Source: a virus. From it: a stretch of DNA of 30,753 nt. Position numbers and translations under genes: made by a program. Below are positions 1 to 30,753 of the stretch, in pieces. How positions within the stretch are numbered: the first letter of the stretch is position 1; every line of letters starts with the position of its first letter. The notes below the pieces were generated by a model. That model did not search any database. It was not told the DNA's origin and was given only the letters and a program-made list of their open reading frames with translations. The DNA is taken from the IMG/VR virus record IMGVR_UViG_3300017726_000046, positions 1 to 30,753 of that record; one strand, given 5' to 3'.

Positions 1-2
1 TA

Positions 3-182
3 TATATACTGGTATTTGTTACATACACCCACGCTTGGATAAACGGTCAAAACACCTTCGTCAAAGTTTGCTATTACTCAAAACAAAATGCGACGTATTA
101 CGAGCGTCAGTATAAAAAGAAACGCTATGTGGTAGACCCCGACACCTACTGTCCGCCGTTTTTTAAGTTAACCATGTCTTAG
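3..182 (+). CDS. Truncated small phage protein, C-terminal part
   Basis: The frame is open from the window edge to a TAG at 180-182, giving 59 residues without a start codon, so the gene begins before the window. The visible part starts hydrophobic (ILVFVTYTHAW, possibly the end of a signal or anchor segment). It continues with a Tyr/Lys-rich stretch, two cysteines and the ending CPPFFKLTMS. The composition resembles the short secreted or anchored proteins that phages often carry, such as the one at 10487-10723, but no family is recognised. Its last 20 bases overlap, tail to tail, the end of the leftward helicase gene. It could still be a chance open frame. Confidence 0.45.
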   Translation, partial: YILVFVTYTHAWINGQNTFVKVCYYSKQNATYYERQYKKKRYVVDPDTYCPPFFKLTMS

Positions 183-1611
183 CGTCTTCGCCTAGCACCT
201 TGCTGGCAATGTTTATTTTGTTCCGCAAAGCTTCCAAAACCTTTTCGTCCACCGTCGCCGGAGAAACCAAGTCAATGTAAGTGACCTTGTTTTTCTGTCC
301 TATGCGGTGCGCTCGGTCCTCGGACTGTAGTCGGATTTCCAAATCGTAAGAGTTGCTGAAGTATATGACAGTATTTGCAGCGGTCAGGGTAATCCCATAA
401 CCGCCGGTCTTGGGCTGACCCACAAAGAACCGCAGCGGATCGTTAGTATCTTGGAACCGCCGTACTATTTCTTGTCGCTCTTCTTGTGGCGTTTCGCCAA
501 AATAGGTTGCGACCGCCTCGGGCCCAAAGCGGTCGCGCAGGGACTTTGCAATCCGTTGAATGTCGTATGAGTACGTCGCCCAAATGATTGCTTTGCCCTG
601 AACTTCTTCAGACAGATTGAGTAATTCATCCAAGCGGTTGCTTTGGATAGGTTCAATCTCGCCCTCGTCTGGCTGCAAAAAACCGCAGCAAATTTGTTGG
701 AGCCGCATAATTTGCGTAAGAACGCTGGCAGTAGTTGCCACTTCTCCGCTTTCCATCTTTGCCAACGCCAACTTCTTCATCTGTATATACACGCGCTCCT
801 GCTCTTTGGTCAGAGGCACGGCGCGTTTGATGTAAACCTTGTCCGGTAAATCCAGACACTCTTCTTTGAGAACGCGGTTGGAAAACCGGTCCAAGCGTTC
901 AGACAACTCATCTAACCGACGGTAACCAACAATCTCGTTAAAACTCTTGTGGCCCATGGTCCGTTTCTGAACGTGCGCGTACCGTGCTTGGAACGCAAAG
1001 TAGCTGTTAAACCCAAGCGCCCTGTCGTCCAAAAAGTTACACTGACTAAACAAATCCATGGGGCTCTTTGTAATAGGGGAACCGGTTAAGATGCGGCGGT
1101 ATTTGCTGCGCTTTTGCAAGTCGTTGATGTTTTTGGTGCGAGCCGCTTTGCGGTTCTTTATCGTGGTGCTTTCGTCCACAATAACAATATTTTCTGGATT
1201 GTGGTGGAGAAAAGCATTGGCGGCCTGCACTCCGCGCTCAGACGAAAACGCCTCAACATTAATTACAAAAAACTTAACGCCCTCAAACCTTTCCGTAATA
1301 AAGTCTACAAGGTCCGTTTCATGGCGCTTTGATTTTATTGGACGCCACGTGAAAACTTTTGCTTTAATACGATCCGGAAAATGCGTTCCGATTTCACCCT
1401 GCGCCCAGTTGTCGTACACGCCTTTTGGCGCAACAATCATAGCCGCGTTGATCTTTCCAGCCTCGTAAAGCACGGCCACGTTATCAATCGCTACCTTTGA
1501 TTTGCCTGTGCCCATCTCCATGAATAAGGCGTAAAACTCCGCGGCCCACGATTCTTCTAACGCTTTGCGCTGGTGATCGTAGGGTGTGGTTTTGAACTCG
1601 AAATGACGCAT
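163..1611 (-). CDS. SNF2/SSL2-type superfamily 2 DEAD-like helicase
   Basis: This 482-residue ATPase should translocate on or remodel DNA during phage replication, recombination or repair. Visible motifs are Walker A MEMGTGKSK (31-39), the DEAD-box variant DEST (146-149), motif III LTGSPIT (175-181), motif V GGYGITLTAANTVIYFS (403-419) and motif VI QSEDRAHRIGQ (429-439). The RAHRIGQ signature is typical of SNF2-family proteins. The frame can be extended 52 codons upstream, but that would run through the divergent promoter. The ATG at 1609-1611 follows a GGGGG ribosome-binding stretch, so it was chosen. It is transcribed leftward, away from the other replication genes. No extra domain is present, so the exact role (fork remodelling, recombination or annealing) cannot be told. 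Confidence 0.92.
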   Translation of the reverse strand: MRHFEFKTTPYDHQRKALEESWAAEFYALFMEMGTGKSKVAIDNVAVLYEAGKINAAMIVAPKGVYDNWAQGEIGTHFPDRIKAKVFTWRPIKSKRHETDLVDFITERFEGVKFFVINVEAFSSERGVQAANAFLHHNPENIVIVDESTTIKNRKAARTKNINDLQKRSKYRRILTGSPITKSPMDLFSQCNFLDDRALGFNSYFAFQARYAHVQKRTMGHKSFNEIVGYRRLDELSERLDRFSNRVLKEECLDLPDKVYIKRAVPLTKEQERVYIQMKKLALAKMESGEVATTASVLTQIMRLQQICCGFLQPDEGEIEPIQSNRLDELLNLSEEVQGKAIIWATYSYDIQRIAKSLRDRFGPEAVATYFGETPQEERQEIVRRFQDTNDPLRFFVGQPKTGGYGITLTAANTVIYFSNSYDLEIRLQSEDRAHRIGQKNKVTYIDLVSPATVDEKVLEALRNKINIASKVLGEDAKTWLT

Positions 1612-1633
1612 GTTGCCCCCTGCATTTTTATAC

Positions 1634-1661
1634 TTGACTTGTCGAATGTATAAGATATTAT
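1634..1661 (+). promoter_or_regulatory. Rightward promoter of the replication operon
   Basis: TTGACT at 1634-1639, a 16-base spacer and TATTAT at 1656-1661 form a good sigma70-type promoter 52 bases before the first rightward gene at 1713. It overlaps the leftward promoter on the other strand. The start of transcription is inferred, not shown. Confidence 0.6.
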
Positions 1662-1674
1662 CTGTATTTGTCAA
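1647..1674 (-). promoter_or_regulatory. Leftward promoter of the SNF2-like helicase gene
   Basis: Read on the minus strand, TTGACA (1674-1669), a 16-base spacer and TATACA (1652-1647) precede the helicase start at 1611. The -10 regions of this and the rightward promoter interleave, so RNA polymerase can probably occupy only one at a time. Confidence 0.5.
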
Positions 1675-1712
1675 GGCCCAAACGGTGCCTTTAACAACGA
1701 CAGGAGAACGCG

Positions 1713-2291
1713 ATGAGCGATATACTAAAGATGATGGAACAAGACTTTGAAGACAACCTTGCTTCATCAGTTGATAAACTAGACCAAGGCGGCTTAAAGA
1801 CTGTCGCAGAGTTGGCTAAAGAAATCCAGAACGAAGAAGAATATATTTCTTGCCTTGAGGATGACCTCAAGAAGGCAAAGAAAAAGCTTCTGAAGATGAC
1901 GGATGAGGACCTTCCCGCACTACTACAGGAAGTCGGCATCAATAAGTTTGAGCTAGATGATGGCTCTACTGTTGAGGTCAAACAAACCTACGGGGCTTCA
2001 ATCCTCGTAGATAATCGCCCTCAAGCTTACGAGTGGCTACGTGAAAACGGCTATGATGATATTATTAAGAACAATGTCATCTGCACGTTTGGGCGTGGTG
2101 AGGACGATAAAGCGTCAGCCTTCCAAGCATTTGCTGCCAAAGAAGGTTATGCCGCAAACCAAAAAACGGAAATCCATCCGCAGACATTACGTGCATTCGT
2201 AAAAGAGCGTGTGGAAGCCGGGGAAGAGTTTCCCATGGAGCTATTCGGCGCATGGATTGGTCAACGAGCAGTCATTAAGAGAGGAAAATAA
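1713..2291 (+). CDS. Conserved phage protein with N-terminal coiled coil, function unknown
   Basis: This 192-residue acidic protein is the first gene of the rightward replication operon. Residues about 31-62 are rich in Glu and Lys with heptad-like spacing, suggesting a coiled coil and oligomerisation. The C-terminal half is a compact soluble domain containing FAAKEGYAANQ and IHPQTLRAFVKERV. There is no signal peptide, membrane segment or enzymatic motif. The ATG at 1713 has AGGAG seven bases upstream. The stop is separated by a single base from the next gene, a single-strand-binding-like protein, which suggests coupled expression and a role in replication or recombination. That role is inferred from position only. 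Confidence 0.85.
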   Translation: MSDILKMMEQDFEDNLASSVDKLDQGGLKTVAELAKEIQNEEEYISCLEDDLKKAKKKLLKMTDEDLPALLQEVGINKFELDDGSTVEVKQTYGASILVDNRPQAYEWLRENGYDDIIKNNVICTFGRGEDDKASAFQAFAAKEGYAANQKTEIHPQTLRAFVKERVEAGEEFPMELFGAWIGQRAVIKRGK

Positions 2292-2292
2292 A

Positions 2293-3066
2293 ATGGCGAG
2301 TAAAGCAGTAGCGAAAGCTGGTAAAACAGAAGTGGCGGCATTTGATCCGTCTGTCTTCGAACAAGATGCCGGAATGGGCATGGACATGGGAACAGACGAC
2401 TTAGCTCTTCCGTTTCTAAAAGTATTGTCTGGTAATGATCCTATCTTGGATGACCCAGACTTTGATGGCCGCAAGGGTGATATCTACAACACCGTCACCG
2501 GAGCGACATATAAAGGTAAGGACGGTATTCGGGTAATCCCTTGTGCTTACCAACGCCGGTTTATCCAGTGGGCACCACGGGGTAGTGGTAGTGGCGCACC
2601 AGTGGCAATCTATGATCCACAAGAGGCGCGTCCAAAAACAGAGCGTTCGTCAGAGGACAACAAAGAATACGTTGTTGACGGTGATGGAACGTATATCGAA
2701 GAAACCCATCAGCATTTTGTAATTGTAATGAATGAAGATGGGTCCGCGGAAACAGCCTTGATTGCTATGAAATCTACGCAGCTTAAAAAGTCGCGTAAGT
2801 GGAATAGCATGATGATGTCCCGCCAAATGACGGGGAAGAACGGTCCGTTCACACCGCCACGTTTTAGTCATGTTTACAACCTCAAAACATTGCTGGAGGA
2901 AAACTCCAAAGGGTCTTGGCATGGTTGGGAAATGGCTTGCGAAGGTCCCGTCAGTGACGCCTCTTTGTACGTTCGTGCAAAAGAGTTTGCCGAAAGCATC
3001 TCTTCGGGCGATGTAGTTGTCAAACATACGGAAGAAGAAAGCGGTAGCAAAAGCACACCGTTTTAA
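2293..3066 (+). CDS. Putative single-stranded DNA-binding protein
   Basis: This 257-residue protein probably coats single-stranded DNA during replication. The evidence is indirect. It has the N-terminal pattern LALPFLKVLSG seen in phage proteins annotated as SSB, a central beta-rich region with basic and aromatic residues (IRVIPCAYQRRFIQWAPRG), a basic KSTQLKKSRKWNSMM segment, and an acidic tail ending EEESGSKSTPF. That end resembles the acidic tip with terminal Pro-Phe by which SSBs recruit partners. The ATG at 2293 follows GAGGAAA; a longer frame starting at 2209 would overlap the upstream gene and was rejected. An intrinsic terminator follows at once, so it may be made in excess over downstream genes. 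An OB fold was not demonstrated. Confidence 0.75.
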   Translation: MASKAVAKAGKTEVAAFDPSVFEQDAGMGMDMGTDDLALPFLKVLSGNDPILDDPDFDGRKGDIYNTVTGATYKGKDGIRVIPCAYQRRFIQWAPRGSGSGAPVAIYDPQEARPKTERSSEDNKEYVVDGDGTYIEETHQHFVIVMNEDGSAETALIAMKSTQLKKSRKWNSMMMSRQMTGKNGPFTPPRFSHVYNLKTLLEENSKGSWHGWEMACEGPVSDASLYVRAKEFAESISSGDVVVKHTEEESGSKSTPF

Positions 3067-3074
3067 TCATCACG

Positions 3075-3104
3075 CGGCGGGGTGCGTAATGCCCCGCCGT
3101 TTTT
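3075..3104 (+). terminator. Intrinsic terminator between the SSB-like and primase genes
   Basis: CGGCGGGG (3075-3082) pairs with CCCCGCCG (3092-3099) around a 9-base loop, followed by five T. It lies inside the replication operon, so it probably attenuates rather than blocks downstream transcription. Confidence 0.8.
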
Positions 3105-3120
3105 CCGTATGGGGGCATCA

Positions 3121-4659
3121 ATGACTGTAAAAAAGTTTTCCGCAATATTCGATGGGCTCAAAGAAGCCTACGGGTATTTTAAAATAGAAAAAACCGGATC
3201 AAACGGTAAAGCGCAAGGTAAAGCAGGCGTAACCCGCGAGCCTCGGACCACGAAGCTGTGGGAAAACCACCTTTCGGGTAAGGGCACCGGGCTTGGTATT
3301 ATACCAATTAACGAAGACAACATGTGCAAGTGGGGGTGCATTGACGTCGATCAGTACCCGCTGGATCACAAGTTGCTCGTAGACAAAATAAGAAAATTAA
3401 AACTACCTCTTGTCGTATGCCGGTCAAAGTCCGGCGGGGCACATTGCTTTCTGTTCTCCAAAGATTGGGTGGAGGCAAAGGACATGCAGAAATCTCTGCA
3501 AAACATGTCCGCCGCACTGGGGTATGGTGAAAGCGAAATATTTCCAAAACAAATTAAACTGCACCTCGACCGTGGGGATGTAGGTAACTTTCTTAATCTT
3601 CCGTACTATGACCACGAAAACGGGTTGCGCTACGCGTTTCTGGATGACGGTACAAGCGCGTCAATAGAAGAATTTTATGAACTGTATGAAAGATTTGTTC
3701 AAACCCCAGAGGAAATTGTTAAGCTACAAATAGTAGGTGAGGGCGAAACCGATCTACTTAGCAACGGTCCGCCCTGCTTGCAGATACTTTGTAAGGCTAA
3801 AATTAGCGAAGGAGGACGCAATAATGGGTTATTCAACATCGGGGTTTATTTACGCAAAGCGTATCCTGACAGTTGGGAATCCGAAATACTTAAATACAAC
3901 ATGGAGTACCTATCTCCGCCACTGCCTCTACCGGAGGTCAATGTAGTTGCCAAACAGGTTGAGCGCAAAGACTACGCCTACAAATGTTCTGACGCTCCGA
4001 TCAACGCGCATTGTAACAAGGAACTTTGTCGTACCCGTAAGTTTGGCATAGGAGCGGCTGTAGCGGGTGCTACAATCGCGAACCTTAGAAAGTATAACTC
4101 AGTGCCGCCAGTTTGGTTTATGGACGTCAACGGCGAGCCTCTGGAGCTAGACACCGAAGCATTGATGAACCAGTTGCAGTTTCAGAAAGCTTGTATGGAG
4201 CAGCTTAACTTCATGCCGCGGTCCATGGCAAAGCAGCAATGGGAGAGCCGCATCAGTACGCTGTTAAGCGAAATGAAGGATAACGAAAGCGCCATCATCG
4301 AAGTTGCGCAAGATGCCAGCATTAGCGGACAATTCTACGACTACTTGGAAGAGTTTTGTCGGCACCAGCAACAAGCGCAAGACAAAGAAGAAATTCTTCT
4401 TCGCCGCCCATGGACTGACGAAGAGGAGGACATCACATTCTTCAGGCTTAAAGACTTCGAAGGGTTTCTGCGTAAGAATAAATTCTTTGAGTACAAGTCA
4501 CACAAGATTGCTCAACGGTTACGTGATATAAACGGGGAGAGTATTGTTCTTAAAATTAAAGGCCGTGCCGTTCGTGTCTGGCAAATACCGTCCTTTGAAA
4601 GCGCAGACTTAGACTTCAAAACGCCACAGTTTGGAGCCAACGCGGAGTCCCCCTTTTGA
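3121..4659 (+). CDS. Archaeo-eukaryotic-type primase of the TOTE-conflict family
   Basis: This 512-residue protein probably primes DNA synthesis. The N-terminal domain carries the primase-polymerase motifs: GCIDVDQY (72-79, two metal-binding Asp), RSKSGGAHCFLF (101-112, the S-x-H-like motif) and SEIFPKQ (138-144). These match the AEP domain first described in TOTE conflict systems and common in marine phages. Further on, cysteines in the segment KCSDAPINAHCNKELC suggest a zinc site of the kind found after AEP catalytic domains. The C-terminal third is helical, with no helicase motifs, so it depends on a separate helicase. The ATG at 3121 is chosen because GGGGGC lies just upstream; earlier in-frame ATGs fall inside the terminator. 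Its stop overlaps the next start. Confidence 0.85.
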   Translation: MTVKKFSAIFDGLKEAYGYFKIEKTGSNGKAQGKAGVTREPRTTKLWENHLSGKGTGLGIIPINEDNMCKWGCIDVDQYPLDHKLLVDKIRKLKLPLVVCRSKSGGAHCFLFSKDWVEAKDMQKSLQNMSAALGYGESEIFPKQIKLHLDRGDVGNFLNLPYYDHENGLRYAFLDDGTSASIEEFYELYERFVQTPEEIVKLQIVGEGETDLLSNGPPCLQILCKAKISEGGRNNGLFNIGVYLRKAYPDSWESEILKYNMEYLSPPLPLPEVNVVAKQVERKDYAYKCSDAPINAHCNKELCRTRKFGIGAAVAGATIANLRKYNSVPPVWFMDVNGEPLELDTEALMNQLQFQKACMEQLNFMPRSMAKQQWESRISTLLSEMKDNESAIIEVAQDASISGQFYDYLEEFCRHQQQAQDKEEILLRRPWTDEEEDITFFRLKDFEGFLRKNKFFEYKSHKIAQRLRDINGESIVLKIKGRAVRVWQIPSFESADLDFKTPQFGANAESPF

Positions 4660-4841
4660 AATCAGACCGTAATAAAGAAATCGTTCGATTGATTGATGAG
4701 CAGAAAGTAACAAAAACCGCTATTGGCAAATGGTTCAAGATATCAAAGCAGCGGGTTCAACAGATATACCAAGAGGAAAAAGCAAGAAATGTTCAGAATA
4801 TTCGGACCTCCGGGGACGGGAAAGACAACAACGCTTCTTAA
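4656..4841 (+). CDS. Small helix-turn-helix protein resembling sigma70 region 4
   Basis: This 61-residue protein has one recognisable motif: a helix-turn-helix in KTAIGKWFKISKQRVQQIYQ (residues about 20-39). It resembles sigma factor region 4 and resolvase-type HTHs, especially the RVQQIYQEE recognition helix. It starts with TTG whose last two bases are shared with the TGA of the primase gene, with GGAG eight bases upstream. Its last 53 bases overlap, in another frame, the start of the UvrD-like helicase gene. It could be a transcriptional regulator or a translational coupler that delivers ribosomes to the helicase. The tail after about residue 45 is low-complexity, as expected where the next gene's P-loop constrains the sequence. 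Confidence 0.6.
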   Translation: MKSDRNKEIVRLIDEQKVTKTAIGKWFKISKQRVQQIYQEEKARNVQNIRTSGDGKDNNAS

Positions 4842-6306
4842 CATGGTGGATGAGGCCCTTGAAAACGGCACCCACCCTCATCGTATAGCGTTCCTAGCCT
4901 TTACCCGTAAAGCCGCCAATGAAGCCAAGGAGCGGGCCGCTGAACGCTTTGGGCTCGATCCTAAGAAAGACTTAATCTATTTCCGTACTCTGCACTCACT
5001 GGCGCTTATAATGAGCGACATACGCCCCGAGCAAGTTATGCAGTCGTCCAACTATAAGGAACTCAGTGACGCCATTGGCGTAACGCTGGGCGGTGCCAAA
5101 AACACTAGCTTTGATGAAGACGTACCGTCGATGGTTGCGGCCAGTGATCCTATCTTGGGGCTGATTAACCTCACGCGGTTAAAGAAAAGCAATCTGCGGG
5201 AAGAATATAATCACAGTAATCTGGAAGCAGACTGGAATACGGTAAATTTTGTGGCAAAAAGTTTACAAGAATACAAAAAGGGGCTGAACCTGTACGACTT
5301 CACAGACATGCTGGAGCAGTTCGTCACGCATTCCGACAGGTTTTGCCCGCAGTTTGACCTCTGCTTTCTGGATGAGGCGCAGGATTTAAGTGCGCTACAG
5401 TGGGATATTGCACATATTCTGGACAAAAACTCTAAGCGTATGTACTGCGCGGGGGATGATGACCAAGCAATTTACCGCTGGGCCGGTGCCGACGTGGATC
5501 AGTTTATTAATCTTCCCGGCGGATCAGAAACACTAAGCCAATCTTATCGCGTACCGAGTGACGTTCACCGTGTTGCGGAGGGAGTCGTGCGCCGCATTAA
5601 CCGCAGATTTCCAAAGAAATATGAACCTCGGAAAGAAAGAGGCAATGTGGCGCGTATTGACACTATCAGTGCTCTGGACATGTCGCAAGGATCGTGGCTA
5701 ATTTTATCACAAGCAGGCTACCAGCTAACACCCGTAGCAAACGATTTAAAATCAAACGGTTACTTGTTTAACTATCGCGGCCACCGTTCTATCAGCGAAA
5801 AAATATCCGAAGCCGTAAATGGATGGGAGCAGTTACGCAAAGGAAATGAGATAGAAGCTCAAGTTGCACGTAAGATTTACAGCTTTATGTCCGTCGGGGA
5901 CCGCATCAAACGCGGCTTTAAAAAGCTCCCGGGACTAGAGGACACCGACCTCGTAAAACTGGACGAGTTATGCGCCAACCATGGACTTCTGGCAACGCAG
6001 GACATGATCTGGTCTGTAGCCATGGATAAACTGCCCGACACAGACCGAGCATACATCACGGCCTTGTTACGTCGTGGCGAGAAGTTCAATGGCATCCCCC
6101 GCATTACAGCGTCCACGATCCACGGTTCTAAAGGTGGCGAGGCAGATAACGTGGTTCTGTTTACAGATATTAGTCCAGCGGCGGACGAAGAGATGAGAAT
6201 TAACCCGGATGACATGCACCGAGTGTTTTACGTTGGCGTTACGCGGACCAAGAACAATCTGTACATTGTTGAACCAGAAGACATAGCAAGGAGTTATGAC
6301 CTATGA
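4789..6306 (+). CDS. UvrD/Rep-like superfamily 1 DNA helicase
   Basis: This 505-residue 3'-5' helicase family protein probably unwinds DNA at the replication fork. Motifs in order are Walker A GPPGTGKTT (6-14), motif Ia FLAFTRKAANEAKERA, FRTLHSLA, the Walker B variant LCFLDEAQDLSALQW, motif III YCAGDDDQAIYRWAGAD, motif IV LSQSYRVP, motif V ASTIHGSKGGEADNVVL and motif VI RVFYVGVTRTKNNLYIV. It is shorter than cellular UvrD (about 700 residues), mainly through reduced accessory subdomains. The ATG at 4789 has GAGG ten bases upstream and puts the P-loop at the very N-terminus, as expected. A 22-codon extension is possible but would overlap the upstream HTH gene further. Confidence 0.9.
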   Translation: MFRIFGPPGTGKTTTLLNMVDEALENGTHPHRIAFLAFTRKAANEAKERAAERFGLDPKKDLIYFRTLHSLALIMSDIRPEQVMQSSNYKELSDAIGVTLGGAKNTSFDEDVPSMVAASDPILGLINLTRLKKSNLREEYNHSNLEADWNTVNFVAKSLQEYKKGLNLYDFTDMLEQFVTHSDRFCPQFDLCFLDEAQDLSALQWDIAHILDKNSKRMYCAGDDDQAIYRWAGADVDQFINLPGGSETLSQSYRVPSDVHRVAEGVVRRINRRFPKKYEPRKERGNVARIDTISALDMSQGSWLILSQAGYQLTPVANDLKSNGYLFNYRGHRSISEKISEAVNGWEQLRKGNEIEAQVARKIYSFMSVGDRIKRGFKKLPGLEDTDLVKLDELCANHGLLATQDMIWSVAMDKLPDTDRAYITALLRRGEKFNGIPRITASTIHGSKGGEADNVVLFTDISPAADEEMRINPDDMHRVFYVGVTRTKNNLYIVEPEDIARSYDL

Positions 6307-6521
6307 AGAAAATGACATGGAGTGAATGGCAAGAGTATGAAGCGCAAAAGCGTGAAAACTATAAAAAGATGGGCGTTGTTGATTTTGAAGAGAAACGTGC
6401 CGAAAAAATGTGGGATGACCCGCTAGTGAAGGATGAAGACATTCCCGCCGTAAAATTTACGTGGGACAAGGAGCTCAAAGAGTTTGTCTTTACCGGACAC
6501 ATAAATCAGGTAGAACACTAA
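6303..6521 (+). CDS. Small acidic phage protein, function unknown
   Basis: This 72-residue charged protein is rich in Trp, Lys and Glu (MKKMTWSEWQEYEAQ at the start) and has no membrane segment or recognisable fold. The ATGA overlap with the helicase stop and the TAATG overlap with the next gene show tight coupling in the replication operon, which supports it being translated. No family recognised. Confidence 0.7.
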   Translation: MKKMTWSEWQEYEAQKRENYKKMGVVDFEEKRAEKMWDDPLVKDEDIPAVKFTWDKELKEFVFTGHINQVEH

Positions 6522-6883
6522 TGAACCGTAAAGAATTGCTTGAGGCAGCAGAAAAACTCGTTAACGGTCCACGCGCAAAAGATTATGGAGACGCCTACGA
6601 AAATCACGGCAGGATAGCCGAGGGGTGGAACATAATCTTGCGCAGCGTATTACGGGAACCGGGCTATTTCACCCCGGCCCACGTTGCATTAATGATGGAT
6701 TGGGTTAAAACAAGTCGTCTTTTAGAAACAATCGACCATGAGGATTCGTGGATCGACAAGGCAGGCTACACAGCGTTGGGCGCAGAATTTGTCGCCATCG
6801 ACAGCCGTGACACAGAAACAATAATAAAGGACGCAAGACGTGGGATCAGAACTACAAATGGCAATGTTCGCTCCAAAAAGTGA
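6521..6883 (+). CDS. DUF6378-like protein
   Basis: This 120-residue protein matches, by recollection of the family, the phage DUF6378 pattern: an N-terminal LLEAAEKLVNGPRAKDYGD, then an all-helical core with ENHGRIAEGWNIIL and HVALMMDWVKTSRLL. The charged helices (E, D, K at helix faces) resemble all-alpha nucleotide pyrophosphohydrolase folds, which would fit nucleotide-pool housekeeping during replication, but this is only a structural guess. The ATG overlaps the TAA of the previous gene. The last 26 bases overlap the start of the DNA polymerase gene, with which it is probably coupled. Confidence 0.78.
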   Translation: MNRKELLEAAEKLVNGPRAKDYGDAYENHGRIAEGWNIILRSVLREPGYFTPAHVALMMDWVKTSRLLETIDHEDSWIDKAGYTALGAEFVAIDSRDTETIIKDARRGIRTTNGNVRSKK

Positions 6884-8744
6884 GTGGGTGCCCCCGCTAG
6901 AATTACCCGATATTACGTCGGCTAAAAAGATTGCGATTGACGTCGAAACACGCGACCCGAACCTCAAATCAAACGGTCCGGGCTGGCCGACCGGTGACGG
7001 TGAGGTGGTTGGCTACGCCGTTGCAGTAGATGATTGGTCCGGTTACATCCCAATCCGCCACTTTGGCGGGGGAAACCTAGACGAAAAGGTGGTGAACCGC
7101 TGGTTAAAGAAAGTATTTGAGTGTCCCGCAGATAAAATCATGCACAACGCTCAATATGACTTGGGCTGGATTAAACAAATGGGCTTCACGGTCAACGGCC
7201 GGATCATCGACACGATGGTGGTGGCCTCGTTGCTGGACGAAAACCGATTTAGTTACAGCTTGAACGCTTTGGCTTACGACCACCTCAACAAAACAAAGTC
7301 TGAAAAGGCCCTTGTCGAAGCCGCCAGAGAGTTTGGCATCGACCCAAAAGCAGAAATGTGGAAAATGCCCGCCATGTATGTCGGCCCATATGCAGAAGCA
7401 GACGCCGAGCTAACGCTGGAGTTGTGGAACTATTTCTCCGTACAACTAGGCAAAGAAGATTTGTGGCCTATCGCAAACCTCGAACTCGACCTACTGCCTT
7501 GTCTGGTGGACATGACCATGCGTGGCGTCAGGGTTGACCAAAATCGTGTGGAGCGCACTCGAAATACCCTGCTCAAGCAGGAAAAAGAGGTGATGAAAGA
7601 AATAAAACGCTTGGCAGGCAGCGACGTAGAGATATGGGCGGCCCAATCTTTGGCTAAAGCGTTTGATAAACTCGACATAACTTATCCAAAAACAGAAAAG
7701 GGCGCACCGTCTTTTACCAAACTGTTCTTGTCAGAGCACGAACACCCGCTTTCCAAGCTGGTTGTGCAAGCTCGCAACCTCAACAAGACGTCCGGCACGT
7801 TTATTAACACAATAATGAAGCATTGTCGGGCCGATGGCCGCATACATTCGCACATAAACCAGATCAGGTCAGACGATGGCGGGACTGTTTCCGGGCGCAT
7901 ATCAATGTCCAACCCTAACTTGCAGCAAATCCCGGCCCGCGATCCCGTTATTGGACCCATGATCCGCAGTCTGTTTTTACCAGAAGAAGGCGACCAATGG
8001 GCGGCCATTGACTTTTCGCAGCAAGAACCACGCATCTTGGTGCATTACGCGCATGTTTATGGCAAATCACGCAACCTTGAGCTCGAAGGGGCGCAGGAAT
8101 TTGTAACCAAGTACAATGACGACCCAGACACTGACTTCCATACGATGGTTGCGGAGATGGCTAACATCCCCCGTAAGCAAGCCAAAACCATTAACCTTGG
8201 TATGATGTACGGCATGGGCGTGAATAAATTGTCCGAACAGCTAGATATTCCCGTCGAAGAAGCCAAATCGCTCATCAAGCAGTACCATACGCGGGTGCCG
8301 TTCGTAAAAGGATTGATGACGGGCGTGATGAACCGCCTTAATGACAAAGCCGCGAGCGGATCACTACGGTCCCTGCTTGGACGCAAGTGCCGCTTCGACC
8401 TCTGGGAGCCCGATACCTTCGCAATGCATAAGGCCATGCCTTACAAAGAAGCAATCGCGGAACACGGCGCAACGACCAGACTTAAACGGGCATATACTTA
8501 CAAGGCGCTGAACAGGCTTATCCAAGCGTCCGCCGCGGACATGACCAAGAAAGCCATGGTTGATCTGTACAAAAGCGGCAAGCTGCCCATGATTCAGGTG
8601 CACGATGAGATTGCCATGTCCGTAAAAAACATTGACGAGGCTAGAGAAGTTGCTACTATCATGGAGACAGCGGTTCCTTTAGAGGTTCCATCCAAATGCG
8701 ACATTGACCTTGGTCCGTCGTGGGGTGAAGCCAAAGAAGTGTAA
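6858..8744 (+). CDS. polA: Family A DNA polymerase with 3'-5' exonuclease
   Basis: This 628-residue replicative polymerase resembles E. coli Pol I without its 5' nuclease. The proofreading domain shows Exo I KIAIDVETRD (D28, E30), Exo II MHNAQYDLGW (D101) and Exo III YAEADAELTLEL (Y178, D182). Polymerase motif A is WAAIDFSQQEPRI (D385), motif B/O-helix is RKQAKTINLGMMYGMG (439-454) and motif C is MIQVHDEIAMS (H582, D583, E584). The residue equivalent to E. coli Phe762 is Leu447. The start is uncertain: GTG at 6840, ATG at 6858 or ATG at 6864 all lie inside the previous gene; 6858 is best spaced from GGGAT. A strong terminator follows the gene. Confidence 0.95.
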   Translation: MAMFAPKSEWVPPLELPDITSAKKIAIDVETRDPNLKSNGPGWPTGDGEVVGYAVAVDDWSGYIPIRHFGGGNLDEKVVNRWLKKVFECPADKIMHNAQYDLGWIKQMGFTVNGRIIDTMVVASLLDENRFSYSLNALAYDHLNKTKSEKALVEAAREFGIDPKAEMWKMPAMYVGPYAEADAELTLELWNYFSVQLGKEDLWPIANLELDLLPCLVDMTMRGVRVDQNRVERTRNTLLKQEKEVMKEIKRLAGSDVEIWAAQSLAKAFDKLDITYPKTEKGAPSFTKLFLSEHEHPLSKLVVQARNLNKTSGTFINTIMKHCRADGRIHSHINQIRSDDGGTVSGRISMSNPNLQQIPARDPVIGPMIRSLFLPEEGDQWAAIDFSQQEPRILVHYAHVYGKSRNLELEGAQEFVTKYNDDPDTDFHTMVAEMANIPRKQAKTINLGMMYGMGVNKLSEQLDIPVEEAKSLIKQYHTRVPFVKGLMTGVMNRLNDKAASGSLRSLLGRKCRFDLWEPDTFAMHKAMPYKEAIAEHGATTRLKRAYTYKALNRLIQASAADMTKKAMVDLYKSGKLPMIQVHDEIAMSVKNIDEAREVATIMETAVPLEVPSKCDIDLGPSWGEAKEV

Positions 8745-8765
8745 CCTCTTCTCCATACTGCTCGA

Positions 8766-8786
8766 TAGGTCCACGCCTGTGGCCTA
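8766..8786 (+). other. Hairpin just after polA
   Basis: TAGG-T-CCAC and GTGGCCTA form an 8-base-pair stem with one bulged T and a GCCT loop, 11 bases before the terminator hairpin. It lacks a T tract. It may protect the mRNA 3' end or slow polymerase. Confidence 0.4.
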
Positions 8787-8797
8787 CCTCAAAACTG

Positions 8798-8818
8798 CCC
8801 CGCTTCGGCGGGGTTTTT
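8798..8818 (+). terminator. UUCG intrinsic terminator of the replication operon
   Basis: CCCCGC (8798-8803), TTCG tetraloop and GCGGGG (8808-8813) followed by five T. This classic structure closes the operon that begins at 1713. Confidence 0.9.
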
Positions 8819-8834
8819 CTTGCACATTCCTATA

Positions 8835-8870
8835 TTATCGTATAATATCGTAGATATGCCGATATAATCG
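8835..8870. promoter_or_regulatory. Probable operator of the ribbon-helix-helix gene
   Basis: This AT-rich stretch carries ATATCG/TTATCG elements with TCG at 8838, 8848 and 8868, so they are 10 and 20 bases apart, plus an inverted CGATA at 8860-8864. TATCGTATA is a one-base variant of the TATCGCATA motif found before other accessory genes. It overlaps TATAAT-like -10 sequences. Autoregulation by the adjacent DNA-binding protein is inferred. Confidence 0.5.
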
Positions 8871-8880
8871 GAGAGGATTT

Positions 8881-9072
8881 ATGGACACAACGCGTTGGAA
8901 AAGCATTCTAGTGCCCCGAGAAATGTATGAAGAAGTAAAAATAATAGCCAAGGACGAGGGTAGAACCATTTCCGGGCAATTAAAAATGATTTTTGAGGGT
9001 TACAAAGAGGCAAAAACAGAAAATGAAACTGGAGGACAAGGGTCCTATACACCAGAGACTTATTCAAAATAA
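8881..9072 (+). CDS. Ribbon-helix-helix (Arc/MetJ-type) DNA-binding protein
   Basis: This 63-residue protein has the ribbon-helix-helix layout: a short beta strand WKSILVP (6-12), helix A EMYEEVKIIAKDEG, a turn and helix B TISGQLKMIFEGYKEA. The -VP-x(3-5)-hxxhxxhA- pattern followed by R/T-x-S is typical. Such proteins bind as dimers to short half-sites repeated about once per helical turn, which is what lies just upstream at 8835-8870. The ATG at 8881 follows GGAGAGG. The tail (after about residue 45) is polar and overlaps the next gene. It is the best candidate regulator of the repeated 10-base-spaced motif in this region. No toxin partner is obvious. Confidence 0.75.
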   Translation: MDTTRWKSILVPREMYEEVKIIAKDEGRTISGQLKMIFEGYKEAKTENETGGQGSYTPETYSK

Positions 9073-9208
9073 GTGTCCGGCTTGTGAGCAAGACTTGCAA
9101 ATCGTTGTAAAAGATGACGAAAAGCTGGTCCGAAAGTGCACTGTCTGCACCATGACTGTCGTAGATAATGTGCATACAGCCGAAGCACCATACAATATAT
9201 GCGATTAA
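9023..9208 (+). CDS. Small zinc-ribbon protein
   Basis: This 61-residue protein carries two CxxC knuckles, CPAC and CTVC, separated by a strand-rich 19-residue stretch, the layout of a zinc ribbon that could bind nucleic acid or a protein partner. The ATG at 9023 lies inside the upstream gene, with GAGG twelve bases before it; an alternative in-frame start at 8993 lacks a good ribosome-binding site. The 50-base overlap suggests coupled translation. No enzymatic motif is present, so function is unknown. Confidence 0.65.
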   Translation: MKLEDKGPIHQRLIQNKCPACEQDLQIVVKDDEKLVRKCTVCTMTVVDNVHTAEAPYNICD

Positions 9209-9239
9209 GTGTTGCAAATCGCATACCGGTATGCATAAT
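9198..9239 (+). promoter_or_regulatory. Promoter with inverted-repeat operator
   Basis: TTGCAA (9212-9217), a 16-base spacer and CATAAT (9234-9239) form a sigma70-like promoter. A perfect inverted repeat, TATGCGATT (9198-9206) and AATCGCATA (9217-9225), overlaps the -35. A perfect 14-base palindrome GCATACCGGTATGC (9221-9234) fills the spacer. This is the clearest symmetric form of the motif repeated before other accessory genes. Confidence 0.6.
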
Positions 9240-9277
9240 GGCGTCAGATGGTTTTCGGATCATCCTCCGTAGTTAGC

Positions 9278-9306
9278 CCCGGTTCGGTTGCCCCCGGCCG
9301 GGGCGT
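9278..9306. other. GC-rich hairpin in leader
   Basis: GCCCCGG (about 9278) and CCGGGGC (ending about 9306) can pair, with an inner CCCCGGCCGGGG alternative. It lies between the promoter at 9212-9239 and the gene at 9327. Without a long T tract it is a leader structure rather than a clear terminator. Confidence 0.4.
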
Positions 9307-9326
9307 TTACGTTAAGGAGATAAAAC

Positions 9327-9551
9327 ATGGATGTACCACAAAAAGTCTTTGTAAATGGACTTATTGCCAAAAAACCACGCGAAACAGCCCCCGATTGGAT
9401 CAAATGTAACCTCAGTGTCAAGCGACAGGACCTTGCGGCGTGGCTCGCGGAGCAAGACGGCGATTGGATTAACATTCAAGTGTGTGAAAGCCGCAACGGT
9501 AAGTGGTATGCCGAGGTAGATAACTGGAAACCAAAAGAGCCTACAGACTAA
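9327..9551 (+). CDS. Conserved small phage protein, function unknown
   Basis: This 74-residue soluble protein starts at an ATG with AAGGAG eight bases upstream, so it is very likely translated. The pattern WIKCNLSVKRQDLAAWL, then WINIQVCESRNGKWYAEVD, suggests a small alpha/beta fold. The combination (a strand, a helix with AAWLAEQ, two strands, a closing DNWKP) recurs in hypothetical proteins of marine phages, but no function is known to me. It is monocistronic or first in line behind the inverted-repeat promoter. Confidence 0.75.
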   Translation: MDVPQKVFVNGLIAKKPRETAPDWIKCNLSVKRQDLAAWLAEQDGDWINIQVCESRNGKWYAEVDNWKPKEPTD

Positions 9552-9598
9552 TTGCAAAAAAAATGTTACGATCAACGTGAAACAAAAGGTTTTATGCG

Positions 9599-9856
9599 TT
9601 GACTGAAGACAAAATTAAAGACGATTTCTTTGATGCCTGCGATATGACGGCCGATCTTCTTATTGAATTTGATCGACTGGGCCTCGAACGTGGGCCCGCG
9701 CTCGGCGGAGCGTTAACACAGATACTTTCCTACCTCATGGCGGTGTCCCCAGACAAAACATCCGCCATGACAATGCTCTCTTCATGCCTGTCAAATGCAG
9801 CAATAAACCATGATGAGAGGCAACAAACACATGAAAGTAACGAACTTTTACATTAA
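9599..9856 (+). CDS. Small helical hypothetical protein (TTG start)
   Basis: This 85-residue mostly helical acidic protein has an amphipathic N-terminal half (FFDACDMTADLLIEFDRLGLE) and a more hydrophobic middle, ALGGALTQILSYLMAVS. The first usable codon is TTG at 9599, with AAGG about twelve bases upstream, so the start is weak. A TATGCG half-motif lies directly before it. The gene ends 3 bases before the TTGACT promoter region begins. No family recognised; moderately sure it is real because the codon pattern is regular and nothing else fills the gap. Confidence 0.5.
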   Translation: MTEDKIKDDFFDACDMTADLLIEFDRLGLERGPALGGALTQILSYLMAVSPDKTSAMTMLSSCLSNAAINHDERQQTHESNELLH

Positions 9857-9858
9857 AG

Positions 9859-9886
9859 TTGACTTTATCGCATATATTACTATACT
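9859..9886 (+). promoter_or_regulatory. Promoter carrying TATCGCATA in its spacer
   Basis: TTGACT (9859-9864), 16 bases, TATACT (9881-9886). The spacer holds TATCGCATA (9866-9874). The 16-base TTGACTTTATCGCATA is repeated exactly in the promoter at 11911. It drives the cluster that begins at 9917. Confidence 0.7.
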
Positions 9887-9916
9887 TCTCTCATTGTTAA
9901 ACTATGGAGAAGTAAA

Positions 9917-10294
9917 ATGGCGAAGAAAAAGCACACTTTAACTAAACGTGACATCTGTGAGATGTACGACATCAAGCCGCAAAAGCTTGAGTATCACATT
10001 ACCAAAACAACCACGAAGCGCAGCCCACACGCCTTCCCGGAAGGTGTAATGATTGGCGGCAAGCGGCATTACAATAAAGCAGAAGTAGCTGCGTATGCCA
10101 AATCAAACACCACGTTCCAAAAACCGTCCCGCACAACAAACGGCGAAGCGCAAGCGGCCGACGCTGCGTTGATGGGTCTTATGGAAGACATGGAGAAAGA
10201 TATGGAAACGTTGTGGTCTAAACACAAAAACCATATTCTTTTGGCAATCGCTGCGGTTATCGTAGTGGGTATCATTGTTGGGGTGGGCCTATGA
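9917..10294 (+). CDS. HTH protein with C-terminal membrane anchor
   Basis: This 125-residue protein combines an N-terminal winged-HTH-like segment of the MerR/excisionase sort (TLTKRDICEMYDIKPQKLEYHI at 7-28, then ...MIGGKRHYNKAEVAAYAK at 45-62) with a helical linker (87-103). It ends in a single strongly hydrophobic segment, ILLAIAAVIVVGIIVGVGL (107-125). It should therefore sit in the inner membrane with its DNA-binding domain in the cytoplasm. The ATG follows ACTATGGAGAAG, the ribosome-binding stretch shared by the accessory cassettes. It overlaps the next gene by ATGA. It might tether phage DNA to the membrane, or act as a membrane-bound regulator or anti-host factor; these roles are inference. 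Confidence 0.8.
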   Translation: MAKKKHTLTKRDICEMYDIKPQKLEYHITKTTTKRSPHAFPEGVMIGGKRHYNKAEVAAYAKSNTTFQKPSRTTNGEAQAADAALMGLMEDMEKDMETLWSKHKNHILLAIAAVIVVGIIVGVGL

Positions 10295-10494
10295 CTTATC
10301 TACACTTTGGTCAGTCCGAAGAGGAAAATTTTAAAGAATACCAAGCAGGCAGAGTGGCAGCGTTTAAAGAAATGGCGCAAAATGATTTTGACGTCTTTGC
10401 TGCGCTCAAATTGTTTGAGAGTGACCCGGCAGACACTCCGTTCCAACTTGGTTATTTGCGAGAGTTAGAGGAGAAAGTATCGGGCCATGCTTGA
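10291..10494 (+). CDS. Small acidic hypothetical protein
   Basis: This 67-residue acidic, helical protein has no cysteines or membrane segment. ATGA overlap with the anchored HTH gene and an 8-base overlap with the next gene place it in the same transcription unit. No family recognised. Confidence 0.65.
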   Translation: MTYLHFGQSEEENFKEYQAGRVAAFKEMAQNDFDVFAALKLFESDPADTPFQLGYLRELEEKVSGHA

Positions 10495-10723
10495 ATATTT
10501 CACCGCCCTTGTCCTTTCGTACACTATTGATAGCCACACCGTTAATACGACGGTGTGGTTTAAATCCGAAAAACATTGTCATCAAGCTATGCAACTCAAC
10601 ATAGCACAACCCTTGTATGACAACCTATACGACCTCTACGGCAACGACATAATGATGCACTGCGTGGTTTCGGACAAAATATCAAAAAAACCAATCCGAC
10701 CCAAATTAAGGCCAACAGAATGA
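10487..10723 (+). CDS. Small, possibly exported protein
   Basis: This 78-residue protein begins with a hydrophobic stretch (MLEYFTALVLSYTI), followed by a beta-rich region and two cysteines (HCHQ and MHCVV) that could form a disulphide if exported. The tail is basic (KISKKPIRPKLRP). The overall layout resembles the truncated gene at the left edge of the window. It starts with ATG at 10487 within the preceding gene, with GAGGAG about ten bases upstream, and its stop overlaps the next start (ATGA). The signal segment is short, so export is uncertain. Confidence 0.6.
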   Translation: MLEYFTALVLSYTIDSHTVNTTVWFKSEKHCHQAMQLNIAQPLYDNLYDLYGNDIMMHCVVSDKISKKPIRPKLRPTE

Positions 10724-10872
10724 CATGCCCAGATTGCGACGGTGATGGCTACATCGAATACGACATAGCCAAACCACATAACTTCCACAGAGATATAGGA
10801 TATATCGAAACCGTTACCGAAACGTGCCCCACGTGCCTCGGTGACGGCGAAGTGGAAGACGATGACGAATAA
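10720..10872 (+). CDS. DnaJ-type zinc-finger microprotein
   Basis: This 50-residue protein contains two CxxCxGxG repeats, CPDCDGDG (3-10) and CPTCLGDG (36-43). These are the repeat unit of the DnaJ cysteine-rich domain, where two of them bind one zinc ion. The J domain is absent, so it cannot stimulate DnaK in the usual way. It may bind unfolded protein or compete with host DnaJ. ATGA overlap with the upstream stop and an 11-base overlap with the next gene support translation. The acidic tail EVEDDDE ends the protein. Confidence 0.7.
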   Translation: MTCPDCDGDGYIEYDIAKPHNFHRDIGYIETVTETCPTCLGDGEVEDDDE

Positions 10873-11062
10873 AATCACGGTGACCTTTACGCCAGCCGCG
10901 GGTATCGGACCCGTTGTCGTATACGATAACCTCAAAGAATGGGATTACTCCGCGGCCCACGGGCTCATGGTTGAGCTAAATACCGGCGACGTCATCATGC
11001 TTAACGCTTCCTATGTCGTCGGCCTTGTCTACAACGATAAACCAGAGGAAGAAAATGAATAA
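10862..11062 (+). CDS. Small beta-rich hypothetical protein
   Basis: This 66-residue protein (ITVTFTPAAG..., then LMVELNTGDVIMLNASYVVGLVYN) has alternating hydrophobic strands that suggest a small beta barrel. The ATG at 10862 has GGAAG about ten bases upstream and lies inside the preceding gene. It overlaps the following gene by 8 bases. Function unknown. Confidence 0.7.
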   Translation: MTNKITVTFTPAAGIGPVVVYDNLKEWDYSAAHGLMVELNTGDVIMLNASYVVGLVYNDKPEEENE

Positions 11063-11363
11063 CGACCTCAAAGAAAGATGGTGGGCGTGGCACAAAGAAA
11101 ACCCAGAGTTTTACGAACTCTTCAAACGCTTCACATTCGAAGCCATCGAACGCGGACACAAACGACTATCAGCTTGGCTCGTATGTAACCGCATCAGATG
11201 GGAAACCATGATCGTTACAACAGGTAACGAATACAAAATATCAAACGACTTCATTGCACTCTATGCCCGCCTGTTCATGCACCACTACCCACAGTACAAA
11301 GGCTTCTTCCGCACAAAACCAATGAAGCGCGTCTTCATAGCAGGAGAACACGACCTTGGATAA
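11055..11363 (+). CDS. Conserved phage protein rich in aromatic residues
   Basis: This 102-residue soluble basic protein is dense in Trp, Phe and Tyr (ERWWAWHKENPEFYELFKRF at 6-25, then SAWLVCNRIRWETM). Proteins with the WxWHKENPxxYELFxRF opening recur in phage accessory regions, with no function known to me. GAGGAAG precedes the ATG. It is coupled to both neighbours by 8-base overlaps. Codons end mostly in C, unlike the G/T-ending codons of the terminase and portal genes. Confidence 0.75.
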   Translation: MNNDLKERWWAWHKENPEFYELFKRFTFEAIERGHKRLSAWLVCNRIRWETMIVTTGNEYKISNDFIALYARLFMHHYPQYKGFFRTKPMKRVFIAGEHDLG

Positions 11364-11640
11364 ACGACCCCTCTACACCAGAACACCCGACGGCAGCCTC
11401 ACAACAAAAGGATGCATCGACCTCTGCACATACTGGCTCAACGAAGCCGAATGGGAAGACAACTCAGAAGATGCCGCACAATGGCAACAACTCCTCAAAG
11501 GCTTCCTACTCGAACAGGACCTCGGCCTCTACGCTTGGACCTCATGCCCCATCATCGAAAATAAACTCAAAGAAGACGACGCGTGGACCGCGGCCTACGT
11601 GCCATGGGAAGACCGACGCATTCTGCAAGACAACTGCTAA
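11356..11640 (+). CDS. Hypothetical acidic protein (TTG start)
   Basis: This 94-residue acidic helical protein has three cysteines and many Trp residues. It starts with TTG at 11356, supported by AGGAG ten bases upstream, and overlaps the previous gene by 8 bases. No family recognised. It is followed 11 bases later by the next gene in the cluster. Confidence 0.65.
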   Translation: MDKRPLYTRTPDGSLTTKGCIDLCTYWLNEAEWEDNSEDAAQWQQLLKGFLLEQDLGLYAWTSCPIIENKLKEDDAWTAAYVPWEDRRILQDNC

Positions 11641-11651
11641 AGGAGAACATC

Positions 11652-11864
11652 ATGGTAAAACTCAAACACATTAAAAAAGATCAAGGCGGACCACCCGACT
11701 ATTATTACGTCATGCCTAACGGCGACCGCATCGACATCTCCGTCTCACGATACCCAGACGGGAACCGATACACTTGCGCTTTGCCCACGCCCCACGGCGT
11801 TCAAACATTCTACAAAATGACGCACCTCAAAGATTACCTCTTCGAACACTTCGAAGCCGACTAA
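11652..11864 (+). CDS. Small hypothetical protein, last of the cluster
   Basis: This 70-residue protein shows a strand-rich pattern (YYYVMPNGDRIDISVSRYPDGNRYTCALP) that could be a small beta sheet, then a short helix. AGGAGAAC lies directly before the ATG. No terminator was seen after it, so transcription may continue into the next cassette. Confidence 0.7.
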   Translation: MVKLKHIKKDQGGPPDYYYVMPNGDRIDISVSRYPDGNRYTCALPTPHGVQTFYKMTHLKDYLFEHFEAD

Positions 11865-11910
11865 CCCGTACTCTTCTTCGAAACGACTTAACTTTTGAAA
11901 AAATTAGGTC

Positions 11911-11939
11911 TTGACTTTATCGCATACATCTGATAGTAT
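11911..11939 (+). promoter_or_regulatory. Promoter carrying TATCGCATA in its spacer
   Basis: TTGACT (11911-11916), a 17-base spacer with TATCGCATA (11918-11926), and TAGTAT (11934-11939). Its first 16 bases are identical to the promoter at 9859. It is followed by two leader hairpins and the protease-like gene. Confidence 0.7.
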
Positions 11940-11947
11940 GGTCTTGT

Positions 11948-11986
11948 CGATGGGATGAGCCCATCGGCTGGGGCGGGCAAGCCCCA
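11948..11986 (+). other. Double leader hairpin
   Basis: CGATGGG-ATGAG-CCCATCG (11948-11966) is a perfect 7-pair stem. TGGGGC-GGGCAA-GCCCCA (11969-11986) is a 6-pair stem with the GGGCAA loop found in two other cassette leaders. Neither has a T tract. A GGACC/GGTCC inverted repeat follows at 12003-12014. This may be a regulatory or stabilising 5' leader. Confidence 0.55.
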
Positions 11987-12034
11987 ACGCTATTTGACAA
12001 TGGACCACGGTCCTACATACTACGGAGGTTCACC

Positions 12035-12496
12035 ATGAGTGAAACCAAACCTAACCCTGTTTTCGTTTACAACGATGGAGGCCGAAAGGCCGCAGGCTAT
12101 AAAGGTAGCGCAGGAGACTGCGTTTGCCGAGCCATCGCCATCGCAGCGCAACGCCCATACCAAGAAGTCTACGACAGATTGGCAGAAGGCAACGCAACAC
12201 AACGTAAATCAAAACACTCGGGCAAACGGTCACGATCCGCTCGCAACGGCATTAACACCCAACGCAAATGGTTCAAAGACTATATGCTCGAACTTGGTTT
12301 CATCTGGACCCCCACCATGCAAATCGGCAGTGGGTGCCAAACCCACCTCACCGCCGACGAGTTGCCAACAGGCCGTCTGGTCTGCAATGTCTCCCGACAT
12401 TACGTGGCAGTGATCGACGGTGTCATCAACGACACCTACGATTGCTCCCGTAACGGCAAACGATGCGTGTACGGGTACTGGGTGATGAACGCCTAA
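12035..12496 (+). CDS. Papain-like cysteine protease-like protein
   Basis: This 153-residue protein has the order Cys, His, Asp expected of a papain-like or C39-type fold. A nucleophile candidate lies in SAGDCVCRAIAIAA (C29, start of a helix), the histidine in SRHYVAVIDG (H122, start of a strand) and an Asp in INDTYD (D133 or D136). A basic insert (57-78) lies between them. Proteins with GDCxxRAIAIA...HxVAVxDG are recurrent in phages; their substrates are not known to me. There is no signal peptide, so it acts inside the cell, perhaps on host or phage proteins. It has its own promoter, leader, ACTACGGAGG ribosome-binding stretch and terminator. Confidence 0.75.
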   Translation: MSETKPNPVFVYNDGGRKAAGYKGSAGDCVCRAIAIAAQRPYQEVYDRLAEGNATQRKSKHSGKRSRSARNGINTQRKWFKDYMLELGFIWTPTMQIGSGCQTHLTADELPTGRLVCNVSRHYVAVIDGVINDTYDCSRNGKRCVYGYWVMNA

Positions 12497-12506
12497 CAAC
12501 ACAAGG

Positions 12507-12544
12507 CTCGCGGTCCAATGCTCACGGATCGCGGGTCTTTTTTT
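12507..12544 (+). terminator. Intrinsic terminator after the protease-like gene
   Basis: CTCGCGGTCC (12507-12516) pairs with GGATCGCGGG (12526-12535), ten pairs including two G-T, then a run of seven T (12538-12544). Confidence 0.85.
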
Positions 12545-12836
12545 ATGGTCACATCCTTTATATAGGATTTGAAATATAAAAAATATTTTTTCACTAAAAT
12601 ATGCCGTAACCGGTGTAACCGTGTAACTTTGGGCAAATTCTCTTTTATATATATAGACTTAGACAGTTACATAAGTGAAAAACAAATATGTAACGTAACC
12701 AGAGTTTATGTAACCTTTAAATCAAAAAGTGCGTTAAGCGGCCTCAGAAATTTTTTTTCAAAAAAATATTTTTCTGGCTATATATAAAGGAAAGCGCTAT
12801 TTTAAGAAAACTATCGTTAATTAACTAGGCTTGAAC
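12545..12836. other. AT-rich gap with GTAAC elements
   Basis: No gene is supported in this interval. It is very AT-rich and holds GTAAC at 12606, 12615, 12623, 12690, 12695 and 12720 plus inverted GTTAC at 12666, several extended to TGTAACC. Tracts of A and T, TATATATA runs and an imperfect A/T hairpin near 12747-12778 follow, just before the terS gene. It could be a replication origin with iterons, a packaging start site near terS or a strong regulated promoter; the sequence does not decide. Confidence 0.5.
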
Positions 12837-13472
12837 ATGGCAAAGAAACCACTTCCAAAATCTGTACCGGTCAAGAAAAAAAGGGGCGTGGGGCAGCCCA
12901 GAGCAACAAAGGATCGACCGCTAACACGGAAGCAGGAACTTTTTGTAAAAGAGTTGGTTTCTAAAGACGGCCAGATTACAATGCGTGAAGCAGCAATTAA
13001 CGCAGGATATCCTGCGGGGTCTGCACATACCCGAGCATACGAGATGACAAACCCACATATCTGTCCCCACGTGGTGGCAGCTATTAAAGCATATCGTGAT
13101 GAGCTCGACGAAAAGTATGGCATTAATTATCGAAGACATATCCGTGATCTGCAAACGATACGTGATATGGCTTTGCAGAACGGGGCTTACTCGGCAGCCG
13201 TTCAAGCGGAGTATAGACGGGGGCAAGCACAAGGCGACATCTATGTCAGCAAGAGCGAGATACGTCACGGCAGCATTGACTCTATGAGCAAAGAAGACGT
13301 GATGAAGGCGCTAGAGGAGATTAAACAGACTTATGCCCCAGTCACTATCGACATTACTCCCGAAGGAGAGGACAATTCCCAGAACCGCGCAAAAGCGCGA
13401 AGCCGCATTGTGGCAACAGATGAAGAAGGGGATGGAGAAGAGTTCGAGGAAGATCACCGCAACACGGCTTGA
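12837..13472 (+). CDS. terS: Terminase small subunit
   Basis: This 211-residue protein should recognise the packaging site and hand DNA to the large terminase. A basic N-terminal tail (1-25) precedes a helix-turn-helix region LTRKQELFVKELVSKDGQ, REAAINAGYPAGSAHTRAYEM, the usual TerS DNA-binding layout. A helical oligomerisation region with YRRHIRDLQTIRDMALQNG follows, and then an acidic C-terminal tail (DEEGDGEEFEED). The ATG at 12837 is used rather than the TTG two codons upstream. Unusually, the large subunit lies 4.5 kb away. Its last 98 bases or more overlap the nuclease gene in another frame. Confidence 0.82.
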   Translation: MAKKPLPKSVPVKKKRGVGQPRATKDRPLTRKQELFVKELVSKDGQITMREAAINAGYPAGSAHTRAYEMTNPHICPHVVAAIKAYRDELDEKYGINYRRHIRDLQTIRDMALQNGAYSAAVQAEYRRGQAQGDIYVSKSEIRHGSIDSMSKEDVMKALEEIKQTYAPVTIDITPEGEDNSQNRAKARSRIVATDEEGDGEEFEEDHRNTA

Positions 13473-13794
13473 AACGTGGGCAATGCCCGGGGTGCCGGAT
13501 GTTTTGTTGTGTGATGAGCTTGGACAGTTTCACTTTGTAGAATTAAAGGCGACGGCCGGACGGGCTGTTGATTTGCGCCCGCATCAAGTCGCATGGCTTT
13601 CAAAGCACAGCCATGCAAGCACGTGGGTTTTGGTTAAAAAACTCAAGACAAAGCGCGAGCCCGAGCAATTGTTTTTGTTTAAAGGTGAAGACGCAATGGA
13701 CCTGAAGCTGGAGGGTTTGAAAGTTGATCCGTTATATCACGCCAATAACACTTTTGATTGGCCGGAAATAATTGACTTGATTTGTCCCAGATGA
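13375..13794 (+). CDS. VRR-NUC-like PD-(D/E)XK nuclease
   Basis: This probable small endonuclease (about 139 residues) has the VRR-NUC core PGVPDVLLCDELGQFHFVELK. The metal-binding residues are Asp in PD (42) and E56/K58 in ELK, followed by RPHQVAWL with the typical Gln. Related phage enzymes act on branched DNA such as Holliday junctions, which would fit debranching before packaging. The start is odd. An ATG at 13333 lacks a ribosome-binding site, whereas AAGGAGAGG (13363-13371) is well placed before an ATT at 13375. The conserved KREAALW begins just after, so a rare ATT start is proposed. An ATG at 13420 would cut into the conserved N-terminus. Confidence 0.75.
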   Translation: MPRTAQKREAALWQQMKKGMEKSSRKITATRLETWAMPGVPDVLLCDELGQFHFVELKATAGRAVDLRPHQVAWLSKHSHASTWVLVKKLKTKREPEQLFLFKGEDAMDLKLEGLKVDPLYHANNTFDWPEIIDLICPR

Positions 13795-13811
13795 TCGCAT
13801 AACATCGCATA
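13794..13811 (+). promoter_or_regulatory. Tandem ATCGCATA motif
   Basis: Two exact ATCGCATA copies (13794-13801 and 13804-13811), 10 bases apart, precede the gene at 13836. A TTGATT/CATAAC pair with a 15-base spacer (13777-13803) is a weak promoter candidate overlapping the first copy. Confidence 0.5.
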
Positions 13812-13835
13812 CATAACGAAACTATGGAGAATGTT

Positions 13836-14060
13836 ATGGGCGACATAAAATTACCACTTAACCAAGAACAGCTTGAAAACTTTATCTTGCACCACATTTA
13901 TTTGTGGTCAAAAGAATATGTTGATTTAAACGGCGGAAAAACAAACGACGCAATCCCGCCTTTAGACGAAGTTATGGATCAAGAGTTCGGTTCCTTTTAT
14001 ATTGGTTTGGCGGACAAATTTAGAAAAGACGTTTTGCCAAAGTTTGAGGCGGCCGCGTAA
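13836..14060 (+). CDS. Small hypothetical protein
   Basis: This 74-residue soluble acidic protein contains a helix with NQEQLENFILHHIYLWSKEYVD. The ATG at 13836 is chosen over one at 13824 because the latter forms part of ACTATGGAG, the ribosome-binding stretch common to these cassettes. No family recognised. It is the first gene of the island between terS and terL and is directly joined to the next small ORF. Confidence 0.65.
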   Translation: MGDIKLPLNQEQLENFILHHIYLWSKEYVDLNGGKTNDAIPPLDEVMDQEFGSFYIGLADKFRKDVLPKFEAAA

Positions 14061-14174
14061 ATGTTTTTAATGACTTGGCTTGCAAAATTATGGCACGGTC
14101 CCGAACGCTGGGAGGAATATGAGCGCAAGCGAAAACAGCCCCGCATGAAAACGCGACCGCGACGACGTAAATAA
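14061..14174 (+). CDS. Arg/Lys-rich microprotein
   Basis: This 37-residue ORF begins at an ATG immediately after the preceding TAA. It opens with a short hydrophobic segment (MFLMTWLAKLW), then WEEYERKRKQ and a polybasic tail RPRRRK. It ends just before a terminator, which supports it being the last gene of a two-gene unit. Nucleic-acid or membrane binding is possible; function unknown. Confidence 0.5.
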   Translation: MFLMTWLAKLWHGPERWEEYERKRKQPRMKTRPRRRK

Positions 14175-14184
14175 ACAAAAAATT

Positions 14185-14209
14185 AACCCGCTTGACCGCG
14201 GGTTTTTTT
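14185..14209 (+). terminator. Intrinsic terminator
   Basis: AACCCGC (14185-14191), loop TTGACC, GCGGGTT (14198-14204) and a T run to 14209. The loop itself is a -35-like hexamer for the next promoter. Confidence 0.88.
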
Positions 14210-14226
14210 ACGTGTTATATATGCGA
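14192..14226 (+). promoter_or_regulatory. Promoter overlapping the terminator, with TATGCGA motif
   Basis: TTGACC (14192-14197, the terminator loop), a 17-base spacer and TTATAT (14215-14220). The motif TATGCGA (14220-14226) lies at the -10 end and start site. It would drive the GP88-like gene at 14254. Confidence 0.5.
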
Positions 14227-14253
14227 CTTATCTTATACTACGGAGGGCAAACC

Positions 14254-14964
14254 ATGTTAAAGACAGTAGAAACCAGCCGCGCCAAAAAAACTAAGGGCAT
14301 TGCGGTAACTTATAGAGCGGGCAGCGGGGAAAAATACGCGACTTGTCCCAGCGATTGCAAAATGAATTGCAGCGGTAAAGGCACCAAAACAATAGACTGG
14401 GAATATTTTGACGCGTTGCTTGATGCGGTGCCGCGCAAGGGTGTATCGTTTACTTATTCGCATTTTGATCCAAACGTTTATGGTTGGGGCAAAAAATTAA
14501 AGGCGGGAAAAACCGTCATAAACTTTTCAACTGAAGACTTAGGGGCGGCAGCCGCGTCAATTTGGAACGGCGTTCCGTCGGTTGCAGTCGTGCCCGAAAG
14601 TTTTTGGCATGGCCGCAAAACGGCCGCGCCGCATGGCAAAACAATTGTGCGTTGCCCCGCGGAATATCGCGACGGGTTTAGCTGCGCGGATTGTGGAAAC
14701 GGCGACCCTTTATGCGCTCGCCTTGAACGCAATTTTATTATTGGCTTTACAGCGCACGGACCCAGCAAACGAAAAGCCGCCGATCCGGAAACCCGCGGGG
14801 GCTGTTATGCGGATGCAGGCAATTGCCGTATATGGTGGGAAGAAACCGCAAACGCATCGCAACCAGATGAAACCGACGCGGAAAAGATAAAACGTTTTGC
14901 AAAAGCATTGCCGCCGCGGTCAATTATCCGGCACCATGTTGCGGGCGATATCGGGGCCGAATAA
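14254..14964 (+). CDS. Cysteine-rich GP88-like phage/plasmid protein
   Basis: This 236-residue protein resembles the phage Gene product 88 group and related plasmid proteins (similarity judged by eye). An N-terminal KGIAVTYRAG...CPSDCKMNC cluster is followed by a beta/alpha core with VSFTYSHFDP. A second cluster, SCADCGNGDPLC, leads into a buried strand NFIIGFTAHG. The repeated Cys groups suggest a metal or iron-sulphur site; a catalytic activity is not established. The C-terminal third is charged (ETDAEKIKRFAKALP). The ATG at 14254 follows ACTACGGAGG; the frame's earlier ATGs lie in the promoter. GC-rich third positions set it apart from the virion genes. It is alone in its cassette. Confidence 0.72.
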   Translation: MLKTVETSRAKKTKGIAVTYRAGSGEKYATCPSDCKMNCSGKGTKTIDWEYFDALLDAVPRKGVSFTYSHFDPNVYGWGKKLKAGKTVINFSTEDLGAAAASIWNGVPSVAVVPESFWHGRKTAAPHGKTIVRCPAEYRDGFSCADCGNGDPLCARLERNFIIGFTAHGPSKRKAADPETRGGCYADAGNCRIWWEETANASQPDETDAEKIKRFAKALPPRSIIRHHVAGDIGAE

Positions 14965-14990
14965 CTTTTTCAAAAATTAGCTTGCATTTA

Positions 14991-15007
14991 TATGCGAGTT
15001 TATGCGA
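14991..15007. promoter_or_regulatory. Tandem TATGCGA motif
   Basis: TATGCGA occurs at 14991-14997 and 15001-15007, exactly 10 bases apart, upstream of the DUF932 gene. This is the reverse complement of the TCGCATA core. No clear promoter hexamers were assigned. Confidence 0.5.
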
Positions 15008-15013
15008 TGTTAT

Positions 15014-15040
15014 CGGGGCGGGACAATCCTGCCCCGTTTT
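15014..15040 (+). other. Leader hairpin before the DUF932 gene
   Basis: CGGGGCGGGA (15014-15023) pairs with TCCTGCCCCG (15027-15036) over a CAA loop, ten pairs with one G-T, followed by four T. It may terminate leader transcripts (an attenuator) or end the previous cassette. Confidence 0.6.
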
Positions 15041-15069
15041 AATTTGTCTTAACTACGGAGAATTTAGAC

Positions 15070-16260
15070 ATGACTTATCAAACAAACGCCTTCGCGCATG
15101 GCATCGGAAACAGCGCAGTATCTTCACAATGGTTTTCACGCCCCGACGATCAAAAGTTTTTGTCGCTTGATGCAATGCTAAACTTTAAAAAGACGGACGC
15201 CCGCCAGATGACAAGCCGCACCGTTGACACGCACAAGATCAAAATTGTGGGAGACGTTGACCCCGAAAACCCCAGCCGCGGCGATATCTTTATTGAATAC
15301 ACCGATGACGACCGGCGCGAGCATTTAAACACCCCAACCAATTGGAGCTTTGGACAATTGTCCCAACTTGCGGGGGCACCGTCAGGTTATTTGCGAGACT
15401 TACCCGCACCCATTGCGGCGGACTGTATTCAATGGGGTTTGAAACATAACCGCGGCAAAGAATTGATTAAAGTTTTCGGGCAACAAAACGAGGGCGGCGA
15501 ACTGCGAGCGGCAACCGGTCCCGATTATGGCCGCATTTATGACTGGGAAATTTTAGAACCAATCAAACAATTGGTTGACGCATCCGGCGGACAATGGAAA
15601 ATCCCGGGCATGATGACCGGCAGCCGCAACGGTCTGGCCGTTTATGATCCAGACGTGCCGGTAAGTTTGGAAACGACTACCTTGTTTGCATCCGACCGCG
15701 ACGTATTTGTTTTCCTAGTAGATGACCGCAACCCAATCGAAGTGGGCAAGCTTGCGAACGGCGAGCCCGATTTGATGTTTAGGGGGTTTTACGCATGGAA
15801 CAGCGAAACGGGGAGCAAAACCGCGGGCATTGCTGCAATGTATTTGCGCGGCGTTTGTATGAACCGCAATTTATGGGGCGTTGAAAATTTCCATGAAATT
15901 AAAATCCGGCATACAAAATTTGCGCCGGACCGTTTCGCAGCGGAGGCCCGCCCCGCGTTGCAATCATTTGCGCAGGGAGCGACGTCTACTTTTGTTGAGG
16001 GCGTACAGGCAGCCAAAGCGGCTAAGATAGCCGCAGACGATGACGAGCGGCTTGACTTCCTAACAAAACGAGCAGGCTTGTCTGGGCGCATGGCGAGAGC
16101 AGCAAACGCCCGCCACCTTGCGGAGGAAGGCCGCCCCGTTGAAACGGTTTGGGATGCAGCGCAGGCAATAACCGCCATTGCGCGAGACGTGCCACATCAG
16201 GACAGCCGCATTGAAGTGGAGCGGAAAGCGGGCGCAATTCTCGACAAAGTGGCCGCATAA
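15070..16260 (+). CDS. DUF932 protein (phage/plasmid-like)
   Basis: This 396-residue soluble protein matches the DUF932 family found on plasmids and phages. Visible landmarks are FGQLSQLAGAPSGYLRDLP near residue 95, the central LRAATGPDYGRIYDWEIL, a strand-rich region (DVFVFLVDDRNPIEVG) and RGVCMNRNLWG near 275, then a helical Ala-rich tail. Some relatives are proposed to act in plasmid maintenance or host take-over, but no activity is established. The ATG follows ACTACGGAGAA. It is a one-gene cassette between its own leader and terminator. The gene is GC-rich compared with the replication and structural modules, suggesting a separate history. Confidence 0.85.
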   Translation: MTYQTNAFAHGIGNSAVSSQWFSRPDDQKFLSLDAMLNFKKTDARQMTSRTVDTHKIKIVGDVDPENPSRGDIFIEYTDDDRREHLNTPTNWSFGQLSQLAGAPSGYLRDLPAPIAADCIQWGLKHNRGKELIKVFGQQNEGGELRAATGPDYGRIYDWEILEPIKQLVDASGGQWKIPGMMTGSRNGLAVYDPDVPVSLETTTLFASDRDVFVFLVDDRNPIEVGKLANGEPDLMFRGFYAWNSETGSKTAGIAAMYLRGVCMNRNLWGVENFHEIKIRHTKFAPDRFAAEARPALQSFAQGATSTFVEGVQAAKAAKIAADDDERLDFLTKRAGLSGRMARAANARHLAEEGRPVETVWDAAQAITAIARDVPHQDSRIEVERKAGAILDKVAA

Positions 16261-16283
16261 ATAACCGCGCCGCCGTAGTAACT

Positions 16284-16309
16284 GGCCCGCCATTGCGCGG
16301 GCCTTTTTT
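16284..16309 (+). terminator. Intrinsic terminator of the DUF932 cassette
   Basis: GGCCCGC (16284-16290) and GCGGGCC (16297-16303) around CATTGC, then six T. Confidence 0.9.
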
Positions 16310-16318
16310 ATTGGGGGC

Positions 16319-16354
16319 TTTACTTTTTGTTAAATTATCTCATAATATCGCATA
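16319..16354 (+). promoter_or_regulatory. Promoter with tandem motif, first duplicated cassette
   Basis: TTTACT (16319-16324), 16 bases, CATAAT (16341-16346). TCTCATA (16338-16344) and TCGCATA (16348-16354) lie 10 bases apart across the -10. The copy at 16884 has the same geometry. Confidence 0.6.
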
Positions 16355-16370
16355 GCGGCGGGCAAGCCGC
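16355..16370 (+). other. Leader hairpin with GGGCAA loop
   Basis: GCGGC-GGGCAA-GCCGC, five pairs, directly after the TATCGCATA motif. An identical 16-base hairpin occurs at 16920-16935 and a longer-stem version at 11969-11986. Confidence 0.55.
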
Positions 16371-16402
16371 TCTAACTTTAACCAAACTACGGAGGCCAAA
16401 AA

Positions 16403-16828
16403 ATGGCACAATCACTATTTGCAGAAAACTTTAGACCCTCAGACATTTTACTTGATCGGGTTTTGAACCCGTTGCGCGATCCGGATATTGGATCATTTAA
16501 ACCGGCGGACATTATCGAAGCTTGCGGAATAATTCCGGATTTCTTTTGCGCCGCTTGTTTGACGCTGGAAAGCTTAGAGCACCCGATGCAACTTGAAGAC
16601 ATAGCCCACCAAATGGATGAGGCTTATCAATATGGCGGGTTTGGGAAATACCCATGGAAGGGCACTGTTGAGCATGACGGCCGCTATATTTCAGACAGTG
16701 AAGACCCCGATTTGTTGCCGCTTGCACGTTTTCAATATGCGGGGTTTTCCTGTTTTGTTTACGATTACGGCGTGACCGCAATCATGGACAACATGACCGG
16801 CCGCGCCATGGTTGCGCGGTTTGATTAA
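16403..16828 (+). CDS. Hypothetical acidic protein, first duplicated cassette
   Basis: This 141-residue soluble acidic protein has four cysteines, two of them in FFCAAC. The middle is aromatic-rich (DEAYQYGGFGKYPWKGTVEHDGRY) and the end strand-rich (FSCFVYDYGVTAIMDNMTG). ACTACGGAGG precedes the ATG. No family recognised. It is framed by a promoter/leader and a terminator that are both repeated around the next gene. Confidence 0.75.
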   Translation: MAQSLFAENFRPSDILLDRVLNPLRDPDIGSFKPADIIEACGIIPDFFCAACLTLESLEHPMQLEDIAHQMDEAYQYGGFGKYPWKGTVEHDGRYISDSEDPDLLPLARFQYAGFSCFVYDYGVTAIMDNMTGRAMVARFD

Positions 16829-16851
16829 AACACCCGCACACAAGCAGCGAG

Positions 16852-16876
16852 GGCGGCCCCAGTGGCCGCCTTTTTT
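16852..16876 (+). terminator. Intrinsic terminator, copy 1
   Basis: GGCGGCC (16852-16858), CCAGT loop, GGCCGCC (16864-16870), six T. Twenty-seven bases here (16848-16874) are repeated exactly at 17407-17433. Confidence 0.9.
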
Positions 16877-16883
16877 GTTTCTC

Positions 16884-16919
16884 TTTACATTATATTAAAT
16901 TACCGCATATTATCGCATA
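16884..16919 (+). promoter_or_regulatory. Promoter with tandem motif, second duplicated cassette
   Basis: TTTACA (16884-16889), 16 bases, CATATT (16906-16911). CGCATA at 16904-16909 and 16914-16919 are 10 bases apart. Confidence 0.6.
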
Positions 16920-16935
16920 GCGGCGGGCAAGCCGC
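16920..16935 (+). other. Leader hairpin with GGGCAA loop, copy 2
   Basis: GCGGC-GGGCAA-GCCGC, identical to 16355-16370. Confidence 0.55.
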
Positions 16936-16964
16936 ATTTAACCAAACTACGGAGGGCGCAAGCC

Positions 16965-17381
16965 ATGATTGAACTAAAAACAAACCCCGACTATTTGCAC
17001 AGATTAGCGAGCGATACCATTGAGGCGGGCCGCGATATGACCGGCCAAGATATAAACGACGCCGCGCAAGATATTAAAAATTTGCGCGATTACGCCGAAA
17101 GCCTTGAACGCACCTCGCAACAGATGAGCGGCGAAATTAACAGCATACGCACCCAGCGCGACGAAGCAGCCGCCGCCTTGCTTGCAATCATCCGGCCCGA
17201 ATTGCAAAAGCTTATTGAGCAGGAATTAAAAGACGGCCCTACGATTGACGATTTAAACGACCGCATAGCCGACATTGACGACCGGCTGGAGCGAGTAGAA
17301 GACCCCGCCGACACGATCCGCGACGAGGTGCGCGACATGGTGAGAGACGGCGAAATAATCGTAACCGTTGACCTAGCCTAA
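16965..17381 (+). CDS. Coiled-coil protein, second duplicated cassette
   Basis: This 138-residue acidic, almost entirely helical protein has two heptad-rich stretches (about 30-60 with IKNLRDYAESLERTSQQM, and 88-125 with IDDLNDRIADIDDRLERVED). It should form a dimeric or trimeric coiled coil. There is no membrane segment or signal. ACTACGGAGG lies before the ATG. It shares regulatory flanks, but not protein sequence, with its left neighbour. Function unknown. Confidence 0.75.
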   Translation: MIELKTNPDYLHRLASDTIEAGRDMTGQDINDAAQDIKNLRDYAESLERTSQQMSGEINSIRTQRDEAAAALLAIIRPELQKLIEQELKDGPTIDDLNDRIADIDDRLERVEDPADTIRDEVRDMVRDGEIIVTVDLA

Positions 17382-17410
17382 ACAGCCAGCAACACCGACA
17401 AACGACCGAG

Positions 17411-17433
17411 GGCGGCCCCAGTGGCCGCCTTTT
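17411..17433 (+). terminator. Intrinsic terminator, copy 2
   Basis: GGCGGCC (17411-17417), CCAGT, GGCCGCC (17423-17429), TTTT; an exact repeat of the terminator at 16852. Confidence 0.88.
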
Positions 17434-17931
17434 CTTTTGCGCAGTGCTCAACAGTTAAACAAGGCGGGCCCCGCCCCGCGCACCCTTGCCAAAACCTACC
17501 GGCCGCGCCCCGAGGGCCGAGGGCCGAGCCCAGCCCGCCGCAGTTACCGCACCGGCAGCCGCCGCCCAGAACCGCGCCGCAGCTGCACGACGCAACGCCG
17601 CCGGACCGCGAACCGCGAGCACCGGCCCGCATTTAATTATTACCGGCTGGACCGCCCGCAACCCGTCGCTTGCGCCCAGCGGGCAAAAGTTAATTATTTA
17701 CTGGGTTGAGCACCGCGCCCCAACCGCCAAACCCCACAAAATAAGGGCAGGGGCCCCCGCATATCGGGTCAAAAGCCGCGATTTTTGGCCGAAAATCCGC
17801 GCAAAATCGACCGCGGCCCCGCCGCCTCGTACCGAAGGCTAGGGCCATGTTTCTCACAAATATTACAGCGTTATTTGCTACGGGTACTAACTGTTGTATA
17901 TTAACGCTTATAATCGCATATATATTGTGCT
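17434..17931. other. C-rich non-coding gap before terL
   Basis: About 400 bases up to about 17840 are strongly GC-rich with more C than G on this strand; for example line 17521-17580 has 30 C and 19 G. Frames are open only because stop codons are rare here, and none has a convincing start and ribosome-binding site. Short repeats such as GAGGGCC and TTAATTATT are visible. The last 90 bases become AT-rich and include ATCGCATA (17913-17920). Possible roles are a packaging site, a replication origin or a decayed insert. Confidence 0.5.
17912..17920 (+). promoter_or_regulatory. AATCGCATA motif upstream of parS and terL
   Basis: A further copy of the accessory-region motif, next to TATAAT (17909-17914), in the terL leader. 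No good -35 was found. Confidence 0.4.
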
Positions 17932-17949
17932 ATGTTTCACGTGAAACAT
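17932..17949. promoter_or_regulatory. Perfect parS (ParB-binding) site
   Basis: ATGTTTCACGTGAAACAT is a perfect 18-base palindrome. Its inner 16 bases, TGTTTCACGTGAAACA (17933-17948), are identical to the parS consensus bound by chromosomal ParB (Spo0J) across many bacteria, including alphaproteobacteria. It lies 38 bases before the proposed terL start, in the non-coding leader. No parA or parB gene is in the window, so any ParB would come from the host or from outside the window. Confidence 0.85.
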
Positions 17950-17987
17950 TTTGCGTAAACTGCGTGTCAAAAGTTACAGGGGCCCCT

Positions 17988-19451
17988 ATGAATGTAGCCA
18001 TGAACCCGGCACTAGATGAGAAAAGATTGAAGCTTGAGCTCCGGCTCGCGCAGCTTGAAAAGAACGAGAAGTGCCAAGAAGATTTTTTAACTTTTGTAAA
18101 AACAGTTTGGCCCGATTTTATCGCGGGCCGTCATCACCGGATCATTGCTGAAAAGCTGGAAAGGGTGGCCCGTGGTGAGTTAAAGCGTTTGATAATTAAC
18201 ATGGCCCCGCGGCACACGAAGAGTGAGTTTGCGTCTTTTTTGTTTCCTGCTTGGTTCATGGGCCGTGATCCGAAAAAGAAGATTATTCAGGCGACCCACA
18301 CGACGGAATTGGCTGTTGGTTTTGGTCGTAAGACGAAGAATTTATTGGAGAGTGATGAGTATAAAGAGATATTTCCGGAGGTTAAACTTGCTGTTGATTC
18401 GAAGGCATCTGGACGTTGGGACACGAATAAGGGTGGTATGTATTATGCAGTGGGCGTTGGTAGTAATTTGGCTGGTCGTGGCGGTGACTTGGTAATTATT
18501 GATGACCCTCATTCTGAGCAGACGGCTATGAGTAATAGTGGTTTTGACGATGCTTGGGATTGGTATACTGGGGGCCCCCGACAACGTTTACAGCCGGGTG
18601 GTAGTATTGTTTTGGTTCAGACGCGTTGGTCTGAGAAGGACATGACGGGTCAGTTATTGAGGGCGATGGCTAAAGACCCGTTAGCGGATCAGTGGGAGGT
18701 TGTTGAGTTACCGGCTATTTTTGAGGATGGGACTCCGTGTTGGCCTGAGTTTTGGAGTTTGGAAGATTTAACCGCGGTCCGCGCATCTATTCCACCGGGC
18801 AAGTGGAACGCGCAGTATCAGCAAAATCCTACTGGTGAGGAGAATGCGATTATTCCGCGAGAGTGGTGGCGGACGTGGGAGAAGGATCGGGTTCCGCAGT
18901 TGGAGTATGTTATTCAGAGTTATGATACGGCGTTTAGCAAGCGGGAGACTGCGGATTATTCAGCTATTACGACTTGGGGTGTATTTTATCCGAACGAGGG
19001 TGGTAGTGGTCCGAATTTAATATTGTTGGATAGTAAGAAGGGTCGTTGGGATTTTCCTGAGTTAAAGAATTTGGCTTTGGAGGAGTATCAGTTTTGGGAC
19101 CCCGACACGGTAATTGTTGAGGCGAAGGCGAGTGGTATGCCTTTGACGCAGGAGTTGAGGCAGATGGGTATTCCGGTGGTGAATTTTACACCAAGTCGTG
19201 GTAATGATAAGGTGACGCGGGTTCACAGTGTGTCGCCGTTGTTTGAGGCTGGCATGGTTTGGGCCCCTGATGAGACGTTTGCGGATGAGATGATTGAGGA
19301 GGTCGCGGCGTTTCCGAATGGGGAGTATGATGATTTGGTTGATAGTATGACACAGGCATTAATGCGATATCGTCAAGGAAATTTTGTGCAGTTGCCAACA
19401 GATGACTGGGAAGATGATGAAAACTCTGCTAGAGTGAGGGCATATTATTAG
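17988..19451 (+). CDS. terL: Terminase large subunit
   Basis: This 487-residue packaging motor and nuclease has an ATPase domain with a Walker A variant APRHTKS (73-79), Walker B DLVIIDDPHSE (167-177) and a coupling motif QTRWSEKD (211-218). The RNase H-like nuclease has QSYDTAFSKRETADYSA (D313), VIVEAKASG (E378) and EYDDLVDS (D448/D449, D452). The frame is open back to 17847, but that extension reads through the parS palindrome and looks non-coding. ATG 17988 follows AGGGG; ATG 18000 is an alternative. From about 18.2 kb codons end mainly in G or T, unlike the genes to the left. Confidence 0.95.
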   Translation: MNVAMNPALDEKRLKLELRLAQLEKNEKCQEDFLTFVKTVWPDFIAGRHHRIIAEKLERVARGELKRLIINMAPRHTKSEFASFLFPAWFMGRDPKKKIIQATHTTELAVGFGRKTKNLLESDEYKEIFPEVKLAVDSKASGRWDTNKGGMYYAVGVGSNLAGRGGDLVIIDDPHSEQTAMSNSGFDDAWDWYTGGPRQRLQPGGSIVLVQTRWSEKDMTGQLLRAMAKDPLADQWEVVELPAIFEDGTPCWPEFWSLEDLTAVRASIPPGKWNAQYQQNPTGEENAIIPREWWRTWEKDRVPQLEYVIQSYDTAFSKRETADYSAITTWGVFYPNEGGSGPNLILLDSKKGRWDFPELKNLALEEYQFWDPDTVIVEAKASGMPLTQELRQMGIPVVNFTPSRGNDKVTRVHSVSPLFEAGMVWAPDETFADEMIEEVAAFPNGEYDDLVDSMTQALMRYRQGNFVQLPTDDWEDDENSARVRAYY

Positions 19452-19468
19452 ATCGGGAAGGTTTTTTG

Positions 19469-20347
19469 ATGTCTTATGGTAGGTCGGCGGTAAATTTAGG
19501 CGCGGGGGCCCCGGACGCTTATTACATGCAGGAGGGCGGCGATCCTTTTGGGATGCCATTGACTGAGACATCACCGGGCAGTGTTCCGGAATATTTGTAT
19601 GATTTACAGGTTTCGGGTGAGTCTCCTTTGCCGGATGGCACGTTTGTTGAGAACCCGGAAGATTTGGAGGGTGGTTTATCTTCGGTTATTTATGATCGGT
19701 TGATGGGCGACAATGTAACTCGGGATGTGCGTGAGAGTGCTAGGGTTGGCGGTACGCGGACCGAGGCTCTTTATGGGTCTGACCCGAGTTTTATGCAGAC
19801 ATTGATTGAGGAATATAATTATCCTGCGGTTTTTGACGAGGAGTTGGGTGAGCTTGTTATTCCGACGGATCGGACGGAGTTTACGGAGGCGGAGCGTCAT
19901 GCTCGGCCGGGTGGTGAGAAGTATTTACCGACGTATCCTGAGTTAGAGGATGCTCGGGCTCATATGTTGGGCACGGCATTGACGTCTGCGGAGTATGGTC
20001 CGGAGACGGCTATGAAGGCGGGTAATTTTGGCGAGTTCATGGATCGGTTTGCGCCGTTTCCGTTTGGCGGTCAGAATGCGGAAGATGTGGCTATGGACAA
20101 GCGCAACAACGCTGTTGGTGCGATTTTGTTTAAGCAGGCGGGTATTAATGCTACGCCGGAGCAATTAACGCGTATGGTTGACGCGGAAGTATTTAAGCAA
20201 CTAGAGAAGATTATGGGTCGTTCTGAGGATGAGCGGAGTTTTACGTCGCCGCGTGGTGGCCCTGACCTTTTCTTTAATCGCGATGAGCGCGGTTTTTTTG
20301 ATACGACTAGGAACATACTTGGCGCGGGTCGTCCGTATCGTTATTAG
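19469..20347 (+). CDS. Hypothetical protein between terL and portal
   Basis: This 292-residue acidic soluble protein opens with low-complexity Gly/Ser/Pro-rich sequence and has no recognised domain. Segments such as FTEAERHARPGGEKYLPTYP and MDKRNNAVGAILFKQAGINA suggest a helical middle. The ATG at 19469 follows GGGAAGG. Position between terL and portal suggests a packaging or virion-related role (internal or head-completion protein), by context only. The codon bias matches terL, so the two have evolved together. Confidence 0.78.
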   Translation: MSYGRSAVNLGAGAPDAYYMQEGGDPFGMPLTETSPGSVPEYLYDLQVSGESPLPDGTFVENPEDLEGGLSSVIYDRLMGDNVTRDVRESARVGGTRTEALYGSDPSFMQTLIEEYNYPAVFDEELGELVIPTDRTEFTEAERHARPGGEKYLPTYPELEDARAHMLGTALTSAEYGPETAMKAGNFGEFMDRFAPFPFGGQNAEDVAMDKRNNAVGAILFKQAGINATPEQLTRMVDAEVFKQLEKIMGRSEDERSFTSPRGGPDLFFNRDERGFFDTTRNILGAGRPYRY

Positions 20348-20365
20348 CGTATTTAGGAGAAATAC

Positions 20366-22819
20366 ATGGCTGAAGAAAAAAATGGTTACCAAAGTAGTTT
20401 GATGGACACGGGTGTTCCGTCGCAGCTTGATGAGGATGTTTTACGTGATGAGTTGGAGATTGAGTTACCGGATTCTCAAAACATTGTTGAGGCTAATATT
20501 GAAGCGGCGAATGTTGGTGAGATAGAAATTAACCCTACGGAAGATGGTGGGGTTGAGATTGATTTTGAGCCGCAGGATCAGCGCGGCATGTCGGAAGATT
20601 TTTATTCTAATTTGGCGGAAGAGATGCCGGACCGCGAGTTGTCGCGTGTGGCTAATGAGCTTTTAGAAGAGTACGATGCTAACAAGGCGAGCCGTCAGGA
20701 GTGGGAAGATGCTTATTCCAACGGTTTAGATTTGCTTGGGTTTACCTACGAGGAGCGGACGCAGCCATTCCGCGGAGCCTCTGGTGTGACTCATCCATTG
20801 CTTGCCGAGGCGGCGACACAGTTTCAGGCGCAGGCTTTTAATGAATTATTGCCTGCATCGGGTCCCGTTCGTACTGTTGTTATGGGCAAGGAAACGAAGT
20901 CTAAGTACGATCAATCGAAGCGCGTTCAGCAATTTATGAATTATTACATTACGAGTGTAATGGATGATTATACGCCGGACATGGACCAGATGTTGTTTTA
21001 TTTACCTTTGGCGGGTTCGACGTTTAAGAAGACTTATTTTGATGAGACGATGGGTCGTGCGGTATCGAAGTTTGTACCGGCGGAAAACTTGGTTGTGCCG
21101 TATGAGACGTCTGATTTGGACACATGTCCGAATATTACGCAGGCTGTTCGCATGTCGCTCAACGATTTACGCAAGCGTCAGATATCTGGTTTTTACTTGG
21201 ATATTGAGGTTTTGCCATCTCAGCGCGAGTTAAACGAGGTTGAGAGCGAGCTTGATCGCATTGACGGCATGGAGCCCAATCAGCTTGATTATGACTGCAC
21301 CCTTTTGGAATGCCATGTGGATTTGGATTTGGAGGGGTACGAGGAGCTTGACGAAGACGGCGAGCCAACGGGTATTAAGGTCCCTTACATTGTCACTTTG
21401 TCTTTGGACAACGGTCAGGTGTTGTCGATCCGCCGCAACTACTACGAGGATGATCCAGACAAGAAGAAAATACAATACTTTACGCATTTTAAGTTTTTGC
21501 CCGGTTTTGGTTTTTATGGTTTGGGCTTGATACACACGATTGGCGGTCTTTCCCGGACCGCCACGGCGGCACTGCGACAGTTGATCGACGCTGGTACGTT
21601 GTCCAATCTCCCAGCGGGTTTCAAGGCCCGCGGACTACGGATCAGGGATGATGACGATCCATTGCAGCCGGGTGAGTTTCGCGACGTTGACGCGCCCGGT
21701 GGGGCTATTCGAGATAGCCTTATGCCGCTGCCTTTTAAGGGTCCAGATCAAACGCTATTTAACTTGCTTGGTTTTGTTGTTCAGGCGGGTCAGCGGTTCG
21801 CGACCATTACGGATTTGAAGGTTGGCGACGGCAACCAGTCCGCGGCCGTCGGCACAACTATAGCTATGATGGAGCAGGGGACACGCGTTATGAGCGCGGT
21901 TCACAAGCGTTTGCACTACGCGATGCGTCAGGAATTTAAAATTCTTGCTCGGGTTATGTCAGAAAGCTTGCCGCAGGAATATCCTTACTCTGTAGCGGGC
22001 GGTGACGCAACAATCATGCGCGACGACTTTGATGACCGCGTAGACGTCATTCCGGTCAGCAATCCGAACGTATTTAGTCAGTCTCAGCGCATTGTTTTGG
22101 CTCAGACCAAGTTGCAATTGGCGGCGCAGGCCCCTGAGTTGCATAATATGAATGAAGTTTTCCGGGATATGTACGAAGCGATGGGTGTTTCGGACGTTGA
22201 TCGTATTATGAAAACGCTGCCTTCGGACAATCCGGAGCCGATTGATCCGGCGCAAGAGAACATAAATGCGCTTGATACGTTGCCGTTGAAGGCTTTTGAG
22301 GGTCAAAACCACCAAGCACACATTACGGCGCATATGATTTTTGGTTCTACGCCTATGGTTGCGCAGATGCCGAAGGTCGCCATGGATTTGCAGAAGCATA
22401 TTATGGAGCATGTGCAGATTGCGGCAAAAGAACAGGCGGCGGTTGCTTATTTGCAACAGGTTCAGCAACAAGGCGGTCAGCCCGCATCGGACGAACAGAT
22501 GCTGGAAGTGGAGCGCATGACGGCGCAGTTTGTGGCAGAGGGTTTGCAGCAAGTAAAAGATTTGTCTGCACAAATGTCTGGTCAGGGTCCCGACCCGCTT
22601 GTTCAACTCAAAGAGGCAGAGTTGCAGCAAAAAGCGGCCGAGGCACAAGCAGACGATCAATTGGACCAGCAAAAGTTGCAGTTGGACGCGCAAAACCAAG
22701 CGATGCGGTCTTCGCAATTCCAGCAACGTTTGCAATCTCAAGAGCGCCAGACGGCGGCTCGTATCGACGCTGCGCGTGAGCGTGAGCTATTGAAACTTAG
22801 AAGCGGAGGTAATTCCTAA
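20366..22819 (+). CDS. Portal protein
   Basis: This 817-residue protein should form the dodecameric ring through which DNA enters the head. An acidic N-terminal extension of about 90 residues leads into a core with TQPFRGASGVTHPLLAEAA, FNELLPASGPVRTVV, DQMLFYLPLAGSTFKKTYFD and YGLGLIHTIGGLSRTATAAL, typical of long phage portals. The last 130 residues are Gln/Ala-rich with long heptads (QVQQQGGQPASDEQ and so on), a likely C-terminal barrel or coiled coil. ATG 20366 is preceded by AGGAGAAAT. The gene overlaps the next by TAATG. Confidence 0.92.
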   Translation: MAEEKNGYQSSLMDTGVPSQLDEDVLRDELEIELPDSQNIVEANIEAANVGEIEINPTEDGGVEIDFEPQDQRGMSEDFYSNLAEEMPDRELSRVANELLEEYDANKASRQEWEDAYSNGLDLLGFTYEERTQPFRGASGVTHPLLAEAATQFQAQAFNELLPASGPVRTVVMGKETKSKYDQSKRVQQFMNYYITSVMDDYTPDMDQMLFYLPLAGSTFKKTYFDETMGRAVSKFVPAENLVVPYETSDLDTCPNITQAVRMSLNDLRKRQISGFYLDIEVLPSQRELNEVESELDRIDGMEPNQLDYDCTLLECHVDLDLEGYEELDEDGEPTGIKVPYIVTLSLDNGQVLSIRRNYYEDDPDKKKIQYFTHFKFLPGFGFYGLGLIHTIGGLSRTATAALRQLIDAGTLSNLPAGFKARGLRIRDDDDPLQPGEFRDVDAPGGAIRDSLMPLPFKGPDQTLFNLLGFVVQAGQRFATITDLKVGDGNQSAAVGTTIAMMEQGTRVMSAVHKRLHYAMRQEFKILARVMSESLPQEYPYSVAGGDATIMRDDFDDRVDVIPVSNPNVFSQSQRIVLAQTKLQLAAQAPELHNMNEVFRDMYEAMGVSDVDRIMKTLPSDNPEPIDPAQENINALDTLPLKAFEGQNHQAHITAHMIFGSTPMVAQMPKVAMDLQKHIMEHVQIAAKEQAAVAYLQQVQQQGGQPASDEQMLEVERMTAQFVAEGLQQVKDLSAQMSGQGPDPLVQLKEAELQQKAAEAQADDQLDQQKLQLDAQNQAMRSSQFQQRLQSQERQTAARIDAARERELLKLRSGGNS

Positions 22820-23019
22820 TGAAAAATCGTAAGATCAAAGTAGATGGTGCCGCACCATCAAACCCGCCAAAAGCGGTTGAGTATGCGGAAATCAAAGGCC
22901 AAGGCCGTGTGCCGTATGGCAAGTCTGTTGATGTGAAGGTCCCTACGACCATGAAGCGCATGACGGCTCGCGGTATGGGTGCTGCGGTTAAAGGCGGGGG
23001 CTACATGGGGTGTGAGTAA
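22819..23019 (+). CDS. Small basic Gly-rich phage protein
   Basis: This 66-residue basic protein ends with TARGMGAAVKGGGYMGCE, a tail shared by small proteins beside portal genes in marine phages. TAATG overlaps on both sides couple it to the portal and to the next gene. Its place suggests a minor virion or assembly component; there is no direct evidence. Confidence 0.7.
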   Translation: MKNRKIKVDGAAPSNPPKAVEYAEIKGQGRVPYGKSVDVKVPTTMKRMTARGMGAAVKGGGYMGCE

Positions 23020-23222
23020 TGCCTCTGAAGTCTGGTAAAAGTAACAAAACTAAGAGCGCCAACATCAAGAAGCTGATGGATGAGGGTTATGAGCAGAACC
23101 AAGCGGTTGCCATAGCTCTTTCCAAGGCTGGCGAAACGCCTGCAAAACGCATGGCGCGTGGTGGCGTGGTGAAGGGTTTTAGCCCGATAGCGCGTCCGCA
23201 AAAGTTCCGCGGCGTTTTTTGA
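23019..23222 (+). CDS. Small basic protein with helical repeat-like motif
   Basis: This 67-residue lysine-rich protein contains ANIKKLMDEGYEQNQAVAIALSKAG, a pattern (xNIxxLxxxGxxxxQAxAIAxxxA) seen in many short marine-phage proteins of unknown role. The tail is basic and Gly/Arg-rich. DNA binding or a head-completion role is conceivable. Coupled by TAATG to the gene before it. Confidence 0.7.
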   Translation: MPLKSGKSNKTKSANIKKLMDEGYEQNQAVAIALSKAGETPAKRMARGGVVKGFSPIARPQKFRGVF

Positions 23223-23235
23223 CATAGCTCCCAAC

Positions 23236-23263
23236 TTAACTTTATGATAAATTAAGTCATAAT
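23236..23263 (+). promoter_or_regulatory. Candidate promoter of the lysis-side operon
   Basis: TTAACT (23236-23241), 16 bases, CATAAT (23258-23263). A CTTAA/TTAAG inverted repeat (23235-23256) overlaps it. It precedes AAGGGGG and the gene at 23282. Confidence 0.45.
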
Positions 23264-23281
23264 TTTAAGGGGGCAGCATGT

Positions 23282-23755
23282 ATGATTGATCCCATTACAG
23301 CGGTCGGGGTGGCTACTTCGGCATTTAACGCGATTAAGCAAGGCATTGCTGTCGGTCGTGATTTGCAGGATATGGGTGGACAGCTTTCCCAGTGGGGTAA
23401 GGCGTTTTCCGATTTTAACTACGCGGAAGAAAAAAGTAAAAACCCTCCTTGGTATAAATTTAAAGGCTCCGATGAAGAAACTGCATTGCAAATTTTTGCG
23501 CAGAAAAAAAAGATGGAGACTATGCGCAAAGACATTAAGGCTTTTATTTCTTGGAATTACGGCCCGTCTGCGTGGGAAGAAGTGTTGGCGATAGAAGCCA
23601 AGATGCGCAAGCAACGCAAAGACGAACTTTACCGAAAAGAAGAATTAAAGCGACAGATTATTGAATGGGTTGTTGGCATATTAGCCGCAGTGATTGGTAT
23701 TGCTGTAATGGGTTTTATACTTTGGTTAATCGGTAAAGGCCAAGGTCGATGGTAA
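23282..23755 (+). CDS. Membrane-anchored hypothetical phage protein
   Basis: This 157-residue protein has a hydrophobic N-terminus (MIDPITAVGVATSAFNAIKQG), a charged helical middle (70-125, many Lys/Glu) and a single strong transmembrane segment near the C-terminus (WVVGILAAVIGIAVMGFILW, about 129-148) followed by a basic end. It could sit in the inner membrane or be an internal virion protein that inserts at infection. It is widespread in marine phages, to my recollection, without a known role. ATG 23282 has AAGGGGGC upstream. Confidence 0.75.
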   Translation: MIDPITAVGVATSAFNAIKQGIAVGRDLQDMGGQLSQWGKAFSDFNYAEEKSKNPPWYKFKGSDEETALQIFAQKKKMETMRKDIKAFISWNYGPSAWEEVLAIEAKMRKQRKDELYRKEELKRQIIEWVVGILAAVIGIAVMGFILWLIGKGQGRW

Positions 23756-23878
23756 ATGCGACTGGTGCAAACAGGTAGATTGCGATGGATAGTGTACGAC
23801 GAGCGAGGCAAGATTGTGATTATAACACACCATCGTAAAATTGCAGAATGGGTTATAGAAAGGGGCGGTTGTGGCTGA
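23756..23878 (+). CDS. Microprotein upstream of the lysis genes
   Basis: This 40-residue ORF starts at ATG 23756 directly after the preceding TAA and overlaps the next gene by 8 bases. It is basic and aromatic with strand-like RWIVYDERGKIVIITHHRKI, then a helix AEWVIERGG. The tight spacing and regular composition support translation. No family recognised. Confidence 0.55.
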   Translation: MRLVQTGRLRWIVYDERGKIVIITHHRKIAEWVIERGGCG

Positions 23879-24125
23879 CGGTCTTACTGGAGTTGGTAAT
23901 ATGCCCTTTGACGTGGGCAGTGACATACACGCCCAAACGAGGGCCCGTGAGCGCATAGAAACGCATTTGGTGGAGCAGAGGGTGGAAAAATCTCATAGGG
24001 CCAATCACGCGCACTTAGAGGCGCTACAGAAGCAAAGATTGGACTTAATGGAAAGTTATGATAGATTTGGGCGCAAGACCGCGGCGGATAGGCCGCAAGG
24101 AACGAAGTTAAATATAGAGGTGTAA
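23871..24125 (+). CDS. Small helical hypothetical protein (GTG start)
   Basis: This 84-residue charged, helical protein (ARERIETHLVEQRVEKSHRANHA, then LEALQKQRLDLMESYDRFGRK) has a heptad-like pattern. GTG at 23871 follows AGGGGCG. It lies just before the holin-like genes and could be a virion or lysis accessory protein. Function unknown. Confidence 0.65.
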   Translation: MADGLTGVGNMPFDVGSDIHAQTRARERIETHLVEQRVEKSHRANHAHLEALQKQRLDLMESYDRFGRKTAADRPQGTKLNIEV

Positions 24126-24126
24126 T

Positions 24127-24348
24127 ATGGTTCAGCTTACAGCTAATGCTATAGATCAGTTGAAAATACTGCCACGTCTAGCTTTCCTCTGTCAAATTAT
24201 TCTTACTTGGAAAGTTTGTTTGTGGTTTATGACTTTGCCCGATCCCACAACACAGCAAAGCGCATTCGTATCGCTCGTTACTGCGATGCTTTCAGCTTCG
24301 TTTGCATTGTGGTTGGGCAAAGAAGCTAAAACAGATAGGAGCGCATAA
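24127..24348 (+). CDS. Two-TM small membrane protein, holin-like
   Basis: This 73-residue protein has two hydrophobic segments (about 17-36 with LAFLCQIILTWKVCLWFMTL, and 46-63 with FVSLVTAMLSASFALWLGK) around a short PDPTTQQ turn. It ends in a charged tail. This hairpin layout with one coupled holin-type gene downstream suggests a second holin or antiholin. The TAATG overlap couples it to the next gene. Assignment rests on topology and position. Confidence 0.65.
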   Translation: MVQLTANAIDQLKILPRLAFLCQIILTWKVCLWFMTLPDPTTQQSAFVSLVTAMLSASFALWLGKEAKTDRSA

Positions 24349-24737
24349 TGTTACAAGCATTAATAGGTCCTATTGGAAATCTTGCTTCTTCTTGGTTGCA
24401 GGGTAAAGCAGATGCAGCCAGCGCAGCCGCCAACCTCAAACTTGTAGAGGCGGAAGCGAAAGCGACCATAATGAAAAGTGCCGCTACGAGCGAGGCGGAG
24501 TGGGAGCGCCTTATGGCGGAAGGAACTCAAAATTCGTGGAAGGACGAATATTTGGTTCTGCTTTTCAGTATTCCTCTCATCCTTTCATTCTTGCCATTCG
24601 AATGGGCAAAGGAAGCCGTGACAGATGGCTTTGCAGCCTTGGAACAAATGCCCCAGTGGTACAGCTATACGTTAGGTGTAATCGTAGCTAGTAGCTTTGC
24701 CGTGAGGTCCGCCACTAAATTCTTCGGTAAAAAATAA
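24348..24737 (+). CDS. Holin of the 3-TM gene-transfer-release family
   Basis: This 129-residue protein matches the GTA_holin_3TM layout. It has an N-terminal LIGPIGNLASSWLQGKADAA, a charged helix (KLVEAEAKATIMK), then the conserved NSWKDEYLVLLFSIPLILSFLP, with membrane segments near 67-84 and 100-121 and a basic end KFFGKK. It should open the inner membrane at lysis so that the endolysin reaches peptidoglycan. The family is known from alphaproteobacterial gene-transfer agents and phages. TAATG overlaps join it to both neighbours. Confidence 0.8.
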   Translation: MLQALIGPIGNLASSWLQGKADAASAAANLKLVEAEAKATIMKSAATSEAEWERLMAEGTQNSWKDEYLVLLFSIPLILSFLPFEWAKEAVTDGFAALEQMPQWYSYTLGVIVASSFAVRSATKFFGKK

Positions 24738-24829
24738 TGGAAATGTGGCAGTGGATAATGCTGTTTAGCGCGGTAAGTCTTAACACGCTGGTAAATTGCT
24801 GGCGTTTATACTTGGAGATGAAAAAATGA
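24737..24829 (+). CDS. 30-residue membrane microprotein in the lysis cluster
   Basis: This short ORF starts in the TAATG overlap with the holin stop and ends in an ATGA overlap with the endolysin start. It has a single hydrophobic segment (IMLFSAVSLNTLVNCW) flanked by Trp and a charged end LEMKK. The double coupling suggests it is translated, perhaps as a pinholin-like, antiholin or small spanin-type helper. It may alternatively serve only to carry ribosomes to the endolysin gene. Confidence 0.55.
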   Translation: MEMWQWIMLFSAVSLNTLVNCWRLYLEMKK

Positions 24830-25464
24830 GTGCAGCAATGAAGGCGTTGCAGGAACGTTGTGGTGTGACCGCAGATGGAGCTTTTGGCCCCAATACTGCA
24901 AGAGCAATCGCAAAGCATTACGAGTTATCCCCAGAACGAGCGGCTCACCTACTAGGACAGTCAGCCCACGAAAGTGGATACTTTAAACATACAGAAGAAA
25001 ACCTGAACTATTCAGAGGACGCTTTGAACCGTGTGTTTCGTCGTTACTTTGGAGAAGGTAAAGAGGATGCATCCAAGTATGCTCGAAACCCGCAAAAGAT
25101 TGCTAACTATGTTTACATGGATGAGCACAGATCAAAAGGTGGGGCTCTCGGAAATGTTGAGGACAATGACGGCTGGGCATTCCGAGGCCGCGGATTTTTA
25201 CAATGCACCGGCCGTACAAACTACCGAAAGTTTGCATCTGAAATGAGGTTGCCAGACGTAATGAAAGACCCTGATCTTGTAGCTACAGAGTATGCGTTTG
25301 AAAGCGCATATTGGTTTTTTAAACGCAATGGTCTTTTTAAGATTGCAGATAAAGGCGTTAATGACGAAGTAATTACTGAAGTGACCCGAAAGGTAAACGG
25401 TGGAACACACGGGTTGGATGACCGGCTAGAAAAAACAAAGAAAATCTACAGTTGGCTGGTATAA
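24826..25464 (+). CDS. Endolysin: GH19 chitinase-like muramidase
   Basis: This 212-residue peptidoglycan hydrolase has no signal peptide, so it needs the holin. Residues about 8-30 (ERCGVTADGAFGPNTARAIA) look like a shortened peptidoglycan-binding repeat. The rest is glycoside hydrolase family 19: SAHESGYF with catalytic Glu49, the helix ENLNYSEDALNRVF, YARNPQKIANYVY, and GWAFRGRGFLQCTGRTNY (116-133), a GH19 hallmark. The ATG at 24826 has GGAG upstream; a longer frame from 24796 was rejected because it overlaps the microprotein without a ribosome-binding site. Confidence 0.92.
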   Translation: MSAAMKALQERCGVTADGAFGPNTARAIAKHYELSPERAAHLLGQSAHESGYFKHTEENLNYSEDALNRVFRRYFGEGKEDASKYARNPQKIANYVYMDEHRSKGGALGNVEDNDGWAFRGRGFLQCTGRTNYRKFASEMRLPDVMKDPDLVATEYAFESAYWFFKRNGLFKIADKGVNDEVITEVTRKVNGGTHGLDDRLEKTKKIYSWLV

Positions 25465-25482
25465 TCTCGCATAAAGTTATAT
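25465..25482 (+). promoter_or_regulatory. CTCGCATAA motif before the capsid-side operon
   Basis: TCTCGCATAA (25465-25474) followed by TTATAT (25477-25482) lies in the 83-base gap before the gene at 25548. It is the only copy of the accessory-region motif found in the structural half. No good -35 was found. Confidence 0.35.
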
Positions 25483-25547
25483 TTTGTCCTAGTAAATCTT
25501 ATACCCTTTTGCTAAGATTGGTTAAATAGACCACTTGCGAGGAATAT

Positions 25548-25745
25548 ATGACCGAAATATCACTGGCCGAAGCGTTTTTTCGTATAATACGAGAACGTCG
25601 TGAAGGCTGTAAAGACTTTATGGTTAATGGAAACGTTAAGTCTATGGAGCATTATCGTGAGCTCATGGGTAACTTAGAGGCCCTAAATCACGTGGAACAG
25701 GAACTCAAGGGCCTGCTAGAGAAACAGGAGCTATTTAATGACTGA
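25548..25745 (+). CDS. Small helical phage protein
   Basis: This 65-residue protein is predicted helical throughout (FFRIIRERREGCKDFM, YRELMGNLEALNHVEQELKGLLEKQ), suggesting a helical hairpin. It overlaps the GroES-like gene by 8 bases. GAGG lies about eight bases before the ATG. Similar short proteins stand before head genes in marine phages; they may aid assembly. Function unknown. Confidence 0.7.
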   Translation: MTEISLAEAFFRIIRERREGCKDFMVNGNVKSMEHYRELMGNLEALNHVEQELKGLLEKQELFND

Positions 25746-26214
25746 AAGCGCAAAGATTGACCTGACTGCGGCGGCAGAAGCTGTGGCAGAAATGTCAAAC
25801 GAAAATAAAAGCGAAAGCAATTTAGCGGACGCTTATGTAGAAAAACCAGTTCTTAACCCAGATGCAATTGGATCAAGTCTACTGGAACGGATGCCGGAAC
25901 CTACGGGTTGGCGCATTTTAATTCTCCCATATCAAGGACAAGCTAAAACGGCGGGAGGTATTTTTATCCCCGACGAAGTTAAAGAGCGTAGTCAAGTGTC
26001 TACCCAAGTTGGTTATGTCCTTAAAACCGGACCCTTGGCATACAAGGATACCGAGAAATTTCCATCAGGACCGTGGTGCGCGGAAAAGCAATGGGTGATG
26101 TTTGCCCGTTATGCGGGGTCGCGTTTCCAGATTGATGGGGGAGAGGTTAGGATTCTCAATGACGATGAGATTTTAGCCACAATTTTAAGTCCAGAAGACA
26201 TTCATCATTTGTAA
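25738..26214 (+). CDS. GroES-like co-chaperonin
   Basis: This 158-residue protein probably pairs with host GroEL to fold capsid proteins. After a 50-residue acidic N-terminal extension, the Cpn10 fold is recognisable: PTGWRILILPY (55-65), the mobile loop GQAKTAGGIFIPDE (67-80, with GGIFI in place of the GroEL-binding GGIVL tripeptide region), VGYVLKTGP, WVMFARYAGSRF (119-130) and GGEVRILNDDEILATI at the end. T4 gp31 is a functional parallel with a larger fold. It sits just before the scaffold and capsid genes, matching this role. The N-terminal extension is unusual. Confidence 0.82.
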   Translation: MTESAKIDLTAAAEAVAEMSNENKSESNLADAYVEKPVLNPDAIGSSLLERMPEPTGWRILILPYQGQAKTAGGIFIPDEVKERSQVSTQVGYVLKTGPLAYKDTEKFPSGPWCAEKQWVMFARYAGSRFQIDGGEVRILNDDEILATILSPEDIHHL

Positions 26215-26224
26215 GAGGTAAGAA

Positions 26225-27082
26225 ATGGCAGAAGAACAACAAGTTGAGCTTGATCTTGAAGGCGACGACGCCGAAGTAGAGGTTGAAGCGACGTCGGCGG
26301 AAGAAACGGTAGAGGCGTCCGACTCGGACGATCAGTTTCAAAAGGCGGAAGACGCCACGCAGAAACGTATTAATCGGTTAACCAAGAAGATGCGCGAGGC
26401 CGAAAGGCAGCGCGAAGAAGCTTTGCGGTATGCACAGAATGTGCAGCAAGAGGCCCAGAAGATTAAAACCCGTATGGATACTTTGGACACGAATTATGTG
26501 TCAGAGTATGAAAACCGTGTTTCCAGTCAAATGAGCCAAGCAGAGTCTGAATTGTCTCGGGCTATTGAAATGGGTGATGCGGCGGCGACGGTCGAAGCGC
26601 AACGCAAAGTTACGACTTTGGCTATTCAAGCGGATCGTGCAGCGCAGGCAAAAGCGCAACAGGAGCGTTACAAGCAGCAACAACAGGCTGCGGCACAATA
26701 TCAAGCGCAACAACCAATGCCCGCTCAACAGCCTCGAAAGCCCGACCCTAAAGCAGAGCAATGGGCTTTGAAAAACACGTGGTTTGGTCAAGACGAAGCC
26801 ATGACGTATGCAGCTTTTGGAATACACAAAAAGCTGGTGGAAGATGAAGGGTTTGACCCGAACGGCGAAGAATACTATAATGAACTTGACCGTCGCATAG
26901 CTGATAAGTTTGGCGGCGCGGCAAAAAGCTCTAACAAACGACCCGCTCAGACGGTTGCTGGAGCTTCAAGAAATGTTTCTGGGCGCAGTGGGAAAAAGGT
27001 TCGACTCACCCCGAGCCAAGTCGCTATCGCGAAGAAATTGGGTGTGCCGCTAGAAGAATATGCGAAATACGTGAAGGAGTAA
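26225..27082 (+). CDS. Capsid scaffolding protein
   Basis: This 285-residue protein should guide procapsid assembly and then leave or be degraded. It is very acidic at the N-terminus (1-45), has a long coiled coil (50-150, KRINRLTKKMREAERQREEA and on), a Gln/Ala/Pro-rich linker (150-185), and a C-terminal helical region that ends basic (SGKKVRLTPSQVAIAKKLG, then PLEEYAKYVKE). This last part is the probable capsid-binding tip. It lies three genes before the major capsid protein. Identification is by layout and context, not by a diagnostic motif. Confidence 0.8.
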   Translation: MAEEQQVELDLEGDDAEVEVEATSAEETVEASDSDDQFQKAEDATQKRINRLTKKMREAERQREEALRYAQNVQQEAQKIKTRMDTLDTNYVSEYENRVSSQMSQAESELSRAIEMGDAAATVEAQRKVTTLAIQADRAAQAKAQQERYKQQQQAAAQYQAQQPMPAQQPRKPDPKAEQWALKNTWFGQDEAMTYAAFGIHKKLVEDEGFDPNGEEYYNELDRRIADKFGGAAKSSNKRPAQTVAGASRNVSGRSGKKVRLTPSQVAIAKKLGVPLEEYAKYVKE

Positions 27083-27086
27083 GAGC

Positions 27087-27554
27087 ATGACAGAACAAAC
27101 CATAGATCGAACTTCTCGCGCAAACAAAACTCGGGAGAAACAGGCTGTTCGTAAGCCTTGGGCTCCCCCGTCAATGTTAGATGCACCGCCTGCACCGGAT
27201 GGTTTTAAGCATCGTTGGATACGCGCAGAAACGCGTGGTTTTGACGATACGAAAAACATTAGCGCCAAGATGCGCGAAGGTTGGGAATTGGTCCGTAAGG
27301 ACGAATATCCGGACTTTGAGGCCCCGGTAGTTGAATCAGGTAAATATCAAGGTGTGTTTGGAGTAGGCGGACTGCTTCTCGCACGGATACCGTTAGAGAC
27401 AGTGGCTGAAAGAACTGATTACTTTAATCAACGTAGTCACGACCAGATGCAAGCTGTTGACCACGACATGATGCGTGAGAATGCACATTCAACCATGAGG
27501 ATCAGCAATGCTGATCGTCAATCTCGTGTAACCTTCGGTGGCCCCAAGAAATAG
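27087..27554 (+). CDS. Conserved protein between scaffold and capsid genes
   Basis: This 155-residue protein has a basic N-terminus (RTSRANKTREKQAVRKPWAPP), a conserved-looking core FKHRWIRAETRGFDDTKNI and KMREGWELVRKDEYP, and a VGGLLLARIPLETVAERTDYF segment near residue 92. Such proteins occur upstream of the capsid gene in several marine phages and may be head-related, but no function is known to me. ATG 27087 follows GGAG. Confidence 0.75.
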   Translation: MTEQTIDRTSRANKTREKQAVRKPWAPPSMLDAPPAPDGFKHRWIRAETRGFDDTKNISAKMREGWELVRKDEYPDFEAPVVESGKYQGVFGVGGLLLARIPLETVAERTDYFNQRSHDQMQAVDHDMMRENAHSTMRISNADRQSRVTFGGPKK

Positions 27555-27580
27555 GGCTACCCCAATAGGAGAAAAATCTA

Positions 27581-28231
27581 ATGGCTAATCAAGAAACAGC
27601 CTATGGTCTTCGTCCTATCGGGCTTGTTGGTAGTGGTGCAAATTCAACTGGGGTAACTCAGTACGAAATCGCTTCCAACAACACTAATGCGATTTATCAA
27701 TATGCTATCTGTGTGCCTTTGGCCGCAGGGGTTATTGATCAAGCCGGTGCTACTTCTGGTGGTACTACGCAAGCACTTGGTGTCCTGATGGGCGTTGAAT
27801 ACGTTGATTCGGTTTCGAAAAAACCGGTCTTCATTAACTACTGGCCCGGTTCCGGCTCAGTCAGCGTTGACACAAACCACCCTGTAAAGGCGTTTGTGGC
27901 TGATAACCCGAACCAACTCTTTAAAGTAGCTTCTGACGCTTCTTTGACTGATCGTGCAACTGCACTTGCAACTGTCTTTGCGAACGCTTCGCTTGGTACA
28001 TCTGCTCGTACAGGTTCGACAGACACAGGTTCGTCAAACTCTGCTTTGAGTGTATCGTCTGTAAATACGACGGCGACTTTGCCGCTTCGCATTGTAGGCA
28101 TCATGGACGACGAAGCTAATAGCGATTTTACCGCAGCCGGTATTCCGCTTATCGTTCGTCTGAACGCACACTTTAACGCTGGAACCCGTCGGTTTGATTC
28201 TCAAACCACCGCGGATTCCACCGGCATATAA
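27581..28231 (+). CDS. Probable virion protein before the major capsid gene
   Basis: This 216-residue protein is rich in Ala, Ser, Thr and Asn, with many beta strands and no charged clusters, as in capsid decoration or head-fibre proteins. It begins MANQETAYGLRPIGLVG and ends LIVRLNAHFNAGTRRFD. AGGAGAAAA precedes the ATG, and the major capsid gene starts 14 bases after its stop. A decoration-protein role is inferred from composition and position. Its Thr/Ser-rich middle (150-185) is low-complexity. Confidence 0.75.
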   Translation: MANQETAYGLRPIGLVGSGANSTGVTQYEIASNNTNAIYQYAICVPLAAGVIDQAGATSGGTTQALGVLMGVEYVDSVSKKPVFINYWPGSGSVSVDTNHPVKAFVADNPNQLFKVASDASLTDRATALATVFANASLGTSARTGSTDTGSSNSALSVSSVNTTATLPLRIVGIMDDEANSDFTAAGIPLIVRLNAHFNAGTRRFDSQTTADSTGI

Positions 28232-28245
28232 GGAGGGCTTAAATA

Positions 28246-29154
28246 ATGGCTATCTCTCGCGCACAATTAGCGAAAGAGCTGGAACCCGGCCTTAATGCCT
28301 TGTTCGGGCTCGAATATAACCGATACGAGAATGAACATGGCGAAATCTTCGAAGAAGAAAGCTCAGATAGAGCATTCGAAGAGGAAGTTATGCTCGGGGG
28401 TTTTGGAACAGCGCCAGTTAAAGGTGAAGGCACAGGCATCAGCTTTGACGACGCACAAGAAACCTACACTGCTCGTTATACTCACGAAACTATCGCGCTT
28501 GCGTTTTCGATCACAGAAGAGGCTGTTGAAGACAACCTTTATGATCGTTTGGCATCACGCTACACTAAAGCCTTGGCTCGTTCCATGGCTCAAACCAAGC
28601 AGATTAAAGCTGCGGCTATCTTGAACAACGCGTTCACAGCCGGTGCTTCTGCAATTGGTGACGGTGCAGCGTTGTGTTCTGCGGCTCACCCGTCACTATC
28701 GGGTAATCAGACAAACTTGCTTGGAACAGCGGCTGATCTTAACGAAACATCGTTGGAACAGATGCTGATTGACATTGCGGGTCTGACTGATGAGCGTGGT
28801 CTGAAGATTGCTGTACGCGGCATGAAGCTTATCATTCCAAAAGAGCTTCAGTTCATTGCAGAGCGAGTTATTAACTCTAATCTGCGTCCGGGCACAGCGG
28901 ACAACGACACAAACGCGATGAAATCAATGGGTATGTTGCCTGAAGGTGCAGTGGTTAACCACTTCCTTACAGACACAGACGCGTTCTTCATCAAAACTGA
29001 TGCGCCAAACGGTTTCAAATACTTTAACCGTTCACCAATCAAAACAGCGATGGAAGGCGACTTCGACACTGGCAACATGCGCTTTAAAGCACGTGAACGC
29101 TATAGCTTCGGAGTTTCTGACTGGCGTTGTGTTTTTGGTACTCCCGGCGCGTAA
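28246..29154 (+). CDS. Major capsid protein
   Basis: This 302-residue protein should form the icosahedral shell with an HK97-like fold. The N-terminal arm has many acidic residues (EHGEIFEEESSDRAFEEEV). The core contains HETIALAFSITEEAVEDNLYD (an E-loop/spine helix pattern like the Mu gpT group), an Ala-rich stretch with AAILNNAFTAG, and RGMKLIIPKELQFIAERVINS. The end RYSFGVSDWRCVFGTPGA is typical of such coats. A strong ribosome-binding site (AAGGAGG) and a following terminator suit a highly expressed gene. Confidence 0.88.
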   Translation: MAISRAQLAKELEPGLNALFGLEYNRYENEHGEIFEEESSDRAFEEEVMLGGFGTAPVKGEGTGISFDDAQETYTARYTHETIALAFSITEEAVEDNLYDRLASRYTKALARSMAQTKQIKAAAILNNAFTAGASAIGDGAALCSAAHPSLSGNQTNLLGTAADLNETSLEQMLIDIAGLTDERGLKIAVRGMKLIIPKELQFIAERVINSNLRPGTADNDTNAMKSMGMLPEGAVVNHFLTDTDAFFIKTDAPNGFKYFNRSPIKTAMEGDFDTGNMRFKARERYSFGVSDWRCVFGTPGA

Positions 29155-29203
29155 GTTGTGGTACAATGAGGACGGTAATTCATTTACCTCCTCCCTGATG
29201 ACT

Positions 29204-29232
29204 GGGGCAACTTCGGTTGCCCCTTTCTTTTT
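29204..29232 (+). terminator. Intrinsic terminator after the major capsid gene
   Basis: GGGGCAAC (29204-29211), TTCG loop, GTTGCCCC (29216-29223), then TTTCTTTTT. Confidence 0.92.
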
Positions 29233-29265
29233 GCAGTTTTTAATGTATAGTAAAGTTATCCCTGA

Positions 29266-29284
29266 CAGTCGCATTGGGCGACTG
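29266..29284 (+). other. Leader hairpin before the next virion gene
   Basis: CAGTCGC-ATTGG-GCGACTG is a perfect 7-pair stem with no T tract, 26 bases before the start at 29310. It may stabilise the processed 5' end. Confidence 0.5.
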
Positions 29285-29309
29285 ACTTAACCCAAGACAG
29301 GAGTATAAC

Positions 29310-29771
29310 ATGGGTACAACTACTTTTTCTGGTCCGATTAAAGCCGGAACCATCAAAGAAACTACGGGTACAACCCTTGGTTCAAACATCAAAAACACCG
29401 GTAATGTGGTAATGTCTCAGACATTTGCAGCAGATTTATCGGGTGGTGCATTAGCGGCGTCTGTAACAGATGTTGTTATTCCCGCAAATTCTCAAATCAT
29501 TGATTGTGTGATCGACGTTATTACCGCGGCAAGCGGAGCTACCAACTTGAGCGTTGGAGATACTGTCGGCGGTGCAACTTCAATCTTAAACACCTTTGCT
29601 ATTGGAACTACTGCGGGTCGTAAGTATCCCACTACTCAAGCAGGGGCGGCTTTGGCATGGGAAGACACGGGCACAGCGGACATTCGTCTGACTGTAACAA
29701 ACTCCGCCGCAACCTCCGCGGGTGAAGTTCGTGTTACTATTCTGTACGCTCAGAATAATAACCTTGCTTAA
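29310..29771 (+). CDS. Probable capsid-associated beta-rich protein
   Basis: This 153-residue Thr/Ala/Gly-rich, beta-strand protein (VVMSQTFAADLSGGALAASV, then ITAASGATNLSVGDTVGG) lacks cysteine clusters. Such composition is common in phage head decoration and fibre proteins. AGGAGTATAAC precedes the ATG. With the next gene it forms a pair after the capsid terminator. Role by context only. Confidence 0.7.
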   Translation: MGTTTFSGPIKAGTIKETTGTTLGSNIKNTGNVVMSQTFAADLSGGALAASVTDVVIPANSQIIDCVIDVITAASGATNLSVGDTVGGATSILNTFAIGTTAGRKYPTTQAGAALAWEDTGTADIRLTVTNSAATSAGEVRVTILYAQNNNLA

Positions 29772-29782
29772 AGGAGGCTTGA

Positions 29783-30058
29783 ATGGCTAATTCAGACGTA
29801 AAAACAAAACGTCTGACGGGAACGGGTGCGGCCTCAGTAGGCCGTGCCAGATTACGTCAGATACAGGTATTAACCGCGGCCGGTGCGGGTCGTTTAACTT
29901 TGACAGATGGAAGCGGCGGCGCAACCGTTTTAGACATAGATTTTTCTGCTTCTGAAACACATTCAGTAAACATTCCGGATGAAGGTGTTTTGTTTGCAAG
30001 CGATATTCACGTAGGTACAGCAACAAACGTGACCGCTATGACTATTTTTTATAGTTAG
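29783..30058 (+). CDS. Small beta-rich probable virion protein
   Basis: This 91-residue protein has alternating strands (RLRQIQVLTAAGAGRLTLTD, then VLDIDFSASETHSVNIPDEG) suggesting a jelly-roll or small beta sandwich, as in head-binding or decoration proteins. AAAGGAGG lies before the ATG. Function inferred from location. Confidence 0.7.
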   Translation: MANSDVKTKRLTGTGAASVGRARLRQIQVLTAAGAGRLTLTDGSGGATVLDIDFSASETHSVNIPDEGVLFASDIHVGTATNVTAMTIFYS

Positions 30059-30066
30059 GAAGTTCC

Positions 30067-30351
30067 ATGGCTACAACAAAAGATGTTGAAAGACTACCTA
30101 GTGGCCGAATAAAATATCGGGGCGAAACCTTTGCCGGATTTAATAAACCCAAGCGCACTCCCGGAAAAACCAAGAAAAGTGCCGTTTTGGCAAAAAAAGG
30201 CTCTGAAGTTAAATTGGTTCGGTTCGGGGACCCTAAGATGTCTATCAAGAAAGACCAGCCGGGAAGACGTAAAAACTTTCGTGCACGACACAATTGTGAC
30301 ACGGCAAAAGACAAATTTTCGGCCAGATACTGGTCCTGTAAGGCGTGGTAA
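30067..30351 (+). CDS. Basic small protein with the RHNCD-SARYWSCKAW signature
   Basis: This 94-residue lysine-rich protein has the C-terminal signature RRKNFRARHNCD...DKFSARYWSCKAW, which I recognise from many marine phages and cyanophages. The two Cys and His may bind metal. The high positive charge suggests contact with DNA, perhaps inside the head. AGGAAG precedes the ATG. Function not known. Confidence 0.75.
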   Translation: MATTKDVERLPSGRIKYRGETFAGFNKPKRTPGKTKKSAVLAKKGSEVKLVRFGDPKMSIKKDQPGRRKNFRARHNCDTAKDKFSARYWSCKAW

Positions 30352-30352
30352 T

Positions 30353-30511
30353 ATGAAGGTCGAAGAGGTTTTAAAACTCCTTGAAAAGCATGAAGCAGAA
30401 TGCAACGAGCGGTATCAAAAGATTGACAGGCAGCTTGATAAACTTGACATGCGCTTATGGGGTATTGCTCTTTTGATTATAGCAACCGCAATAGCAGGGA
30501 AGCTTTTATAA
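30353..30511 (+). CDS. Coiled-coil small membrane protein
   Basis: This 52-residue protein has a charged helix (VLKLLEKHEAECNERYQKID) followed by a C-terminal membrane segment (LWGIALLIIATAIAG), the layout of XhlA-type haemolysin-like phage proteins. It shares its last base with the ATG of the next gene. Its role could be holin-like or virion-linked. Confidence 0.65.
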   Translation: MKVEEVLKLLEKHEAECNERYQKIDRQLDKLDMRLWGIALLIIATAIAGKLL

Positions 30512-30705
30512 TGGCATATTCGAGAAAATCTAAAGGCGCTTCCAAAAAAAGTAAGGGAAGTAAAATATGCCCAGAGGGAAAAGCGTGGGCGCAACGGACT
30601 TTTGATACATACCCCAGCGCGTATGCAAACTTAGCCGCTAGTAAATATTGTAAGGACCCTAATTACGCTAAAAAATCCAAGGGCGGAAAACGAAAGGGTA
30701 AATAA
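30511..30705 (+). CDS. Lys-rich small protein with paired cysteines
   Basis: This 64-residue protein carries SKGSKICPEGKAWAQRTFDT and ASKYCKDPNYAKKSKGG between polybasic ends. This pattern is common to small marine-phage proteins that follow the RHNCD type. DNA association is plausible. It starts at ATG 30511 in the overlap with the previous stop and ends overlapping the next start. Confidence 0.7.
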   Translation: MAYSRKSKGASKKSKGSKICPEGKAWAQRTFDTYPSAYANLAASKYCKDPNYAKKSKGGKRKGK

Positions 30706-30753
30706 TGGGCAAATTGCAAGATTGGCTAGATGAGGATTGGGTCAGAATTGACA
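30705..30753 (+). CDS. Start of a further small phage protein (cut by window)
   Basis: An ATG in the TAATG overlap begins MGKLQDWLDEDWVRID and runs off the window after 16 codons. The opening LQDW...WVRI is seen at the start of small basic phage proteins of the same group. Too little is visible to say more. Confidence 0.45.
   Translation, partial: MGKLQDWLDEDWVRID

Follow-up and report, generated by a model that had tools for sequence, protein, structure and literature searches.

A chromosomal-type parS site upstream of terL in aquatic phages without recognisable partition genes, a probable docking site for host ParB

Phages of large marine and freshwater groups that have no recognisable partition genes keep an exact chromosomal parS site just before terL, the gene coding for the large terminase subunit. 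We propose that this parS probably serves the phage as a docking site for the chromosomal ParB protein of its host, a reading drawn from sequence comparison. It is supported by the exact parS sequence, by the selective conservation of its 16 bp, by a tolerance of the chromosomal type at positions 5 and 12, by its occurrence in two or more distant groups of phages, and by the absence of recognisable phage parA or parB genes. The DNA analysed, here called the window, is the whole of the 30,753-base IMG/VR virus record IMGVR_UViG_3300017726_000046.

The site is an 18-bp perfect palindrome, ATGTTTCACGTGAAACAT, at positions 17932-17949, and holds the consensus 16-mer TGTTTCACGTGAAACA at 17933-17948, which confirms what a preliminary description of this DNA had reported. 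The 16-mer occurs once, and no further site with three or fewer mismatches is found in the whole window, which holds just one perfect 16-bp palindrome besides parS. When chromosomal-type parS is defined as the 16-bp palindrome TGTTNCACGTGNAACA, the phage sequence is an exact match to the optimal site, and the optimal parS of B. subtilis is the same 16-mer (PMC4333373). At the base composition of the window 7.7e-6 chance copies of the 16-mer are expected, the figure of 7e-6 given previously being correct for a 16-mer specified in advance, and a chance origin is rejected.

The window carries a tailed-phage gene set made of helicase, primase, family A DNA polymerase, small (TerS) and large (TerL) terminase subunits, portal, endolysin and head proteins. 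The probable terminase small subunit gene, which is also present in a relative without parS (G014) and so does not track the site, is located at 12831-13472 (+ strand), a DUF932 gene at 15070-16260 (+), and terL, coding for 487 aa (PHROG 38, E 3.8e-111), at 17988-19451 (+). The ATG at 17988 is preceded by an SD-like AGGGG just upstream, and the matches in relatives begin at the same residue. Counting to this ATG gives the 38 bases first described when measured from the end of the 18-mer, and 39 from the 16-mer. A non-coding region of 606 bp (17382-17987) separates the upstream operon from terL, and is the largest gap of the window once an unsupported ORF at 17486-17842 is ignored. It is GC-rich up to about 17825 and AT-rich near the presumed promoter and parS. 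A terminator-like hairpin with a T-rich tail at 17408-17432 (+) would close the upstream operon; this is a pattern match only, and six such matches were found versus 1.5 expected. A -10-like TATAAT at 17909-17914 (+) marks the inferred terL promoter. A mechanical ORF in the terL frame, 17847-19451, crosses parS. Nevertheless, the site most likely lies in a non-coding leader, as originally proposed, because the leaders of the relatives vary in length and lack conservation around it. The leader RNA folded no better than its shuffled versions, and an Rfam search at the parS site gave no match. Elsewhere in the window, the Rfam RNA Mu-gpT-DE (RF03012, 66.5 bits) was found at 29260-29312 (+), directly after the major head gene.

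Homology of TerL, and not the motif, was used to gather the relatives, which fell into four groups with a TerL identity of 87-100% (group A), about 68% (group D), about 62% (group C) and about 30% (group B). Among the 69 group A relatives with enough upstream DNA, 51 carried TGTTYCACGTGRAACA within 900 bp upstream of terL, and the window 16-mer or the chromosomal variant TGTTCCACGTGGAACA was present upstream of terL in these 51 and in parts of the three further groups. Group A sites are usually found 27-62 bp before the ATG in one or two copies, and 79 sites were counted upstream of terL versus 1 elsewhere in 481 kb. The site was present in 22 of 31 members of group D (mostly at 84-115 bp), in 21 of 74 of group C (at 200-202 bp), and within 900 bp in 22 of 74 of group B, where many more sites, grouped in clusters with five members at most, are found 1-2 kb upstream; the queries for these three groups were taken from parS-bearing loci, so that these proportions apply to the surroundings of parS-bearing phages and not to phages at large. 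In group B, 28 of 97 sites fall inside ORFs of at least 90 aa, which may or may not be genes. The same 16-mer therefore recurs at the same place in related phages, where the preliminary description had proposed to look for it, and the outcome named beforehand as counting against it, absence or degeneration in all close relatives, did not occur. On the TerL trees, the presence of parS changes at least 12 times within groups A, C and D together and 3 times in group B, which indicates that it has been repeatedly gained or lost; the many relatives without the site indicate that it is dispensable.

Many of these matches are near-identical metagenome copies, and distinct flanks were therefore counted as well. 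We found 23 distinct parS flanks in group A (plus 13 for the CC/GG version), 77 in group B, 12 in group C and 14 in group D, while any other perfect 16-bp palindrome had three at most, so that parS ranked top in all four groups. Furthermore, 838 permutations of the half-site gave no occurrence in the samples gathered by TerL homology, versus 192 exact copies of parS, and across IMG/VR as a whole 1 stretch contained the reversed palindrome, versus at least 120 for parS. This raw IMG/VR count is not evidence alone, because 30 of the 120 16-mer matches listed (about a quarter) fall in open frames of at least 100 codons, and because one record, G056 (L087; 116,662 bases), looks like a chromosome. 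This high-GC record has 24 sites, nearly all TGTTTCACGTGGAACA, and probably corresponds to an actinobacterial chromosome near oriC misfiled as a virus.

The pattern of conservation is that of a parS site. In group B, the most diverse group, 91 distinct contexts gave about 1.7-2 bits per position in the core and values near zero in the flanks. Core values were equally high in group A except at positions 5 and 12, where the only common changes, T5 to C and A12 to G, are nearly always paired (49 TTTC..GAAA, 34 TTCC..GGAA and 4 mixed variants). We take positions 5 and 12 to be the degenerate positions of chromosomal parS. The 16 bp are thus found above chance and selectively conserved, and by sequence and conservation pattern the palindrome is a true parS.

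Other elements of the terL leaders were also observed. A palindrome of the form AGGGNCCCY (AGGGGCCCCT in the window, about 17976-17987) adjoins or lies near the terL start in groups A, C and D, and GGGNCCC-like elements are present in the leaders of HTVC027P, HTVC023P and 023Pt_psg01. The block TGTTTCTCGCAAATA (window about 17848-17862), which looks like a degenerate parS half, is kept about 80-160 bp before terL in group A leaders with and without parS alike; it was seen upstream of terL in L129, L187, L191 and others, and similar blocks occur in group D. At the start of terL (window 18000-22000) the GC skew leaps to +0.33 and the AT skew goes negative, a change that is weaker in complete relatives. 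The location of parS at a skew-defined replication origin was rejected, as complete relatives have no clear origin pattern despite the GC skew jump at terL.

No ParA or ParB was found in the window, in agreement with the earlier description, and none was recognised in the parS-bearing relatives tested. The models PF02195 (ParB_N), PF17762 (HTH_ParB) and PF13614 (ParA) gave no match in the parS-bearing phages tested with each of them, apart from two sub-threshold ParB-domain matches in the probably chromosomal G056; in control genomes the models matched in 11 to 14 of 14. The tested set included three genomes of 54-57 kb (G002, G008 and G010) whose gene order closes across the contig ends, and near-complete records of groups B, C and D were tested for ParB_N and ParA. 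In the apparently complete G008 (57 kb) the remaining genes are those of helicase and structural proteins, and neither an integrase nor a partition gene was recognised. Consequently, a complete ParABS system with phage-encoded parA and parB was not found in the near-complete parS-bearing relatives tested, and with no recognisable phage ParA or ParB the obvious reader is the chromosomal ParB of the host. In principle, the sequence could also be read by a protein in which no ParB domain is recognisable. A ParB_N domain was observed in a relative that has no parS, G014 (L187), at 41950-42144 (-) within a 1056-aa open frame.

ParB is loaded at parS as a sliding, CTP-gated clamp, which recruits ParA as well as SMC and is able to repress genes in the vicinity (PMC7333895, PMC7022226). 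By analogy with this biochemistry, host ParB would load at the phage parS as a CTP clamp and slide onto the adjoining phage DNA, and the phage genome would thereby gain a ParB cluster resembling that of the host origin. During infection, such a cluster might allow the phage DNA to be positioned or segregated within the nucleoid by host ParA, together with SMC, and the late promoter next to the site might be affected incidentally. Positioning or segregation is our leading guess for the benefit to the phage, held tentatively and at somewhat under even chances. The earlier idea of host-ParB recruitment is partly supported, through the site sequence, its recurrence and the lack of recognisable parAB. 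The position before terL need not carry meaning, since no other non-coding gap of the window is as large as this leader.

Among the other explanations, the one that survives best is the control of late genes, in which host ParB at parS would repress the terL promoter at low copy number until replication titrates ParB away and releases it, as a copy-number timer. In 27 of 35 distinct group A leaders, as in the window, the -10-like hexamer is followed 24 nt later by the start of the site, which would then span roughly +12 to +27 of the transcript; the same operator-like spacing is seen in several group D leaders, and the chromosomal ParB of P. aeruginosa represses genes adjacent to parS (PMC7022226). 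However, the group C site precedes a TATAAT by about 75 bp, the group B arrays are found 0.3-2 kb upstream of terL without a fixed -10 spacing, several group A leaders have the site elsewhere relative to the -10, and for most chromosomal ParBs the effect is limited to few neighbouring genes. Because the spacings of groups C and B differ from that of group A, a general loading function fits all the groups better than a fixed operator, and we consider the timer unlikely.

Somewhat less likely is that the replicated phage parS copies act as a sink, stripping ParB from the host origin and blocking segregation or division. The presence of 1-5 sites per genome, multiplied by the phage copy number, and the precedent of SGI1 against IncC plasmids (PMC10954446) are in line with this, yet a sink predicts many sites placed anywhere, and most genomes of groups A, C and D hold one or two at a fixed place. 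We give still less credit to a mark for packaging or DNA condensation, where ParB and SMC loaded beside terL would organise concatemers or the pac region. All four groups have sites within about 2 kb upstream of terL, and the assemblies break at differing points, consistent with circular permutation. On the other hand, pac sites often lie in terS, which is 4.5 kb away from parS in the window, and the position of the site may merely reflect the non-coding space on offer.

The operator of an unrelated phage regulator, equal to parS by coincidence, is the least probable explanation, in spite of the promoter location of the site and its co-occurrence with the DUF932 gene in group A, since an identity over 16 bp with matching degeneracy at positions 5 and 12, in phages whose TerL is only about 30% identical, is hard to obtain by chance. 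DUF932 itself was rejected as a cognate factor: every group A relative with parS and with the region covered has the gene and six relatives without parS lack it, but this coupling fails outside group A, the gene being missing from parS-bearing genomes of groups B and C and present in phages without parS.

Docking of host ParB can be compared with several known systems. SGI1 carries parS copies read by the ParB of IncC plasmids, by which it gains stability and destabilises the plasmid (PMC10954446). SGI1 is the nearest known case, a mobile element whose parS copies are read by the ParB of another replicon, as is proposed here for the phages; it differs in being an integrative element that targets a plasmid ParB, whereas here the site is the chromosomal consensus and the phages have no recognised lysogeny genes. 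The phage copies are identical to the general chromosomal consensus, a comparison made in place of one with an identified host. The parS of chromosomal ParABS in B. subtilis (PMC4333373) shares the same 16 bp and the same apparent degeneracy, and its clusters are matched by those of group B, but the phage copy is found beside terL rather than oriC and without parAB. Phages P1, N15 and the cyanophage Mic1 likewise have a partition site, but they encode their own ParA and ParB with a different parS (for Mic1, PMC7156551), and no such proteins were recognised here. KorB and VirB (PMC11790492, PMC10676424) are also ParB-family proteins at sites near promoters, but they are plasmid-encoded regulators with sites of their own. 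No description of a lone chromosomal parS in phages, or of host-ParB capture by it, was found in the open-access literature, and to that extent the novelty first claimed for the system stands.

The metagenome-assembled bins with a related terL point to Verrucomicrobiota (3), Rhodobacteraceae, Maricaulis and Rhodospirillales, so that Verrucomicrobiota are indicated as often as Alphaproteobacteria, although the binning of phage contigs is unreliable. None of the 16 named phages checked has a clean site. Pelagibacter phage HTVC027P was discarded as a cultured example, because its 15/16 site (position 16412) falls within an open frame with the translation AFHVKHPNN and the resemblance is probably a coincidence of the coding sequence.

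Nearly all bacteria have ParB-parS, so a phage with parS can use this shared machinery as a docking point across many hosts. We consider it likely that phages of at least two distant groups, without recognised lysogeny genes, acquired a chromosomal parS beside terL and load host ParB on it, their DNA becoming a passenger of the segregation machinery, or a timer or sink acting on it. If ParB does load on these genomes, this would be the first case known to us of phages exploiting chromosomal segregation without ParAB of their own, and it would be found in widespread aquatic phages. The phage parS would also allow the effect of ParB on phage DNA to be tested directly, that is, whether the DNA is positioned or silenced, or whether it is ParB that is drained.
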